Below are positions 1-64,000 of a stretch of DNA of 64,000 nt, one piece after another. The stretch spans positions 62,001 to 126,000 of the forward strand of contig NZ_JAUOEK010000120.1 of assembly GCF_030540835.1 (NCBI RefSeq). The letters run 5' to 3'. How positions within the stretch are numbered: the first letter of the stretch is position 1; each line of letters begins with the position of its first letter. Under the pieces are notes generated by a model. It had not been told where the DNA came from. It did not search any database and saw nothing but the letters and a program-made list of their open reading frames with translations. The DNA is from Flavivirga aquimarina (GTDB lineage: Bacteria > Bacteroidota > Bacteroidia > Flavobacteriales > Flavobacteriaceae). A program made the translations under genes and the position numbers.

Positions 1-85
1 GAAGAACTTCTGAAAATGCCGGAACTAAAAGGATATCATCGTAGGTTAATCCCTCTCCTACTATTTTGTTTTGATGTGAAGTCAT
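1..85 (-). CDS. guaB: IMP dehydrogenase (5' end only)
   Basis: Only the first 28 codons are inside the window; the gene runs off the left edge. Reading the minus strand from the ATG at 85 gives a start of MTSHQNKIVGEGLTYDD followed by ILLVPAFSEVL. This is the conserved N-terminus of bacterial IMP dehydrogenase, which oxidises IMP to XMP in guanine nucleotide synthesis. The catalytic loop and CBS domains would lie outside. The call rests on this short but very characteristic N-terminal signature. Confidence 0.88.
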   Translation of the reverse strand, partial: MTSHQNKIVGEGLTYDDILLVPAFSEVL

Positions 86-86
86 G

Positions 87-118
87 ATGCAATTACGTTA
101 TAATTGCATGCAAATATA
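87..118 (-). promoter_or_regulatory. guaB leader: -7 element plus perfect inverted repeat
   Basis: On the minus strand TATATTTG (118-111) matches the Bacteroidota -7 consensus TAnnTTTG. No TTG is seen at the -33 spacing. Immediately downstream lies a perfect 9-bp inverted repeat, ATGCAATTA (87-95) and TAATTGCAT (101-109), spaced by 5 nt. It ends one base before the guaB start codon, so it sits at the transcription start or in a very short leader. It could be a purine-related operator or a 5' hairpin. The function is inferred. Confidence 0.5.
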
Positions 119-145
119 CAACTAAATTCTAAGATATAATTATAA

Positions 146-853
146 TTATTTATAGCCATTTATGCAATATGGTCTAAGTACCTCAACTGCATAATTATAA
201 CGGTTTTCTGAATTCGATAACTTATTTTTAAAACGGATAGCTTTAGGCACTACTAAACCATACAAAAGTACCCCTTTTGCTATACGTTCCATTTTTTTTA
301 AACTGCGTTCATCTATTGTTTTATATACACTTTCTAACCAAATGTATTGCTCTTTATATAGTATTTTCTCATCCCATTTAGTAGCTTCTTCGTCTTTTAA
401 AATGATATCTGAATTAAAAATATTTTGCAATTCGATAAAAACATTATTAAAAACTGTTTTACTCCCAGCCTTAGCATATTGTAAAACTTGTCTGTTTGCG
501 AATATAGAATATGGGAAAGATTCCATTAGACGTAGTTTTCGAGAGATAAAATGAGCCATCTTTACCCACATAACTTCATGTTCTTGCTTATTATATGTTT
601 CGAAAAGCCATTTGTAAAAATCTCTTCGCTCAACGATTCTTAAATACTCCTGAGGTAAATTATTTATTAAATTATATTTATTAGCATTTTGCCATGATAT
701 GGTGTTTTGAATTCTATCTAGCCTTAACCAATCTGAAGGTGCTAAATGTTCTTTTTGAGTTTCTTTTTGATATGCTTTTAAGCTTTTCCATTCTTTAGCA
801 GAAAGTCTACTATTTAAAGTGATTAAAAGAGCAAAAACGATCTGTCGTATCAT
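146..853 (-). CDS. Small secreted protein of unknown function
   Basis: I do not recognise a family in this 235-residue protein. The first 19 residues look like a Sec signal peptide (MIRQIVFALLITLNSRLSA, then K), so it is probably periplasmic or surface-located. The mature part is basic, rich in aromatic residues and predicted helical, with no repeats, metal motif or lipobox. It lies 77 nt downstream of the outer-membrane barrel gene on the same strand and could be co-transcribed with it. It lacks the GLPGLI motif of the small proteins that often accompany such barrel genes. Confidence 0.6.
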   Translation of the reverse strand: MIRQIVFALLITLNSRLSAKEWKSLKAYQKETQKEHLAPSDWLRLDRIQNTISWQNANKYNLINNLPQEYLRIVERRDFYKWLFETYNKQEHEVMWVKMAHFISRKLRLMESFPYSIFANRQVLQYAKAGSKTVFNNVFIELQNIFNSDIILKDEEATKWDEKILYKEQYIWLESVYKTIDERSLKKMERIAKGVLLYGLVVPKAIRFKNKLSNSENRYNYAVEVLRPYCINGYK

Positions 854-930
854 GATATAAAAATACGATATATCTGAAAAGTGTTTTTTACATACAGTAA
901 AATAATCTAATTTATGGTAAAGTAAACATT

Positions 931-3681
931 TTATCTACCACCTCTAGAACCTCTATTTCTACCGCCTCTACCTCTATTTCCAACATTTATATTTTGACCT
1001 GCAAATCTTCCGAATTTATAAACAAAAGTGATCATAAAATATTGTTCTAAAATCTTATTTTCCACATCTTGAATATAGGTTTCATTTACTGTTCTTTTAT
1101 AACCGTTATTTTTTCCAAGCATATCATAACCAACTAATGTTAATGTCCCTTTATTGTTCCATAATTCTACACCAAGTCCTGCATTCCAGAAAATGGCATC
1201 ACCATCAAAATCGTCGCCAACTCTACTGTTATAACGATATGACACCTTATTAGTCAAGAAAGCGTTTTTTAAAAAAAACACAGACGTTTCTATGTTTAAG
1301 TTTTGAACAAAGTAGTTATTGTCATCAAAAACATCTGTATCGTAAACACTTTCGTTTGCAGAATAACTATAGGAGCCACTTAAATCCAATTTATTATCAT
1401 AAGAATATTTAAAAGATACTGAAGGCCTAATGGTCGTTGTTTTTGCAGTAAACTTTAGATTGTTTTGAATAGATAGGTTATTTCTATAACTTCCCTGTAT
1501 TCGTGCGTTAATATTTATATTCGTTTTTTTATTAAAATAAGATTTTGAAATAGCTGCATTACCTGTTAGTGAATAATCTCCATTTATATTATCGTAGGTC
1601 GTATATTTAATTAAATCTTGATCGGTTGTAGTGGCGTTGATTATCTTATCTTGAACAAATTGAACCCTGGCGTTTCCTGAAATATTTATATTATTGTAAG
1701 CTAGATTATTTTGATATCTAAAACTTAAATCATTATTAATTTGTGGTTCTAAAAGCGGATTTCCTACTCGAATATGTGTAATATCAGTAACATCTTCAAC
1801 AGGTTGTAATTGATTTGCTGATGGTAAATTTACACTTTGATTATAATTTAACGTGATGTTTTTATAACCATTTTTATCTCTATACCGTATGCGTCCCGTA
1901 TAGGTTACATATTCAAAATCTTTTTTGAAATTTCTAGTATTTACTAACTCATCTTTATAGTTTCTATACGTATTTGTAAAAGTACCTTCTACTTCAAAAC
2001 GAAAATATTTATAATCATACCTTAGTCGTAACGCTGGTTTAATGGTTGTTGTGACATATTTACTATCTGAACTTAAAACGTCATTAAAATCATCATACAC
2101 TTCTGTATCATCATCAAAATCGTAAATAAAATTTTCATTTTTCTCAGAATGAATAACAACATTATATTTAGGAATCACTCTAAAATTAAGAAATAACTCT
2201 TTATTCCATAAAGCATAGAAATTGATATTACTGTTATTCGTTTTTATGTCACTTATTTGGTCTTGAATAATAGAGTCGTTCCTTGTGTAGAGTTTATTTT
2301 TCGAATACTTTGTGCTTTCTGTATCTCCTTTATTAAAATCAGTTGTCAGTCCGACATTTAAATAATCTCGCCCTTTTCCTACTATAGAAGTTACACTAAA
2401 GTTATTTTTAATCTCATAATTTGTAGACATAGATGTGTTTGAAGCATTATAATCACTTACTAAATCACCATTAGCATATTGCGATGTTCTATCTACAAGC
2501 GAACCTGATGCTCTATTACTCGTATTAAAATCTGTTTCATTAGACAATTGAACTCTATTATTCGTTAATTTATTTTTTGGTTTGATAATAAATTTTAAAT
2601 CCATCCCTGCCCGGTGACTATCAGAATCACTATAGCCACTACTTTCCGAATCTGTAATATAATTTAAATCGGGTAAAAAATTCTCTTTATGGCTTTTTTG
2701 CTCTGTGTCATTATTTTGCGAACTATATCTATAATTTCCATTTACACGTGTTTCATTCCACCTTCCTTTAGTATAATTAGCGCCCACAAAATCAGATTTA
2801 ATATGGCCATTACTTGCATTGGTATCTGGCAGGGCATTAAACCCTCTAGACATATTAATATTATTGGTTCCAGCAATAACCCCTAGTTGTTTGCCATCAA
2901 TTAACTGAAAAATATTGGCATTGGCTTGATATTTTTTATCTGTTCCATAGCCCCCTTTTAAATCGCCAAAAGTAGCATGGTTTTTTCCTTTTTTTATTTT
3001 AAAGTTTATTTCTTTAGTCTCAGAATCAGATTCTTCTCCTGTAAACTTTTGCATATTGGTTTTATAATCGGTAACCTGCACTTTACTTATCACATTACTT
3101 GGTAAGTTTTTTAAAGCAACCTCTCCCTTTTTCTCTCCAAAAAATCGCATCCCATCCACATTTACAGCCTCTACTTCTATACCATTTACAGTTATATTAC
3201 CATCTAAATCAATTTCTATTCCAGGCAATTTTTTTAGTAAATCTTCTGCTTTATCGTTGGGCAATGTTTTAAAACTATCAGCATTATACTCTATGGTATC
3301 TTTTTTAATTATAATAGGAGGTGCTTTCCCAATTATAGAGACAACATTTAGTTCTTCAATTTGATCTTCTAAGGTAATAATACCCATATTTAATAGGTCA
3401 CCACTAGGTACATCTATATTTTTTTTATAAGGTTTATAACCTAAATAAGCGATATTAAAAATAGCTTTTGAACCATTTTCAGTATTAACTCGTATTGAAA
3501 ACTCCCCATCTTTATTAGTTATTCCATAAGCAATAGGAATACTGTCTTTTATACTTTGAAGATAAACTGTAGCACCCTCTAGAGAAGTTGTATTTAGGTC
3601 TTTAACGACGCCTTTTAATGTGAATTTTTGAGCAGATAATAATGCTGACGTAAATAATAATAGTAAAAGTAATTTATTCAA
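931..3681 (-). CDS. Outer-membrane beta-barrel protein (TonB-receptor-like, CarboxypepD_reg N-terminus)
   Basis: This is a 916-residue outer-membrane protein. A signal peptide of about 17 residues is followed by a carboxypeptidase-regulatory-like beta domain (about 20-110), a plug-like region (about 120-230), then a long barrel of alternating aromatic/polar strands typical of the OMP_b-brl_3 group. Such proteins are usually called TonB-dependent receptor-like; the substrate cannot be read. The barrel appears to end at VYKFGRF, but the chain continues with about 20 residues very rich in Arg and Gly (RGRGGRNRGSRGGR). A tail after the terminal aromatic beta-signal is unusual. The gene has 346 nt of non-coding sequence upstream, so it probably has its own promoter. 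Confidence 0.85.
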   Translation of the reverse strand: MNKLLLLLLFTSALLSAQKFTLKGVVKDLNTTSLEGATVYLQSIKDSIPIAYGITNKDGEFSIRVNTENGSKAIFNIAYLGYKPYKKNIDVPSGDLLNMGIITLEDQIEELNVVSIIGKAPPIIIKKDTIEYNADSFKTLPNDKAEDLLKKLPGIEIDLDGNITVNGIEVEAVNVDGMRFFGEKKGEVALKNLPSNVISKVQVTDYKTNMQKFTGEESDSETKEINFKIKKGKNHATFGDLKGGYGTDKKYQANANIFQLIDGKQLGVIAGTNNINMSRGFNALPDTNASNGHIKSDFVGANYTKGRWNETRVNGNYRYSSQNNDTEQKSHKENFLPDLNYITDSESSGYSDSDSHRAGMDLKFIIKPKNKLTNNRVQLSNETDFNTSNRASGSLVDRTSQYANGDLVSDYNASNTSMSTNYEIKNNFSVTSIVGKGRDYLNVGLTTDFNKGDTESTKYSKNKLYTRNDSIIQDQISDIKTNNSNINFYALWNKELFLNFRVIPKYNVVIHSEKNENFIYDFDDDTEVYDDFNDVLSSDSKYVTTTIKPALRLRYDYKYFRFEVEGTFTNTYRNYKDELVNTRNFKKDFEYVTYTGRIRYRDKNGYKNITLNYNQSVNLPSANQLQPVEDVTDITHIRVGNPLLEPQINNDLSFRYQNNLAYNNINISGNARVQFVQDKIINATTTDQDLIKYTTYDNINGDYSLTGNAAISKSYFNKKTNININARIQGSYRNNLSIQNNLKFTAKTTTIRPSVSFKYSYDNKLDLSGSYSYSANESVYDTDVFDDNNYFVQNLNIETSVFFLKNAFLTNKVSYRYNSRVGDDFDGDAIFWNAGLGVELWNNKGTLTLVGYDMLGKNNGYKRTVNETYIQDVENKILEQYFMITFVYKFGRFAGQNINVGNRGRGGRNRGSRGGR

Positions 3682-4027
3682 TATGAATGTTTTTATAAGG
3701 TGTCATATTGAGACATATTTTTAAACTAAAGGTTTAATGGTTATATGTTAAAAAATAACTTATTAATAAAAATTATTAGCAGCAATCATTAAATGTAATA
3801 AAAATAATACAAATTAAAAAGATGTAACGGTAAATGTATTTACTTTTTGAAGTAGTTGCTTTAAAGTAATAATGCCAGAATTACCGGCATTTTTCTAAGG
3901 TAATTTAGATAAGTTTACTTGTATCCATTTTTTATTAATGACACTCAATTTTGAGAAATCTGCAAGACACATTCAAAATTGTAAGTTGAACTAATCCCAT
4001 TTTTAGCAAAGTATAGGTTTATACCTT
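3682..4027. other. AT-rich intergenic region, no gene
   Basis: I see no convincing ORF in these 346 bases. They lie between the stop of the haem-binding protein gene and the start of the barrel gene, both on the minus strand. A short stem AATGCC / GGCATT with a 9-nt loop near 3870-3895 may be a weak terminator of the upstream iron operon. The promoter of the barrel gene should be in the part nearest 3681, but I found no clean TAnnTTTG. Confidence 0.4.
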
Positions 4028-4483
4028 TTATTCTAGATGATAGTTCTCACGAGCTTTTTTTGCCCAAACAATTAATGCTTCTTTGTCTTCTTGAGTAATA
4101 GAACCATGTATCCAAGTATAAGATTTCAATGGCATTTCACCTGCTTCAACTTCCTCTATTAGTTCTTCTAGTTTATGATCTTTCTTTTTATCCTTGTATG
4201 TATCCCATTTTGAAACATTAAAATGTTTACTACCATCTTTAATATGATCATCTAACCAAAAAGATATTGGGGCTATTTCAGCATACCAAGGATATTCTGT
4301 TTTATTACTATGGCAATCGTAACACTGCGCTTTTAAAATAGCAGCTACGTCTTTACCAGGTTTAGTTTCTGCTTCAAAAGCTGCAACATCTAGATATTCG
4401 GCATTGTTTTTTTCTGGTCTATAAAATTGAATTAACACTAAAGCAATCAATAATATAACTAATATTTTTTTGGCTTTTTTCAT
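4028..4483 (-). CDS. Haem-binding domain protein (Haem_bd type)
   Basis: A 151-residue protein with an N-terminal membrane anchor or signal segment (residues 6-20) and a single cytochrome c-type motif, CYDCH, at about residues 54-58. Next come YPWYAEIAPISFWLDDHI and a WIHGSIT segment, the typical layout of the small Haem_bd family. The haem would be attached on the periplasmic side, with roles in electron transfer or haem/iron handling inferred. The gene starts 11 nt after the stop of the FecA-like receptor gene, so it is the last gene of that operon. Confidence 0.83.
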   Translation of the reverse strand: MKKAKKILVILLIALVLIQFYRPEKNNAEYLDVAAFEAETKPGKDVAAILKAQCYDCHSNKTEYPWYAEIAPISFWLDDHIKDGSKHFNVSKWDTYKDKKKDHKLEELIEEVEAGEMPLKSYTWIHGSITQEDKEALIVWAKKARENYHLE

Positions 4484-4494
4484 GGTCTCTTAAT

Positions 4495-6939
4495 TTAAAA
4501 TTTAAGTTGCAATGTAGCATAAAAATTCCTAGGAGCAGAAGGAATGATACCTGGTCCCGGATATCCAGTTGCCCTTCTGGTAAAATAACGATTGTCCAAA
4601 ACGTTATTAATTCCTGTTTCTAGCTTAATTTTTTTATACTTGTAAGATAATGATATATCTAAAATATCGTATGCTGGAATTTCTCCAACAATACTATTAA
4701 AATCATCCTCTACTGTCGAATTTCCAGCATCTGTAAATTGAGAACTTAAATAAGTATACTGAATACTAGATAACAAATTCTTATATCCAAATTGAATACC
4801 CGTTTTTATATTAACATCTGGTATAAACTCCACCTTATTTCCTATAGTTAGATCAGAGCTTGTATTTTCAAAATTAGAAGTGGTATATTCTGAAGTTACG
4901 AAAGAGGTGTTTATAAAATAATTGGCTCTGAAATTATTATTCAATCTAAAAATATTTTTAAGATTAAAATCTATTAACGATTCTAGTCCTAAAATCCTGG
5001 CATCTCCTATATTAGTTCTTAGTTTACCTATAAAGTTTACCGGTGGGATTTGCGCATCTATAAGCCCTATTCTATCGTTATAAAACAATCCAAAAATATT
5101 AGTATCAAAGGACACTAGATTTTTAATATTACCTCTTACCCCAATGTCTGCAGTAAATCCTTTTTCATCATCAATATCTGGATCTACAGCATTTGCTGGA
5201 TTTACGACGTTTAAATCTCCAAAGGTTACCGATCTGTAATTTTGTGAAATATTACCATAAAATTCTATCCATTTTGAAGCTTTATAACTAGTACCTATTC
5301 CTAATAATACAAACGATCGTTCCTTTTCTTCATCTTGAAACTCTGTTCCAGAATTAATTGGGTTTCCTGCTCCATCAAAATTAAATGTCTTTTGCATACC
5401 AATACTTTCCGTTTTTATATATTCTAATCTAAACCCTGGTGTAACGGAAAGCTTGTCATTGATATAAAATATATTTTCGCTAAATACAGCAACATTTAAG
5501 TTTGGATTATCGTATTCAGATTGGCTCCTATAAAATGGAAAATCGTCTATAGCAGAAGAAAAATCTGCATCAGAACCCGCAGAACCTGGCCCCTGAAAAT
5601 AACTATTATCTGCTTTGTAAAATTTAGCACCAATTAAAAATGTGGCATCTTTTTTAAAGAACTTGTATTTTGTCAACAAACGTGTTTCAAAACCATAATT
5701 GTTAAAATCACTAGAAATTAAATCTCTCTCTCCTCCCGGATCGGGTAAATCTACTCTTCGATCTCTGAAACCTAAAGCCACTCGATTTGCATCTAAACCA
5801 AAAAAGTTAAATGTAAAATTAGTAGCTTCAGAAAATTTGTGAGCTACCTTAAGATTATACAATAGCCAATCGACTTGAAACCAATTACGTGTACGATTAC
5901 TTTGAAAAGGGTCTTCTCTAAACTGCGAATCGTTTAACCCACCTCCTTGCTGTGCTAAATAACGCAAATACGTAATCTCACCTGTTAACTTTGTCTTATC
6001 ATTAAATTGATAACCTAAATGTGCAAAAGCATTCTTAGATTCGAACTCTGAATTTGGCCTAAAGCCATCACCTTTTTTATAATTAAAATATGTATAATAA
6101 CTTAGTTTATTTTTGGTTCCACTTAAACTTGTAAAATTGGTATACAATCCAAAACTTCCCAATGTGTTTCTGGTTATAATTTCTAAAGGTTTGTTTGGGT
6201 TTGGCGATTTCATTTTAAAATTAACCAAACCCCCAAATTGTGTTCCGTACTGTAAAGAGGCCGCTCCTCGAATGATCTGTATTTCCTCTAAACCTTCTGA
6301 TGCCGGTGTATAGTAACTCTCCGGATACCCTAAAACGTCTGCACTAATATCATATCCGTTTTGCCTTGTATTAAAATTTGCAGTCCGGTTGGGGTCTAAA
6401 CCCCTACCTCCTATATTCAATTGCAATCCTGCATCGTCATTTTGATAAATATTCAATCCTGTAACCTGACTATATATTTGGCGTGAATTATTCGATGCCA
6501 AATTTGCCATAGATTGGTCTACTAAAACAACCTCTGTTTTCTTACCTGCATAAATAGCCGTTTCCTCGACATCGTTAAGCCGTTTTAACTCAAAGATACG
6601 CCGCTTTCTTGCTGTGACTTCAACTTCTGTCAATGTTGTGGTCAAGTCCTGCAAAACAACTTCCAGGTTCTGGGTTGTTTCCGTATTAATATCTACTTCC
6701 TTTACAGTATATTCAAAAGAAAAAAACACCAAAACCATGTCCTTTTTTGAGGTTTGAAATTCAAAATACCCTTCCGAATTAGTGGTTGTTAACAAGCCTG
6801 ATGCTTTATCATAAACATTTACATCAGCAATGGGGGTTTTATTTCCGGAAAATACAACAACGCCTTTAATGGTTTGCTGTGCGTAGAGGGAAACACTAAA
6901 AATAAGTGCAAAAATTAGTTTACAGTCCTTTAATTTCAT
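4495..6939 (-). CDS. TonB-dependent receptor, FecA/iron-siderophore type
   Basis: An 814-residue outer-membrane receptor. It has a signal peptide (1-20), a carboxypeptidase-regulatory-like domain (about 22-95), a plug domain with DQSMANLASNNSRQIYSQV and an IQIIRGAASLQYGTQFGG segment (about 140-240), then a 22-strand-type barrel ending in the aromatic LQLKF. The IRG-AASLQYGTQFGG pattern is standard for siderophore and ferric citrate receptors. Its ATG lies 20 nt inside the end of the HTTM gene, so the two are probably translationally coupled. The neighbouring haem-binding and imelysin genes support a role in iron or haem uptake; the exact ligand is unknown. Confidence 0.9.
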   Translation of the reverse strand: MKLKDCKLIFALIFSVSLYAQQTIKGVVVFSGNKTPIADVNVYDKASGLLTTTNSEGYFEFQTSKKDMVLVFFSFEYTVKEVDINTETTQNLEVVLQDLTTTLTEVEVTARKRRIFELKRLNDVEETAIYAGKKTEVVLVDQSMANLASNNSRQIYSQVTGLNIYQNDDAGLQLNIGGRGLDPNRTANFNTRQNGYDISADVLGYPESYYTPASEGLEEIQIIRGAASLQYGTQFGGLVNFKMKSPNPNKPLEIITRNTLGSFGLYTNFTSLSGTKNKLSYYTYFNYKKGDGFRPNSEFESKNAFAHLGYQFNDKTKLTGEITYLRYLAQQGGGLNDSQFREDPFQSNRTRNWFQVDWLLYNLKVAHKFSEATNFTFNFFGLDANRVALGFRDRRVDLPDPGGERDLISSDFNNYGFETRLLTKYKFFKKDATFLIGAKFYKADNSYFQGPGSAGSDADFSSAIDDFPFYRSQSEYDNPNLNVAVFSENIFYINDKLSVTPGFRLEYIKTESIGMQKTFNFDGAGNPINSGTEFQDEEKERSFVLLGIGTSYKASKWIEFYGNISQNYRSVTFGDLNVVNPANAVDPDIDDEKGFTADIGVRGNIKNLVSFDTNIFGLFYNDRIGLIDAQIPPVNFIGKLRTNIGDARILGLESLIDFNLKNIFRLNNNFRANYFINTSFVTSEYTTSNFENTSSDLTIGNKVEFIPDVNIKTGIQFGYKNLLSSIQYTYLSSQFTDAGNSTVEDDFNSIVGEIPAYDILDISLSYKYKKIKLETGINNVLDNRYFTRRATGYPGPGIIPSAPRNFYATLQLKF

Positions 6940-8278
6940 CTTTAAAAGGTAATATCCAATACTTTGGTTTAAACGATTCTTTTTCGCGGTACAAATCTAC
7001 GTTTTTGTCTATAAAAGGTTGACTTAACCGGCCATTTAATGCTACATAACTTTCTACAAAAACCTGAACATTTTCGTGTCCTTGTAATGTAAAATGATCA
7101 CCCAGATAATGTGAGTACTCTAATATAAAGTCGGGTTGAAAGCTCATTTGCTTTTCTTGAAATGGGGTTAAAAAATCCTTATTATCAACATAAAAAAAAT
7201 CGCCTGTTTCTCCATTCACAATCTTAAAGGTTGAAATGCCCATTTTTTCCATGAGCATGACACGCCATGAAAAACGAAAGCCTTCCTCTGTCCAAAACAA
7301 TTCATTGGGGTAGATCAAGTATCTAAAAGGAAAGATTAATTGGATAACGAAAAACAGCGCTAAAAACCCTGTAATTGGTTTTCTAAATTGATAGTTATAG
7401 TTTGATTTTGTGGTAATGTTTGAGACCACGTATTTAAATAAACGTTTTAAAAAATTGATGATTTTTATATGTAAACTGGCATCAAAGAATATTAATGTAG
7501 ACACGATCATGATGAACGGAAACATACCTATTGGAAACAATACTCGCGTAAATATGTGAAAAATGAGTACCAAAACAAAAGCAAAAACCCGGGTTCTTTT
7601 GTACAGTAATAGAAAAGGAATTGATAAATCGTAAAGCATGCCGCTCCAACTCATCGCAAAGTGGAACCAGTTCTGGTGCATTAACGTATCTCCAATTAAT
7701 GGCAAATCATATTTAGATGGCAGCCATATTTTTAGTGGCATAGCTTCAAGCAGCCAATCACTATTTATTTTAGCCAAACCTGCATAAAAATAAACAATAC
7801 CTAAAAGAAGTTTTACACTGTCTATAGTCCATTTTGGGATATTTTTATATGATTTTTTTCTTAAAACATTATCGACCGAAAAATAGGCGTTGGCCGGTAA
7901 AAAAATCATTAACAGACTCATTAAACTAATAAAATAGTAATGGTTTAAATATGTTGTTTTGTCCATCAATTCGATGTAAGTAAAACTTAAAAAAAAGATA
8001 ATAATGGCAAGCCTGTATTTAAAACCAAGTGCTATAAATAGTGCTGCTATAGCACATACAATAAATAGTAAATATGTGTAAACCCCCAAAGGTTTTATCC
8101 ACTCGAATCCATAATAAGAAAAATGAAATTTTGGCAGAATATATAAGGTTTCAATCCAACCATGGTACCAAAAACGAATCATACCAAAACACATCATAAT
8201 ACCAAAAGCAATTCTAAATACTGCTAAGGGTGCTGCGCTAGTGTTTTCGCTTAAATACGTTTTTGTATTGAAATTCAT
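6920..8278 (-). CDS. HTTM domain membrane protein (vitamin K-dependent carboxylase-related)
   Basis: A 452-residue integral membrane protein of the HTTM family (horizontally transferred transmembrane domain), distantly related to vitamin K-dependent gamma-glutamyl carboxylase. The N-terminal start FRIAFGIMMCFGMIRFWYHG is typical. Several membrane helices follow up to about residue 320, including YFYAGLAKINSDWL and MLYDLSIPFLLLYKRTR, then a soluble C-terminal part. Biochemical function in bacteria is not established. It overlaps the receptor gene downstream by 20 nt, and HTTM genes recur in flavobacterial iron loci together with imelysins and TonB receptors (known from family context). It may modify or help assemble an iron-uptake component. 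Confidence 0.87.
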   Translation of the reverse strand: MNFNTKTYLSENTSAAPLAVFRIAFGIMMCFGMIRFWYHGWIETLYILPKFHFSYYGFEWIKPLGVYTYLLFIVCAIAALFIALGFKYRLAIIIFFLSFTYIELMDKTTYLNHYYFISLMSLLMIFLPANAYFSVDNVLRKKSYKNIPKWTIDSVKLLLGIVYFYAGLAKINSDWLLEAMPLKIWLPSKYDLPLIGDTLMHQNWFHFAMSWSGMLYDLSIPFLLLYKRTRVFAFVLVLIFHIFTRVLFPIGMFPFIMIVSTLIFFDASLHIKIINFLKRLFKYVVSNITTKSNYNYQFRKPITGFLALFFVIQLIFPFRYLIYPNELFWTEEGFRFSWRVMLMEKMGISTFKIVNGETGDFFYVDNKDFLTPFQEKQMSFQPDFILEYSHYLGDHFTLQGHENVQVFVESYVALNGRLSQPFIDKNVDLYREKESFKPKYWILPFKDEIKGL

Positions 8279-8283
8279 TTTAT

Positions 8284-8443
8284 GAACTCATTTAGACTTT
8301 TTCAATTTGCTAAAAAATTGCTGTTTTCAACTCTATTTTTGTCTTTTTTTCCTTCCGTAACCCTGTTATGCAACTCAAAAAAGTCTTCAACAGAGCTAAA
8401 AACTTCTAATTTTCGCTAAAATCCAAAAAGTCTAAATGAGTTC
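8284..8443. repeat. 160-bp element bounded by perfect 19-bp inverted repeats
   Basis: GAACTCATTTAGACTTTTT (8284-8302) is exactly the reverse complement of AAAAAGTCTAAATGAGTTC (8425-8443), with 122 nt between. The interval holds no ORF. It lies in the spacer between the imelysin terminator and the HTTM start codon, so it must contain or influence the HTTM promoter. It could be a miniature inverted-repeat element, a long-loop terminator or a regulatory stem. Confidence 0.75.
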
Positions 8444-8450
8444 TATACAA

Positions 8451-8483
8451 AAAAAGGTTGTCTATTTTTTGGACAACCTTTTT
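8451..8483 (-). terminator. Rho-independent terminator after the imelysin gene
   Basis: A 12-bp stem AAAAAGGTTGTC / GACAACCTTTTT with a 9-nt loop, ending in a run of T on the minus strand. It starts 17 nt after the imelysin stop. It separates imelysin transcription from the HTTM-receptor-haem operon. Confidence 0.85.
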
Positions 8484-8500
8484 ATTTTACTTTTTTCATT

Positions 8501-9604
8501 TTAATCGCCATCGGCGTCTACGTAATCCACACTAATATTAAATGCCTGGAGCATATCTACTTTTAAAGATACCACTGCCAGTTGCAGGGCATCGTAAGCT
8601 TCTGTCATTTTAGTGTTATCAGTATTTATTTGCGAATTAAGATCGTCATTTAAAGCTTCTAGTTTTTGGCGGGCATCATTAAATCTGGTAGTAATCGTAG
8701 TCACCAAATCGTTTCGCTCTAAATTTTGCAAATAGGTTTTAAAACTTTCTCCTGTCGCACTGCTTGTATATGCCTTACCATTAAATAAATCCTGTACGGC
8801 ATTTAAGGCTTCTAAAACTAATTCTTTTGAAAATGATTTACCATAAAATCCTTCTACTTTTTCGGGTAATGGGTCGGTAGAAAATACTCCTGCTGGAATG
8901 CCTATTTTATTAGCACGTAATCCTTTTTCGTAATAAAAAACATAATCATTTGTAAACTTATTTAAAGCACTTGTAGCTGTATTACCAGTTTGGCTTACAA
9001 AAGTATCTTTATAAGAACCTGTCCAATCGTTTAGAACTGTTTCTGTTAAGGATTTCATTTGGTTTATTACATCCGAAAGGTAATTTTTATAATTAGCCTC
9101 TGCAAATTTTGCCAAGATTGAAGTATCGTCATTTGCCACACCATAAAGCAAATAATCTACCGCCGGAAAACCAACAGCATCATTGTTATTAACACTTGTC
9201 AAATCGTAAGTTCCCGCAGATACATTGTTTTCAATATCAATTGTATTTGTTGGATATACGTTCATTTGAAACCCATATAGCAAGGCTTCTGCTTCACCTA
9301 TGTTAAACATTTCTACATATTGCCATACTTTATAAGCTTCTAACCATGAAGCTCTCAGAGCATCTAAATTTGTTTGATCTGGCGTTGTTATAAATGTATC
9401 TTTATCCGACTCTAAAACTGAAAGTTTTGTGACTAAATCTTGAAATGCAGGAATAATGATATTGTTAGAGATGTTGGTCAATAAGGCTCCTCTATCAAAA
9501 GTATCTGTTTCTTCTGAAGGTTCATCATCTGAAGACGAAGAACCACAAGCCATCATAAAAGCAACGGCCGTTAACGTTAATAAAATCTTTCTTACTGTAA
9601 ACAT
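8501..9604 (-). CDS. Imelysin family lipoprotein (M75-like iron-regulated protein)
   Basis: A 367-residue lipoprotein. The signal peptide ends in a lipobox-like MMACGSS, putting the lipid on Cys20, followed by an acidic Ser/Asp/Glu linker. The remainder is the helical imelysin fold. NIGEAEALLYGFQMNVYPT and VGFPAVDYLLYG correspond to the conserved GxHxxE-like and GFPAxDYLL regions. Imelysins are periplasmic or surface proteins linked to iron acquisition; the family was first called a peptidase (M75), but activity is doubtful. It follows the DUF4856 gene with a hairpin between them and precedes the HTTM/receptor genes. Confidence 0.9.
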   Translation of the reverse strand: MFTVRKILLTLTAVAFMMACGSSSSDDEPSEETDTFDRGALLTNISNNIIIPAFQDLVTKLSVLESDKDTFITTPDQTNLDALRASWLEAYKVWQYVEMFNIGEAEALLYGFQMNVYPTNTIDIENNVSAGTYDLTSVNNNDAVGFPAVDYLLYGVANDDTSILAKFAEANYKNYLSDVINQMKSLTETVLNDWTGSYKDTFVSQTGNTATSALNKFTNDYVFYYEKGLRANKIGIPAGVFSTDPLPEKVEGFYGKSFSKELVLEALNAVQDLFNGKAYTSSATGESFKTYLQNLERNDLVTTITTRFNDARQKLEALNDDLNSQINTDNTKMTEAYDALQLAVVSLKVDMLQAFNISVDYVDADGD

Positions 9605-9638
9605 AAACTCTTGTTAAATATAATTTTGCAAAAATACT

Positions 9639-9678
9639 AAAAGTAGTTATTGTATCATGTAATACAATAACTACTTTT
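9639..9678 (-). terminator. 16-bp stem-loop between the DUF4856 and imelysin genes
   Basis: AAAAGTAGTTATTGTA (9639-9654) pairs perfectly with TACAATAACTACTTTT (9663-9678) around an 8-nt loop. It lies 26 nt after the DUF4856 stop. The T tract on the minus strand is interrupted (TTTTAGTATTTTT), so it may act as a partial terminator or as an mRNA 3'-end stabiliser within the operon. Confidence 0.75.
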
Positions 9679-9704
9679 AAAAAAACTAAATTCTTTTACT
9701 ATTT

Positions 9705-10898
9705 TTAGCTTCCGGCCTGTGCTGTCGTAAAGCTAAATTCAGCAGATATAGTATCTGATATAGTATCTAAAGTTTGGTCTGTTACATCCCAAAAACCATT
9801 TCCACTCATAAGTGTTGCTATAAAAGCATCTACTTCTGTCTTTGTAAAGTATGGTATATTTGTTCCTGGCTTTCTTGTAAACTGCAAACTGTAAACAAAT
9901 CCAAAACCTTCGGATAAATCATGAAAGGCAGAAGCATTGTCTGTTCCTAAATTAGCCTTTCCTTGTTGTAAATAATACACAGCTCTAATACCTATAATTT
10001 CTGATATTTTTTCTCTAATAATTTCTGCTTGCTCATCTCTAACATCATAATTCTTGGCTACGATTGCCGCTCTACCTAACTTAAAAGCATTATATACATC
10101 GTCTGCTATTCCTGCAAAATCTGCATCTTCTTCCACTCTTGACAGGTATTTGTTTAAAAAACTATCTGCTCCCAACTGTGGTAATTCAGGATCAGCTTCA
10201 TTGCCATATAAATACCCAAATGCTTCGTCCCATTTATGTTCCATAGTAGTGTAAGACTTACCATCCTCCAAAGTATCGGCATCATTATCTGTTACATTAG
10301 ATCCTGCATCTAAAACAGAAGTACCTAAGTAATTGTTAAGCATTTGGTCAACCATTAAAGCACCGATCAAGGCCTTATTAATGGCTTGATTGTATTCTAG
10401 ACCTTTGCCACTAATGTATCGTGTAGAACCGCCTCCGGCTTCTTGCAAATTACCCGCATTTCCCGCTGTAGCTGTAGTTCCCCAGTTTGGAAACACATCA
10501 TTGACCTGAGCTTCTATCCAACCATCAAAGTCTGCTTTAATAGCATTGGCATCGGTTGTATTTGCAGAAAAATAATCTGTAGAAGCTGCCGTTTTACTTC
10601 TTATGCTTTTGTCTGAAGCATTTAAATCTGTATCAGAGAAGTCATTATTTCCTTCTTCATGCGCAAACATGCCATCTAAAGCTACTTCTGTTACGGTATT
10701 ATCTATTAATGCAGATATTAACTCTTCTGCCATCTGAATTCTTGTAGTCTGACCGCTAAAAGATACTGTAGAAACTCCGTTTCTTTCAAAATTATAAGTA
10801 GCAGGAGCTACAACATTGTTTAGATTTGCATCATCATCATTAGAACATGATTGGAACAATGCCAATACAACTGAAAGGCTTAATACTATTTTTTTCAT
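9705..10898 (-). CDS. DUF4856 domain lipoprotein
   Basis: A 397-residue lipoprotein. I chose the ATG at 10898 over a TTG two codons upstream because it gives a compact signal peptide, MKKIVLSLSVVLALFQSC, with the lipobox Cys at residue 18. After an Asp/Asn-rich linker the protein starts with YNFERNGVSTVSFSGQTTR, a DUF4856 hallmark. It continues with a helical domain that includes HKWDEAFGYLYG and GFGFVYSLQFTRK. DUF4856 proteins are regularly found beside imelysins and resemble them in parts; a role in iron handling is inferred from that context. It is the first gene of the locus, driven by the promoter and twin palindromes immediately upstream. Confidence 0.87.
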   Translation of the reverse strand: MKKIVLSLSVVLALFQSCSNDDDANLNNVVAPATYNFERNGVSTVSFSGQTTRIQMAEELISALIDNTVTEVALDGMFAHEEGNNDFSDTDLNASDKSIRSKTAASTDYFSANTTDANAIKADFDGWIEAQVNDVFPNWGTTATAGNAGNLQEAGGGSTRYISGKGLEYNQAINKALIGALMVDQMLNNYLGTSVLDAGSNVTDNDADTLEDGKSYTTMEHKWDEAFGYLYGNEADPELPQLGADSFLNKYLSRVEEDADFAGIADDVYNAFKLGRAAIVAKNYDVRDEQAEIIREKISEIIGIRAVYYLQQGKANLGTDNASAFHDLSEGFGFVYSLQFTRKPGTNIPYFTKTEVDAFIATLMSGNGFWDVTDQTLDTISDTISAEFSFTTAQAGS

Positions 10899-10921
10899 TT
10901 TCAATATTTATTTAGTAATTT

Positions 10922-11017
10922 TTATTTAGACTTGTTTTAAATAACATTCAATTTAAAAATGCAAATATAAAACTCATAATTTGTTATGCAAAGTTTATTT
11001 AGATTAAATTTAAATAA
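10922..11017 (-). promoter_or_regulatory. Promoter of the iron locus flanked by two copies of one palindrome
   Basis: Minus-strand promoter: TTTG (10992-10989), 19 nt, TATATTTG (10969-10962), a textbook Bacteroidota promoter. Two 23-bp palindromes share the form TTATTTAGA-N7-TAAATAA on the plus strand, one at 10922-10944 and one at 10995-11017. The upstream copy ends 2-3 bp from the -33 box. The downstream copy lies just after the expected start site. Their spacing is 73 bp. A dimeric iron repressor such as Fur is the natural candidate given the genes controlled, but the binding protein is inferred. Confidence 0.75.
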
Positions 11018-11051
11018 ACTCTTAAAAAACAATTAATTAAACATCAAAAAA

Positions 11052-11915
11052 TTAATGATAAAAATTAAAAACCTTTGAAGCTTCATTATAAGCACTCTCA
11101 AAACTAAGTGCATTTAAGCTATTGGTTTTATTAGAAGTAAAGTAGGATAATAGCTTTTCGGTAGGCATATTGCCTGTTAATTCATCTTTTGCCATAGGGC
11201 ATCCTCCAAACCCTTGAATGGCTCCGTCAAAACGCCTACAACCAGACTTATAAGCAACATCGACCTTTTCGAACCATGTACTTGGTGTGGTATGTAAATG
11301 TGCTCCAAATTCAATATCTGGGTACATCGGGATTAAATTTGTAAAAAGATACTTAATGCTTTCTACATTCGAGCTTCCAATGGTATCGCTTAAAGATAAA
11401 ATTTTTACGCCCATATTCGAAAGTTTTTCTGTCCACTCGCCTACAATATCAACATTCCAAGGATCACCATAGGGATTACCAAAGCCCATTGATATATAAA
11501 CAACTACTTCCTTGCCAGACTTATCTGCAATTTCTAATATATCTGAAAGTGTTTCTACAGACTGTGCTATCGTTTTATGTGTATTACGCATTTGAAAGTT
11601 TTCTGAAATTGAAAACGGATAGCCTAAATAATCTATTTCGGGATGTTTGCTTGCATCTTCTGCTCCTCTTGTATTTGCAATAATGGCAAGTAACTTGCTA
11701 GTTGTTTTAGATAAATCTAGTTTTGATAATACCGCTGCAGTGTCAACCATTTGGGGAATAGCTTTAGGTGATACAAAACTTCCAAAATCAATCGTATCAA
11801 AACCAACACGAAGTAATGATTGGATATACTGTACTTTTTTCTCTGTTGGAATAAAGTCTTTAATACCCTGCATGGCATCTCGTGGACATTCAATAATCTT
11901 AACTTTGTTTTGCAT
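11052..11915 (-). CDS. Hydroxymethylglutaryl-CoA lyase
   Basis: A 287-residue enzyme of the HMG-CoA lyase / DRE-TIM metallolyase family, which cleaves HMG-CoA to acetyl-CoA and acetoacetate in leucine or ketone-body metabolism. Visible motifs are IIECPRDAMQGI at the N-terminus (substrate and metal region; the usual ExPRDGxQ has A for G), FGSFVSPKAIPQM, ISMGFGNPYGDPW, FGAHLHTTP (metal His pair) and the active-site loop GFGGCPMAKDELTGN with its catalytic Cys. The length is normal for bacteria. It stands alone on the minus strand, 136 nt from the divergent spondin gene. Confidence 0.93.
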   Translation of the reverse strand: MQNKVKIIECPRDAMQGIKDFIPTEKKVQYIQSLLRVGFDTIDFGSFVSPKAIPQMVDTAAVLSKLDLSKTTSKLLAIIANTRGAEDASKHPEIDYLGYPFSISENFQMRNTHKTIAQSVETLSDILEIADKSGKEVVVYISMGFGNPYGDPWNVDIVGEWTEKLSNMGVKILSLSDTIGSSNVESIKYLFTNLIPMYPDIEFGAHLHTTPSTWFEKVDVAYKSGCRRFDGAIQGFGGCPMAKDELTGNMPTEKLLSYFTSNKTNSLNALSFESAYNEASKVFNFYH

Positions 11916-12050
11916 CTAGTAAAAAAATGGAAGGATAAAAATACTATTATTTTGGTTAAGCTATTAGCAACGAAAAAAAGATTTTTTAATTAATGTGTAA
12001 GTTTTTTAATAATGAAACGACATTACAATTAACTTCTAATTAATCACATT

Positions 12051-12995
12051 ATGAAAAAAACTACCCTCTTATTTATTAGTATACTTTTTACATACATGTT
12101 ATCATTTAGTCAAAGTACAGCTAATTATACTATTGTTTTTGAAAGTATTTGGGAATCGGTTGCTATAAACTCTACTGAAGGTCAAAGCACTATTGCTTTA
12201 CCTTCAAATGCACACTGGTCTCCATTGGCTGTAGTAACACATCAAACTCCAGATGTATTTTTAATGATGGGCGCAGCTGCCTCATCCGGAATTGAAGACA
12301 TTGCCGAAACTGGTAGTACTAATGCTTTTGAGACTGAAGTCAATAATAATACAGATGCAGATAAGGTCATTATTGGTAGTGGTCTTGGTCTTGCTAAAGG
12401 CACGATCACTATAAATAACCTTGAGGTTAGCGAAGATTATCCTCTTATTACTTTAGCTTCTATGATTGCACCTAGCCCAGATTGGTTTATAGGCATTAAT
12501 GGTGTAAGTCTAAGGTCTGGAAACAATATTATTAATAATGGGTGGAAAGATACTTTTAGCATGGATCTTTTTCCTTATGACGCCGGCACTGAAGATGGAA
12601 ATGCTTATTCTGGAAGTAACCCCGATAGCGACCCTATAGATGTTATAACCAGTCGGTCTAATACAACTCCATTTAATGAAAAAAAAATAGGGACACTTAC
12701 ATTTACATATAATTCATCAACACTAAGTACCAGAACTGTAAATACGATTGAAGCTATAAAAATATCTCCAAACCCAACAATTAATGGAGTTATTACAATT
12801 TCAAATATTCAAAATATTGAATTAAGTTCAATAAAAGTTTATAACATATTGGGTAGCTTAGTTAAACAAATAGAAATTAAACAAAAATTAGCAAAACTAA
12901 GTGTAGATTTTTCAGACTTAAACAAAGGTATTTATCTATTAAACTTTAAAACAATTGATGATATAAATAGCTCTAAAAAGCTAGTAATCAACTAA
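12051..12995 (+). CDS. Secreted spondin-domain protein with T9SS type A sorting domain
   Basis: A 314-residue secreted protein. It has a signal peptide (about 1-20), then a Spondin_N domain (about 22-225). Recognisable segments are HWSPLAVVTHQTPDVFLMM, ASSGIEDIAETG, SMIAPSPDWFIGINGVSL, DLFPYDAGTEDGNAY and KIGTLTFTY, in the order seen in animal F-spondin N-termini and bacterial homologues. The C-terminal 75 residues (ISPNPTINGVITI...SSIKVYNILGSLV...LNKGIYLLNF) are a T9SS type A domain. The protein is therefore exported across the outer membrane and probably attached to the surface or released. The role is unknown; adhesion is a guess from the eukaryotic family. Confidence 0.88.
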   Translation: MKKTTLLFISILFTYMLSFSQSTANYTIVFESIWESVAINSTEGQSTIALPSNAHWSPLAVVTHQTPDVFLMMGAAASSGIEDIAETGSTNAFETEVNNNTDADKVIIGSGLGLAKGTITINNLEVSEDYPLITLASMIAPSPDWFIGINGVSLRSGNNIINNGWKDTFSMDLFPYDAGTEDGNAYSGSNPDSDPIDVITSRSNTTPFNEKKIGTLTFTYNSSTLSTRTVNTIEAIKISPNPTINGVITISNIQNIELSSIKVYNILGSLVKQIEIKQKLAKLSVDFSDLNKGIYLLNFKTIDDINSSKKLVIN

Positions 12996-13087
12996 AAATA
13001 ACACATATAACTAAAAGATGACCGATAAAATTTACGCTTAAACGTTTTTATTATTCATCTTTTTCATTAAGGCATACTTTTGAAAAA

Positions 13088-15049
13088 ATGTTTGCCCTAA
13101 TGAATATTTTTATTACTAAACCAAAATTCTTATTTTTTTCGATATTCCTATCGACAGCATATTGCATCTCTGGACAGAACGAAGCAGAACCTAGCTGTGG
13201 CACTACCACATCTGCGGAATCTCTTGAATATATACATAGTATAAAACCTCAAATTAAAAAATACGAACAAGAGTTCGCTTTTAGCAAATCTGGTAAAAAT
13301 AATACGCATAGAATTATTAATTCTATTCCTATTAAAGCTCATATTATTAGATCTTCTAATGGTTCAGGCGGACTTAGCACTTCTGATCTTTATAATGCTA
13401 TTGAAAATCTTAACTCTATATATGCTGATGCCTTCATGGAATTTTTCTTATGTGATGACATTAACTATATAGATGATGATATACTTTGCCATTTTAAAAA
13501 AGGCAATGAAAGTGGTTTTAAGGAAAAAAACTATACATCTGGTTTGATAAATATTTATTTTATAAACTATGTGGAAAATACTTCTGAGGAAAGTATTTGT
13601 GGCTATAGCAATAATATTGGGAGAGATAATGACATTATTATTATGAAGAACAGTTGTGCAACTAACGGTTCTTCTTTGGCACACGAATTAGGTCACTTTT
13701 TCTCTTTAGTACACACTCATGGACCAGATAATGGTAATATGACAACTGAACTGGTAGATGGCAGCAATTGTGATACAGATGGTGATGGTATTTGCGATAC
13801 ACCTGCAGATCCTAAGCTTTCTAGCAACAATGTTAATAATTTTTGCGAGTTTACAGGAATAGAAACAGATGCAAACGGACATACATTTAATCCGGATACA
13901 GGAAATTTAATGTCTTATTCCAGAAAGTCATGCAGAAACCATTTCACATCTCAGCAATTGGCCAGAATGTATGCCTTTTATCAAACTACAAAAAATTATT
14001 TAGCTTGCTCATCATTTAATGCTAATTTTAGTGCAGATGTTAGTACCACCTGTGAAGAAACATTAACTGTGAATTTTAGTAACAACTGTGCTAATGTTAC
14101 TAATTGGCAATGGGATGTAGACTCAGATGGCATTGTCGACTATACAAATCAAAACCCTTCTCATACTTATGACGCAGGTATCTATGATGTCACCCTTACT
14201 GTTTCCAATAAATCTAAAACGATAAAGAAAACGTTTTCAAAATTCATAAAAGTTGGTACAGAAATAGACCAAAAACAAGAAGATTTTGAAGGCTTTGAAA
14301 TAGCAGGAGATAACGGTTGGACTGCCGTAGATGTTTCTAATAATGGTTATAACTGGTATTCTAATTCAGGAAAAACAACTTCAGGCAACGCTACGGGACC
14401 TTTAAACGATAATACTTCAGAAGGTGCCATAGGAACGTATATTTATGCAGAAGCTTCAGGAGTAAGTCCAGGAGATGTTGCAGAATTTATTTCACCATGT
14501 ATTAATGTTACTACATCAAATACCAAACTGGAGTTTTCATATCATATGTTTGGTGGAAATATTGGAGAATTACACGTAGACATTGAAACAAATGATGGTT
14601 ATATTAATGATGTCATCCCGGCACTCTATGGAAGTCAACACGCTAATCAAAGTGATCCGTTTTTAAAACAAAGTGTTAATTTATCTTCTTATGAAAATCA
14701 AACTATAAAAGTTCGTTTTAGAGCTATAAGAGGTGCTAGTTGGGATGGTGATATTGCTATTGATGATATAAGTATTAAGAGCATTGATGAAAACCAAGAT
14801 ACTTCCAATTCGTTAGCAAATACAAAAATTTATCCAAATCCAATTACAAGCACAACACTTTATATTAAAGCTATAAATTCTGAAGATGTTATAAATTATC
14901 AAATTGCTAATTTAGTTGGACAGGTATTCTTATCGGGAACGCTAAGAAATCAAAACCAGCCAATTGATGTGAGTAGTTTATCTTCGGGGACTTACTTCTT
15001 GACAATTAGTAGTGTAAATTCCAGAATCATTAAAAAGATTATCAAATAA
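13088..15049 (+). CDS. Secreted M43-like zinc metalloprotease with PKD and T9SS domains
   Basis: A 653-residue modular exoenzyme with a signal peptide (a second ATG at 13100 would give a shorter, more typical one). The metalloprotease domain spans about 75-310, with the zinc site HELGHFFSLVH at 199-209 (HExxH plus a third His) and a Met-turn region, GNLMSYSRKSC. Ca-binding-like DTDGDGICDTP lies between. A PKD domain follows (about 312-395: WQWDVDSDGIVDYTNQNPSH). Then come a jelly-roll/MAM-like domain (about 400-570) and a T9SS type A domain (about 575-653). The Gly usual three residues before the third His is Ser here. It probably degrades extracellular protein. It follows the spondin gene by 92 nt and has the same export route. 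Confidence 0.87.
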   Translation: MFALMNIFITKPKFLFFSIFLSTAYCISGQNEAEPSCGTTTSAESLEYIHSIKPQIKKYEQEFAFSKSGKNNTHRIINSIPIKAHIIRSSNGSGGLSTSDLYNAIENLNSIYADAFMEFFLCDDINYIDDDILCHFKKGNESGFKEKNYTSGLINIYFINYVENTSEESICGYSNNIGRDNDIIIMKNSCATNGSSLAHELGHFFSLVHTHGPDNGNMTTELVDGSNCDTDGDGICDTPADPKLSSNNVNNFCEFTGIETDANGHTFNPDTGNLMSYSRKSCRNHFTSQQLARMYAFYQTTKNYLACSSFNANFSADVSTTCEETLTVNFSNNCANVTNWQWDVDSDGIVDYTNQNPSHTYDAGIYDVTLTVSNKSKTIKKTFSKFIKVGTEIDQKQEDFEGFEIAGDNGWTAVDVSNNGYNWYSNSGKTTSGNATGPLNDNTSEGAIGTYIYAEASGVSPGDVAEFISPCINVTTSNTKLEFSYHMFGGNIGELHVDIETNDGYINDVIPALYGSQHANQSDPFLKQSVNLSSYENQTIKVRFRAIRGASWDGDIAIDDISIKSIDENQDTSNSLANTKIYPNPITSTTLYIKAINSEDVINYQIANLVGQVFLSGTLRNQNQPIDVSSLSSGTYFLTISSVNSRIIKKIIK

Positions 15050-15051
15050 TT

Positions 15052-16089
15052 TTACGACTGTCTTTTAAGCAACGCTTTATTAATTTGTTTTATTAAGCTT
15101 GGGCCTTCGTAAATAAAACCAGTATAAATCTGTACTAAATCTGCCCCGGCATCTATTTTTTCAAGAGCATCTTTAGCAGAGTGAATACCTCCTACTCCAA
15201 TTATAGGAAATGCTTTATTGCTTTTACTAGATAGATATGCAATAACTCTAGTACTTTTATCCTTTATAGGTTGCCCACTTAAACCTCCATGACCTATATT
15301 TTCAAGTAACTCGCTTGAAGCCTTTAAACCACTTCTGTCCATAGATGTATTACTTGCAATAACACCATCCAGCTTTGTGGTAGCAACAAGGTCTACAATT
15401 TCGTCTAACTGTCCGTCGTTTAAATCGGGTGCAATTTTTAGAAGAATCGGTTTTGCGTTTTCAAATGTTGCATTTGCTGTTTGTACAGCTCCTATTAATT
15501 CTTCTAAATAATCTTTATCATTTAATTTAGCATGACTCCCTACATTTGGACAACTTACATTAAGCACAAAATAATCAACATACGGATGTAATGCATTAAA
15601 GCACTCTAAATAATCTTTGGTGTAATCTTCTGGTTTTGTATTGGTATTTTTTCCAATGTTACCACCTACAATCAATTTACCTTTATTCCTTTTTAATTGT
15701 AAAATAGCTGCTTCTAACCCTTCATTATTAAACCCCATTCGGTTAATAATCCCCTTATCATCTTTTAATCTAAATAACCTTTTCTTAGGGTTACCGGCTT
15801 GGCCTCTAGGAGTTACCGTACCTATTTCAATAAAGCCAAAACCAAAATTTGCCAGCTCGTTGTACAACACGGCATTTTTATCAAAACCAGCCGCTAAACC
15901 TACCGGATTTTTAAATGTCAATCCAAATAAGCTCCGTTCTAAACGCACATCTTCAATGACGTATAAACTTCTTAAAACAGGTCCAATTCCAGGAATTTTA
16001 GATATAAATTTTATTAACGAAAATGTGAAATGATGAATCTTTTCAGGATCGAATAAAAAAAATAGAGGTCGAAGTAATAATTTGTACAT
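15052..16089 (-). CDS. pyrD: Quinone-dependent dihydroorotate dehydrogenase (class 2)
   Basis: A 345-residue membrane-associated flavoenzyme that oxidises dihydroorotate to orotate in pyrimidine synthesis and passes electrons to quinone. The N-terminal amphipathic helix region ([20 protein letters not shown]) is class 2-specific. FMN-binding segments are [49 protein letters not shown] and [21 protein letters not shown] carries the class 2 catalytic Ser. It converges with the metalloprotease gene, 2 nt apart. Confidence 0.96.
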
Positions 16090-16104
16090 TCGGTGTTATT
16101 TATG

Positions 16105-16135
16105 CAAAAGTACTTCTAAATAAAAAATTGAACAA
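16105..16135 (-). promoter_or_regulatory. pyrD promoter
   Basis: Minus strand: TTG (16135-16133), 20 nt, TACTTTTG (16112-16105). This matches the Bacteroidota -33/-7 consensus. The predicted start leaves a leader of only about 10 nt before the pyrD ATG at 16089. Confidence 0.7.
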
Positions 16136-16225
16136 TTCAAAAGCAAAAAAAATTAATAATCGTATTTTTAAACCCATAATAGTCATTAGGTTATTTCACT
16201 CAATCCGTATTAAATTCTATTTAAA

Positions 16226-17464
16226 ATGATCTCAAAAGAAAACATCATAAAACGATTTATAAGTTACGTTACTATCGATACAGAATCCGATCCGGCATCA
16301 AACACAACACCTAGCACAAAAAAGCAGTGGAATTTGGCTAATAAACTAGCCGAAGAGCTTAAAGCTATTGGGATGCATGATGTTACTATTGATGATAATG
16401 CATACATTATGGCCACACTACCAAGTAATGTAGACCACGATGTTCCTACTATTGGGTTTATTTCGCATTTTGATACCTCTCCGGATTTTACAGGAGCAAA
16501 CGTAAATCCACAAATCATTGAAAACTATGATGGACAAGATATTGTTTTAAATGCTTCTGAAAACATTATATTATCTCCAGATTATTTCGATGATTTATTA
16601 CTCTATGTAGGCCAAACTTTAATAACAACAGATGGCACCACACTTTTAGGTGCCGATGATAAGGCTGGAATTTGTGAAATTATTTCGGCCATGGAATATT
16701 TAATAAATCACCCGGAAATCAAGCACGGGAAAATCAGGGTTGGTTTTACTCCCGATGAAGAAATAGGTAGAGGTGCACATAAATTCAATGTCGAAAAATT
16801 TGATGCAGATTGGGCTTATACTATGGACGGAAGTCAAATAGGTGAGTTGGAATACGAAAACTTTAACGCAGCAAGTGCTGTAGTAAAAGTAAAAGGCAAA
16901 ATTGTACATCCAGGGTATGCAAAAGGTAAAATGATAAACTCTATGTATATCGCGCAAGAATTTATTAATTCCTTACCACGACTGGAAACTCCAGAACACA
17001 CACATGGGTATCAAGGATTTTTTCATTTACATAATATAAAAGGAGATGTTGAAGAAACTGTTTTAGAATACATTATTCGCGATCATGATAAAGGCCATTT
17101 TGAAGCTCGTAAAGAAGTCATGCAAAAGCTAACTAACGAGTTAAACTCACAATACAGTAGAGAAATTATTACTACCGAGATTAAAGACCAATATTACAAT
17201 ATGAAAGAAAAGATAGAACCAGTAATGCATATTGTCGATATTGTCGAAAAAGCTATGATACAACTTGGTATAGAACCGCTTATTAAAGCCATTCGCGGAG
17301 GTACAGATGGTTCGCAATTAAGCTATATGGGGCTGCCATGTCCTAATATATTTGCTGGTGGCCATAATTTTCATGGACGTTATGAGTATGTACCTGTTGA
17401 AAGTATGATTAAGGCAACCGAAGTGATTTGTAAAATTGCAGAGTTAACGGCTTCAGAGAAGTAA
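16226..17464 (+). CDS. pepT: Peptidase T (tripeptide aminopeptidase)
   Basis: A 412-residue M20B metallopeptidase that removes the N-terminal residue of tripeptides in the cytoplasm. Metal ligands and catalytic residues are visible: [11 protein letters not shown] (His, Asp), [27 protein letters not shown] (Glu-Glu), [19 protein letters not shown] and the C-terminal [19 protein letters not shown] and [10 protein letters not shown]. The length is standard. The stop codon is followed in the same frame by another 110 open codons, treated separately. Confidence 0.97.
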
Positions 17465-17797
17465 GTATTTATAGTTGAAAAGCCTATAAAAGAGGAATCA
17501 CTTGAGGGTATTATTGGAAACAAAATTAAAAATAAATTAACCCTAATACGAGTTAAAAAGGACAGAGCATATTTCAATATAAAAAGAATAGTTAATTTGA
17601 ATAAAGAAAATATACTTAAGAACATAATTAATCTAAATATCAAATCTGAAGGCAAATTAGAGGTTGACATAGGAGGTAATTATATAAAAAAAATGTTCTT
17701 AGAGTCTTATTTTAGTTATGATGAGATTCTATATGAAAATAATATTATAAGATTCAATCAAAAACTTACTTTAGAGATAAATGCAATAATGCAATAA
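17465..17797 (+). pseudogene. 110-codon open frame directly after the pepT stop, without a start codon
   Basis: After the pepT TAA the same frame stays open for 110 codons to a TAA at 17795-17797. The coding-like composition is rich in Lys, Asn, Ile and Glu (for example VEKPIKEESLEG and LEVDIGGNYIKKMFLESYFS). There is no ATG before a late internal one at about 17692, and only weak TTG or ATT alternatives. No family is recognised and it does not resemble a PepT extension. A frame this long is unlikely by chance in such AT-rich DNA. I read it as the 3' remnant of a lost gene, or a gene with a non-ATG start. Confidence 0.45.
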
Positions 17798-18063
17798 GAC
17801 TTCTTTAAGACCTAATAATGAAAAAATGAACAAAGATGTATAGCTAATATACATCCTGCTAAAGTATCTAGAGATCATTACAGTAGTTTTTTAATATTCC
17901 TGGGAAATAGAAAAGAATTATAAATTCTTTTTTTAATGCAACGTTTTATAACTTCAGAACGCCAAGATGCTTATCGTAAATTATCAAAATTTTATTAAAT
18001 AAAATGCAATAGATTTAAAAAGTATCGTCTTTTTAATCAAAGACCCGCTTTAAACGGTTTTAA
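17798..18063. other. Intergenic region before the ECF sigma factor
   Basis: No convincing gene. A 20-codon ORF at about 17937-17999 (MQRFITSERQDAYRKLSKFY) has coding-like composition and could be another relic of the degraded gene upstream. The promoter of the sigma-factor gene should be in the last 60 bases, but I see no clear consensus. Confidence 0.35.
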
Positions 18064-18597
18064 ATGAATTCAGAATCAGAAAACAGTAAAAAGCTTAATG
18101 ATTTTTTTGGTAGTGAATATCGATCTCTAAAGATTTATGTTACTAACCGAATAAAGGACACTTCTAGCCGAAGTGCCGAGGATATTATTCAAGATGTAGC
18201 CTTGAAATTATTCTCTGGAGCAGATAGATATGCTCCTATTAATAATGTAGCTGGTTTTGTTTATAGATCAATTAAAAACAGAATAATTGATATTATGCGA
18301 ACCACTAAAAAAACAGAGCAAATAGAAATTAATAGTGAGCTTTTAGATTTAGCAGAAATGATGCATCAATCTACAGATAATTACATGCTGGAAGAAATGA
18401 TTCCTGTTTTAAAGTTTCATATTAAACAGCTTAAACCAGAATATAGAAATATTATTATAGCAGTAGATTTTGAAGGCTATTCATATAAAGAAATTTCTAA
18501 AGAAACTGGAATTCCAGAAGGAACACTAATGTCCCGAAGGCATAGAGCTATAGGGATACTGTATAAAAAATTAGGATCAGAAATAAATAAAATATAA
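18064..18597 (+). CDS. ECF-type sigma factor
   Basis: A 177-residue sigma-70 family protein with region 2 (about 10-80: DFFGSEYRSLKIYVTNRI, AEDIIQDVALKLF, VAGFVYRSIKNRIIDIMR) and region 4 (about 110-170: LKPEYRNIIIAVDFEGYSYKEI, GIPEGTLMSRRHRAIGILYKKL). It would direct RNA polymerase to a small regulon. It starts a compact set with the membrane protein 12 nt downstream and the small HMA-like protein. No classical anti-sigma with a zinc motif is present, so the small membrane protein may be the control partner. Confidence 0.92.
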   Translation: MNSESENSKKLNDFFGSEYRSLKIYVTNRIKDTSSRSAEDIIQDVALKLFSGADRYAPINNVAGFVYRSIKNRIIDIMRTTKKTEQIEINSELLDLAEMMHQSTDNYMLEEMIPVLKFHIKQLKPEYRNIIIAVDFEGYSYKEISKETGIPEGTLMSRRHRAIGILYKKLGSEINKI

Positions 18598-18609
18598 AAT
18601 TAACATATT

Positions 18610-19026
18610 ATGAAAAATTTTTTCACTCATAAATTCAGAAAAAAATCTCCGATAGAAATTGCGGGAATAATCATCTTTGGTGCCATTGCCATAACTGGTT
18701 TAGCCATTTTGTTTGGCTTTGTAATTATGTGGTTGTGGAATTGGCTCATGCCAGAAATTTTCGGACTAACCACTCTAAGCTATTGGCAAGCAGTAGGACT
18801 GTTTATTTTACTAAAATTATTACTTGGAGGGTGCGGCGGAGGCAGCAAAAAATCGTCTAAAAACTCACATTCAAAATGTGATGACGATTCTTCAAAAAGC
18901 GATTTTTCAAAATGGAAACACTACGACAAATTTTGGGAAGAAGAAGGTGATGAACTTTACAAACAATATCTTGAACGAAAAGCAAATAAAACTCAAGTAA
19001 ACGAATCAAAATCGGAACCGGAATAA
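18610..19026 (+). CDS. Small membrane protein paired with the ECF sigma factor
   Basis: A 138-residue protein with two membrane helices (about 18-42 and 54-72) around the conserved loop WLWNWLMPEIFGLTTLSYWQ. A Gly/Cys stretch, LLGGCGGGSKKSSKNS, follows, then a charged soluble tail. This NWLMP-IFG-WQA pattern recurs in proteins encoded next to ECF sigma factors (recalled from family context, function not established). The tail carries two Cys and one nearby His but no clear zinc-finger spacing. A role as membrane sensor or sigma regulator is inferred from the 12-nt spacing. Confidence 0.7.
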   Translation: MKNFFTHKFRKKSPIEIAGIIIFGAIAITGLAILFGFVIMWLWNWLMPEIFGLTTLSYWQAVGLFILLKLLLGGCGGGSKKSSKNSHSKCDDDSSKSDFSKWKHYDKFWEEEGDELYKQYLERKANKTQVNESKSEPE

Positions 19027-19061
19027 CATTACATTTTTATTATCTTTCAAAGTATTCTATT

Positions 19062-19280
19062 ATGAATCTATTATTATTTCAAACAGATATTAAATCAAAG
19101 AAAAAAGTAAAGTCTATAAAACCCGTACTTAATAAACATTCCGACATTTTAAAATGGTCTATAGACCTTGAAGATATTGACAATGTACTCAGAATTGAAG
19201 CAACAAATAATATAACAGAAAGTGATGTTATAAATATGGTTAGAATACACGGTTTTTACATTAAAATATTAACAGATTAG
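19062..19280 (+). CDS. Small HMA-like protein lacking the metal-binding cysteines
   Basis: A 72-residue protein. Its pattern of strands and helices (LLFQTDIKSKKKVKSIKPVL, then ILKWSIDLEDIDNVLRIEA, then ESDVINMVRIHGFYIKIL) matches the ferredoxin-like heavy-metal-associated fold. The CxxC that binds copper in that family is absent; the corresponding loop is SKKKVKS. It therefore probably serves as a protein-protein or regulatory module rather than a copper chaperone. It is 35 nt from the preceding membrane protein and probably belongs to the same operon. Confidence 0.65.
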   Translation: MNLLLFQTDIKSKKKVKSIKPVLNKHSDILKWSIDLEDIDNVLRIEATNNITESDVINMVRIHGFYIKILTD

Positions 19281-19403
19281 AGTATTAAGCACCTTTTTAT
19301 TCTTAAGATTACAAAACACCAAAATGAATTTAGTATGGTAAAACGAAAATTTGTAAATTAAATATCTAAAACATTACATTTACATCATATAAAAAATGAT
19401 ACT

Positions 19404-20576
19404 ATGAATCCGTCTGCCCAAGGTTGGATAAAAAAATTACTAAAGGAGATTGATAAAAAGGATGCTGTCTTTAGTCTTAGTGAAGAAGCATTTTATAATG
19501 CTTTAAGAAATTGTGGTTTTATATATGGAAGCAATTTGGATATCGTTGGAGGTATTATTGATAAAAAAGACCTTACCGAAGAGGAACTTTGTAAAACAAA
19601 TTTGTTTTTAACATTATTGTACACCCACAAAAAGTCAAAATCAAATGCTCCTTTTATTGATAGTATTATAAATTTTTATACAGACATTAATGAGCTTAAA
19701 ATGTCTTTTTTTCGAGAATTATTAGGTGGTAAAAAATCTAGAGAACAACTTGAAAAAATAATACATAAACGAGTACAGATAGACGCCAACGTACTTACTA
19801 AAAACTTTAATTATTTTATTATAAATGCCTTGCTTTTTATTGATGTTCTTGCTTATAAAGAGTTTTTAAAAAACAACACTATTTCAATTGATTATATAAA
19901 AAACATAGAAGCTGCTATAGAGACTATTTCTTTAGATGTTTTAAACTCAAAAATCACAAAAAATCAATATGATGAAAGTTTAATAAAACTCTTTGAATCT
20001 TCACTTCGATTTAAAAATAATAGTCATGTAAATTATAAAAAAGCTGTTGAAATTATAAAAAACAAACAAGAGACATACTATGTTTTAGATTTAGCTTGTA
20101 TGGCTACTTGGGGCGATAGAATGATAGATGATAACGAACAAAAATTTTTAATTCAGTTAGGTACCGACCTTAATATTCAGACATCGCGTATTAATGAATC
20201 TATTGCTACTATAAACCATTTTTATATTACTAACAAAGACAATATAGCACTTTTAAGTTCCAAAAATATTGTACAGAGTTTTTACGATAACTCTAGTAAA
20301 ATGGTAAATAAATTAATTACAAGAAACAGTAAACGCTTGTATCAAGAGCTAAAAGACAGCAAAGAACTTATGATTTTGTTATCGCAATCTACAGTTCGGG
20401 ATTTAAGTAACGAAGAACAAAAAAAAGTACAAGAACAGTTGCTAGATATTTTTAAATCCATCCCGAGTCTTGCTATATTTATACTTCCCGGTGGTGCATT
20501 ACTACTTCCTTTAGTCGTTAAGTTTATTCCCAAACTGTTACCTTCTGCCTTTGATGACAATAGGATAGATGATTAA
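19404..20576 (+). CDS. LETM1-related protein with TerB-like middle region
   Basis: A 390-residue protein. The middle (about 220-280: VLDLACMATWGDRMIDDNEQ, then KFLIQLGTDLNI) resembles a TerB-like acidic helical domain. The C-terminus (SLAIFILPGGALLLPLVVKF, then IPKLLPSAF) matches the ribosome-binding-like segment of LETM1 proteins. Flavobacterial homologues have been named LETM1-related biofilm-associated proteins; function is not well established. One hydrophobic segment near the C-terminus could insert in a membrane. The Crp/Fnr gene starts 2 nt after its stop, so they are likely co-transcribed. Confidence 0.7.
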   Translation: MNPSAQGWIKKLLKEIDKKDAVFSLSEEAFYNALRNCGFIYGSNLDIVGGIIDKKDLTEEELCKTNLFLTLLYTHKKSKSNAPFIDSIINFYTDINELKMSFFRELLGGKKSREQLEKIIHKRVQIDANVLTKNFNYFIINALLFIDVLAYKEFLKNNTISIDYIKNIEAAIETISLDVLNSKITKNQYDESLIKLFESSLRFKNNSHVNYKKAVEIIKNKQETYYVLDLACMATWGDRMIDDNEQKFLIQLGTDLNIQTSRINESIATINHFYITNKDNIALLSSKNIVQSFYDNSSKMVNKLITRNSKRLYQELKDSKELMILLSQSTVRDLSNEEQKKVQEQLLDIFKSIPSLAIFILPGGALLLPLVVKFIPKLLPSAFDDNRIDD

Positions 20577-20578
20577 TT

Positions 20579-21148
20579 ATGAAAAAACAACTTCACACCT
20601 ATTTAAATCGTTATGCCCCTTTTTCTGATAAAGACATCAATTTATTTTACAATTACCTTACACCGCAAACATTTCGAAAAAAAGAATTTATATTAAAAGA
20701 AGGAGAAATATGTAAAATTAAATTCTTCATTATTAAAGGGCTAACACGTACATTTAAAATTAACGATAAAGGCAACGAAAACATCATTCATTTTGGTATA
20801 GAAAATTGGTGGGTAACCAACATGGAAAGCTTTATTACTGAACAACCATCTAAGATATATATTCAGGCTCTTGAAGAAACCACTATACTTACTATTAGTA
20901 AGGCTAATTTAGAAAAAGCTTATACAGACATCCCAAAATTGGAAAGGGTATTTAGGATTATTACCGAAAATATGCTTATTGCCATTGAACGCAAAAATGA
21001 ACATTACATTAAAATGGCTAGTAAAGAACGGTATCTCATGTTTATAAACGAACTTAGGTCATTTTCTCAACGTGTTCCGCAATATATGATAGCCTCATAT
21101 CTTGATATTACACCCGAATATTTGAGTGAACTTCGAAAAAATAAATAA
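20579..21148 (+). CDS. Crp/Fnr family transcriptional regulator
   Basis: A 189-residue protein with an N-terminal cyclic-nucleotide-binding-type beta roll (about 20-115: FRKKEFILKEGEICKIKFFI, GLTRTF, IIHFGIENWWVTNMESFI) and a short C-terminal helix-turn-helix (YMIASYLDITPEYLSELRK). No 4Fe-4S cysteine set is present, so it is not an FNR-type oxygen sensor. It begins 2 nt after the LETM1-like gene. A palindrome in the promoter of the next gene is a plausible binding site. Confidence 0.88.
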   Translation: MKKQLHTYLNRYAPFSDKDINLFYNYLTPQTFRKKEFILKEGEICKIKFFIIKGLTRTFKINDKGNENIIHFGIENWWVTNMESFITEQPSKIYIQALEETTILTISKANLEKAYTDIPKLERVFRIITENMLIAIERKNEHYIKMASKERYLMFINELRSFSQRVPQYMIASYLDITPEYLSELRKNK

Positions 21149-21194
21149 GATTCATTTCTTAAGACATCTTAATATTTACAGATTCCCTCTATCA

Positions 21195-21217
21195 TAACTT
21201 TGTATTCATAATACAAA
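21195..21217 (+). promoter_or_regulatory. Promoter and palindrome upstream of the AhpD-like gene
   Basis: TAACTTTG (21195-21202) fits the -7 consensus, 28 nt before the start codon. Overlapping it is a perfect inverted repeat, TTTGTATT (21199-21206), CAT, AATACAAA (21210-21217). A protein bound here would cover the -7 box and the start site. The Crp/Fnr regulator encoded immediately upstream is the likely binder (inference). Confidence 0.6.
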
Positions 21218-21229
21218 CAATATATAATT

Positions 21230-21682
21230 ATGGAACGAATTTCTTATACCGATATTCCAGAAGGAATGTTTGAAAACTTAAGAGCTATAGAAGACTCAAT
21301 AACCAATTCATCGTTAAACAATAAGCTTGTAGGACTTGTTAAACTTAGAGTTTCTCAAAAAAATGGCTGTGCTTATTGCGTAGACATGCATTATAAAGAG
21401 CTAAAACATGCAGGCGAAACAGAACTGCGCTTGTCATCCCTATGTGTATGGGAAGAAACACCTTATTTTTCAGATGAGGAACGAACTGTATTGAAATTTG
21501 CAGAGACACTTACAAAATTAAGTAGCGCCCCCATACCTGAAGAAGATTACTCACCTTTATTAGATCATTTTAATAAAAATGATATATGCTATTTAACATT
21601 AACAATAACACAAATAAATACATGGAACAGATTAATGAAAGTGTTTCAATTCACTCCCGGGAATTATAAAGTGGAACACTAA
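21230..21682 (+). CDS. Carboxymuconolactone decarboxylase / AhpD-like protein
   Basis: A 150-residue AhpD-fold protein. The redox motif NGCAYCVDMHYKE (CxxC followed by His) at about residues 46-58 is that of alkylhydroperoxidase-like members, followed by LKHAGETE and a helical C-terminus. It probably reduces peroxides with a thiol cofactor; the substrate is unknown. It follows the Crp/Fnr gene by 81 nt with its own promoter and palindrome. Such regulator/CMD pairs are common in Bacteroidota. Confidence 0.88.
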   Translation: MERISYTDIPEGMFENLRAIEDSITNSSLNNKLVGLVKLRVSQKNGCAYCVDMHYKELKHAGETELRLSSLCVWEETPYFSDEERTVLKFAETLTKLSSAPIPEEDYSPLLDHFNKNDICYLTLTITQINTWNRLMKVFQFTPGNYKVEH

Positions 21683-21969
21683 CTATAAGTTAAAAACAGT
21701 TTCACTATCCGTTTATTAATAGGTTTTAAAACAAAATTTCCTGTTAAGCTAAACAGGGATTTACAAGTATTTTTCTATTATCCGACATTTGGCTTCTCAA
21801 ATTTTTGGTTTAAGCCTTTTGAAAAAATAATACATCAATGACAATCTTATTTTAAAGAAAAAACATACAAAACAAGTTTTCTCAAGTATATGATCTCGAA
21901 AAAAAGGTGAATTCTATTATATTTCCGTTAGATTTACAAATAACTATAACATGTAAAGGGAAAGCATAA

Positions 21970-22962
21970 ATGAATTCGTACACTCTAACCGAAATTAATA
22001 ATATTTTAAAAGGTGAATTAATAGGACATACAACACAATCTATTAATGGACCGGAACAATTACAAAATGCCAGTATTAATCATATAACCTTTATTGGAAG
22101 CTCAAAATATATTAAACTCTGGGCAGACTCTAAAGCCAGTGCAGCTATAGTAAATGATAATTTAGAAGTAGAACCGGGAAAAAATCGCGCATTAATTAAA
22201 GTAAAAAATGCCGATTTAGCTATGGCTAAAATTTTAGAACTATTTAATCCACCTGCTCCAGAATTCGATACAGATATTCATCCTACAGCAGTTATTCATG
22301 AAACTGCAAAAATTGGAGATGGCTGTAAAATTGGAGCCAATTGCTACGTTGGTAAAAATGTAGAATTGGGTAGCGGTGTTATTTTATATCCAAATGTCTG
22401 TGTTTTTGACGAAACAACAATTGGTAATAATACCATTGCCTGGTCTGGAACAATTATTCGAGAACGCTGTATTATTGGCAGTCATTGTATTTTTCATACC
22501 AATGTAAGCATAGGTGCAGATGGTTTTGGATACCGCCCAAGTGATGATGGACGCGGGCTTGTTAAAATACCACAAATTGGTAATGTTATTATTGGACATT
22601 ATGTTGAAATTGGCGCTAATTCTTGTGTAGACCGTGCTAAATTTAGCTCTACTATTATTGGCGATGGCTGTAAAATAGATAACCTAGTGCAAATAGCGCA
22701 TAATAGTGTTATGGGACGCTTTTGTATTATGGCTGGACATAGTGGGCTTGCAGGTTCTGTTACTTTAGGCGATGGCGTTATTATAGGTGGAAGCGCCTCC
22801 ATTAAGGATCATACTATTATAGAGTCGGGTGCGACAGTAGGTGCTGGTTCTGGCGTAATGAACAATGTAAAAGCTGGAGAAACTGTTTTAGGGTATCCTG
22901 CGCAAGATGCCAGAGATATGCTAAAGCAATGGGTTGCGATGCGAAGGCTAGCTAAAAAGTAG
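21970..22962 (+). CDS. lpxD: UDP-3-O-(3-hydroxyacyl)glucosamine N-acyltransferase
   Basis: A 330-residue enzyme of lipid A synthesis that transfers the second hydroxyacyl chain to UDP-acylglucosamine. The N-terminal uridine-binding domain (about 1-95) carries INHITFIGSSKYIKLWADSK. It is followed by many hexapeptide repeats of a left-handed beta helix (about 100-290) and a C-terminal helix (ARDMLKQWVAMRRL). The likely catalytic His is in LVQIAHNSVMG. The 287 nt upstream hold no gene that I can recognise. Confidence 0.93.
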   Translation: MNSYTLTEINNILKGELIGHTTQSINGPEQLQNASINHITFIGSSKYIKLWADSKASAAIVNDNLEVEPGKNRALIKVKNADLAMAKILELFNPPAPEFDTDIHPTAVIHETAKIGDGCKIGANCYVGKNVELGSGVILYPNVCVFDETTIGNNTIAWSGTIIRERCIIGSHCIFHTNVSIGADGFGYRPSDDGRGLVKIPQIGNVIIGHYVEIGANSCVDRAKFSSTIIGDGCKIDNLVQIAHNSVMGRFCIMAGHSGLAGSVTLGDGVIIGGSASIKDHTIIESGATVGAGSGVMNNVKAGETVLGYPAQDARDMLKQWVAMRRLAKK

Positions 22963-23158
22963 TTTTTTATACAGTTGCTCCGCGTAATTTAAAACCTTCA
23001 ATTAATTCTCAGAATATTGAATGCTTAACTTATTTCTCTTCAAAATGGTCTATTTACTTGTTAAGTTTAAGGCTTTATTTGGAAACTGGTATTAGAACTC
23101 CGTATCCAAATGAAACCAAATTATATTATGGAGATTAATAGTATGACACTAAAAATGC

Positions 23159-23914
23159 CTACTCTAACCAAGCCTTAAAGTCCTTAACACGTTCTCGGGC
23201 TACAATAACCTCTTGTTCGTTATACGCTTTTAGTTTTATTTGTAAACGCGAATTCGTATAACTTACCATATCTTTTATGGCATTAATATTTACAAAGAAT
23301 TTTCGGTTAACACGAAAAAAAGTCTGTGGCTCTAATTCGTTTTCCAAATGTTCCAATGTGGTGTCCAAAAGATAATTTCTACCTTCGGTAGTGTATAAAT
23401 ACGTGCCTTTATTTTCACTGTAAAAACACTCAATATCATCAATATTAATAAGTTTTAAATGCTGACCTACTTTTACCGAGAAACGTTTTTTATAGTCACG
23501 ATCTATTGGGTTTACTAAAAGCTTTTTAATATCGTTAAAATCTAAAGTTACAGCCTGTTTCTGCGGTGTTCGTTCTTGATACTTTTTAACTGCAATAGCT
23601 AAATCGTCTTCATCAATAGGTTTTAGCAAGTAATCTATACTATTCAATTTAAAAGCCTGTAAGGCATACTCATCATAGGCTGTAGTGAAAATAACAGCAC
23701 TTTTAATCTCAATAGATTCGAAAATTTCGAATGACAGTCCATCACTTAATTGAATATCAAGAAAAATTAAATCGGGATGCCTATTATTTTGAAACCATTG
23801 TATAGAATCTTCAACAGAATGCAACATAATCTTGACCTCTATATTTAAGGTATTTAACATACGTTGTAAACGTCTTGCTGATGGTTTCTCATCTTCGATA
23901 ATGATTACATTCAT
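23159..23914 (-). CDS. LytTR-family response regulator
   Basis: A 251-residue response regulator. The receiver domain (1-120) has acidic residues IIEDEKPSARR, phospho-acceptor Asp in LIFLDIQLSDG and Lys in DYLLKPID. The C-terminal LytTR DNA-binding domain (about 150-250) carries IECFYSENKGTYLYTTEG and FFRVNRKFFVNI. It is the last gene of an operon with the LytS-type kinase, which should phosphorylate it. Confidence 0.95.
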   Translation of the reverse strand: MNVIIIEDEKPSARRLQRMLNTLNIEVKIMLHSVEDSIQWFQNNRHPDLIFLDIQLSDGLSFEIFESIEIKSAVIFTTAYDEYALQAFKLNSIDYLLKPIDEDDLAIAVKKYQERTPQKQAVTLDFNDIKKLLVNPIDRDYKKRFSVKVGQHLKLINIDDIECFYSENKGTYLYTTEGRNYLLDTTLEHLENELEPQTFFRVNRKFFVNINAIKDMVSYTNSRLQIKLKAYNEQEVIVARERVKDFKAWLE

Positions 23915-23983
23915 TTCTTTCCTATTTATTATTGCATTAATAATGTCGTTTTTCGATCAATCTTATAATAAACTTATCTTATT

Positions 23984-24310
23984 TTACTCCCAACGTTTTT
24001 TATCTTTATCCATAAACTCATTAATCTTGCGTTCTTCCCATGCCTTTCCAAAAAACAGATTTTTACCAAACACACCTATAGCATGAAAGCCTAAACCAAT
24101 ACCCCAAAAAAGCGGTGTAGAAAATGTTCCTAAGTGCCAGATATCGCCATCGGAATTTGAAGCAATCATAATGAAAATAAATATATTTACTACCACATAC
24201 CAGAACAGATGCCAATAAAAACCTTTAATTTCTTTTAGCCTTTTTTGAGCCCTTAAATAAGCTTTTTCTTTTTTATACTCGCTAGAAGAATATTTATAAT
24301 CTTGTTCCAT
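23984..24310 (-). CDS. 2TM domain membrane protein
   Basis: A 108-residue protein with two membrane helices (about 36-54 and 66-84) flanked by a YKKEKAYLRAQKRLKEIKGF lead-in and an AWEERKINEFMDKD tail, the signature of the 2TM family. Its sequence closely follows the C-terminal 2TM domain of the neighbouring histidine kinase (VEELKGFYQSL and DWEKRKIEKFM there). It lies between kinase and regulator, 11 nt from the kinase gene, so it probably pairs with or modulates the kinase. Confidence 0.85.
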   Translation of the reverse strand: MEQDYKYSSSEYKKEKAYLRAQKRLKEIKGFYWHLFWYVVVNIFIFIMIASNSDGDIWHLGTFSTPLFWGIGLGFHAIGVFGKNLFFGKAWEERKINEFMDKDKKRWE

Positions 24311-24321
24311 TTTTATTTAAT

Positions 24322-25662
24322 TTAATTCCAGTGTTTATCTTCTTCTTCACGCATAAATTTTTCAATTTTACGCTTTTCCCAGTCTCTAGCAAAATCACCA
24401 CCATTTACAAAAACTCTAAAAGCTTGAATAGCTAAACCTAACCCCCAACCAAACATTGGAAACCAAAACCATTGAAACCCCCAAAACGTTTTATAATTTA
24501 TAAATATTAAAAATGGAATGACTAAACAATACGATATAAGGCTTTGATAAAAACCTTTAAGTTCCTCTACATGGTTACGTGCACGCACATAACTATCGTC
24601 TATTTGTGGTTTTAATTGTGATCTCATAACTGTAATTTGTTTTGTAAGCATAGGTATAGCTACTGTAAAACTATTAGCTTCTTTGTAAATATTTACTGTT
24701 CTATTAGTTAATAAGTCATAGCGTTGCTTAATATTACCAAGGCCTACACCACTACTCTTTTTTAGTATTTGTTTTGGTTGTAAATTATTTTCGACAACCA
24801 AATTATCTCCGTTTTCATAGATCTTTATGCGCAACGGCCTACTAGATGTCACCATATTATGTTTTACCGCATTCTCTAAAAGTAGTTGTAACGACAATGG
24901 CACAACCTTACTTTCCGGATTTGATGCTTTTTCTTGCATCTCGAAAATAATACTATCCTCAAAACGCATTTTAAGTAAAGACATATAGGTTTTTGCAAAC
25001 TGTAACTCTTCATCAACAGTTACTAATTCTTTATCTTTTTGTTCTAAAACATAACGGTATATTTTAGATAAAGAAGTGGTAAACCGTTGTGCATTATCTG
25101 GATTTTCTTCAATTAAACTGGTTAATACATTCAAGCTATTAAATAAAAAATGCGGATCTAACTGATTTTTTAAAGCATCAAACTTAGCACTAGCTGTTCC
25201 TGCTATAACCTTTTGTTCTTTTATTCTATTTTGTTGATACCTATTGTAAAAATAAATAATGTGAAAAGTGATAACTATAGTAAGGGTTATCCACAGCCCA
25301 AATTGATAAGATTTAAATGTTTCATTTGTAATAAACTCATAAAAAGATTTGTCTTCTAAAGTTAAAGACGTAAACATTCTCAATATAAACAAGCCTATTA
25401 ACGTAACGGTTGTTGATCCTAAAATGCCAGCAACAACACGTTTTATAATAGCTTCTTTTTCCCAGTTAAGGCGATTCAAATAATAGAAAAAAGCAATATT
25501 AAGATATCCTAGTACAAAAGAATACAACTGATTAAAGACAAATTTGATTAAAAAATCATTAATGCTATTGAATTCAAATCCATTAAAAAGGAAGCTACTT
25601 ATCACAAAGATAACGCATCCAACAATAAACATAAATAAGATATTCTTAACCGATTTTGTCAT
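24322..25662 (-). CDS. LytS-type sensor histidine kinase with fused C-terminal 2TM domain
   Basis: A 446-residue kinase with four membrane helices (about 8-155). Its His_kinase dimerisation region has the phospho-acceptor His in LDPHFLFNSLNVLTSL (about 192-207). The ATPase part has LLLENAVKHN and SSGVGLGNIKQRYDLL. From about residue 360 a second membrane domain of two helices is fused, beginning ARNHVEELKGFYQSL and ending DWEKRKIEKFM, the 2TM family pattern. Kinases of this group normally end after the ATPase. It is co-transcribed with the TPR-like protein upstream (22 nt) and the 2TM and LytTR genes downstream. Confidence 0.92.
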   Translation of the reverse strand: MTKSVKNILFMFIVGCVIFVISSFLFNGFEFNSINDFLIKFVFNQLYSFVLGYLNIAFFYYLNRLNWEKEAIIKRVVAGILGSTTVTLIGLFILRMFTSLTLEDKSFYEFITNETFKSYQFGLWITLTIVITFHIIYFYNRYQQNRIKEQKVIAGTASAKFDALKNQLDPHFLFNSLNVLTSLIEENPDNAQRFTTSLSKIYRYVLEQKDKELVTVDEELQFAKTYMSLLKMRFEDSIIFEMQEKASNPESKVVPLSLQLLLENAVKHNMVTSSRPLRIKIYENGDNLVVENNLQPKQILKKSSGVGLGNIKQRYDLLTNRTVNIYKEANSFTVAIPMLTKQITVMRSQLKPQIDDSYVRARNHVEELKGFYQSLISYCLVIPFLIFINYKTFWGFQWFWFPMFGWGLGLAIQAFRVFVNGGDFARDWEKRKIEKFMREEEDKHWN

Positions 25663-25684
25663 AGTCTTTTATGATGCTTTTTGT

Positions 25685-26308
25685 TTATTTCTCACAAGAT
25701 TCCAATACTTGGATTGCTCGTTCTTTACCCCAATTTGGATGAAACGGTGTTTCTGGCTTAAAGTTAGCAAAAAGTTCTGTAGCCCTTTTCAAGTCCTTAC
25801 AAAATGGCGTCGTGTCTTGTCCAAAATAACGTGCACTCCCCATATCCCATTCTGCTTTGCAATAAACAACTCTTGGGTTTTCTGGTGCCATTTGTGCTGC
25901 TTTTGTGTATAATTCGACTACTTTCCCCGTTAAGGTCACACCATAAGTAGCGCCATCAAAAGCAACCCATGCCGTGTGTAATAATGCCTGTAATACTAAA
26001 ATTTCTGGATTGTTTTTTGAAATAGCTGTAGCATCATTAATTAAGTCTTGTGCTTTTTTTAATTGCGCTGTTAATTTTTTTTCGTCTTTTTCTCCAAAAC
26101 TACCAATAATATTAATTTGTGCCGCGTAATAAGATGGAAGCCAATTATCTGATTCTGCTTTTGCTATGCGTTCAAACATATTTGATGCTTCGGTTGGGTT
26201 GTTGCTTCCCCAAAGTTTGAAAGCTTTTTGCATGCCTTTTTCGTAATTAGTTTGAGAATGTATTAATCCTGAAATTAATAATGATGCAATAATGATTAGA
26301 TGTTTCAT
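25685..26308 (-). CDS. Periplasmic TPR-like protein
   Basis: A 207-residue protein with a signal peptide (MKHLIIIASLLISGLIHSQ) and helical repeats resembling degenerate tetratricopeptide units: MQKAFKLWGSNNPTEASNMF, LLHTAWVAFDGATYG and VELYTKAAQMAPENPRVVY. It is the first gene of the two-component operon, so it may feed an envelope signal to the kinase, though this is inferred only from position. Confidence 0.8.
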   Translation of the reverse strand: MKHLIIIASLLISGLIHSQTNYEKGMQKAFKLWGSNNPTEASNMFERIAKAESDNWLPSYYAAQINIIGSFGEKDEKKLTAQLKKAQDLINDATAISKNNPEILVLQALLHTAWVAFDGATYGVTLTGKVVELYTKAAQMAPENPRVVYCKAEWDMGSARYFGQDTTPFCKDLKRATELFANFKPETPFHPNWGKERAIQVLESCEK

Positions 26309-26655
26309 ATACTTGTTTTTATAGTTTTAATTATAAAACAAATATCTTATGCTAATCCTCATTTTTAAAAACCGACTTACCGAACTGTTATTTTTTCCTG
26401 ACGAAATGTTAAGTTAACATGTAACTATACTAAAACTGTATTTATTTTAGTGTCATTCTTGTCTTAGTAGGAATGGCAGAACAAGATTACAAATCAAGAA
26501 CATTAACACATTTGGTTTACTAAAAATCTACCAAGGAGTTTTATAGCAAAATAAACCATAAAAAAGAGGCCGTCTAAAAAATGATAATTCTTGTAATCTA
26601 GAATAACACTTTTTAAACGGCCTCTAAACATTAATACAATAACTATTTATAAAGC
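26309..26655. other. Intergenic region with the tonB terminator
   Basis: No gene is seen in these 347 bases. They separate the two-component operon's start (right of 26308) from the end of the TonB gene. The main recognisable structure is the inverted repeat at 26565-26625. The first 60 bases beside 26308 should hold the operon's promoter; CAAATATC there is close to, but not, a -7 consensus on the minus strand. Confidence 0.4.
26565..26625 (-). terminator. Long-loop inverted repeat after the TonB gene
   Basis: AGAGGCCGTCTAAAAA (26565-26580) pairs with TTTTTAAACGGCCTCT (26610-26625) over 16 positions with one G-U type mismatch. The loop is 29 nt. It lies 30 nt beyond the tonB stop, so transcription from that gene probably ends here. 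The loop is unusually long for an intrinsic terminator. Confidence 0.65.
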
Positions 26656-27381
26656 TTAACCTTCATTAAACTTGAAAAATATGGGTACTGAGTAAGCTAC
26701 TTTTACTGGTTTACCTCGCTGGGTACCTGGTTTCATTCTAGGCAATATCCCAATAATCCGCTCAGCTTCTTTTTCTAAAATTTTATCGGGACCTCTAGAT
26801 CTTATACCTGTAATATATCCTTGGGAATTTATAACGAATATTACAGATACGCGCCCTTGTAGCCCCATCTCTAAAGCTAGTTCTGGGTATCTAAAATTAT
26901 TAACTACATGTTCCTGTACTTTCTGTTGGAAACAGTCTTTCATCTCTTTTTTAGATTTCCCTTCACATCCAGGAAAGACCGGTACATTCTCAATTAAAGA
27001 AAATGGCACTTCCACATCCTCTTCAACTTCTGCTACCTCAACATCGCTCACTTCTACTACATCTCGAATAGCTTCATCTTGTGATGTTTCTGTACTTTCA
27101 ATAACAGTTTCTTCAATCTCTTCCACATCTTCTACAATTTGAATATTTTCATGAACAGCAACCGGTGGTGGCGGTGGTGGAGGTGTATTTATATTAACAA
27201 TAGGAATATCCTCTTCTAGCTCACTTTCCACTTCTAAAAGATCTGCAACAATGTCATTTTTTTCGTAAGTTTTATATTCTAAACCTTGCCAGGAAAGAAG
27301 CAACATTAAATTTAGCCCTATAGCAAAATATATGCTACTATTTCTACCTATTTCTAATTTTGGGTTTTTTTTAGCTTCCAT
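26656..27381 (-). CDS. Energy transducer TonB
   Basis: A 241-residue TonB protein with one N-terminal membrane helix (about 15-32), a seven-proline run (NTPPPPPPPVAV) and a Glu/Val-rich periplasmic spacer. The C-terminal TonB domain (about 145-241) carries FPGCEGKSKKEMKDCFQQK, YPELALEMGLQGRVSVIFVI and MKPGTQRGKPVKVAYSVP. It transmits proton-motive energy from ExbBD to outer-membrane receptors such as those in this window. Transcribed alone. ATGACA-TT-TGTCAT at 27456-27469 upstream is a possible operator. Confidence 0.95.
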   Translation of the reverse strand: MEAKKNPKLEIGRNSSIYFAIGLNLMLLLSWQGLEYKTYEKNDIVADLLEVESELEEDIPIVNINTPPPPPPPVAVHENIQIVEDVEEIEETVIESTETSQDEAIRDVVEVSDVEVAEVEEDVEVPFSLIENVPVFPGCEGKSKKEMKDCFQQKVQEHVVNNFRYPELALEMGLQGRVSVIFVINSQGYITGIRSRGPDKILEKEAERIIGILPRMKPGTQRGKPVKVAYSVPIFFKFNEG

Positions 27382-27675
27382 GACTCTTATATTTAATGAT
27401 AGCCTACCAGTATTAATTAATAACCTAAAATTATCATATAATCAGTATAATAACTATGACATTTGTCATATCTCAGAATACAAGTAATATTTTAACAATT
27501 CCATATTTCAAACAATAAAACAAAAAGGTATAATTGAAAATGTGGAATAATAAAAAACAGAATAACTAACTCACCATAAGACTTTTAGATTAACACAAAT
27601 TGTATATTAACTTGTTGTGAAAAGCTTTTAGCTTATTTCTGTAAAAAAGCACAACACGTTAAAAAATGTTAAATC
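27382..27675. other. Divergent intergenic region between tonB and marR
   Basis: No gene is seen. It contains a short palindrome, ATGACA (27456-27461), TT, TGTCAT (27464-27469), about 75 nt upstream of the tonB start codon, which may be a protein-binding site. The remainder is AT-rich with no obvious hairpin. The marR promoter lies at the right edge. Confidence 0.4.
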
Positions 27676-27707
27676 TTGTAATATAATTGACATATCAATT
27701 ATATTTG
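27676..27707 (+). promoter_or_regulatory. marR promoter overlapped by a palindromic operator
   Basis: TTG (27676-27678), 21 nt, TATATTTG (27700-27707) fits a Bacteroidota promoter. ATAATTGA (27683-27690), 4 nt, TCAATTAT (27695-27702) is a perfect 8-bp inverted repeat filling the spacer and overlapping the -7 box. This layout fits autorepression by the MarR protein encoded 22 nt downstream. It also rules out an in-frame TTG at 27687 as the start codon. Confidence 0.75.
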
Positions 27708-27728
27708 TATCAAATATTAATAAAACTT

Positions 27729-28169
27729 ATGAGCTTACCTCTTCCTTCTGAAACAATATTTCATGTTATTGAAAGCACTATTAAGGAATATCGGAAATTT
27801 GCACAGAAAAATATTTCGAAAAAAGTAAAGGATATAACAATCGATCAAAGCATGGTTCTTATTTTCTTAAATGAACATCCAGAACTAACACAGAAGGAAA
27901 TAGCCAAATTAGTATTTAGGGATAATGCATCACTAACACGAATGCTTAACACTATGGTTAAGAAAAAATACTTAAAACGATCTGTTGATAATAAAGACAG
28001 AAGGCGGTACAACATTGAAATCACAGCTAAAGGAAAAGATATACTTGACACACTTCCTCCTATCATTCATCAAAATAGAAATTCATCACTCAAAGGCATC
28101 ACAAAAAACGAACAGAAGCAATTGGAAATCATCTTAAACAAAATTAAGACCAATTGCTTAAAAACTTAA
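27729..28169 (+). CDS. MarR family transcriptional regulator
   Basis: A 146-residue winged-helix repressor. I chose the ATG at 27729 because upstream in-frame codons overlap the promoter. The core is DITIDQSMVLIFLNEHPELT, then QKEIAKLVFRDNASLTRMLN, then the wing LKRSVDNKDRRRYNIEITAKG. MarR proteins usually respond to small phenolic or lipophilic ligands. The S41 peptidase gene starts 4 nt after its stop, so it controls a two-gene operon including itself (inference). Confidence 0.92.
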   Translation: MSLPLPSETIFHVIESTIKEYRKFAQKNISKKVKDITIDQSMVLIFLNEHPELTQKEIAKLVFRDNASLTRMLNTMVKKKYLKRSVDNKDRRRYNIEITAKGKDILDTLPPIIHQNRNSSLKGITKNEQKQLEIILNKIKTNCLKT

Positions 28170-28173
28170 CATC

Positions 28174-29508
28174 ATGAAAACAACAAACATATTTACTCTA
28201 ATTTTTCCTGCATTAATCGTATTGTTTTCAACTCAAATAACCGCGCAAGAAAAAACATCTCTATTAACCTTGGAGGAACAGCAAATTGTTGTAGACTCAA
28301 TAAGTAGCAAACTAAATGCAAATTATATTTTTCCAGACGTAGCTGCAAAAATGGCTTCAAATATTGAATCTAAACTTCGTAAGGGCGATTATAAATCTAC
28401 ACTTGACCCACAGGAATTTGCAAATACCTTAACAACAGACTTACAAGATATTAGTAAAGATAAACACCTTAGGGTTTCCTTTGCTCCAGAACGCATAAAA
28501 GAACAACAGCAAACAATAACAGCAGAGGATAGTATTGCTTTTTTAAATCGCCACATTAACAGTCTGAAACGTAATAATTTTGGTTTTAAAGAGGTAAAAA
28601 TACTGGACGGCAATATTGGATATCTAGACCTTAGAAGCTTTTCAAATGTTGAATATGCAGGAGAAACAGCGGTTTCGGCGATGAACTTTATGAGCAATAC
28701 TGATGCTATTATCATTGATCTTCGTGCTAATGGAGGTGGAAGCCCTGCCATGATTCAACTCATAACCAGCTACTTATTCGAAAGTGACCCCATTCATTTA
28801 AATAACTTTTATTGGCGTCCAACTAATTCTAATTCTCAAACTTGGACCCTACCTCATGTATCTGGTACAAGAAGCCCAGATACGCCTGTATATGTGCTAA
28901 TCAGCTCTAGTACATTTTCTGCAGCCGAAGAATTTAGCTATAATTTAAAAAACTTGGAACGTGCTACATTAATTGGAGAAACTACTGGTGGTGGTGCACA
29001 CCCCGGTGGCCCAGTAGTGGCAACAGATAGATATATGGTTTGGGTTCCTACTGGCAGAGCAATTAACCCTATTACAAATACAAATTGGGAAGGCACTGGG
29101 GTAAGTCCGCATATTGAAGTACCTGCCAAAGACGCGTTAGATGTAGCCTATGCTAAAGCTTTGGAAATGCTTATAGATAATAATAAGGATGACAACTTAA
29201 AAGCTTTTTATGAGTGGCCAATTGCTAAATTAAAGATAAAAAACAATCCGATAAGCTTAGATTCGAAAACCTTAAAAGCTTTCACGGGAAGTTACGGTCC
29301 TCGCGTTATTACTCTAGAAAATGGTACTTTGTTCTATAAACGAGGCCATAGATCTAAATATGAATTACAACCTTATAGCGATCATGAATTTATGTTAAAA
29401 GGTTTAGATAATTTCCGTATACGCTTTTTATTTGAAGGTGATAAAGTAATTGGATTGCAAGGGCTTTATAGCAATGGCAATATGGATAAAAATTTAAAAA
29501 CAGATTAA
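28174..29508 (+). CDS. S41 family serine peptidase (IRBP/tricorn-like)
   Basis: A 444-residue exported protein with a signal peptide (about 1-25, ending TAQE), an N-terminal helical region (about 30-110) and an S41 catalytic domain (about 115-330). The domain carries GYLDLRSF, IIDLRANGGGSP, the likely catalytic Ser249 in SSTFSAAEEF, and GETTGGGAHPGG. No PDZ domain separates the N-terminal part from the catalytic core. A C-terminal beta region ends the protein (about 350-444). It probably trims periplasmic peptides. It is co-transcribed with marR. Confidence 0.9.
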   Translation: MKTTNIFTLIFPALIVLFSTQITAQEKTSLLTLEEQQIVVDSISSKLNANYIFPDVAAKMASNIESKLRKGDYKSTLDPQEFANTLTTDLQDISKDKHLRVSFAPERIKEQQQTITAEDSIAFLNRHINSLKRNNFGFKEVKILDGNIGYLDLRSFSNVEYAGETAVSAMNFMSNTDAIIIDLRANGGGSPAMIQLITSYLFESDPIHLNNFYWRPTNSNSQTWTLPHVSGTRSPDTPVYVLISSSTFSAAEEFSYNLKNLERATLIGETTGGGAHPGGPVVATDRYMVWVPTGRAINPITNTNWEGTGVSPHIEVPAKDALDVAYAKALEMLIDNNKDDNLKAFYEWPIAKLKIKNNPISLDSKTLKAFTGSYGPRVITLENGTLFYKRGHRSKYELQPYSDHEFMLKGLDNFRIRFLFEGDKVIGLQGLYSNGNMDKNLKTD

Positions 29509-29520
29509 GTAATAATTAGA

Positions 29521-31674
29521 TTATAAATTATCCAATTGGTTACTTTTTTTATCCTCACTAATCGTCCAAAAGAAACCAACAAAGAAGAATTGATCTGCTG
29601 CTGGTTTTAGGGCACGCCTGTTAAAATAACCATTCAAGTCTGGTGTATCGGCATATTGATACCCATTAATGTTTCTAAACCCTAATACGTTATTTACCGA
29701 AGCGTACAGTATTTTTTGTGGACTTATTAAATACGCCCAATTAATACTTAAACTATTATAAGGTTTTGTTTTATTATTTAAAAACCCAGACTCATTTGGG
29801 TTCGTATAAGTTCTACCAGACGCTAAGGCATAACTAAACCCAACCTGGCTTCTCCAATCATCAATCCAATATTTACCTACGACTGATATGTTATGAGTAT
29901 TTGCAAAGTTTGGTTGTGATTCAACTGGGTAGTTTTTATAATCTCGTTTCGTATCTAGCAAGGAATAACTCACCCAATAATCAAAATTTTTAATGCTTTT
30001 ACTATCTCTCCAGAAGAAATCTATACCTTTGGCAAAACCGGTTCCTTCATTACTATAATGACTATCAAAATTGGCAAATTCAGAATCATACTTTATTAAA
30101 TCATCATATTTTTTATAATAGGCTTCTGCTCTAAACAATCTTTTATCTGCATTGTACTGATAATTAAGAATATAATGAGAGGTACTTTGAGTTTTTAAAT
30201 CTTGGTTAAACTTTAAAATATTACTTGATGGATTTTGGTAAAAATTACCATAGGCTAATGACACCTGACTTTTTTCGGAAGTTTTATATGCCAACGATAA
30301 CCTCGGTGCTAAAGTAAAGTCTTTAAACAACTCACTATACTCGCCTCTTAATCCAGATTTAAATGCTAACTTTTTAGATATAAAAATATCGGCTTCTGCA
30401 AAAGCGGCTACAATGTTATTGTTATATCCATACGCTTCATCGTTAATAGTGCTATCTGAATAATTTTCTTTGAAATCTGTTGCAAAATACTCAGCTCCAA
30501 AATAAAGTTTAAACCGATTGCTAACTCTATTTTTAAATTTCAGCTTAGCATGTATAGAATTTTCTGTGTCCTTAATATCACTTTCTATAATATTTATGTT
30601 GTTTTTTGCATGGGTATAGCTTATCCCTCCAAATAATGTCCATGTATCATTTAAAATTCCCTGATATGAACCGTTAACATATACATTATTATTATTCAAT
30701 TTAAAATATGCGCCTTCACTTCTATTGATATCTTCTTGTGTTAACTCAAAATTGGTAGTATCAAATGCCCCATAAAGTTTAAATAGTCCTGTATTGGTTT
30801 TCTTTCTAAAAACAGCTTCTCCTGATGCTGTTTCAAAAGGCTCTATCCAATCATTCCTATTTGGAAATATAGCATTATAAGGGGCTAAATTAATATAGGA
30901 GGCATTCACACTCAGCGAACTTGTTTTCCACTTTTGAGTATTTCCCAATGTTGCACCCACACTCATAATCCCAATATCTGTTTTTTCTTGGTCGGGTTCA
31001 TCAATCGTATTCAATAATAATACACTTGAGAGTGCCTGACCAAACTCTGCCGAATAGCCTCCTGTAGAAAATGTGATACCATCAAATAAAAATGGTGAAT
31101 AACGACCACGGGTTGGTGCATTATTGGTTGTTGGCGTGTACGGTGTAAACACACGAATACCATCTATAAAAATTTGGGTTTCATTCGCATCGCCACCGCA
31201 TACAAACAATCGTCCATCTTCTGAGACTGTCGTTGTACCTGGTAATGTTTGTAATGCCCCGACAAAATCACCTAAAGCACTAGCTGTAGTAACAACATCT
31301 AAAGGTTTTAAGACATTCACTTTACTATTATCTCCTGCTGAAAAAGTACCTGCTGACAATACTACAGCATCTAAGGTACTCACATCTTCACGAAGTTTTA
31401 TGCTAATGTCTTTCATATAGGATACATCGCCCACCATAGTATAAGTTTCAAAAGATAAATAAGAAACAATTAAGGTTTGTGTTCCAGCTTCGGTTGTCTT
31501 AAATGAAAAATTACCATTTGCATCTGTTGTGCTACCATCGTAAGTACCTTCTAAATAAATATTAGCACCTACTATTGGAATATTTTTCGTGCTATAAACG
31601 GTTCCATTAATCGTTTTTTGAGCACTTAGCTGAATAGATATTAATACAATTAAGCTGGTTAAGATAGTTTTCAT
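29521..31674 (-). CDS. TonB-dependent receptor (CarboxypepD_reg type)
   Basis: A 717-residue outer-membrane receptor with a signal peptide (1-18), a carboxypeptidase-regulatory-like domain (about 20-100: INGTVYSTKNIPIVGANIYL), a plug (about 105-230: DFVGALQTLPGTTTVSEDGR, FVCGGDANETQIFIDG, SAEFGQALSSVLLL) and a barrel. The chain ends EDKKSNQLDNL after a final FFVGFFWTIS strand. The substrate is unknown. Upstream at 31711-31722 is a perfect TGCAAATTTGCA palindrome, and a TTTATTTAGAT half-site like that of the iron locus is nearby, suggesting metal control (weak inference). It converges with the S41 gene. Confidence 0.9.
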   Translation of the reverse strand: MKTILTSLIVLISIQLSAQKTINGTVYSTKNIPIVGANIYLEGTYDGSTTDANGNFSFKTTEAGTQTLIVSYLSFETYTMVGDVSYMKDISIKLREDVSTLDAVVLSAGTFSAGDNSKVNVLKPLDVVTTASALGDFVGALQTLPGTTTVSEDGRLFVCGGDANETQIFIDGIRVFTPYTPTTNNAPTRGRYSPFLFDGITFSTGGYSAEFGQALSSVLLLNTIDEPDQEKTDIGIMSVGATLGNTQKWKTSSLSVNASYINLAPYNAIFPNRNDWIEPFETASGEAVFRKKTNTGLFKLYGAFDTTNFELTQEDINRSEGAYFKLNNNNVYVNGSYQGILNDTWTLFGGISYTHAKNNINIIESDIKDTENSIHAKLKFKNRVSNRFKLYFGAEYFATDFKENYSDSTINDEAYGYNNNIVAAFAEADIFISKKLAFKSGLRGEYSELFKDFTLAPRLSLAYKTSEKSQVSLAYGNFYQNPSSNILKFNQDLKTQSTSHYILNYQYNADKRLFRAEAYYKKYDDLIKYDSEFANFDSHYSNEGTGFAKGIDFFWRDSKSIKNFDYWVSYSLLDTKRDYKNYPVESQPNFANTHNISVVGKYWIDDWRSQVGFSYALASGRTYTNPNESGFLNNKTKPYNSLSINWAYLISPQKILYASVNNVLGFRNINGYQYADTPDLNGYFNRRALKPAADQFFFVGFFWTISEDKKSNQLDNL

Positions 31675-31932
31675 TAGATAAATTGTTCTGCTGTTTATTC
31701 TTATTTATGATGCAAATTTGCAACAGAACTTTATCTAAATAAATTCAATATAACCGAACTGTAAATTTTTGGTGATGAATTGAATTTCTATGATAATATT
31801 GTAAAAGATCTTCGTTAATTCTTTTTCCGATAGAGGTAGTATATAAAGAGTGGTTTAAGTAATTTAATGGCAAGTACTTATTGTTAGCAATAAGTGTTTT
31901 TCGCAACTAAAAAATAATTCAAAATTAAACTA

Positions 31933-33210
31933 TTAATTTAATTTGTTAAACGGGCGTATTATAAGTCGTGCAGCTTTATCGAAATTAATATAATTGTAAC
32001 CCCAATTAAAGAAAACAATTATTCTATTTCTAAAGCCAACCAAAGCCATAAGATGTACAAACATCCATACAAACCAAGCAAAAAAACCTGCGAATCTAAA
32101 GTGTTTTAAATCAACAACAGCTTTATTTCTACCAACTGTTGCCATAGATCCTTTGTCTTTGTATTTGAATTTTTTTAACGGCTTTCCTTCTATTAATTTT
32201 ATAAGGTTTTTTCCTAAAAGTTCACCTTGTTGAATAGCAGGTTGTGCTACTTGTGGGTGTCCGTTTGGATATGCATCGGTTTGCATTAAACAAATATCGC
32301 CTAAAGCAAAAATATTGTTATACCCTTCAACCTGATTATATTCATTTACTTTGTATCTGTTGGCACGGTCGATAAGTATATCTGCTCGAAGTCCCTCCAC
32401 AGGGTTTCCTGTAACACCAGCCGCCCAAATTAAAGTTTCAGACTGTAATTCTAAACTTAAATTAGTCAACACTTTCTTTCCATCATAATTTTCGACAAAT
32501 GTATTACAGTGAACTAAAACTCCTAGTTTGGTTAGAAATTGTGCTGCTTTTTTAGAGGCGTGTTTACTCATTGTTGGTAAAACGCGTGGACTTCCTTCTA
32601 ATAGATATATTTGCATATCTTCCGGAATCAAATCACGGTAATCTCTGGGTAAAATATGGTTTTTAAGTTCGGCAATAGCGCCTGCTAATTCGACACCTGT
32701 TGGACCTCCCCCAACAATTACAAAATTTAATAAGGCTTTACGGTTCTCTTTATCATTAGTTATAGCTGCCTGCTCAAAATTTTGCAATATCAAACTACGA
32801 ATATTTAAAGCTTGCGGCACTTTCTTCATTGGCATACCATATGTTTCTATTGATTTATTGCCAAAATAATTTGTCTTGGTTCCTGTAGCTATAACCAAAT
32901 AATCGTAACTTATATTACCTATACTTGTTGTTATTTCATTTTTTTCTGAGTTAATAGATTCTACTTCTGCTAAACGAAAAAACGTGTTTTTATGATTCTT
33001 TAATATTTTACGAAGTGGATACGCAATAGAGTCTGGCTCTAGCCCTGCAGAAGACACTTGATATAATAAGGGTTGAAATGTATGGTAATTTCGCTTATCA
33101 ATTAAAACAACCTGTACGTTCTTGTTCGCTATTTTTCTTGCAAAATTAATACCTGCAAAACCACCTCCTATAATAACGACTCTGGGAAAACTAGATTTAG
33201 GAATATTCAT
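31933..33210 (-). CDS. ndh: Type II NADH dehydrogenase (NDH-2-like FAD oxidoreductase)
   Basis: A 425-residue flavoprotein. I start at MNIPKSSFPRVVIIGGG (33210) because a -7 element lies at 33229-33236 and the longer frame to 33282 would begin upstream of it. The FAD site is VVIIGGGFAGINFARK and the NADH site VIVGGGPTGVELAGAIAEL. Also seen are IYLLEGSPRVLPTMS, NIFALGDI and VAQPAIQQGELLGKNL. The C-terminal amphipathic, aromatic segment (FFAWFVWMFVHLMALVGFRN) is the usual membrane anchor. It oxidises NADH and reduces menaquinone without pumping protons. Confidence 0.92.
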   Translation of the reverse strand: MNIPKSSFPRVVIIGGGFAGINFARKIANKNVQVVLIDKRNYHTFQPLLYQVSSAGLEPDSIAYPLRKILKNHKNTFFRLAEVESINSEKNEITTSIGNISYDYLVIATGTKTNYFGNKSIETYGMPMKKVPQALNIRSLILQNFEQAAITNDKENRKALLNFVIVGGGPTGVELAGAIAELKNHILPRDYRDLIPEDMQIYLLEGSPRVLPTMSKHASKKAAQFLTKLGVLVHCNTFVENYDGKKVLTNLSLELQSETLIWAAGVTGNPVEGLRADILIDRANRYKVNEYNQVEGYNNIFALGDICLMQTDAYPNGHPQVAQPAIQQGELLGKNLIKLIEGKPLKKFKYKDKGSMATVGRNKAVVDLKHFRFAGFFAWFVWMFVHLMALVGFRNRIIVFFNWGYNYINFDKAARLIIRPFNKLN

Positions 33211-33228
33211 AAATAAAATAAAATAAGG

Positions 33229-33236
33229 CAAAGATA
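33229..33236 (-). promoter_or_regulatory. -7 element of the NDH-2 gene
   Basis: TATCTTTG on the minus strand matches TAnnTTTG and is 19 nt upstream of the ATG at 33210. No good -33 box is seen. Confidence 0.45.
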
Positions 33237-33333
33237 CTATACAGGGACGTTTTTCGCTATTTAAAATATTATTTTTACACATATGTAACGTTTTAAAATT
33301 TTAGACTACTTATATAGTAACTAAACCATCACA

Positions 33334-33828
33334 TTGAATAAAGAACTGGAACATAATTTTGTTGAATTGCTGGAAAAGCATCAAAATATTATACATAAAG
33401 TATGTCGTTTGTATACTAATAATTATGATGCTCATAATGATTTATTTCAGGAAATAACCATTCAACTTTGGAAAGCATTCCCTAAGTTTCGGGGTGATGC
33501 TAAGTTTAGTACATGGATGTATAGAGTAGGTTTAAATACCGCGATTACACTTTATAGAAAATCAAAACGCACTATTAACACACAAGATTTTAATGGTGTT
33601 GAATTTAAAATAAAAGCTGAAAATTATGATGATACAGAAGAACAACAACTAAAAATACTTTATAAAGCTGTCCATCAATTAAATGATATTGAAAAGGCGC
33701 TTGTTTTCTTGTATTTAGAAGATAAAGATTATAGAGAGATTAGTGAAACTTTGGGAATTAGTGAAGTGAATGCACGTGTAAAGATGAATAGAATAAAAAC
33801 GAAACTTAGAACCATATTAAATCCGTAA
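33334..33828 (+). CDS. ECF-type sigma factor (TTG start)
   Basis: A 164-residue sigma-70 family protein. An in-frame stop at 33322 and the lack of any ATG until deep inside region 2 make the TTG at 33334 the only reasonable start. Region 2 is YTNNYDAHNDLFQEITIQLW and FRGDAKFSTWMYRVGLNTAI. Region 4 is LNDIEKALVFLYLEDKDYRE and ISEVNARVKMNRIKTKLR. The membrane protein gene follows by 4 nt and is its probable regulator. Confidence 0.92.
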   Translation: MNKELEHNFVELLEKHQNIIHKVCRLYTNNYDAHNDLFQEITIQLWKAFPKFRGDAKFSTWMYRVGLNTAITLYRKSKRTINTQDFNGVEFKIKAENYDDTEEQQLKILYKAVHQLNDIEKALVFLYLEDKDYREISETLGISEVNARVKMNRIKTKLRTILNP

Positions 33829-33832
33829 GACT

Positions 33833-34474
33833 ATGGATGAATTAGATTTATTAAAAAAAGATTGGAATAAGGATGATAACAATTATCCTAAGCTGACTTA
33901 TAACGAAATATATAAGATGATCTTAAAAAAGTCATCTTCTATTGTGAAATGGATTTTTATTATTAGTTTATTAGAATTTGCCCTTTGGACATCAATTTCT
34001 TTTTTATTAAAAGATACGGAGAGCATGAAACGCTATGAGCAGTTCGATGGCAATGCTTTTTTTACACCCTTAATAATTATAGGGTACATCATTTTAGCTT
34101 TTTTCTTTTACTTGTTTTTTAGAAATTACAAAAGAATATCTACTACAGATAATGCAAAAATACTCATGGAAAATATTCTTAAAACAAGAAAAACAGTAAA
34201 ACAATATGTCGCTTTCAACTTAATTTATTTAGTGATATCTACTTTTGTTGTTATATATATTGAATTTGACCAGGACGAACTTGTTATAGCACAAATAGAA
34301 AAAGCTGCTGCTAATGGAGAAGTTTTTAAATTTTACGCTACATTTATAATGGTAGTCGTTTTGTTTTTAGCTGCTGCCATTGGCATTTTATTATTATTTT
34401 ATTGGCTAGTATATGGCATTTTATTAAAACGCCTCAATCGAAATTATAAAGAATTAAAAAAACTGGAAGTTTAA
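33833..34474 (+). CDS. Membrane protein paired with the ECF sigma factor
   Basis: A 213-residue protein with a short cytoplasmic N-terminus (DELDLLKKDWNKDD), then about four membrane helices (about 41-63, 78-98, 122-142, 168-195). No zinc-binding anti-sigma motif is present. Such proteins commonly follow ECF sigma genes in flavobacteria and may act as membrane-bound anti-sigma factors; this is inferred from the 4-nt spacing. Its stop overlaps by 4 nt the end of the convergent pseudouridine synthase gene. Confidence 0.75.
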   Translation: MDELDLLKKDWNKDDNNYPKLTYNEIYKMILKKSSSIVKWIFIISLLEFALWTSISFLLKDTESMKRYEQFDGNAFFTPLIIIGYIILAFFFYLFFRNYKRISTTDNAKILMENILKTRKTVKQYVAFNLIYLVISTFVVIYIEFDQDELVIAQIEKAAANGEVFKFYATFIMVVVLFLAAAIGILLLFYWLVYGILLKRLNRNYKELKKLEV

Positions 34475-35040
34475 AAAAATGTATTAACCTCAACAACGTC
34501 TCCAACTTGCATGGAATTAAGATAAATATCCCCTACTCTAATCCTTACTAAACGCAAGGTTGGAAAGCCAACTGCCGAAGTCATTTTTCGTACCTGTCTA
34601 AATTTACCTTCGTTTAGGGTTATAGAGACCCATGATGTTGGCCCATGCCTGTCATCTCTTATTTTTTTTGATCGTTTGGGTAAATCCGGAACATTATCTA
34701 ATCTAAAAACTTTACATGACTTTGTTTGATATTTTTTACCATCAAAACCAATTTCTACCCCTCTTTTTAGCAAATTAATTGCTTCTTCTGAAATAAGACC
34801 ATCTACTTGTGCATAATATTCCTTTTCTACTTTTTGGCTATTAACAAAATCGCTCATTTTGCCATCTGTGGTAAGTAATAGCAAACCCTCCGATTTTTCA
34901 TCTAATCGACCTATTGCCATAATACCTTCTGGGAAATCGTGAAGTGTACCTAAAAACTTTTTTGATTGTTGTTTTGAATCATGGCTTTTAAATTGGCTTA
35001 AATAACCATAGGGTTTGTAGATTATGAAATTCCTGCTCAC
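34471..35040 (-). CDS. rluE: rRNA pseudouridine synthase, RluE type
   Basis: A 189-residue RsuA/RluE-family enzyme without an S4 domain, as usual for RluE, which modifies 23S rRNA. Motifs are YKPYGYLSQF near the N-terminus, AIGRLDEKSEGLLLLTTDG with the catalytic Asp in GRLD, KEYYAQVDG, and the C-terminal EGKFRQVRKMTSAVGFPTLR. It is the third gene of a minus-strand trio with a GNAT protein (14 nt) and a BKACE enzyme. Confidence 0.9.
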   Translation of the reverse strand: MSRNFIIYKPYGYLSQFKSHDSKQQSKKFLGTLHDFPEGIMAIGRLDEKSEGLLLLTTDGKMSDFVNSQKVEKEYYAQVDGLISEEAINLLKRGVEIGFDGKKYQTKSCKVFRLDNVPDLPKRSKKIRDDRHGPTSWVSITLNEGKFRQVRKMTSAVGFPTLRLVRIRVGDIYLNSMQVGDVVEVNTFF

Positions 35041-35054
35041 TTTCCTAATTCTCT

Positions 35055-35699
35055 TTAATCGTATTTTTTTAGCAAAAAAGTCTTTCTAATCTTTTTAAAT
35101 AATACAATACTTATATACAACTCAGTATTTCTAGCACATAATTTTTTTTTGAATTTCTTACTAGACTTATTAAAGTACTCACTAATACTATAGGTCCTTG
35201 TAATTCCTTCTTTCTTGGCTATTTTATAACATTGATAACGCAAATAAGGTGCGATTCCTCGTCCTCTAAAAGCCTCGAAGGTATACATGGTGTGTAAATA
35301 TGCTTCATTTTTTTCAAACTTAAAAGTTTTTCCACGAAACCGATACTCATTCTTTTTAATAAACATATAAGCAACAATATCATTGTAACATTTCAATCCA
35401 ACACATATTTGCCCTTCTTTCAAATATCTTTTTAAATCTTTATGGGCTATACCTTTTATTTTATTTTGAATATAATCTAGTTCTATTTCACCAAAATAAG
35501 ACATTTCAAAGCCTGAGTCATCTCCTTTTATTTTTGGTGGTTCAAATTCTTCTGCCCCCTCTAAAGTCCAATAATACGGCATCACATCGATGCCTATTTT
35601 TGCAAAACGATTCCTTAACCCCTGCATAAATAAACCATAGCGTAAAATATTCCACAACCAATGAATTCTATAAAATCTCTTAGTATTCCCTACTTCCAT
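35055..35699 (-). CDS. GNAT-like N-acetyltransferase
   Basis: A 214-residue protein. The acetyl-CoA site is recognisable as EAYLHTMYTFEAFRGRGIAP (about 138-157), with the R-G-R-G-I-A loop of GNAT motif A. The N-terminal third (HWLWNILRYGLFMQGLRNRF) and the basic C-terminal tail are less typical. The substrate is unknown. It lies 9 nt after the BKACE gene and 14 nt before the pseudouridine synthase gene, so all three are probably one operon. The acyl acceptor could be an amino acid or amine connected to BKACE chemistry (speculative). Confidence 0.72.
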   Translation of the reverse strand: MEVGNTKRFYRIHWLWNILRYGLFMQGLRNRFAKIGIDVMPYYWTLEGAEEFEPPKIKGDDSGFEMSYFGEIELDYIQNKIKGIAHKDLKRYLKEGQICVGLKCYNDIVAYMFIKKNEYRFRGKTFKFEKNEAYLHTMYTFEAFRGRGIAPYLRYQCYKIAKKEGITRTYSISEYFNKSSKKFKKKLCARNTELYISIVLFKKIRKTFLLKKYD

Positions 35700-35708
35700 T
35701 ACATTATT

Positions 35709-36581
35709 TTACACACTTAATTTACGTCCATATTTGCCATTTCCAGGCTCTAAATTCATTTTCAACCTAAACTCTTTTGAAGTCATTACTTCTCTATCAT
35801 TTGCATTGGCTATAACATGAATTCTTTTAAGCAAGTCTGAATTTGTGGCTAATTTTGTTCTTGCATTATCATACCAAATATTATCTTCAATTCCAACCCG
35901 TACACCTCCTCCAATAGCCAGAGAAAGCGAATTCATCATTAGTTGTGCATTACCTATTCCTGCTAAACTAAAAAATGAATCTTTTGGAAGATCATTTATC
36001 ATAACGCCTGTATGTAAAAGGTTTGCCTGAGAACAAGCTATATTTCCAAATAAAAGATTAAAATAGTATGGTGGTTTAATCAATTCTTTTTTTTCTAAAT
36101 ACTTTGCATAGTTAATCATCCCTATATCAAATGCTTCAAGCTCCGGAACGATCCCTTTTTGTTGCATTATTGTAGCTAGATTTGTAATCATATCTGGAGC
36201 ATTAATACTGGCTGTTTTATTAAAATTAAGAGAGCTTAACGTTAAGCTTCCCATATCTGGTTTTAAATCACCATCCAATAATAATGGATCACTTCTTTGG
36301 TCCAGTTCTCCAAAATTCCTACCACTTAACGATACACATAAAACCAATTCGGGAGCATATTTTCGGATACCTTCTATAATTTTAGCATATATGTCTTTTT
36401 TATACGTTGGAACACCTGACTTTGGGTCGCGAGCATGTAAATGCACCATTGTAATTCCTATTTCGAAAGCTTTATGTACATCTTCCACAATCTCAGAAAC
36501 ACTTATTGGCACATAAGAAGACATCTCCTTAGTAGGAATCATACCTGTAGGTGTAAAATTTAAAATAAAGTTACTGTTCAT
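35709..36581 (-). CDS. BKACE family enzyme (beta-keto acid cleavage, DUF849)
   Basis: A 290-residue TIM-barrel enzyme of the 3-keto-5-aminohexanoate cleavage family. These enzymes condense a beta-keto acid with acetyl-CoA, giving acetoacetate and a CoA ester. The zinc site is visible: VHLHARDP (His47, His49) and Glu232 in VRVGIEDNIWYD. LCVSLSGRNF and GSLTLSSLNF match the keto-acid pocket. The family covers many substrates, so the lysine-fermentation name should not be assumed; no other lysine-fermentation genes are nearby. Confidence 0.88.
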   Translation of the reverse strand: MNSNFILNFTPTGMIPTKEMSSYVPISVSEIVEDVHKAFEIGITMVHLHARDPKSGVPTYKKDIYAKIIEGIRKYAPELVLCVSLSGRNFGELDQRSDPLLLDGDLKPDMGSLTLSSLNFNKTASINAPDMITNLATIMQQKGIVPELEAFDIGMINYAKYLEKKELIKPPYYFNLLFGNIACSQANLLHTGVMINDLPKDSFFSLAGIGNAQLMMNSLSLAIGGGVRVGIEDNIWYDNARTKLATNSDLLKRIHVIANANDREVMTSKEFRLKMNLEPGNGKYGRKLSV

Positions 36582-36647
36582 CTTTATAAAATTGGAATTG
36601 CTTTAATGAAGGGTTTATATTGGTAACAATATATTACATATGAACTG

Positions 36648-38972
36648 CTACCCTCTAACTTTTTCGGTTAAAATACTATAAACCAGTTTTTTGGTAGCTT
36701 TTTGCCCATTTACTTTGGTTCTCACCTCTTCAAAAGTCATTTTAAAATCACACCCCAATTTATAATCACTACAGCCATAAGCTGTTTTTCCTTTTATAAC
36801 TGTTCCTTTTTTGCATTTCGGGCATATTAAATTATCAGGTGTCTCTTTCCTGTCTACCGACAAGGCTGGGTCTACATTTTTCTTTGGTTCTAGCTTTAGT
36901 TTGAAATCATCGTTAAACCGAAGCAAACCTTCTACAGTTCCTTCATTTGTTTTGAAACCTTTTAAGTTTACTGTAGATCCTTTTTGAAGTAGTCTTATAA
37001 ATTGCTTTTCAGATATTTTTTTTCCACTAAAACTAAAAGGCATCACAAAATCGCAACCAGATTTAAACCCACTGCACCCATAAGCTGTTTTCCCTTTTAA
37101 AAGCTGTGCTTTTTTACACTTTGGACAAACCTCTGCTGTAATACCTGCTTGTTTTTTGCCTGATGCTTTTGCCTCGCGTTTTTTAACTGTAGTTTCATAC
37201 GATATATTGGCACGCTTCGTTTCACTTCGTACCTCATACACCAAAGCATCAACCATTCGTTTCATATTTTTTATAAAAGTACCTGCACTATACTTACCTT
37301 TTTCTATATCTTTTAACTGCTTTTCCCAAGACCCTGTAAGTTCTGCCGATTTTAATAATTTGTTTTGAATGGTATCAATCAATTGAATACCAGTTTCTGT
37401 TGGCAACACTTGTTTTTTGTTACGCTTTATATATTTTCTTTTAAAAAGTGTTTCAATAATATTGGCTCGTGTGGAAGGTCTTCCTATACCGTTTTCTTTC
37501 ATTAAATCTCTTAACTCATCATCATCGACCTGTTTTCCAGCTGTCTCCATAGCCCTTAATAACGAGGCTTCTGTATATTGATTAGGTGGTTTGGTCTCTT
37601 TTTCTAAAAACGAAGGTTCATGTGCTCCTTTTTCGCCTTTTGTAAATGCAGGTAATAATTTGTCACTATTTGTCATACTGGGCGCAGCCGAAGTATCAAA
37701 GACAATACGCCATCCTTTTTCTAAAATTTCTTTGCCTTTTGTTTTAAAAGAGACATCTGCTGCCTTACCAACTACTGTAGTATTAGCCACCAGACAATCA
37801 TCATAAAAAACGGCTATAAAACGCTTTACTATAATATCGTAAACCTGTTGCTGATTATATTGCAAATTAATTTGAACTCCTGTTGGTATAATAGCGTGGT
37901 GATCGGTGACTTTTTTATCGTTAAAAACTTTAGTAGACTTTCTTATTTTTTTCCCTAGAAGCGGTTGTGTCAATTTTGAATAATTCGTCAGTTTTTGAAG
38001 AATACCAGGCACTTTAGGATACACGTCATTAGGTAAAAAAGTGGTATCTACTCTAGGGTAAGTCACAACCTTTTGCTCATATAGTTTCTGAACAATCTTA
38101 AGTGTTTCATCTGCCGAAAATCCAAACTTGGTGTTACAATATACTTGCAACCCAGTTAAATCAAAAAGCTTTGGGGCATATTCCTTACCTTTTTTCTTTG
38201 TAATGGAGACTATTTCAAACTCGCTTTCTTTTACTTTATTAGCTAGCGCTTCTCCATCTTCTTTTTTAAGGAATCGCCCTTCTTCATAGCTAAATAAGGT
38301 TTCTCGATATAACGTTTGTAATTCCCAATAAGGTTGTGGCTTAAAGTTTTCTATTTCTTTAAACCGGGTAACAACCATTGCTAATGTTGGTGTTTGTACT
38401 CGACCAACGGACAATACTTGTTTATAACCACCATGTTTTACTGTATATAATCGGGTAGCGTTCATCCCTAATAACCAATCGCCAATAGCTCTGGAAAAAC
38501 CTGCATAATATAAATTATCGTAATCTATTGCCGGTTTCAGGTTATCGAACCCTTCTTTAATAGCTTCAGTGGTTAATGATGAAATCCACAAGCGTTCCAC
38601 TTTACCTTTGTAATTAGCTTCATTCATCACCCAACGCTGAATGAGTTCTCCTTCCTGCCCAGCATCCCCACAGTTTATAACGACTTCCGCTTTATCAAAT
38701 AAACTCTTTACAATGTTGAATTGCTTTTGTATTCCTGAGTTTGAAACTACTTTGGTTTCAAATTTTTCGGGCAACATGGGGAGGTTGTTTAAATCCCAAC
38801 TTTTCCAATAAGGTTTGTAATCGTTAGGTTCTTTCAAGGTACATAAATGTCCAAAAGTATAAGTAACAGCATAACCGTTGCCTTCGTAATAGCCATCACG
38901 TTTATTATTAGCTCCTAATACAGAAGCTATCTCACGTGCTACACTCGGTTTTTCGGCAATACAGACTTTCAT
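36648..38972 (-). CDS. topB: DNA topoisomerase III
   Basis: A 774-residue type IA topoisomerase. The Toprim domain (1-135) has CIAEKPSVAREIASVLG and NCGDAGQEGELIQRWV. The central fold has the active-site Tyr305 in EQKVVTYPRVDTTFL, FSRAIGDWLLGMNATRLY and ENGIGRPSTRANIIETL. The C-terminus carries two zinc-ribbon modules, each CPKCKK...GKTAYGCS...GCDF, typical of the Topo III group in Bacteroidota, where they are often linked to mobile elements. It stands alone here with no transfer genes around, so it may be chromosomal housekeeping or an old acquisition. Confidence 0.95.
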   Translation of the reverse strand: MKVCIAEKPSVAREIASVLGANNKRDGYYEGNGYAVTYTFGHLCTLKEPNDYKPYWKSWDLNNLPMLPEKFETKVVSNSGIQKQFNIVKSLFDKAEVVINCGDAGQEGELIQRWVMNEANYKGKVERLWISSLTTEAIKEGFDNLKPAIDYDNLYYAGFSRAIGDWLLGMNATRLYTVKHGGYKQVLSVGRVQTPTLAMVVTRFKEIENFKPQPYWELQTLYRETLFSYEEGRFLKKEDGEALANKVKESEFEIVSITKKKGKEYAPKLFDLTGLQVYCNTKFGFSADETLKIVQKLYEQKVVTYPRVDTTFLPNDVYPKVPGILQKLTNYSKLTQPLLGKKIRKSTKVFNDKKVTDHHAIIPTGVQINLQYNQQQVYDIIVKRFIAVFYDDCLVANTTVVGKAADVSFKTKGKEILEKGWRIVFDTSAAPSMTNSDKLLPAFTKGEKGAHEPSFLEKETKPPNQYTEASLLRAMETAGKQVDDDELRDLMKENGIGRPSTRANIIETLFKRKYIKRNKKQVLPTETGIQLIDTIQNKLLKSAELTGSWEKQLKDIEKGKYSAGTFIKNMKRMVDALVYEVRSETKRANISYETTVKKREAKASGKKQAGITAEVCPKCKKAQLLKGKTAYGCSGFKSGCDFVMPFSFSGKKISEKQFIRLLQKGSTVNLKGFKTNEGTVEGLLRFNDDFKLKLEPKKNVDPALSVDRKETPDNLICPKCKKGTVIKGKTAYGCSDYKLGCDFKMTFEEVRTKVNGQKATKKLVYSILTEKVRG

Positions 38973-39375
38973 GTACTAATATTTATCTTTTTATAAGGTT
39001 AAAGGTTATATGTAACATTTATTTAATCTTCATTATACTTGATTAAACATTCAATCATAAATGTTTCACTTACTTCTTTAAAATTGTAAAATGCAAAATA
39101 GGAATTTTGATATGTTTATCGAAAGAGATTTATTAGGAGTTATTAACTTATACTTTAAAAAAGAGTCATTTTTTTAAAAATTTTCGTAAAAACAAACTAT
39201 AAATGAAGTTAAAAAGCTGCTGTTATAGCTAAAAAAACTACAAACATTTCTTTCTTTTAAAAATGTTTTGTAAGAAATGGTTTTTGATTAATTGCATTTC
39301 ATCTAATAATTACGTCCACCCAACGAATTTTACTTACTTTTCGCTTTCAAATTAGTTGATGTTAAGACATTTAAA
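38973..39375. other. AT-rich divergent intergenic region (topB / fibrinogen-like gene)
   Basis: No gene is seen in these 403 bases. Around 39243-39285 the sequence can form two mutually exclusive 8-bp pairings (AAACATTT with AAATGTTT, or CATTTCTT with AAGAAATG), which may be chance in AT-rich DNA. Promoters for both flanking genes must be here, but I found no clean TAnnTTTG. Confidence 0.35.
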
Positions 39376-40524
39376 ATGAAAAAAATTGTGCCCCTACTTA
39401 CTATAATCCTATTATGCCTTAGTTATTATAGTTTCTCTCAAGTCGGTATTGGAACTACAAATCCAGACCCTTCTTCCATTTTAGAAATTGAATCACAAAC
39501 ACAGGGTTTCTTACCTCCAAGAATGACTCAAGCAGAAAGAGATTTAATTGCTTCTCCTGCCGAAGGTTTGTTTGTTTATAACACAGATAGTCATTGTTTT
39601 CAATATTATAATGGTACAACCTGGTCTGGGTGTTTAGGTGAAGTTCAATTAAATAAATTAAATTGTGGAGCTATATCTGCCAACGGTATATATTTTACTG
39701 GAGCTTCATTAACAGCAAGTAATACTATAAGTATAGAGGTTGTAGTGAATACATTGGACACTTATACAATATCTACAAATACGGTGAATGGTTATAGTTT
39801 TTCTGCTTCTGGAGCATTCCCAACCATTGGACTTAACACTATAACACTTAGTGGTACTGGCACACCAATTGCGACACAAACGGATACATTTACAATAGAT
39901 TTTGTTGGCACTGGCTTTACTTGTAATGTAGATGTTAATGTATTAGCTACACCATTAGCAAATTGTTTAGAGTATTTAAATACAGGGTCATCTACAAGCG
40001 GCATATATACCATCGATCCCGATGGCGTTGGAGGAAGTGCGCCTTATGACTGCTATTGCGATATGACTAATGATGGAGGTGGTTGGACTTTAGTATTTGT
40101 TCATGATACATCTGGTGGTTACTGGTCTGGCGATGTAGAAGCGAGTGAACATAATATGGCTTCTCCTAGTTTAACAACTACAAAATATTCTATTTTAAGT
40201 AGATTAGATGATATAAAAAGTAATGCTGCTTATGAATTTAGACTACATTACCCTACATCTGGCTTAACAAATCACTGGAGTCAAACATTTGACCCAAGAA
40301 GTGGTAGTTCTCCCACTAGACCCGTAGCAGGTTATACAGCCATAAGTATAAGCATGACAAGTAGTTTATGGGGTGGCCTTGAAAATTCTGGTAGTAATAC
40401 ATACTTAGATGGTTCTGTAAACAGTGGTAACTGGTTTTATTCCATTGGAAGTATAAATTCATGGGGAGGAGGTATTCCAGGATCAGGTTCTGCAGTAAGT
40501 AGCGTACAGCTTTTTATTAGGTAA
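39376..40524 (+). CDS. Secreted protein with fibrinogen-like C-terminal domain
   Basis: A 382-residue exported protein with a signal peptide (about 1-21) and the Bacteroidota surface-protein segment VGIGTTNPDPSSILEIESQT and GFLPPRMTQAERDLI, ending in FQYYNGTTWSGC (about 22-92). Two beta segments follow with TFTIDFVGTGFTCNVDV. From about residue 196 there is a fibrinogen-like fold (CLEYLNTGSSTSGIYTIDPD, YDCYCDMTNDGGGWTLVF). The domain binds glycans or proteins in animals. No T9SS sorting domain is seen at the C-terminus. It stands alone on the plus strand. Confidence 0.82.
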   Translation: MKKIVPLLTIILLCLSYYSFSQVGIGTTNPDPSSILEIESQTQGFLPPRMTQAERDLIASPAEGLFVYNTDSHCFQYYNGTTWSGCLGEVQLNKLNCGAISANGIYFTGASLTASNTISIEVVVNTLDTYTISTNTVNGYSFSASGAFPTIGLNTITLSGTGTPIATQTDTFTIDFVGTGFTCNVDVNVLATPLANCLEYLNTGSSTSGIYTIDPDGVGGSAPYDCYCDMTNDGGGWTLVFVHDTSGGYWSGDVEASEHNMASPSLTTTKYSILSRLDDIKSNAAYEFRLHYPTSGLTNHWSQTFDPRSGSSPTRPVAGYTAISISMTSSLWGGLENSGSNTYLDGSVNSGNWFYSIGSINSWGGGIPGSGSAVSSVQLFIR

Positions 40525-40657
40525 AATTTAGTATATACTATTTAATTTTCTGAAAATACTTTTATTTGGTACTTACTTAAAAGTCCTGAAACTTGGGGTC
40601 ATAAAAAATTTCTGTAGAGTCAACAACGATTTATTAAAAAATTAAAACAGCATTTAA

Positions 40658-41674
40658 TCAAGACTCTTCCAAAATCTCAATTTGTTTTATTATTTCGTTT
40701 TCGGTAATCGGATAATCTTTTCCATTTTTAATAGCTTGATAAACATCATCAAATAAGTTCATATAGGATGATTTTATAGCCACTATCTTTTCATGCGTTT
40801 TTTCTCCATCGGGAGAAACTACTGTAAGAACACCTTCTTTATTAGGTTTTTCAATTCCAAAAAATGAATCATTAGGATTCATACCTTTCATTAACTGTTC
40901 TTCTTGTATATCGGTACGCTGTTTTACATAAGATCCTTTTGTACCGTGTATTATAAAAGCCGGTTGAGGATTGGCTACCAATAAGCTTAATGTAATAAAC
41001 ACTTGTAATCCTTCTGGGTATTCTAAGTGAAATTGTGCATAATCATCTATTTGAGTATTGGGTCTAAAATATCCTATCTTTTTAGACCACTTTAAAGGCA
41101 TTCCAAACAAAGAAATGGCAGCGTCTAAAACATGCGGCCCTAAATTATATGAAATACCATTACCTGGTATCGCCGATTCTCTTAGTTTATTGGGGCTTAA
41201 TTCTAAAATATACCTATCATAACGAAAATGTGCTTCTATTAACTTGCCTAACTTTCCGGAATCTACGATGTTTTTAACGGAAAGATAGTCACTGTCGTAA
41301 CGCCTATTTTGATATGGTAAAATTAAACGGTTATATTTTTTTGCTTCTGCAAATAATGTCTTTGCTTCTATAGAAGTAACAGTAAAAGGTTTTTCAACTA
41401 AAATATGCTTATTTGTCTGTAGTGCTTTAAGGGCAAACTCATAATGAGTCGCATTTGGGGTATTGATAACGATTAGTTCAATATCATCATCTTCTAAAAG
41501 CGCATCAACAGAATCATAACTTTTAACGTTTGGATACTTAAGGTGTGCTTTCTTTTTAGTTCTTTCCACTACAGCCGTAAATTGAAATGCGCTATGTGCC
41601 TCTAAAAAAGGAGCATGAAAAAGCTCGCCCGACTTACCAAAAGATAAAACACCCGTTTTTATAATGGCTTCCAT
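40658..41674 (-). CDS. Gfo/Idh/MocA family oxidoreductase
   Basis: A 338-residue NAD(P)-dependent sugar or polyol dehydrogenase-type protein. The Rossmann start GVLSFGKSGELFHAPFL is that of the YhhX/YdgJ-like subgroup. INTPNATHYEFALKAL and the conserved EKP in KHILVEKPFTVT follow. The C-terminal alpha/beta domain has YNLGPHVLDAAISLFG, with the conserved His. The substrate is unknown. It follows the PlsC gene's upstream neighbour on the same strand by 21 nt (the acyltransferase is transcribed first). Confidence 0.9.
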   Translation of the reverse strand: MEAIIKTGVLSFGKSGELFHAPFLEAHSAFQFTAVVERTKKKAHLKYPNVKSYDSVDALLEDDDIELIVINTPNATHYEFALKALQTNKHILVEKPFTVTSIEAKTLFAEAKKYNRLILPYQNRRYDSDYLSVKNIVDSGKLGKLIEAHFRYDRYILELSPNKLRESAIPGNGISYNLGPHVLDAAISLFGMPLKWSKKIGYFRPNTQIDDYAQFHLEYPEGLQVFITLSLLVANPQPAFIIHGTKGSYVKQRTDIQEEQLMKGMNPNDSFFGIEKPNKEGVLTVVSPDGEKTHEKIVAIKSSYMNLFDDVYQAIKNGKDYPITENEIIKQIEILEES

Positions 41675-41695
41675 GAAATAAATTTAAAAAAAGAA

Positions 41696-42493
41696 TTACC
41701 ACTCTCGTTTTTTATTGAGTTCTTCGAGAGCTTCTAATTCTTTTTGAGGTATTACTTTTAAAAAAGATGGATGTTGCTCGATAGCATATTCTATTCTTTT
41801 TACAATCTCATCTGTCGTTTCATTATCGTAATCAATCTCTAAAGGTGCTTTAATCTCAAAAGATTGCAATATGTTTTTCTTTTTAATACGCAACCCTTTT
41901 TTATCGAAAGAACGTCTAAACCCATCAATAACAATTGGTACTACAATAGGTTTGTATCGCTTAATAATGTGAGCTGTTCCTTTTCTTATGGGCTTGAAAG
42001 GGGTTGTTGTTCCTTGAGGAAAAGTAATAACCCAACCGTCGTCTAAAGCCTTACCTATGTTAGAAATATCACTCATCTTAACTTGTCTATTTACATCTTG
42101 CCCTTCAGACCTCCACGTACGTTCAATGCTAATAGACCCAACGTAAGCTAATATTTTTGGTAATAACCCCGCTTTCATAGTTTCTTTAGCAGCAACATAA
42201 TAGATATTTAACTTAGGATGCCACAAATACCCAACATTTTTTATAGAGTCTACACGTCCACTTAAACTGGCATTAAAAACATGAAACATAGATACTACAT
42301 CTGCAAAATAAGTCTGATGGTTTGAAATAAATAATACATTGGTATCTGGTAGGTTTTTTATGATTTCGGAGCCTTCTATTTGCAACTCATTAAATCCTCT
42401 AAAACGTCTATGGGTTAACGCTCCTAAAATTCTAATAAGCCACTTTTTTAAAAATAATATATGTCCAAATGGATTTCTCTTAAACAGTCCCAT
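41696..42493 (-). CDS. 1-acyl-glycerol-3-phosphate acyltransferase-like (PlsC family)
   Basis: A 265-residue membrane-associated acyltransferase of phospholipid synthesis or lysolipid recycling. Motif I is ISNHQTYFADVVSMF. The gap between His and Asp is five residues rather than the usual four, a variant I recall from this clade. Motif III-like FPQGTTTPFKPIRKG and PIVVPIVIDGFRRSF follow. A -7-like TACTTTTG lies at 42531-42524 upstream. It precedes the oxidoreductase gene by 21 nt. Confidence 0.88.
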   Translation of the reverse strand: MGLFKRNPFGHILFLKKWLIRILGALTHRRFRGFNELQIEGSEIIKNLPDTNVLFISNHQTYFADVVSMFHVFNASLSGRVDSIKNVGYLWHPKLNIYYVAAKETMKAGLLPKILAYVGSISIERTWRSEGQDVNRQVKMSDISNIGKALDDGWVITFPQGTTTPFKPIRKGTAHIIKRYKPIVVPIVIDGFRRSFDKKGLRIKKKNILQSFEIKAPLEIDYDNETTDEIVKRIEYAIEQHPSFLKVIPQKELEALEELNKKREW

Positions 42494-42545
42494 AAATCAC
42501 GCGTCAAAATTGGTTAGTTATTGCAAAAGTAACAAATCTATTAAA

Positions 42546-43187
42546 TTACATAGATAGTTTTAACAAGTCTTTAATTTCACTTAGTATCATGGCAGTAGCT
42601 CCCCAAACAACATGCTCGTTTAATTTAAATGCGGGCACCTCAACTTCTTTACCGTACGATGTTGATACTTCTTTAGTTATCAATATGTTATCATCTAAAA
42701 AATGTTCTAAATCAATTTCAATAGTAGCTTCCACCTCATCATCCTGTTTAATAAAGTTTGGTGTACTTTTAGCTACCCCAAAAAAGGGTTGTACATAAAA
42801 ATTACTGGGTGGGATATAAACTTGGGATAGTTTTCGAATAATTTCTATGGCATCTATGGGTACCCCTACTTCTTCAAACGTCTCTCTTACTGCGGTAGCT
42901 TCTAATGATTTATCTCCTTTTTCCAGCTTCCCACCGGGAAATGCCACTTGTGCAGAATGCACACCATTATATGTTTTTCTTAAAATTAGAATCAGTTTCG
43001 TCTGTTTATTTATATCGGGATAAAACAACGCCAATACCCCAGCTCTTTTTGCATTTTTTATGGCCTCTTGTTGTTTTTTCATAAGCGCTCTGCGAAAAGG
43101 AGGAACCATTTTAAAGTGAGACGATTCGGATGGAAGTGGTATATTCTTTACTTTTGAAACTAATTTTAAAAATTTATCAAAATTCAT
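42546..43187 (-). CDS. NUDIX hydrolase, CoA pyrophosphatase type
   Basis: A 213-residue protein. I start at the ATG at 43187 (MNFDKFLKLVSKVKNIPLPS); the frame is open farther upstream but that part overlaps the divergent lipoprotein gene and looks non-coding. The family hallmarks are LILILRKTYNGVHSAQVAFP, then GGKLEKGDKSLEATAVRETF followed by EEVG, where Asp replaces the first Nudix Glu as usual in the UPF0035 CoA group. It probably hydrolyses CoA or acyl-CoA to phosphopantetheine and 3',5'-ADP. Its start codon is only 4 nt from that of the divergent gene. Confidence 0.9.
   Translation of the reverse strand: MNFDKFLKLVSKVKNIPLPSESSHFKMVPPFRRALMKKQQEAIKNAKRAGVLALFYPDINKQTKLILILRKTYNGVHSAQVAFPGGKLEKGDKSLEATAVRETFEEVGVPIDAIEIIRKLSQVYIPPSNFYVQPFFGVAKSTPNFIKQDDEVEATIEIDLEHFLDDNILITKEVSTSYGKEVEVPAFKLNEHVVWGATAMILSEIKDLLKLSM
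43149..43156 (+). promoter_or_regulatory. -7 element of the cyclophilin gene inside the NUDIX gene
   Basis: TACTTTTG matches TAnnTTTG and lies 36 nt before the cyclophilin ATG at 43192, inside the 5' coding region of the divergent NUDIX gene. No -33 TTG is found at the right spacing. Confidence 0.4.
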
Positions 43188-43191
43188 ATTT

Positions 43192-43896
43192 ATGAAGCCC
43201 GTATTTTTTTTGTGTATATTTTTTTTATTTCTGAGTTGTGAAGATAAACAAACTAAAAAGAAAATTGTTCCCGAAACTACAGTCACAAAAAAGAAAAAAA
43301 AAGCCATTAAAATAGATACTGTTAAAGCACCAGAAAGGGAATTCCCTAAGTTAAATTCAAAAAGTGCTATGGCCTTTTTTCTGGAGTACGACAAACAACA
43401 TAAAGAAAACAAAGTACGTATCACTACAGATTTTGGTTCTTTTGATATTTTGCTATATAACGAAACAAAGTTTCATCGCTCCAACTTTATTTTCTTAACT
43501 AAGCAGAAATATTTTAATGATACACAATTTTATAGAGTTATTAATAATTATATAGTACAAGCCGGGAATAGTGATGACAAAAAAACGTCTAGAAAGCGTG
43601 CTCACATAGGGAGATACTTACTGCCACCAGATACAAAACGAGGTTTTAAACATCATAGGGGTGCTGTTTCTATGCCTAGCAGCGAAATTAACAATCCATA
43701 TAAGTTAGCTTCTCCTTTTGAGTTTTTTATTGTACAACAAAAAGGCGGTGCTCATTTTTTAGATGGCGATTATACTATTTTTGGCAAAGTAGTTAGAGGC
43801 ATGAGTGTTATAGACAAAATTGCTGCTGTTGAAACCGATGCCGGTGATTGGCCTGATAAAAATATTTATATTAGAAATGTGGAGATTATTGAATAA
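43192..43896 (+). CDS. Peptidylprolyl isomerase lipoprotein (cyclophilin type)
   Basis: A 234-residue lipoprotein. The signal peptide FFLCIFFLFLSCEDKQ places the lipid on Cys16. A Lys-rich linker (KKKKKAIKIDTVKAPE) comes before the cyclophilin domain (about 75-234): ITTDFGSFDILLYNETKFHR, FNDTQFYRVINNYIVQAG, KHHRGAVSMPSS, FFIVQQKGGAHFLDGDYTIF and GKVVRGMSVIDKIA. It would catalyse proline isomerisation during folding in the periplasm. The 3' end is partly duplicated just downstream. Confidence 0.92.
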   Translation: MKPVFFLCIFFLFLSCEDKQTKKKIVPETTVTKKKKKAIKIDTVKAPEREFPKLNSKSAMAFFLEYDKQHKENKVRITTDFGSFDILLYNETKFHRSNFIFLTKQKYFNDTQFYRVINNYIVQAGNSDDKKTSRKRAHIGRYLLPPDTKRGFKHHRGAVSMPSSEINNPYKLASPFEFFIVQQKGGAHFLDGDYTIFGKVVRGMSVIDKIAAVETDAGDWPDKNIYIRNVEIIE

Positions 43897-44101
43897 GAAA
43901 ACCTCTTAATAATCTCGCTAAGGCACAAAGGCGCAAGTCTGACACTTTACTATTTATTTTCGTAGAGCAACAAAAGGTATGGATGTTTTTGATAAAATTG
44001 CTGATATTGTAGCTGATTATGGTGATTTTTATATAAAAAAATGTGGAGATTATTGAATTGGAAAACCTCTTAATAATCTCGCTGAGGCACAAAGGCGCAA
44101 A
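43797..44101 (+). repeat. Imperfect tandem duplication of the cyclophilin gene's 3' end and trailer
   Basis: The segment 43797-43936 (last 33 codons plus about 40 nt after the stop) reappears in degraded form at about 43973-44101, a period of about 164 nt. The second copy still encodes GMDVFDKIADIVADYGDF, where the gene has GMSVIDKIAAVETDAGDW. It also repeats AATGTGGAGATTATTGAA and AAAACCTCTTAATAATCTCG, with GAGGCACAAAGGCGCAA where the first copy has AAGGCACAAAGGCGCAA. The coding part has diverged more than the non-coding trailer. It is a pseudogene fragment. Confidence 0.85.
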
Positions 44102-44153
44102 GTGAAATGCTTTACTTTACTATTAACTTCCTATTTGAACACGGCACAGTTTC

Positions 44154-44181
44154 ACTGATTACTGATTACTGATTACTGATT
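44154..44181. repeat. Heptanucleotide tandem repeat (ACTGATT)4
   Basis: Four exact tandem copies of ACTGATT end 10 nt before the stop of the TRIC-family gene. On the minus strand the unit reads CAGTAAT, the same CAGTNNN type as the array at 49784-49838. Confidence 0.9.
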
Positions 44182-44191
44182 ACTAAATAAC

Positions 44192-44794
44192 TCATTCTTT
44201 ATAAACTGTTGGCAATGCTATTTTAAATTTTACTGCCAATAATCTAACTACAATCACAACAACTCCTGCTATTATAAAAACAATGTTATTTTTTATTGGA
44301 AGCTCACTTAATAAAAAATAGGTTATACCTCCAAGTATACAAGCGGTAGCATAAATCTCTTTTCTAAAAATAACCGGTATTTCATTACATAAAATATCAC
44401 GTATAACACCTCCGAAACTAGCTGTTATAGTTCCTAAAGCGATACAAATAATTGGATGTAGTTCGGCATTTAACCCTTTTTCAATTCCGACCAAGGTATA
44501 TAAACCTATACCAATGGTATCAAATAAAAACAGAGATGTTCTTAGGTAGTTAATTTTACTTCTAAAAAGGATAGCAAAAACAGCAGATGCAATAATAACA
44601 TAAGTAAACGTAATGTCTTTCATCCAACTTACAGGTGCATTACCTATTAGTAAGTCTCGAAGTGTCCCACCTCCAACTGCTGTAACAAATCCTATAATCA
44701 AGATTCCGAATAAATCCATTTTTTTATTAATGGCCACCAATACACCGGAAATAGCAAAAGCAATGGTTCCTAAAATATCTATAGCATAAAACAT
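44192..44794 (-). CDS. TRIC-family cation channel (UPF0126)
   Basis: A 200-residue membrane protein of about seven helices made of two homologous halves. The paired motifs are TAVGGGTLRDLLIGN (about 38-52) and TASFGGVIRDILCNE (about 123-137). These glycine-rich, Arg-Asp kinks are the hallmark of bacterial trimeric intracellular cation channels (YadS/UPF0126). It probably conducts monovalent cations across the inner membrane. It stands alone on the minus strand. Confidence 0.92.
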   Translation of the reverse strand: MFYAIDILGTIAFAISGVLVAINKKMDLFGILIIGFVTAVGGGTLRDLLIGNAPVSWMKDITFTYVIIASAVFAILFRSKINYLRTSLFLFDTIGIGLYTLVGIEKGLNAELHPIICIALGTITASFGGVIRDILCNEIPVIFRKEIYATACILGGITYFLLSELPIKNNIVFIIAGVVVIVVRLLAVKFKIALPTVYKE

Positions 44795-45048
44795 ATTTTT
44801 ATTTCGGTTTTATAAATTGTTAGTAATTGGTTGTGTTCTTAATGATTACAACAAAAATCTGCATTTACCCTAGTGCATAACTACCTCTTTTTAATACCTT
44901 CGGTAGAGCTTGCCTTGTGGGTAGTTGAAAGGCTCAGGGTAAGTGATTCACTCTCTTTTTTCTCTCTCCAATCTTTTTAAGATCCTTCGGCTTCGCTCAG
45001 GATAAGCGATTCACTCACTTTTTGCCAAAGCAAAAAGTGGTTCTCTGC
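44795..45048. repeat. Intergenic region with short direct repeats and a hairpin
   Basis: No gene. Two imperfect direct copies of a 24-nt unit, GCTCAGGGTAAGTGATTCAC(TCTC) at 44932-44955 and GCTCAGGATAAGCGATTCAC(TCAC) at 44995-45018, lie 63 nt apart. The second is preceded by CCTTCGGCTTC, a sequence type frequent between flavobacterial genes. CACTTTTTG (45016-45024) pairs with CAAAAAGTG (45031-45039), a possible end signal for the RDD gene whose stop is at 45049. Confidence 0.6.
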
Positions 45049-45768
45049 TTACATGTCTTGAGTATAGAAATTATAATCCTTTAAAATGACATCAATAAAC
45101 TGCATATCATTGCTGTGTTTCACTTCTTTTATTCCTGCTACTTCTATTATTTTGGTTCTTAGTTTTATTAATGTTTGGTAATCTTTTGCTGTTCTTGCAT
45201 TAGTAAATGTATCTTTTATAATACGTGCATCATTATCAGATAATTTAATAACATTAGGGTAAGTAGGTTTATAGTCTTGCTTTAAATTCTCTAAAATAGT
45301 ATGGCTAATATTTACACTATCTTTTAATAAAATCACTGCTGTTCCTGCTGCCATATCTCCTAATCGTTGTGTTTTTTTATTAAATAACATAACGAAAAAG
45401 CCCAATCCGAAAATATAAATATCAACAATTCTAAAAAACCAACGCACCACATAATCAGAAAATGAAGCCTGATAGCCGTCAATTTTAACAACCCTTATTT
45501 TAACCACACGCTTCCCGATGGTTTGCCCTTGAAAAAAAGCTTCCAAAGCCAATGTATAAAACATGACAGGAAAACTCAATATCGTATTAATACCTATTTG
45601 AGACCATTCGTCCATCCCCTCAAAAACACCAAATATCTTATTCAAAATAAGATAATAGCCTATTTTAATGGCACCATCTATAATAAATGCTAATAGCCTT
45701 TCTCCACCACCTGCAGCATTGAACGTTATTTTTACATTTTGAGTCGTGTTAATTTGTAACTCTGACAT
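45049..45768 (-). CDS. RDD family membrane protein
   Basis: A 239-residue protein. I start at MSELQINTTQNVKITF (45768); the frame is open farther upstream, but that stretch overlaps the divergent SpoIIM gene. The RDD domain (about 20-150) shows AGGGERLLAFIIDGAIKIGY, GQTIGKRVVKIRVVK and YVVRWFFRIVDIYIFG. The C-terminal cytoplasmic part continues to residue 239. RDD proteins are proposed transporters or accessory proteins. It is divergent from the SpoIIM/MoxR cluster with 25 nt between starts and probably functions with it. Confidence 0.88.
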   Translation of the reverse strand: MSELQINTTQNVKITFNAAGGGERLLAFIIDGAIKIGYYLILNKIFGVFEGMDEWSQIGINTILSFPVMFYTLALEAFFQGQTIGKRVVKIRVVKIDGYQASFSDYVVRWFFRIVDIYIFGLGFFVMLFNKKTQRLGDMAAGTAVILLKDSVNISHTILENLKQDYKPTYPNVIKLSDNDARIIKDTFTNARTAKDYQTLIKLRTKIIEVAGIKEVKHSNDMQFIDVILKDYNFYTQDM

Positions 45769-45793
45769 TTTATAATTTAATTTATCGAATATT

Positions 45794-46789
45794 ATGAGGG
45801 AAGTTTCATTTATTAAGCAAAATAAGGAAAAATGGTTGAGTTTTGAAAGGGCAGTCTTTAATAATGACTTTGAAAATCCCGATGAGCTAGCCTCACAATA
45901 CATTCATCTAATAAATGACTTAGCGTATGCACAAACCTACTACCCCAAAAGTAAGGTTATTATATATCTTAACCAATTAGCAGCTAAGGCTTTTCAGAAA
46001 ATTTACAAAACAAAACGTGAAGATACTAATAGAATTTTTGGATTTTGGAAAACCGAAATTCCTTTAATTTGCTATCAATACCGAAAATTTATTTATATCG
46101 CTTTTGCCGTATTTTTTGCGTTTACTTTTATTGGTGTTATTTCTGCTGCAAATGATGGCGAATTTGTGCGTTCTGTATTAGGAGATAATTATGTTAATAT
46201 GTCTTTAGAAAATATAGAGGCCGGAGATCCTGTAGCTGTTTATAAAAGTGGGAGTAATTGGGGCAGTTTTATTGGTATTACCATAAACAATCTGCGGGTT
46301 GGCATTATCGCTTTTGTTTTAGGTGTTTTTTTAGGAATAGGCACACTTTACATTATGTTTGAAAACTGTATCATGTTGGGGTCATTTCAATATTTCTTTT
46401 ACGAAAAAGGCGTTTTATGGGAAAGTGTTCGTGGTATTTGGATACATGGGGCCATGGAAATTTTCGCTATTGTAATTGAAGCTGCTGCCGGACTTATTCT
46501 GGGAGCTAGTATTTTATTTCCTGCAACACATTCTAGGTATACATCATTTAAACAAGGTGCTAAAACCGGTATTAAAATTTTAATAAGCACTTTTCCTTTT
46601 ACTTTTTCTGCCGGATTTCTAGAAGGTTTTATTACCCGCTATTCTAATATTATGCCTAATTGGTTATCTACTGGTATTATATTAATTACATTGAGCATTA
46701 TTAGTTACTATTATTTAGTTTATCCTTTTAAAGTCCAAAAGAAAATTACTCAGCTCCAAATTTTAAGTCCATCAGTTGAAAATAAATAG
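45794..46789 (+). CDS. SpoIIM family (stage II sporulation protein M-like) membrane protein
   Basis: A 331-residue protein with a soluble N-terminal part (about 1-100: SFIKQNKEKWLSFERAVFN) and several membrane helices including VGIIAFVLGVFLGIGTLYI, IWIHGAMEIFAIVIEAAAG and IKILISTFPFTFSAGFLEGF. HGAMEIFAIVIEAAAGLILG is the family signature. Despite the name this is not sporulation-specific; homologues accompany MoxR/DUF58 clusters in many bacteria. It is first gene of the five-gene plus-strand operon. Confidence 0.9.
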   Translation: MREVSFIKQNKEKWLSFERAVFNNDFENPDELASQYIHLINDLAYAQTYYPKSKVIIYLNQLAAKAFQKIYKTKREDTNRIFGFWKTEIPLICYQYRKFIYIAFAVFFAFTFIGVISAANDGEFVRSVLGDNYVNMSLENIEAGDPVAVYKSGSNWGSFIGITINNLRVGIIAFVLGVFLGIGTLYIMFENCIMLGSFQYFFYEKGVLWESVRGIWIHGAMEIFAIVIEAAAGLILGASILFPATHSRYTSFKQGAKTGIKILISTFPFTFSAGFLEGFITRYSNIMPNWLSTGIILITLSIISYYYLVYPFKVQKKITQLQILSPSVENK

Positions 46790-47501
46790 ATTACATATCA
46801 TCTTTTTTTGGTTTCTTATAGTTTGTTGCCATCAAACTACTTTTAGTTCTAGCATAGTGCAAGAACCTGAACAGATAAGAGAATTTGACGAAGATTTTAA
46901 AGATCGATATTCCAGCAATAAATACAATTACGAAGGAACAAAAATAGTAACTAAAACTCCTGAGGGTTCCGGTAATTATGAAGATTATAAAAACGAAAAA
47001 ATAAAGCAAAAGGAAAAAAATGATAGTGAATCCGTCATCATAAACCTCGGTCCTCTAGGATGGCTCTTTTACCTCGCTATAGCCATTGCTGTTGTTTATC
47101 TGGTTTATATTTTATTAAATGAAGGTGGTTCTGGGTTATTTTCTTCGAAAAATAATAAAACCCTTAATGATTTTGATGAGATAACTGCTGAAAATATTGA
47201 ACATACAGATATACACACCTTAATAAAAAATGCTGAAAGTGATAATAACTACAGATTAGCCATTAGATATTATTATTTATTGGTTTTAAAAACACTTAGC
47301 TTAAAAAACTATATAAAATTTGAAGACGATAAAACCAATAGTGAATATTTAAACGAAATAAGCCAAAAACCATTTAGTAATCAATTCGAATATATCTCTT
47401 ATCTATATAATTATATCTGGTACGGCAAATTTGCAGTGAATATAAACCAATACACTAAAGCCAAAAATAATTTTCTAACCCTTTTAAATCAGGTAAAATA
47501 A
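46776..47501 (+). CDS. DUF4129 domain membrane protein (TTG start)
   Basis: A 241-residue protein. It starts at a TTG that overlaps the SpoIIM gene end by 14 nt; there is no in-frame ATG until far inside, so translational coupling is likely. Signal-like N-terminus (about 1-24), periplasmic part, membrane helix (about 92-112: LGWLFYLAIAIAVVYLVYIL), then a cytoplasmic helical domain with AIRYYYLLVLKTLSLKNYI and YISYLYNYIWYGKF, the DUF4129 pattern. Its role in the MoxR cluster is not established. Confidence 0.85.
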   Translation: MKINRLHIIFFWFLIVCCHQTTFSSSIVQEPEQIREFDEDFKDRYSSNKYNYEGTKIVTKTPEGSGNYEDYKNEKIKQKEKNDSESVIINLGPLGWLFYLAIAIAVVYLVYILLNEGGSGLFSSKNNKTLNDFDEITAENIEHTDIHTLIKNAESDNNYRLAIRYYYLLVLKTLSLKNYIKFEDDKTNSEYLNEISQKPFSNQFEYISYLYNYIWYGKFAVNINQYTKAKNNFLTLLNQVK

Positions 47502-48706
47502 TGAAGAAAATTTTGCCTGCCCTTTTAATAATTGTCGCCTTAGTCGTTACGGCATCTTTGGTCATTGGAATAAAGAAAACCAAAACCGTCGATTGGGAAG
47601 AGTCTTTTAACGAAAAAAGCAACAAACCCTATGGCGTTAGCGTATTTTACAAAGAATTGCATCACTTATTTAAAGATTCTAAAATTAGAACGGTTTATCA
47701 TCAACCGGGGAGTTATTTAAGAGCTAATTCTGAGGATGGTTACGGAGAACATGTTGCTGAAGGAAGCTATATTATAATTGGAAATTCTGATTATTTAGAA
47801 GATGACTCGGTAGACGAACTACTAAATTTTGTTGATGCTGGTAATACTCTATTTATATCCGATTATTATTTCGCTCAAAAAATTCACGACACCCTAAACA
47901 TTGATGTCGACTATATTTTAAATGAAAAAGATAGTATTTCATATCAATCGCTTAAATATATCGATATGGAAAGTACTATTATAGATAAAAACATGGGTGA
48001 TAACTATTTTTCCCGTTTCGATACAATAAATTATAATGTACTGGGGTATTCTAAAATTGATTACAAACATGCTAATTTTATTCAAGTTCCATTTGGAGAT
48101 GGGAATATATACCTGCATCTTGAACCAAAAGCTTTTACTAATTATAACCTTTTAAAGGAAAACAGGTACAAATATGTAGAAGGATTAATTTCCTATTTAC
48201 CTAAAAATAATGTGTATTTTGACTCCTATATAAAAATACAAACGGGATATGATGGTGATGTTGAAAAAGAATCGAACTTAAGCTGGTTTCTCGAGCAATT
48301 ATCTTTTAGATGGGCCTGGTATACTGCCTTAATTTTTGGTGTTTTGTTTATGATATTTAATGCAAAACGCAGGCAACGTATTATAAAAATTATAAAACCA
48401 TTGCAAAATACGACTATAGCTTTTGTTAAAACCGTATCTAATTTATATTTTGACACTCAGGATCATAAAAATTTAATAGATAAAAAAATAACGTATTTTT
48501 TAGAAAAAATACGGACAGATTTTAACTTAGACACATCTACACTAAATAGTGAATTTATAGACAAGCTAGCAGCCAAAACCGGCAAGAAAAAGGAAGATAT
48601 TAAAACAATAATCGATTATATTAATTGGCTAAGATCAAAAAATGAATTTTTTGAAGAAAACCTAATCAAATTAAACAGGCATATTGAAGCTTTTTATACT
48701 ACATAA
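47501..48706 (+). CDS. DUF4350 domain membrane protein
   Basis: A 401-residue protein with an N-terminal membrane helix (about 4-23) and a periplasmic DUF4350 region resembling a GATase-like fold (about 35-240: KPYGVSVFYKELHHLF, GSYIIIGNSDYLEDDSVDEL, LLNFVDAGNTLFISDYYFA). A second membrane helix spans about 268-286, followed by a cytoplasmic tail. The start overlaps the DUF4129 stop by one base (TAATGA arrangement). It is a standard member of MoxR/DUF58 clusters. Confidence 0.87.
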   Translation: MKKILPALLIIVALVVTASLVIGIKKTKTVDWEESFNEKSNKPYGVSVFYKELHHLFKDSKIRTVYHQPGSYLRANSEDGYGEHVAEGSYIIIGNSDYLEDDSVDELLNFVDAGNTLFISDYYFAQKIHDTLNIDVDYILNEKDSISYQSLKYIDMESTIIDKNMGDNYFSRFDTINYNVLGYSKIDYKHANFIQVPFGDGNIYLHLEPKAFTNYNLLKENRYKYVEGLISYLPKNNVYFDSYIKIQTGYDGDVEKESNLSWFLEQLSFRWAWYTALIFGVLFMIFNAKRRQRIIKIIKPLQNTTIAFVKTVSNLYFDTQDHKNLIDKKITYFLEKIRTDFNLDTSTLNSEFIDKLAAKTGKKKEDIKTIIDYINWLRSKNEFFEENLIKLNRHIEAFYTT

Positions 48707-48708
48707 TT

Positions 48709-49779
48709 ATGGACGAAAATAAAGAATCTCAAGACCATCAAGATGTTTCACCAAAACCAGACACTTTATCATCAATTGATAGTAGTGCCTTAAAGGATAA
48801 CTCTGATGATTTACAATTTCAAAACCGTTTGGATTTATCAGAACTTCAGCAAAGTGTTAACCAAATTAAACAAGAGGTTGGTAAAATTATTGTCGGACAA
48901 AAAGATATGGTAGATATGCTTATTGCCTCTCTATTAGCTAAAGGGCATTCTCTTATAGAAGGTGTTCCGGGAGTTGCAAAAACAGTTACAGCCAAACTCT
49001 TAGCAAAATCTTTAAGCGTCGGTTTTAGCCGTATTCAATTTACGCCAGATTTAATGCCTAGTGATATCTTAGGAACCTCGGTTTTTAATTTAAAAAAATC
49101 GGAATTCGAATTTAAGAAAGGTCCTATTTTTTCTAATATGATTCTTATTGATGAAATCAATAGAGCACCTGCCAAAACACAAGCTGCTTTATTTGAAGTT
49201 ATGGAAGAGCAACAAATTACTATTGATGGTAATAAATTCTTATTAGATGCCCCTTTTATGGTTTTGGCAACTCAAAACCCTATAGAACAAGAAGGGACCT
49301 ATAGATTACCTGAAGCTCAATTAGACCGATTTTTGTTTAAAATTGATGTTAATTATCCTAATTTAGAGGAAGAAATAGAAATACTTTCCAGAGAACATGA
49401 ACTAAAAGAGAAGGTTAAAACAGAGGCCATTACATCGTTTTTAACCGGTGAACAAATTGTAAAATACCAGGATTTAGTAAGTCAGATTTTGGTAGAAAAA
49501 CACTTGCTTAAATACATCGCAGAACTCATTGTTGCCACCCGTAGCAATCAATTTCTGTATTTAGGTGCATCACCAAGAGCGTCAATTGCTATATTAAAAT
49601 CTAGTAAAGCATTTGCTGCAATGGCTGGTCGCGATTTTGTAACACCAGAGGATATAAAACGTGCTGCCATTCCTGTATTACACCATAGAGTTATTGTAAC
49701 ACCAGAACGTGAAATGGAAGGTGTTTCCAGTAAACAAATTATAAAACAAATTATTGAAACTGTTGAGATACCTAGGTAG
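48709..49779 (+). CDS. MoxR family AAA+ ATPase
   Basis: A 356-residue ATPase. After an acidic 45-residue N-terminus the AAA+ core shows Walker A GVPGVAKT, LMPSDILGTSVF, Walker B MILIDEINRAPAKTQAALFE, sensor 1 VLATQNPIEQEGTYRLPEAQ and LDRFLF. MoxR proteins are thought to act as chaperones with the VWA/DUF58 proteins encoded next to them. It starts 2 nt after the DUF4350 stop. Confidence 0.95.
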   Translation: MDENKESQDHQDVSPKPDTLSSIDSSALKDNSDDLQFQNRLDLSELQQSVNQIKQEVGKIIVGQKDMVDMLIASLLAKGHSLIEGVPGVAKTVTAKLLAKSLSVGFSRIQFTPDLMPSDILGTSVFNLKKSEFEFKKGPIFSNMILIDEINRAPAKTQAALFEVMEEQQITIDGNKFLLDAPFMVLATQNPIEQEGTYRLPEAQLDRFLFKIDVNYPNLEEEIEILSREHELKEKVKTEAITSFLTGEQIVKYQDLVSQILVEKHLLKYIAELIVATRSNQFLYLGASPRASIAILKSSKAFAAMAGRDFVTPEDIKRAAIPVLHHRVIVTPEREMEGVSSKQIIKQIIETVEIPR

Positions 49780-49783
49780 TTGG

Positions 49784-49838
49784 CAGTGTTCAGTATTCAG
49801 TGCTCAGTGTCCAGTAAACAGTTGCAGTAAGCAGTAAC
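49784..49838 (+). repeat. Degenerate heptanucleotide array, CAGTNNN
   Basis: CAGT occurs at 49784, 49791, 49798, 49805, 49812, 49819, 49825 and 49832. That is a 7-bp period with one 6-bp step. It fills most of the 79-nt spacer between MoxR and DUF58 and is presumably transcribed with the operon. The same unit, inverted, forms the array at 44154-44181. Confidence 0.85.
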
Positions 49839-49858
49839 CAATAACTAAATAACCAAAG

Positions 49859-51190
49859 TTGAAATTCTTTAAACCATTCTACATACAGCCTCGTTTTTTT
49901 TATGCCGGTATAGGCATTGTGGTATTGTTTGCTTTAAGTTATTTCATTCCGCTATTATTTAATATTGCACAACTTTTCATATTGGTGCTTATTCTCTTGT
50001 TCTTTTTAGATTTTCTAATTGTCTTTATTGGAAAAAACAAACTTGAAGCGACTAGGATATTACCAGATAAATTTTCAAACGGAGATAAAAACCAAGTGAA
50101 ATTGCATATTAGTAATAATTATCCCATTTCGGTTTTTTTAGAAATTATTGATGAAATTCCGGAACAATTTCAAGTTAGGGATTTTAAAATTAAAGAGCGT
50201 GTTTCGCCACGAGAATCAAAATCAATTCAATATAATTTAAAACCAACGGAACGGGGTGAATATCATTTTGGCAATTTAAATGTATATGTTTCTTCCGTTA
50301 TAAGTTTAGTTGCTAAACGCTATATGTCTAATCATGGTGCCATGGTACCTACTTATCCGAGTTTTAAACAATTAAAAAAGTTTGAACTTTTAAATATCAA
50401 TCAGAATTCACTAGATTTTGGGCTTAAAAAAGTAAGGCGCTTAGGACATTCTATGGAGTTTGAACAAATTAAAGAATACGTTTTAGGTGATGATTTACGT
50501 ACTATAAACTGGAAAGCTACAGCAAAGAAAAATCAGCTGATGGTCAATCAGTTTCAAGACGAAAAATCGCAACCGGTTTATTCTATTATTGATAAAGGCC
50601 GCATCATGAAAATGCCTTTTAGCGGTTTAAGCCTTTTAGATTATGCTATTAATGCAGCTCTTGTAATTAGCAATGTCGTTTTAAAAAAGCATGATAAAGC
50701 AGGAATACTCTCATTTTCTAAACAAATAGACAATGTTGTTGTTGCAGAGAGAAGAAACTCGCAGATGCAACTTATTTTAGAATCGCTTTACAATGTTAAA
50801 ACAGATTTTTTTGAAAGTGATTTTAGCCGATTATACGGTAGTATAAAACGCCACATTACAAATAGAAGTCTTATTTTAATGTACACTAATTTTGAAACGC
50901 TCGATGGCTTAAACAGGCAATTACCTTATTTAAAAGCCATTTCTAAAAGTCATTTGTTAGTGGTTATTTTCTTTAATAATACCGAATTAAATAGTCTAAT
51001 TACTGAAAAAGCTGAAACAGTACAACAAGTTTACGATAAAGTCATTGCCGAAAAATTTGCATTTGAAAAACGTCTCATCGTAAATGAGTTAAAAAAGTAT
51101 GGTATCTACTCTATTTTAACAACACCAGAAAACCTTACTATAGATACCATTAATAAATACTTGGAAATTAAAGCCCGAGGCTTACTTTAA
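49859..51190 (+). CDS. DUF58 domain protein (TTG start)
   Basis: A 443-residue protein. The only plausible start is the TTG at 49859, giving MKFFKPFYIQPRFFY. Two membrane helices (about 15-55) precede a beta domain and the DUF58 core with MEFEQIKEYVLGDDLRTINW followed by KATAKK (about 198-223). A VWA-like C-terminal half contains YSIIDKGRIMKM. It is the usual MoxR partner, possibly in envelope or stress functions. It closes the operon. Confidence 0.92.
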   Translation: MKFFKPFYIQPRFFYAGIGIVVLFALSYFIPLLFNIAQLFILVLILLFFLDFLIVFIGKNKLEATRILPDKFSNGDKNQVKLHISNNYPISVFLEIIDEIPEQFQVRDFKIKERVSPRESKSIQYNLKPTERGEYHFGNLNVYVSSVISLVAKRYMSNHGAMVPTYPSFKQLKKFELLNINQNSLDFGLKKVRRLGHSMEFEQIKEYVLGDDLRTINWKATAKKNQLMVNQFQDEKSQPVYSIIDKGRIMKMPFSGLSLLDYAINAALVISNVVLKKHDKAGILSFSKQIDNVVVAERRNSQMQLILESLYNVKTDFFESDFSRLYGSIKRHITNRSLILMYTNFETLDGLNRQLPYLKAISKSHLLVVIFFNNTELNSLITEKAETVQQVYDKVIAEKFAFEKRLIVNELKKYGIYSILTTPENLTIDTINKYLEIKARGLL

Positions 51191-51214
51191 AGAGAAATTA
51201 TTAAAACAAAAAAA

Positions 51215-51338
51215 TTGTCTAAAAAGTTAAGATAGTCCGTTATTAGAAACAAAGCGAAGTAGTTTTTTACAGATTACTTCGTACCTCTCTATAACACTCA
51301 ATTATACTTTTTAGACAACTTTTCATCTATAGATGAAA
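51215..51338. terminator. Structured convergent terminator region between DUF58 and dps
   Basis: Three nested or adjacent inverted repeats are present. The outer is TTGTCTAAAAAGT (51215-51227) with ACTTTTTAGACAA (51306-51318). The inner is CGAAGTA (51255-51261) with TACTTCG (51275-51281). The third is an 18-nt perfect palindrome, TTTCATCTATAGATGAAA (51321-51338). They separate two converging genes, so bidirectional termination is the simplest role. Confidence 0.7.
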
Positions 51339-51350
51339 CTCTAAAATATT

Positions 51351-51830
51351 TTATACCGCTTCGTTCAACCAAGCTTTCATCATCCAAACTGTTTTTTCCT
51401 GCTCTGTAATAAAATCACTCATCATCGAATTAGTCCCTTCATCACTAGCTTCATCTGAACTCTCTAAAATTGACCTCTCAATTTTTAAAAGTTCGGTTAA
51501 AGAATCGACAATTAAACGTACTGCTTTGTCATCTTGAGAAACATTTTTACCAACTGGCACTTCTGCATTTCCTACATATTCTTCAAATGTGTGAAACGGT
51601 GTTTCTCCCAATGTTAAAATACGTTCTGCAATTAAATCGACTTTCATATTTGCGTCTGTATATAATTCTTCAAACTTTACATGTAAATCAAAAAAACGTT
51701 TCCCTCTTATATTCCAATGAATACCTCGCAAGTTCTGATAATATATTTGAAAATTAGCTAATAAATGATTCAAATCATCTGCTAAACCTTTGGTCTTTGT
51801 GGAATCTAATCCTAAACTATTTAATGTCAT
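51351..51830 (-). CDS. dps: Dps family DNA-protection / ferroxidase protein
   Basis: A 159-residue ferritin-like protein that oxidises and stores iron and shields DNA during oxidative stress. The ferroxidase-site pattern is seen in YYQNLRGIHWNIRGKRFFDL with the following HVKFEELYTDANMKVDLIAE (His, Asp and Glu ligands across the dimer interface). Length and C-terminal KTVWMMKAWL are typical. It is divergent from oxyR with 107 nt between, which fits peroxide control. Confidence 0.94.
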   Translation of the reverse strand: MTLNSLGLDSTKTKGLADDLNHLLANFQIYYQNLRGIHWNIRGKRFFDLHVKFEELYTDANMKVDLIAERILTLGETPFHTFEEYVGNAEVPVGKNVSQDDKAVRLIVDSLTELLKIERSILESSDEASDEGTNSMMSDFITEQEKTVWMMKAWLNEAV

Positions 51831-51856
51831 TTTTATATCTATTTTTATATTGATTA

Positions 51857-51864
51857 CAAATTTA
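51857..51864 (-). promoter_or_regulatory. -7 element of dps
   Basis: TAAATTTG on the minus strand matches TAnnTTTG, 27 nt upstream of the dps ATG, in the dps-oxyR intergenic region. I see no clear -33 box and no convincing OxyR site. Confidence 0.4.
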
Positions 51865-51937
51865 ATTTATAATTAACAGGTGTTTCTATAAGTTTTATTG
51901 ATAGTTTTTATATTTTTATAGCCTAAATTGATTACTT

Positions 51938-52876
51938 ATGACTATTACCCAATTGTACTATGTTTTGGCTGTTGCCGAAAACCAAAATTTTACTAAAGCT
52001 GCTGAAAAATGTTTTGTAACACAACCTACTTTGAGTATGCAGATTCAAAAACTTGAAGATCAATTAGGGGTATTGATTTTTGATCGTACTAAAAAGCCCA
52101 TTGAACTAACTGATGTTGGTAAAAAAATTGTAGATCAAGCAAGAAATATTGTAAATGAATCTTATAGAATTCAAGATATTGTAGACCAGCAAAAAGGTTT
52201 TATTGGTGGCGAGTTTAAACTTGGTATTATACCAACTGTTATGCCAACGTTACTCCCTATGTTTTTAAAGAATTTTATAAAAAAACACCCAAAAGTCAAG
52301 CTTAAAATAGAAGAGCTAGCAACAGAGGAAATAATTTCCAGAATTAGTGATGGACATTTAGATGCTGCTATAGCTGCCACTCCTTTAGAAGACGAAAACA
52401 TAAAAGAACGTGTTCTATATTTTGAACCATTTGTGAGTTACATTCCTAAAAACCATAGATTACATAACCACAAAAAAATAGATGTATCGGATTTGGATAT
52501 TGACGATATGCTTTTACTTGAAGACGGTCATTGCTTTAGGGATGGTGTTATTAACCTCTGCAAAGCCTTTAAAAACCAGATTGACGATCAATTTCAACTG
52601 GAAAGTGGTAGCATAGAAACACTTATAAAACTTTCAAATGAAGGCTTAGGTATGACGCTCTTACCTTATTTACATACCTTAGATATTAATAATAAAGAAA
52701 AAGAAAATCTACATCATTTTAACGAACCTGCTCCTGCCAGAGAAGTAAGTATTATCTACCATAAAAGTGAATTAAAAATGCAAATTATAGAAGCGCTACA
52801 AGATGTCATTTCTAGTGTTATTAGAGGCGCAATTGCATTTCAAAATGTACAAATAATTAGTCCGTTGCCTAAATAA
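51938..52876 (+). CDS. oxyR: Hydrogen peroxide-sensing LysR-type regulator OxyR
   Basis: A 312-residue LysR-type activator. The HTH is FTKAAEKCFVTQPTLSMQIQ (residues 18-37). The effector domain carries Cys199 and Cys208 in LEDGHCFRDGVINLCKAF, the same numbers as the redox pair of E. coli OxyR, which form a disulfide on contact with peroxide. Divergent dps is a classic OxyR target. Confidence 0.94.
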   Translation: MTITQLYYVLAVAENQNFTKAAEKCFVTQPTLSMQIQKLEDQLGVLIFDRTKKPIELTDVGKKIVDQARNIVNESYRIQDIVDQQKGFIGGEFKLGIIPTVMPTLLPMFLKNFIKKHPKVKLKIEELATEEIISRISDGHLDAAIAATPLEDENIKERVLYFEPFVSYIPKNHRLHNHKKIDVSDLDIDDMLLLEDGHCFRDGVINLCKAFKNQIDDQFQLESGSIETLIKLSNEGLGMTLLPYLHTLDINNKEKENLHHFNEPAPAREVSIIYHKSELKMQIIEALQDVISSVIRGAIAFQNVQIISPLPK

Positions 52877-52924
52877 TCGCATTGACCCCTATCATTTTGA
52901 ATTTGATATGGATCAACAAAAAAA

Positions 52925-54610
52925 TTACTCCTGTGTTGATAAAAATAACTCGATCGCAACATCGTTTCTAAACTCTGCTATATGGAAATACATATCCTTA
53001 GGCGATATAAGGGAGCGATAAGTTTCTTTACGTACACCGTTCCCGTTTGAAGGAAAATTTTCTTTCCTATAGGTTGTTGTCATCGTAGGTTTTAGTAAAA
53101 TAGGATAGTCTCTTTCCAGTCTATTTTTTACTGCTTTTATCATGTTTTTGCTTTCTAAAACAGCAGCCTCTTTATGATCGGATACAGCACCTCGTATCTT
53201 TTGTATGATTTCGAAAGCTTTTTGCATCTGACATTCCATAATAGCCCCTATTTGTTTTTGTTCTTTATGTATTGCTTGCTTTACTTCATTCCGGGATATT
53301 TTACTTTTCAAGCTACTATCGACCAAATTGGGAATACTGTCTTTGATCCATACGCCATATACTTCTTTTACCGTAGAGTATATGCCACGGTTATTTTGTA
53401 GGTGCTGTGGGTTCTCTTTTAACAATAATAAACTCGGTATTGCCAACAGGCTCGATAATCCTTTGCATAAATGTATGATGGCCACTGCTCCTTCCAAGGT
53501 ATTTATATGAGATTTAAATGCTGCATACAATTGCCGATATGTTTCATCAAAATATTCATAACGCTCAGATCTATAGGTGCTAACTCCATGATTTTTTATA
53601 TATGCTGCTACTTCTGCTGTGGTCAATGATAGATTTACATGAGAATATACCTGTTCTTTTTTTTCCCTATGTTTTTTACGTTTCGTGATTTTTAGTGTTT
53701 TAGCTGCATTAGTAATAGTCCACGGATTCCCCAATTGATAAGATTGTAAATGATCTATTAACCCCGATATACAACCGTTCTTGGATTGTAAATAAATGTG
53801 GTGCATTGCCTTCTTAAACAACCTCCACATTTTTTTTATACTTTTTCTATTGATCTTGCTATTGCAATTAACAATAAGAAAGGGAGGAAAACCTATTTCC
53901 AATTCATTATGGGTATCAGTTTCCAGGGTAAAAGGGATTTGATATAACTTACTATAAGCATGTGTATAACCAATCATAGTATGTGCCTGGAGCGATTTTG
54001 TTTCTCCTTTATCAAGTAGATTATACGTAGCAAACTCATACTCAAAACCAACACTTCTATGGCAAGACATAATCACTTTCATATCTCCATTAAATGTATG
54101 CGACAACCAGTTTTGGTATTTTTTTTGATTTGTTACGACTTCCTGAGCTGTATATGCTCCGTCTGCATGTGCTTTTTTTATCATTTCTAAATTAGGCAAC
54201 AACAACTGTGCTTTGTTAAACTTGGATAAAGCTTCCCACAGATCTAAATACCTATAAATACTATAGACCCGTGGGTTAAACCCTTTGTTCTTAAGAGCCG
54301 CCTGTATTAAGGCTGTGTTTTCAAGGCTTTTATAATAGGATTGTATTTTAAGATCGGTTTGGTTGTTCGCCCTTTCAATATCGCACAAAACATCGTAGCT
54401 TCCCTTTATAATTGTTTTACAATGATAGTTGTTCCATAAGGCGTTAAGTGTAGGTGCATCTTTTATGGTATTATTACTTGTACACAAATCTGCTACAAAA
54501 TTTGCAGTACCATCAATAGAAATTCCTGGGTTCATGGTTTTAATAAGGCGCATAACTTCAGACATTTGGTATGCGCTGTCATTTATTTTGATAGGCCGCT
54601 CTAATTTCAT
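52925..54610 (-). CDS. Unknown protein with amidoligase-like signature
   Basis: A 561-residue cytoplasmic protein of no family I can name. The middle carries SVGFEYEFATYNLL (GFEYEF at 188-193) and, about 40 residues later, FTLETDTHNELEIGFPPFLI (228-247). This resembles the first Glu-x-Glu strand and the D...LE(I/F)V..P strand of glutamine-synthetase-like carboxylate-amine (amido) ligases, and of GFEFE proteins found with some toxin-delivery loci. The C-terminal half is helical and basic (KITKRKKHREKK). It is the last gene of the accessory block, 54 nt after the nitrilase-like gene. The ligase idea is tentative. Confidence 0.55.
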   Translation of the reverse strand: MKLERPIKINDSAYQMSEVMRLIKTMNPGISIDGTANFVADLCTSNNTIKDAPTLNALWNNYHCKTIIKGSYDVLCDIERANNQTDLKIQSYYKSLENTALIQAALKNKGFNPRVYSIYRYLDLWEALSKFNKAQLLLPNLEMIKKAHADGAYTAQEVVTNQKKYQNWLSHTFNGDMKVIMSCHRSVGFEYEFATYNLLDKGETKSLQAHTMIGYTHAYSKLYQIPFTLETDTHNELEIGFPPFLIVNCNSKINRKSIKKMWRLFKKAMHHIYLQSKNGCISGLIDHLQSYQLGNPWTITNAAKTLKITKRKKHREKKEQVYSHVNLSLTTAEVAAYIKNHGVSTYRSERYEYFDETYRQLYAAFKSHINTLEGAVAIIHLCKGLSSLLAIPSLLLLKENPQHLQNNRGIYSTVKEVYGVWIKDSIPNLVDSSLKSKISRNEVKQAIHKEQKQIGAIMECQMQKAFEIIQKIRGAVSDHKEAAVLESKNMIKAVKNRLERDYPILLKPTMTTTYRKENFPSNGNGVRKETYRSLISPKDMYFHIAEFRNDVAIELFLSTQE

Positions 54611-54664
54611 GATTCTTAAAATATAATAACGGGCAATAATTACTGGTGGTTTATTATGGGAAAA

Positions 54665-56431
54665 TTACACCATAACACTTTTATGGATATAAAAAACGGC
54701 TTTGCCAAGTGTTGTTTCTTCACTTAAAGCATCTTCTTTGCCATCACTTTCTTGCTTGTTTTCCTCTTTATAGTCGTCATTTTCTTCTTTTTCTTTGCTC
54801 TCTTCTTCCAAAATGTCAAACAACTTGCTTAAAGAAACCTCATCATCATTAACCGTAATAGTATCTTCATTAAAGGTCATTTTTTTAACGACTTCCACAT
54901 CTTTATCTTCTACCCATGTACTTTCTGTGTCTTTTTCCATAGCGCATGTGGCTACCTGATACATTTTAGAAGCATGCCCATCATTAATTGCCAACGGAAT
55001 AGTATTTACAACCCACCCTTTAGCTTTTGCTATAACCGCTTTTTTATTGATTATTGTGCCATAGGAGGAAACCAAATGAATATGAACACCGCTTTTAAGA
55101 ATACTTTTTAAGGGAGACAAAATCGTTTTTGGAAGGTAGTTTTTTAAATCAAGTTTTACCTTTTTATCCGTAAGCCCCAGCAATAGCTTTTTTGTTATTT
55201 GATAGACATGGTCAAAGCAAAGATCCAATGCAAAAAAAAGTTTATTGATGTTAACAATACCTATAGGCACTAAAGTTGCAGGAATAGGCAACACATTTTT
55301 ACCTGATGTTTTTCTGAGCTTATTCTGTAATACTTTGTTATGATCCTTTTTGGTGTTCTTTTTTAATGTCTTTACTTTCTTTTCATCAATAGTTCCATCT
55401 CCTTTAATAAATCCCCAATGGTCTATAGCAGTATCGTCATTTAATGTAAAGTCTTCTTCATTGTCGATAAGATCTATAACCATATTCGAATCTATAGTAT
55501 CCTCTTCTACAGTATCACTGTCTAGCGCTACTTTATAAGGTGCTACGACCACTGTGGTTGCTATAGTTGCTTTTTTTTGTGTTATAAAGCCTCCATTAAT
55601 AAGGATACACATGTGAAAAGCTTCTTTTATCTCTATATCTACACCTTCTTCACTTTCGTCATCATCGTCATCAACTTCATTGTCGTCGTCACTATCTTCC
55701 CCTTTTGAAAGTTCGAAGGCTTCTTTTTCATCGGTTTCTTCTCTTTCATCACCATCTTCTTCTTCTCCTTCTTTATTATTTTTTGTTTTTCTCTTTTCTT
55801 TTATGTTCTGGTTATTTTGTGCTTTACGTAATAGGTCATCAATACTATCGCTTGTTGATATTTCTTCTTCCTCATCTTCATCTTCATTATCTTTACCGCT
55901 TTTTAGTTTTCTCTTTTCTTTTATCTTCTCTTTACGCAATAATTCATCAATACTATCGCTTGTTGATATTTCTTCTTCCTTATCTTCATCTTCATTATCT
56001 TCACCGTTTTTATTCGTTTTTGTTTTATTTACTTTTTCATTATCCGGATCTTCCTCTTCTTCTAGTTCTTCATTGTAACCGATTATTGTACCAAAATTGA
56101 ATATCCAGTTCTTCCATTTCTTGTCCATCACCAACTCCTGTAAACTTCCTAATAGCCCATGGGAGTTTAGGTCTGACACACCATTACCAATAATGGTATT
56201 TATCGAGTAAGCCCCGGTTTTTCCTCTAAAAAAAAATTGAGGGAGTGTTACCACCTTAATCGCATTTCTCTCTATAGCTTCATCTTCGTAGAGTTTATTT
56301 AAATATGTTTTTAATAGTGAGATGCGAGCTTTGTAGTCCTGAGTTTGGTCAGATAAACTTTTAAAATTTTTACTTTCAGGGTCAGGTAATGTATGTATTC
56401 CAAGCCCAATATGTTGAATTTTTTTAGCCAT
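54665..56431 (-). CDS. Nitrilase-like protein with large acidic insertion
   Basis: A 588-residue protein. Nitrilase-superfamily landmarks are VVTLPQFFFRGKTGAYSINT (59-78), NWIFNFGTIIGYN (108-120), NKLFFALDLCFDHVYQI (396-412, candidate catalytic Cys405 in the LCFDH equivalent of EICxDH) and GVHIHLVSSYGT (448-459). The usual catalytic Glu after P in the first motif is Gln65, so it may be inactive or changed. Between about 121 and 270 lies an extremely acidic, low-complexity insert with two near-identical 36-residue repeats (ISTSDSIDELLRK / ISTSDSIDDLLRK). A second acidic stretch precedes the C-terminus. No signal peptide. It overlaps the preceding small gene by 8 nt. Confidence 0.6.
   Translation of the reverse strand: MAKKIQHIGLGIHTLPDPESKNFKSLSDQTQDYKARISLLKTYLNKLYEDEAIERNAIKVVTLPQFFFRGKTGAYSINTIIGNGVSDLNSHGLLGSLQELVMDKKWKNWIFNFGTIIGYNEELEEEEDPDNEKVNKTKTNKNGEDNEDEDKEEEISTSDSIDELLRKEKIKEKRKLKSGKDNEDEDEEEEISTSDSIDDLLRKAQNNQNIKEKRKTKNNKEGEEEDGDEREETDEKEAFELSKGEDSDDDNEVDDDDDESEEGVDIEIKEAFHMCILINGGFITQKKATIATTVVVAPYKVALDSDTVEEDTIDSNMVIDLIDNEEDFTLNDDTAIDHWGFIKGDGTIDEKKVKTLKKNTKKDHNKVLQNKLRKTSGKNVLPIPATLVPIGIVNINKLFFALDLCFDHVYQITKKLLLGLTDKKVKLDLKNYLPKTILSPLKSILKSGVHIHLVSSYGTIINKKAVIAKAKGWVVNTIPLAINDGHASKMYQVATCAMEKDTESTWVEDKDVEVVKKMTFNEDTITVNDDEVSLSKLFDILEEESKEKEENDDYKEENKQESDGKEDALSEETTLGKAVFYIHKSVMV
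55836..56006 (-). repeat. 108-bp direct tandem repeat within the nitrilase-like gene
   Basis: A 63-nt block at 55836-55898 is repeated almost exactly at 55944-56006, a period of 108 nt (36 codons). Few differences separate the copies at DNA level, so the duplication is recent compared with the flanking sequence. It encodes the ISTSDSID and Glu/Asp-rich segments of the insert. Confidence 0.85.
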
Positions 56432-56798
56432 GATTTTTGATTTTATGTTTTGATTTTATGCTGTTTAAAATTTTAACAAGAGATGCATCCAGATGGTTTT
56501 GTGACCAGCTTTTTCGATTTTCTGAATATGTTTGAAACTCATTAAGTGTTGAAAACCTTTCACATTTCATTTTTTCCAGAATGGCATAAGCTTTTCTGAG
56601 TTTATCCCTACAGTCTCTGTAACACCCTGTTTGTCTGTGTCTCTTTCCCTGATTAATTAGGTTTTGGATGTCTCCTATTTTTTGTTGAGACACCCGCCTG
56701 TCTGGTTTTAGGGATTGTAACATAGCGAATATGTTATCGAATATTCCTTTATCAACAGGCTCATCGCTATCCTTTATAGTTTCTATTTTCCAAATCAT
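56424..56798 (-). CDS. Small helical protein of unknown function
   Basis: A 124-residue soluble, basic protein I do not recognise. It looks mostly helical, with a central TGCYRDCRDKLRKAYAILEK segment (about 57-76) that could be a TPR-like helical pair. It has three Cys but no metal-site spacing. No signal or membrane helix. It overlaps the nitrilase-like gene start by 8 nt, which implies coupled translation and a functional link. Confidence 0.6.
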   Translation of the reverse strand: MIWKIETIKDSDEPVDKGIFDNIFAMLQSLKPDRRVSQQKIGDIQNLINQGKRHRQTGCYRDCRDKLRKAYAILEKMKCERFSTLNEFQTYSENRKSWSQNHLDASLVKILNSIKSKHKIKNHG

Positions 56799-56862
56799 TT
56801 CTTTCTATTTTTTTAAAGCAGTGCCATGAATCGTCTGATTTATGACACTGCTTAAGTTTGAT

Positions 56863-57570
56863 TTATCTTGGTTTTCTAAATGTAAACCCCATTTTTGCCT
56901 GAATACTTACTAGTGCATTGGCATAGGTATAATCATCATCACCTTTATGCAATAACCCAATAGGACTGTTGGTGCCAGATTTAATAAATACAGCTCCTGA
57001 ATCCCCGGGTTCTGAAACAGTACTCTTACCTATTTTTTTTACAAGTATGTTTTTGCCAGACACCTGATGAACATTACCAGCTGTTGTATCTGTGATGCAT
57101 CCTACTTTATATATATTACTATCCTCTTCCGGGGGGATAGGTTCTCCAAGTGTTTCTCCCAAGATTTCCCTGCTTATATTTTCCAGAGGAACAACGATTT
57201 CGCAAAGTGCAGCATCAAACTCGGTATCAGTTTCTGTTACAAAAGCAATAATTTTAGCTTCTTTTTCTCCTCCATTATATGGTGGGTGGAAAACCGGGAT
57301 ATCTCCTTTTTCAATACGCCGAAGAATATCATCTGGTAAACTCCAGCCCCTGTCTTTTACCCGATCGATAAGCAACTTTTTATTTCTTTTTTCTTCTTCG
57401 GGATCATCTGTAATTACTACATGTTCATTGGTAAGAATCATAGGCTTACCTTCTTTGTATACAATAGCCCCCAAAGTTCCTTTGGTAGCCGAAGAAAAAC
57501 TACTAATAGCTATTCCTGCCTTAAGCGTAAACTCGCCTGTATACTCGTGTGTTTTTTCTTTTTCTTGCAT
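56863..57570 (-). CDS. Trypsin-like serine protease without signal peptide
   Basis: A 235-residue chymotrypsin-fold protease. The full triad is visible: His50 in PMILTNEHVV, Asp119 in TDTEFDAALCEI, and Ser191 in SEPGDSGAVFI. GTLGAIVYKEGKP before the His is the usual strand. No signal peptide or lipobox is present, which is rare for this fold in bacteria and points to cytoplasmic action or export by another route. It begins 4 nt after the deaminase-like gene. Such context suggests it processes a neighbour or is itself an effector (inference). Confidence 0.8.
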   Translation of the reverse strand: MQEKEKTHEYTGEFTLKAGIAISSFSSATKGTLGAIVYKEGKPMILTNEHVVITDDPEEEKRNKKLLIDRVKDRGWSLPDDILRRIEKGDIPVFHPPYNGGEKEAKIIAFVTETDTEFDAALCEIVVPLENISREILGETLGEPIPPEEDSNIYKVGCITDTTAGNVHQVSGKNILVKKIGKSTVSEPGDSGAVFIKSGTNSPIGLLHKGDDDYTYANALVSIQAKMGFTFRKPR

Positions 57571-57574
57571 AATC

Positions 57575-58351
57575 TTATGAGGCTGGGTAAATAGTTAAAT
57601 TGATTCCATTTTGATCTGACCAAAATCTCTTTGCTTCATCGAATACTCTAGTACAAGACTCGCAAGCTTCATGTTTGGTTATTTTTTGCTCAACACTATA
57701 TGCATCTAGAGTTTGAATGAGTTTGGCTTTTCCAAGAACAATATGTTGCGCATATAGTGCTATAATTTCCGCATGTACCTGATCTGTAGTTGATTTTCCG
57801 CCACCTTTTGTTATATGTGATCCCCATTTAGATCGGGAATTTTTTTTAGCAATGTTATGCCCTCCTGTTAGCGTAACTAAAATTTCACCAGTTTGTGTAA
57901 CACCTTGCCCCAACATTAAACAGTATTCTTCCGTTGCAATTCCAACATTTTTTGCTAAATCGAATTTCCCATCTATACCAGACAGTATTTCAAGTAAAGT
58001 TGGAATCCCGTTAGTATGTTCCATAAATTGTTTAATAACAGCTAACAGGTTATGAGCGAGTAAATTCCAATTGCCACCATTGGGCATTAAACATAACAGA
58101 ATTACAGTGCTTCCTACTCTGGCCCTTTCAAACTCTAGCTTTTGATTTTTCTCCAATATGCCATAATTTTTCCAGTCACTAGCATCTTGAAGTTTTTGTA
58201 ATGCTTGTTCATGTTTTTCTTTTATTTCTATTAATGCTGCGTCATCTCTACCTGCTAACTTAATTTCTTTACTCGTTATTTCACCAAAATATCCTATATT
58301 GGTGTCAATTAATTGTATTTGAGTTTCGAACCCATTGGCGCGTTCTGCCAT
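57575..58351 (-). CDS. CDA-fold deaminase-like protein
   Basis: A 258-residue protein from the ATG at 58351 (MAERANGFETQIQLID); an upstream in-frame ATG at 58414 is less likely. The C-terminal third carries the zinc-deaminase pair TDQVHAEIIALYAQH (His193, Glu195) and HEACESCTRVFDEA (Cys230, Cys233). This is the HAE...CxxC layout of cytidine/nucleic-acid deaminases, many of which are toxin or conflict-system enzymes. The N-terminal 140 residues are helical and unknown. The substrate cannot be read. It is separated by 128 nt from the helical protein gene upstream and is coupled to the protease gene downstream. Confidence 0.7.
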   Translation of the reverse strand: MAERANGFETQIQLIDTNIGYFGEITSKEIKLAGRDDAALIEIKEKHEQALQKLQDASDWKNYGILEKNQKLEFERARVGSTVILLCLMPNGGNWNLLAHNLLAVIKQFMEHTNGIPTLLEILSGIDGKFDLAKNVGIATEEYCLMLGQGVTQTGEILVTLTGGHNIAKKNSRSKWGSHITKGGGKSTTDQVHAEIIALYAQHIVLGKAKLIQTLDAYSVEQKITKHEACESCTRVFDEAKRFWSDQNGINLTIYPAS

Positions 58352-58479
58352 AATGTTTATTTTTTTATGTTTATATAAATTGATTTTAGTATCCGAATAG
58401 TGTGATGTGAACACGGCTGTCCTCTAATTTGTTCTTTCATAGCTGTAATTGTTATTGATTAATTATGGTAACACCTGTG

Positions 58480-59505
58480 CTAGGCGTTTACATTTTTAAA
58501 AGTTCCCTGTGGATTTTCCTGTATGGTTAGCGTTGCAAATTGTTTGGTTATGGCCTGTTTTAGTTTGTCCAGAACATTGAGTTTACCAAACACTTTACCT
58601 AAATTACCAACACCACCATCTAACCCGGGTATACTATCCACCCGCAGCCCTAACGCACTTAGTATAGGCTTCAATATTTTTGTTGCTATTTTGGTAAGAA
58701 TACTTAACCCCGGTATACTCCCGGTTGCATTTAGTATTTTTTCTATACTCATTGAAATTGAGAAGAACCCCAGTTTTATAGAAATCTTTTTGGTTAATAC
58801 TTTCGATAATTTTTTTAGGACACCCGTAACCCTGTCTAATTCGTCCATCATGGCAATAATAGGCTGAATAACTTTACTTATGAGACCACAAAGTTTTTGT
58901 ATTTCTTTTACAATGTCTTGAGTTGTAGCAAGCAACTTGTTAACTTTATCAATAATACCGATAGGAACTGCTAGTATACTATTTAATTTATCTGAAGTTT
59001 TATGTAATTTATCTAAGGAAATGTCCTTATACCTACTGGCAGGCAAGCCATCATTTGCTTGATACGTAGCACTAAGTAGTTGTTCTTCTTTGGTGATGAA
59101 TTGTTGTATTTTTAATAATGGCTTTAGTATTTTATCTATGTATTCTCCAAATTTTTTAACTTTTTCACGATGCGGCTTTATTTTTTGTTCCAGCCTGTTC
59201 ACTTTGGTTTTGGCCTGCTCTACTACCTTTTTTATTTGCGTCACTACTTTTTGAACCACTTTGGCTACAGCACCCACATATGGGATATTAGACATGGCTA
59301 ACAATGAAATATCTGTAGCTACCAAAAGGGCATACAGTTCATTTAGTTTGTCTGACAGCTTTTTAGAGATAAGCAAAGCTTTTTCTGCTTTGAAAAGCAT
59401 ATCTCTAAGGTTTTTTAGTATGTCTATAAGTTGTTTTAAATTCGATAAGAATGTATTATAAACACGTATCAATTTTGTACTATTATTGTTTTTTGTATGT
59501 ATCAT
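58480..59505 (-). CDS. Long alpha-helical protein of unknown function
   Basis: A 341-residue Lys/Leu/Ile-rich protein, nearly all helix. It has coiled-coil-like stretches (about 15-60 and 85-140: VVEQAKTKVNRLEQKIKPHR) and two less polar patches, LVATDISLLAMSNIPYVGAV (about 61-80) and a Gly/Pro-containing one at about 250-300 (NATGSIPGLSILTKIATKI, GLRVDSIPGLDGG). No signal peptide. The combination of amphipathic helices with a hydrophobic hairpin is reminiscent of helical pore-forming proteins, but there is no sequence match I can name. Confidence 0.6.
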   Translation of the reverse strand: MIHTKNNNSTKLIRVYNTFLSNLKQLIDILKNLRDMLFKAEKALLISKKLSDKLNELYALLVATDISLLAMSNIPYVGAVAKVVQKVVTQIKKVVEQAKTKVNRLEQKIKPHREKVKKFGEYIDKILKPLLKIQQFITKEEQLLSATYQANDGLPASRYKDISLDKLHKTSDKLNSILAVPIGIIDKVNKLLATTQDIVKEIQKLCGLISKVIQPIIAMMDELDRVTGVLKKLSKVLTKKISIKLGFFSISMSIEKILNATGSIPGLSILTKIATKILKPILSALGLRVDSIPGLDGGVGNLGKVFGKLNVLDKLKQAITKQFATLTIQENPQGTFKNVNA

Positions 59506-59561
59506 AGTTCATAGAATTAAAGGGATTGTTTAGATTAAAAAAGTTGAAAATGGAAAGCCTA

Positions 59562-60692
59562 TTATAGTTTGGCGGTTAATCGCTTGGTAATAAAAATCAG
59601 ATAGCAGGTAGATGCAATAACAATGGTATACGTTAATCCTTCGTCACCAATAAAGTCCATGCTTGTTCCTATAACAAACAAACCTAAAAACCCACCCAGG
59701 GCATCCATGAGCACGAAAGACGTGTTTGCAGAAATTTGATCTTCTTTTCTAAATACCTGCCCTATATAAGCCAAGCCTGTTGCATAAATACCTCCCATAC
59801 TTCCACCCCAAATTACAAGTAAGGTAAGAGCGACACCCAAGTGCGCATAAACTGCAAGTGATAGGAATACAGCACAGACAACAGAGAAACATACACAGAT
59901 ATATATGATGAGTATCCGGTCTATAAAAGCCGATAAAGAGCTAATAAAAGCACCTATGCTTACACTGCCAATCATAAACATGGTTAGTAGCAATGCAGCT
60001 TCGTTAGGAGATAGATCATTGGCTATACCATACAGGGTAAGGAACGATGGTAATCCAAAAAAGCAAACACCACCTACTAATGCAGATAGCATGATAATTT
60101 TAGCATGTTTAAAAATGAAGCCTATTCGAACTGTTTTGTTGCTAGTAAGTGTTGGTCTATATTTAAAAACGGTAGCCAAAATGGCACAGGGGAACAACGT
60201 AATCATGGCATTGATCACAAATTGAGATGTTCTGGACGGTATAAACTGTAACAGTATAGGGCCTAAGGCAATACCCAAGGAAAGGGATGAAGAATACAAA
60301 CCTATAAAAAGACCTTTTAACTTTCCTGTTTCAGCAAGGTTCAACCAAGTTTGGACAACAACCAATACCATACTGGTCGACAGCCCGTAAGTAAAGATAC
60401 CCATAAACCAAAAAGCCAGATATTCGTTAAAGCCTAATATGTAAATAACCACGCCCCTTATTATTGATGCCCCGATTACGGTTTGTACGACCCCCAAACG
60501 TTTTACAACAACTGAAATATGTTTAAACAAAATAATGGTTGCCAGAATCTCACAGGACATGGCCAGGCCTATGAGTGTTTTACTATACCCCTGTACTTGT
60601 ATCGTAAGCGGAAAAATAATATAATTAATACCTGAACTTACCTGTATACACAGCGTTGCTATTATGATAAGAAAGGGAATTATTTTTTTCAT
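59562..60692 (-). CDS. MFS transporter
   Basis: A 376-residue, 12-helix major facilitator protein. The N-terminal half shows INYIIFPLTIQVQGYSKTLI and GLAMSCEILATIILFKHISV, and the second half GSMGGIYATGLAYIGQVFRK, a pattern close to the YcaD-like drug/metabolite exporters. The cargo is unknown. It starts 15 nt after the sensor gene and thus belongs to the gad/channel/sensor operon, suggesting transport of the signal molecule or its precursor (inference). Confidence 0.88.
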   Translation of the reverse strand: MKKIIPFLIIIATLCIQVSSGINYIIFPLTIQVQGYSKTLIGLAMSCEILATIILFKHISVVVKRLGVVQTVIGASIIRGVVIYILGFNEYLAFWFMGIFTYGLSTSMVLVVVQTWLNLAETGKLKGLFIGLYSSSLSLGIALGPILLQFIPSRTSQFVINAMITLFPCAILATVFKYRPTLTSNKTVRIGFIFKHAKIIMLSALVGGVCFFGLPSFLTLYGIANDLSPNEAALLLTMFMIGSVSIGAFISSLSAFIDRILIIYICVCFSVVCAVFLSLAVYAHLGVALTLLVIWGGSMGGIYATGLAYIGQVFRKEDQISANTSFVLMDALGGFLGLFVIGTSMDFIGDEGLTYTIVIASTCYLIFITKRLTAKL

Positions 60693-60707
60693 ATTTGATG
60701 TATTCTT

Positions 60708-62102
60708 TTAAGTTTCCGGTTGTTTATTTAATTTTATCTGGACGTAAAACCCACAATGTTTCAGATTAGAAAAGCTGATTGCCTTACATTTGTATTTATG
60801 CAACAGGTTAATAGCTGTTGCTACTTCATACTCCTTATAATTAAAGGCCCTGTGACTAAAACTAGCGCCTGGATATAATTGTTTTAAAAATTCTTCTTCG
60901 AATTCTTGAGATCTTATCCCCGATAGTTTTAACTCTATGATGAAGTGATCGACCCCTTCCTCTAATTGCCTTATAATGATATCCAAGGCATTGCATTGTG
61001 TAGCGTTTTTAATAAAAAACAACAGTGTAGAAATAAGATCAACGGCTAGCAACAGAGGAATTCCTGACCCTCGAAGCGGTACATGCTTCTTTTTTTCAAC
61101 ATTTAACTTAACACCTTCTCTTTCTAAAGTGTTTTTAATACCATCTATAAGATCATTAATTTGAAAGTTTTCGAAAGAAACAGACCTTACTTCTATTTTA
61201 CTTTTTTGATATTGTATAACATGTGTAATCCATAAATCAAAATGTTTAAATAAGGTAATATTAGCAGGTTTAAGGGGCGCCAAATTGTTTTTGATCTTTT
61301 TTATAATCTGTATTTGCTCTTTAAAGGCATTTTCTAAAGACATCTGGAAAGTATGCTCAACCTCTTTGCTTTTCTCTTTAGCCAATAGGAGTGTTTGCAT
61401 GTACTTGCGCATATACCAAATTAACAGACCTATTATTAACCCTATAAAAATTATAATGATTACTGTTTTTTCAAAGGCAATTTCTATTGGTCGTAATCTT
61501 TCATAGAAGTTGTTTAATTCCAGATCCATACCCAATGTTCCTATAAATTGTCCGTTAGAATCGTAAAAAGGCGCATAACCACTAATAAAAACACCCCATT
61601 CATCTGTATAAACATCCGATACGATACTTCTTTGCTCCTTTAATGCTTTTAAAAGCGCAGGTGCAGGACCTTTATATTCGTCCATTAATGCAGGTGGCAA
61701 ATCTGGAAACCCATCATTATCGTTATCGTTTTGCGGGCTGGGGTTAAGTACAAAATATACTTTATCGTCAATAAGAATCGTAGTGTATATATAGCGTATA
61801 TCTTTAGCTACTTTTCTAATTTTCTCCAAAGGTGCAATCTGTGATATATACAGGGAATCCTCCCTTTTCGAGTCTTTATTAAATAGTGGATGCAGATCGC
61901 CATCTATGGTAGTTGCAGCAGCAGAAACATTAGATAATAAACCTATTTTTATTTCTTTCTCTAAAGATTCTACAGATTTAATATATAACAAATAGGTAGA
62001 AAAAAACACAAGTGCTATTACAATAAATGCGGTTATTATTGCTTCTATTCTTGGCGTTATAGAATTACCGTTTATATTTAATTTAATTTTTCTCATAAGC
62101 AT
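60708..62102 (-). CDS. Cache/PDC membrane sensor with degenerate kinase-like tail
   Basis: A 464-residue inner-membrane protein with helix 1 at about 20-42, an extracytoplasmic PDC/dCache-like domain (about 45-208: IRYIYTTILIDDKVYFVLNP, then GVFISGYAPFYDSNGQFIGT, then LGMDLE) and helix 2 at about 212-230. A cytoplasmic region (250-464) has the outline of a dimerisation helix plus HATPase fold (VDLISTLLFFIKNATQ, EYEVATAINLLHKY). It lacks a convincing phospho-acceptor His and the Gly-rich ATP lid. The PDC part includes a Ca-loop-like NDNDNDGFPD (126-135). Probably it binds a small ligand and signals by contact rather than phosphotransfer. No response regulator is nearby. Confidence 0.72.
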   Translation of the reverse strand: MLMRKIKLNINGNSITPRIEAIITAFIVIALVFFSTYLLYIKSVESLEKEIKIGLLSNVSAAATTIDGDLHPLFNKDSKREDSLYISQIAPLEKIRKVAKDIRYIYTTILIDDKVYFVLNPSPQNDNDNDGFPDLPPALMDEYKGPAPALLKALKEQRSIVSDVYTDEWGVFISGYAPFYDSNGQFIGTLGMDLELNNFYERLRPIEIAFEKTVIIIIFIGLIIGLLIWYMRKYMQTLLLAKEKSKEVEHTFQMSLENAFKEQIQIIKKIKNNLAPLKPANITLFKHFDLWITHVIQYQKSKIEVRSVSFENFQINDLIDGIKNTLEREGVKLNVEKKKHVPLRGSGIPLLLAVDLISTLLFFIKNATQCNALDIIIRQLEEGVDHFIIELKLSGIRSQEFEEEFLKQLYPGASFSHRAFNYKEYEVATAINLLHKYKCKAISFSNLKHCGFYVQIKLNKQPET

Positions 62103-62231
62103 ATTTCACATTAATATAGCTTGGGTTATCTGTCCTTGATGCAATAAATAATTCAGTTTAACTTTATACCCTGTCCTGGGTTTATCTGCCTACAAATGGT
62201 AATAGTGGTTTCAGGACATTTTTATTATTAT
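62103..62231. other. Spacer between channel and sensor genes
   Basis: 129 nt without an ORF. It could hold a secondary promoter for the sensor-MFS pair, but I find no TAnnTTTG on the minus strand and no strong hairpin. Confidence 0.35.
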
Positions 62232-63302
62232 CTATCCAAAAAATATAACCGCCTGAATTATATTGATTAACAGAAAACCGCAAGGAAAGAGGTATTTGCA
62301 GTATCCCATTAGCTTCTGGTTACTTATTTTTTTACTTTTAGCTGCTATGGAATGCCCCAGTATTATAATGAGTATACTTATGAAAATACTTAGGTATCCT
62401 ATAGTAATCAAGGACTCGATAAAAGTACTGTAGGGAAGATTGGGCAGAATATTGGATGTGTGAAAATTAAATGCCACAACAGTAAGCATAAGGGTAAAAT
62501 TAGTTGCTAACTGATCTGATAAATCCGGTATCCAAAAAACGGACCAGGAAATAGAAATAATAAGAAAAAGGGGAAATATGAATTGCCATAAATAATACCT
62601 GATTTTTCTTTTAGCATTAATTTCTATATTATATCTGGAAAATTCGACAGGTCTACCATCTGTGCTTAAATGTGAATATTCTTTTTTGCTTACATATTTC
62701 CGTTCGTTGTATATTAACCATTCTTCGGGCATCTCTTTATTTATAGAGATTATGGCATCGTTACTTCTCTCAAATACAAGGGATTTATCATCATAAGAAA
62801 AAGCCTCTAGCTGAATGGAAAAGCATTGTCTGTCGAATGGAAACTTTTTAAAATCCATAGACGTTGTAAAAACAGCATTAAATCGTTCGTTATAGGTTAC
62901 ATTTCCGTCCGGTCTGATAATAAGCTGTTTGTTGACCGTATTTCTTTTTCCAACCACATTAATAAACTCGAAAGCAGGAACCCATATTTCTTTGCCGATT
63001 TTTTCGTCTGCAACCTGGTTTTCGTAAATAATTTTGTTAGAGTTCTTTTTTTTGACAATGTTTCTTTCGTCGAACCAACTCGCAACAAAATAGCCATCAA
63101 TCGTATAGGTTTCATTTAGTGTATTAATACCATATATTTTATTAATTTGAATTTTAGGGGTAATCTTTACAGGTTGTATGCTATCCCCATAATGGGTTTC
63201 TCCATCTTGCTTTTTAGCTGACAAAACCACTCCGTTATAATTCTCATAAAAACAAAAAGAATTACTCAATAATAAGGTTAAATATATGCCTAGGTACATC
63301 AT
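62232..63302 (-). CDS. Pentameric ligand-gated ion channel (Cys-loop receptor homologue)
   Basis: A 356-residue channel subunit. An N-terminal signal (about 1-17) leads to the beta-sandwich ligand-binding domain (about 45-235) with family landmarks YFVASWFDERN (WxDxR, 76-80), IWVPAFEFIN, DGNVTYNERFNAVFTTSMDF and FPFDRQ (154-159). The first Cys of the eukaryotic Cys loop is missing, as in other bacterial members. Four membrane helices follow: M1 about 236-257, pore-lining M2 about 262-282 with ILPNLPYSTF after it (compare the LPKTPYMTY of GLIC), M3 about 292-316, M4 about 333-354. Homologues are gated by protons, amines or GABA. It starts 2 nt after the glutamate decarboxylase stop. Confidence 0.92.
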   Translation of the reverse strand: MMYLGIYLTLLLSNSFCFYENYNGVVLSAKKQDGETHYGDSIQPVKITPKIQINKIYGINTLNETYTIDGYFVASWFDERNIVKKKNSNKIIYENQVADEKIGKEIWVPAFEFINVVGKRNTVNKQLIIRPDGNVTYNERFNAVFTTSMDFKKFPFDRQCFSIQLEAFSYDDKSLVFERSNDAIISINKEMPEEWLIYNERKYVSKKEYSHLSTDGRPVEFSRYNIEINAKRKIRYYLWQFIFPLFLIISISWSVFWIPDLSDQLATNFTLMLTVVAFNFHTSNILPNLPYSTFIESLITIGYLSIFISILIIILGHSIAAKSKKISNQKLMGYCKYLFPCGFLLINIIQAVIFFG

Positions 63303-63304
63303 GA

Positions 63305-64000
63305 TTAACTAATTGGTTTACCGTCAATAACAAGGGTTGCATAGCACTCAAAAAGATCATTGACCAATTGAACAAGAAAAAACTCTTTCATATCGTTGCG
63401 TACCACAATTCGCATAACTGTAATATCCATTTTACCTGAAAGCTTGTAATATGGAAGCATCCATTTTTTCTCTCGCAACAATTGTGTAAACTTGTTTATA
63501 TCAACCTGTATCGGTTCTTTAAATTTGAATACAACAACAGGAATTTTACCATCAGAAAGTACTTCGAACACCCCATGCCTTGTTAATAATTGAGTCAAGA
63601 ATTTTGTATTTGCCATGCATTGCTCAATGATTTTCCTATAGCCTCCGAAACCGTAATGAAGAAAATTGAAATATTGTGCAAGGACTAATGAAAATGATCT
63701 TGAAAAGTTTACTGTAAATGAATCTGAAACGCCGCAAAGGTAACTGGACTTAATGTTTAATTCTGAATGGAAATAGCGTTTATCTCTAAACAACAACCAC
63801 CCTAGCCCAGGATAAACCAATCCGAATTTATGCCCGGATAAATTAATGGATCGCACAAGAGAACATTCAAAATCCCACATACCATAATCTGATGCATCCA
63901 AAAAAGGCACAACAAAACCACCTATAGCGGCATCTATGTGTATCCCTACATCCCAGTTATTATCCTTGTTAATTTTTTCCAGCCTTTCATTTAAAATATT
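63305..64000 (-). CDS. gadB: Glutamate decarboxylase, PLP-dependent (C-terminal part; cut by window end)
   Basis: The frame is open from the window edge to the TAA at 63307-63305, so the gene begins beyond 64000; an internal Met at 63910 is not the start. Visible: WDVGIHIDAAIGGFVVPF (PLP-binding Asp), WDFECSLVRSINLSGHKFGL with the PLP Lys in SGHK, VYPGLGWLLFRD, and the C-terminal domain. SINxSGHKxGLVYPGxGW is specific to the GadA/GadB group of group II decarboxylases, which turn glutamate into GABA using a proton. The C-terminal regulatory motif of E. coli GadB is not obvious. It is co-transcribed with the ion channel. Confidence 0.9.
   Translation of the reverse strand, partial: NILNERLEKINKDNNWDVGIHIDAAIGGFVVPFLDASDYGMWDFECSLVRSINLSGHKFGLVYPGLGWLLFRDKRYFHSELNIKSSYLCGVSDSFTVNFSRSFSLVLAQYFNFLHYGFGGYRKIIEQCMANTKFLTQLLTRHGVFEVLSDGKIPVVVFKFKEPIQVDINKFTQLLREKKWMLPYYKLSGKMDITVMRIVVRNDMKEFFLVQLVNDLFECYATLVIDGKPIS

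Follow-up and report, generated by a model that had tools for sequence, protein, structure and literature searches.

Why would a bacterium carry the gene for an amino acid decarboxylase directly ahead of the gene for a relative of the human GABA-receptor channels, of the type that small amines can open? The question is raised by one end of the window, i.e., the whole stretch of 64,000 nucleotides of Flavivirga aquimarina DNA analyzed here. A reading of the sequence alone had noticed a GadB-type glutamate decarboxylase (GAD) gene beside a gene for a pentameric ligand-gated ion channel (pLGIC) and proposed that the cell may make a signal or metabolite such as GABA and sense it. The open reading frames confirm the arrangement, with 2 nt between the stop codon of the GAD-like gene (D) and the ATG of the channel gene (C). 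The recurrence, side by side in distant bacteria, of an enzyme that probably makes an amine and a channel of the amine-gated type suggests sensing by the cell of what its own enzyme produces. That D and C are functionally coupled is regarded here as very probable. The fuller explanation, a horizontally spread cassette for both producing and sensing an amine, with the enzyme product as the channel ligand, is favored at somewhat better than an even chance.

Transcription on the minus strand runs from D through C and S to M (Table 1), with intergenic gaps of 2 nt (D–C), 129 nt (C–S), and 15 nt (S–M). The D–C pair noticed in the sequence-only reading is real, but that reading missed S and M, which are conserved operon genes as well. 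The full D gene was found in the contig (429 amino acids, L002:7305-8594, which is 63305-64594 in window numbering). A TorF-like porin gene lies 41 nt upstream of D (TIGR02001, 41.6 bits, slightly below the cut-off of 47.15), and relatives of this porin gene are also found upstream of D in two other loci (L034 and L035). Genes with the DUF2589 domain (PF11655) are located at L002:11764-15022 (window numbering 67764-71022).

Table 1. Genes of the decarboxylase–channel operon, in window numbering
Gene	Product	Position	Strand	Size
D	PLP-dependent decarboxylase, GAD subfamily	63305..64000	(-)	C-terminal 231 of 429 amino acids inside the window
C	ELIC-type pentameric ligand-gated ion channel subunit	62232..63302	(-)	356 amino acids
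S	Membrane protein, PDC/Cache-like domain between two long helices, NPSPQNDNDNDGFPDLPPALM motif	60708..62102	(-)	464 amino acids
M	Major facilitator superfamily transporter, MFS_1	59562..60692	(-)	376 amino acids

The pairing extends well beyond this strain, contrary to the refuting condition of a strain-specific pair that the sequence-only reading had set. A scan of 84,980 species used an alignment of four linked channels, a query that contains no decarboxylase and is biased to ELIC-like channels by drawing its patterns from those four only; it returned 24 loci, or 25 with the window. In 16 of the 25 ELIC-clade loci the channel gene is preceded by a decarboxylase gene of the same orientation, which in 15 is its immediate neighbor. 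The hosts are Flavobacteriaceae, Cohaesibacter, Vibrio, Dickeya, and a Pseudomonadales MAG, which span two phyla with the same gene order. Three of the four Vibrio loci are closely related, as are three of the four Flavobacterium loci, so the linked rows do not count as independent cases. The spacing between D and C is at most 25 nt, or the genes overlap, in 13 of 15 measured loci, the remaining two being 185 and 6237 nt. Tight spacing is therefore not universal, as a sister genome (G010, L030/L034) has a 6.2-kb insert between D and C. This insert (L030:10328-16575) carries three genes, named by eye as OmpA-like, PorP/SprF-like, and a 1112–amino acid repeat protein.

A control set was made of 22 of the 24 non-ELIC channel places with larger flanks (G423 and G241 were left out, and the flanks of L086, L087, and L088 are short on one side); tblastn with six queries found a decarboxylase in none of these 22 loci. 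Since the pairing recurs, it is more than chance, and recurrence together with the empty control loci rules out a chance neighborhood. Nine unlinked ELIC-like loci, in Kordia, Aquimarina, Maribellus, Algibacter, Polaribacter, and one Flavobacteriaceae MAG, show no decarboxylase nearby within flanks that are short on one side in L052 and L054. The channel of L054 is split over two reading frames and was left out of the trees but kept in the residue table. Proteins with the eCIS core domain (PF13699) are encoded directly upstream of the unlinked ELIC-like channels of Maribellus and Algibacter (L048:8242-9612 and L051:9133-9741).

GAD homologues are rare in the window's family. Of 12 genomes from the window's genus, 2 have the channel. 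Sampling of the family gave the channel in 2 of 100 genomes and GAD in 2 of 140; one and the same pair, the window's genome and G492, accounts for both. Genus g30 is taken to be Flavobacterium, since it includes a channel identical to the one in Flavobacterium sp. Leaf82 (L040); among its 249 sampled genomes, three have the channel and five have any GAD (E 1e-20). All three channel genomes are among the five, with GAD directly upstream of the channel, and the remaining two carry unlinked GADs with ordinary residues and open frames of 464–470 amino acids, longer than D. When 395 genomes sampled across the phylum were searched at E 1e-30, two gave a GAD: that of the window, and G384, whose enzyme is of the ordinary kind and which is absent from the list of channel carriers. 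Unlinked GADs thus do occur in the phylum, in one of 395 genomes besides the window's and in the two g30 genomes. Viral origin and plasmid location were also considered and set aside: there was no confirmed match in viral contigs and a single weak plasmid match, in Legionella adelaidensis, which covers 58% of the channel at 31% identity.

Judged by its sequence, C is an ELIC orthologue. It matches Pfam PF02931 (Neur_chan_LBD) with 70 bits against a cut-off of 26, its best PDB match is ELIC (E 3e-85), and it aligns almost end to end with the ELIC chain at 47% identity, including the four-helix pore region. From the ELIC binding site, as named in PMC3119659, C retains Glu77, Glu131, Phe133, Tyr174, Phe187, Asn103, and Tyr38, while Arg91 and Phe19 are both Gln. 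These retained residues help the reading of the locus as an amine-sensing pair. Glu77, Glu131, Phe133, and Tyr174 are found in all 16 linked channels. All 16 linked channels have Asn at position 103, where mutation of the ELIC Asn abolished activation (PMC3119659), and all 9 unlinked ELIC-like channels have Glu or Asp there. Position 132 in the amine loop separates the linked channels by their enzyme: it is Pro in all six channels linked to the second enzyme family described below and Ala, Ser, or Gly in all ten linked to a GAD-like enzyme. The rows of this residue table are related by descent and so are not independent.

The sequence-only reading had allowed for a cation or an anion channel. 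The residue ring at the start of the pore helix, a position that bears on ion selectivity, has Glu in ELIC and Asp in the window channel, Glu in the six Vibrio, Dickeya, and Pseudomonadales rows, and Asn or Thr in the Flavobacterium, Leptobacterium, and Cohaesibacter rows. Because of this difference, ion selectivity may vary among the linked channels; for the window channel, which keeps an acidic residue, cation is the better guess. ELIC itself is cation selective and is gated by primary amines, including GABA (PMC3119659), and the amino acids tested do not open it (PMC3430861). The EC50 for GABA is 1.6–2.4 mM (PMC3119659, PMC3430861), and PMC3119659 gives 0.365 mM for cysteamine, 0.446 mM for aminopropane, and 2.4 mM for GABA and leaves the natural ligand open. 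Amine gating and cation conduction would carry over to the window channel by analogy with ELIC.

What D makes is less straightforward. The enzyme matches Pfam PF00282, and the full-length protein scores narrowly above the cut-off of the NCBIfam glutamate decarboxylase model TIGR01788 (395.1 versus 380.4 bits), as do all four of the further linked GAD-type enzymes that were scanned. It shares with E. coli GadB and with plant and lactobacillus GADs (PDB 1pmm, 3hbx, and 5gp4) the PLP site and catalytic residues, keeping the equivalents of Lys276 (the PLP lysine), His275, Asp243, Thr212, and Asn83, as well as Arg422, a residue expected of GadB-type enzymes. Two further GadB residues, Asp86 and Gln163, are replaced by Asn and His. 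A modeling study of GadB has Asp86, Phe63, and Cys64 holding the γ-carboxylate of the substrate and Gln163 contacting PLP (PMC9814759). D differs from the known enzymes at each of these positions (D86N, F63Y, C64T, and Q163H) and also by S246I.

Q163H and S246I occur together in all ten linked GAD-like enzymes and in none of seven comparison GADs. D86N is found in five of the ten, exactly those GAD-type loci where S and M are present; the five Flavobacterium and Leptobacterium GAD-type loci retain Asp86. Animal GADs also have His at the PLP-stacking place, so it is mainly Asp86 that bears on the substrate. Since D has Asn where Asp86 of GadB holds the γ-carboxylate, GABA is a candidate and not a given, and D may not be the glutamate enzyme first assumed; glutamate is possible as its substrate, as Asn could still bind a carboxylate. 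That GABA is the product of the window enzyme is put at somewhat below an even chance. The GadB assignment of the sequence-only reading thus holds for the family model and the PLP residues and weakens at Asp86 and at two residues common to all seven comparison GADs, and D as a literal GadB has been demoted to a rival reading by D86N and the linked-enzyme signature.

A second family of PLP decarboxylases fills the same slot in six relatives, Dickeya included. While ten linked loci carry a GAD-like enzyme (L002, which is the window's, and L034, L035, L037, L057, L040, L041, L042, L044, and L045), the six others (L036, L038, L039, L043 from Dickeya undicola, L046, and L056) carry an enzyme that scores only 29 bits (L036) and 27 bits (L043) on TIGR01788 against the cut-off of 380. 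It stays below the cut-off of 305 on the NCBIfam histidine decarboxylase model as well (204 and 203 bits). Its best PDB match is L-methionine decarboxylase (7cif; 233 bits for L036 and 219 for L043), with serine and histidine decarboxylases ranking behind. In PDB 7cig an Ala replaces a Gln of 7cif, and this site is Gln in four of the six enzymes, those where the alignment reached it. The D. undicola channel is 95% identical to ELIC and its neighboring enzyme is not GAD-like; on its family-model scores and its PDB matches alike, the enzyme encoded next to ELIC in Dickeya does not resemble a glutamate decarboxylase. Methionine decarboxylase yields 3-methylthiopropylamine. Because cysteamine and aminopropane are more potent on ELIC than GABA, a short alkyl or thioether amine would fit ELIC better, and a thioether alkylamine is a testable alternative ligand.

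The channel tree suggests how two enzyme families came to share a slot. The scan behind it was seeded with linked channels only, and ELIC was left out with L043 as its stand-in. The 16 linked channels fall on one side of a branch from the unlinked ELIC-like channels with support of 100/100, and they form a clade at 88/84 when two remote outgroups are included. The six channels with the second enzyme are a single clade (100/98) nested within the GAD-linked channels, which points to a probable exchange of the enzyme next to a channel that remained in place. A constraint keeping the ten GAD-linked channels together was rejected (p-AU 0.018, in an AU test done once a first tree was already known and with a long-branch warning from the tree tool), which argues that the enzyme family changed within the linked group. 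The conserved partner of the channel would then be an amino acid decarboxylase and not one particular gene. GAD is read as the older partner on account of the Q163H and S246I signature shared by all linked GADs; in the enzyme tree, a single clade of these GADs appears in 43% of bootstraps.

S and M follow the channel in 11 of the 16 linked loci, with M after S in the same 11, and are not found near the other five (L040, L041, L042, L044, and L045). The PDC part is the conserved part of S; its Pfam match is below the cut-off of 27 for the window protein (22.4 bits) and above it for that of L037 (30.1). An AlphaFold2 model (mean pLDDT 82) shows a helix, a PDC-like domain, a helix, and a C-terminal part predicted to have a histidine kinase–like fold. 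Foldseek matches this model to WalK, GacS, and RetS (E 3e-11 to about 5e-7), with TM-scores that are low over the whole query (0.23–0.34) and 0.5–0.6 of the RetS kinase region. A pattern search found neither the H-box nor DxGxG in any of the 11 S proteins, and none matched a HisKA or HATPase Pfam family at E 0.05; an active histidine kinase was rejected because these catalytic motifs are absent. The PDC-like domain contains the motif NPSPQNDNDNDGFPDLPPALM at about 61683-61745 of the window (residues 120-140), with the full pattern in 8 of the 11 S proteins; it is DxDxDG-like and so possibly calcium binding.

S–M pairs also exist with neither channel nor decarboxylase nearby. In another Bacteroidota family, five loci (L109-L113, 16 kb around each) have a short PDC protein and an MFS gene that are about 31–36% identical to S and M; in two genomes of that family with an S relative (G132 and G242), a remote channel is encoded at another place. 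The idea that S and M are channel-specific parts is therefore unsupported. They may serve a separate task, and S–M looks like a module of its own that joined D–C. Other neighbors recur more locally. DUF2589 genes are found near 10 of the 16 linked loci (the window, L034-L036, L040-L042, and L044-L046) versus 0 of 36 other loci tested, and within the window's genus only in the 2 of 12 genomes that have the channel. Upstream of the decarboxylase in L040:6537-8608 and L045:6597-8658 lie two genes, one for an outer membrane efflux protein (PF02321, by a scan of L040) and one whose product has no known Pfam family; both families recur across four Flavobacterium loci and the Leptobacterium locus.

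The genes, their order and recurrence, the catalytic and amine-site residues, and the two enzyme families in one slot are read directly from the DNA, and they fit the following scheme for the amine cassette. Inside the cell D would decarboxylate an amino acid to a small primary amine or to another amino acid such as GABA, and in the window this product may be GABA or something close to it. It could reach the periplasm through M and/or the products of the neighboring outer membrane protein genes, whose transport role is putative. There it would occupy the conserved amine site of the ELIC-type channel, whose opening would provide a cation path through the inner membrane. The PDC-domain protein S may read the same or a related ligand. 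Several points count against this scheme, i.e., the expected cytoplasmic location of D versus an outward-facing channel site (export being putative), the millimolar GABA that ELIC needs, and the existence of nine ELIC-like channels with no decarboxylase nearby and of unlinked GADs. A bolder version is tentatively entertained, though it is less likely than not: an old and transferable bacterial "transmitter" cassette, its one operon uniting enzyme, ligand-gated channel, a second receptor, and a transporter, in which exchange of the enzyme changes the amine signal of the cell, with a methionine-type amine (3-methylthiopropylamine or similar), not GABA, as the Dickeya and Vibrio signal and the ELIC ligand.

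The closest competitor, shared by the sequence-only reading and the 2011 ELIC paper, takes D as an ordinary glutamate decarboxylase and GABA as the natural ligand of the channel. The TIGR01788 scores of D and four further linked enzymes, the retained PLP-site residues and Arg422, and the response of ELIC to GABA (PMC3119659) speak for it. The loss of Asp86 in the window and half of the linked GAD-like enzymes, the signature that sets all ten apart from the comparison GADs, and the D. undicola neighbor, which resembles L-methionine decarboxylase far more than GAD, make it doubtful. Gad systems serve acid resistance, and the pair might instead serve pH or membrane-potential homeostasis, in which decarboxylation consumes a cytoplasmic proton, a cation channel gated by the product provides a path for counter-ions or relief, and the amine is no signal. 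The cation selectivity of ELIC (PMC3119659) would suit this role, but the operon genes include no GadC-type antiporter, S with its PDC domain and kinase-like part points to sensing, and D86N may remove an acid-pH feature, all of which leave homeostasis unlikely. Least probable by a clear step is a passenger effect, where the genes share an island without working together. The patchy presence of the channel in the genus and the DUF2589 genes that accompany it would agree with an island. A mere passenger pair would hardly be expected to keep its order and mostly tight spacing with two enzyme families in one slot, to show a pocket residue (position 103) that tracks linkage, or to occur with and without S–M amid different neighbors. 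The amine cassette is preferred to all three, and linkage with exchangeable decarboxylases narrows the natural-ligand question for bacterial relatives of neurotransmitter receptors to a few candidates.

The claim that no described bacterial system couples the two activities fails, as Zimmermann & Dutzler 2011 (PMC3119659) had already described a "glutamate decarboxylase" in the ELIC operon and proposed GABA as a candidate ligand. No further paper on decarboxylase–channel linkage was among the open-licence matches listed, and the extent of the linkage was found nowhere in print among them; a term search of the available text of a 2016 evolutionary survey (PMC4795631) gave no neighbor, operon, or decarboxylase words. 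The pLGIC operons with PBP-II or Cache genes of Tasneem et al. 2004 (PMC549065) resemble the window in placing a channel beside a Cache-type sensor, and differ in that the word decarboxylase is absent from the main text of that paper. The nearest known system is the ELIC operon of Erwinia chrysanthemi/Dickeya (PMC3119659), where, as in the window, a decarboxylase gene immediately precedes that of the orthologous channel. S and M are not named in the available text of that paper, where other species are undiscussed, but may be drawn in its operon Figure 6A; in D. undicola they follow the channel, as they do here. The difference lies in the enzyme. L-methionine decarboxylase (7cif) is a relative of the Vibrio, Dickeya, and Pseudomonadales linked enzymes, the window carrying the GAD-like type, and a correction is offered for the ELIC-adjacent enzyme that PMC3119659 calls glutamate decarboxylase, which, by family models and PDB matches, appears closer to methionine decarboxylase.
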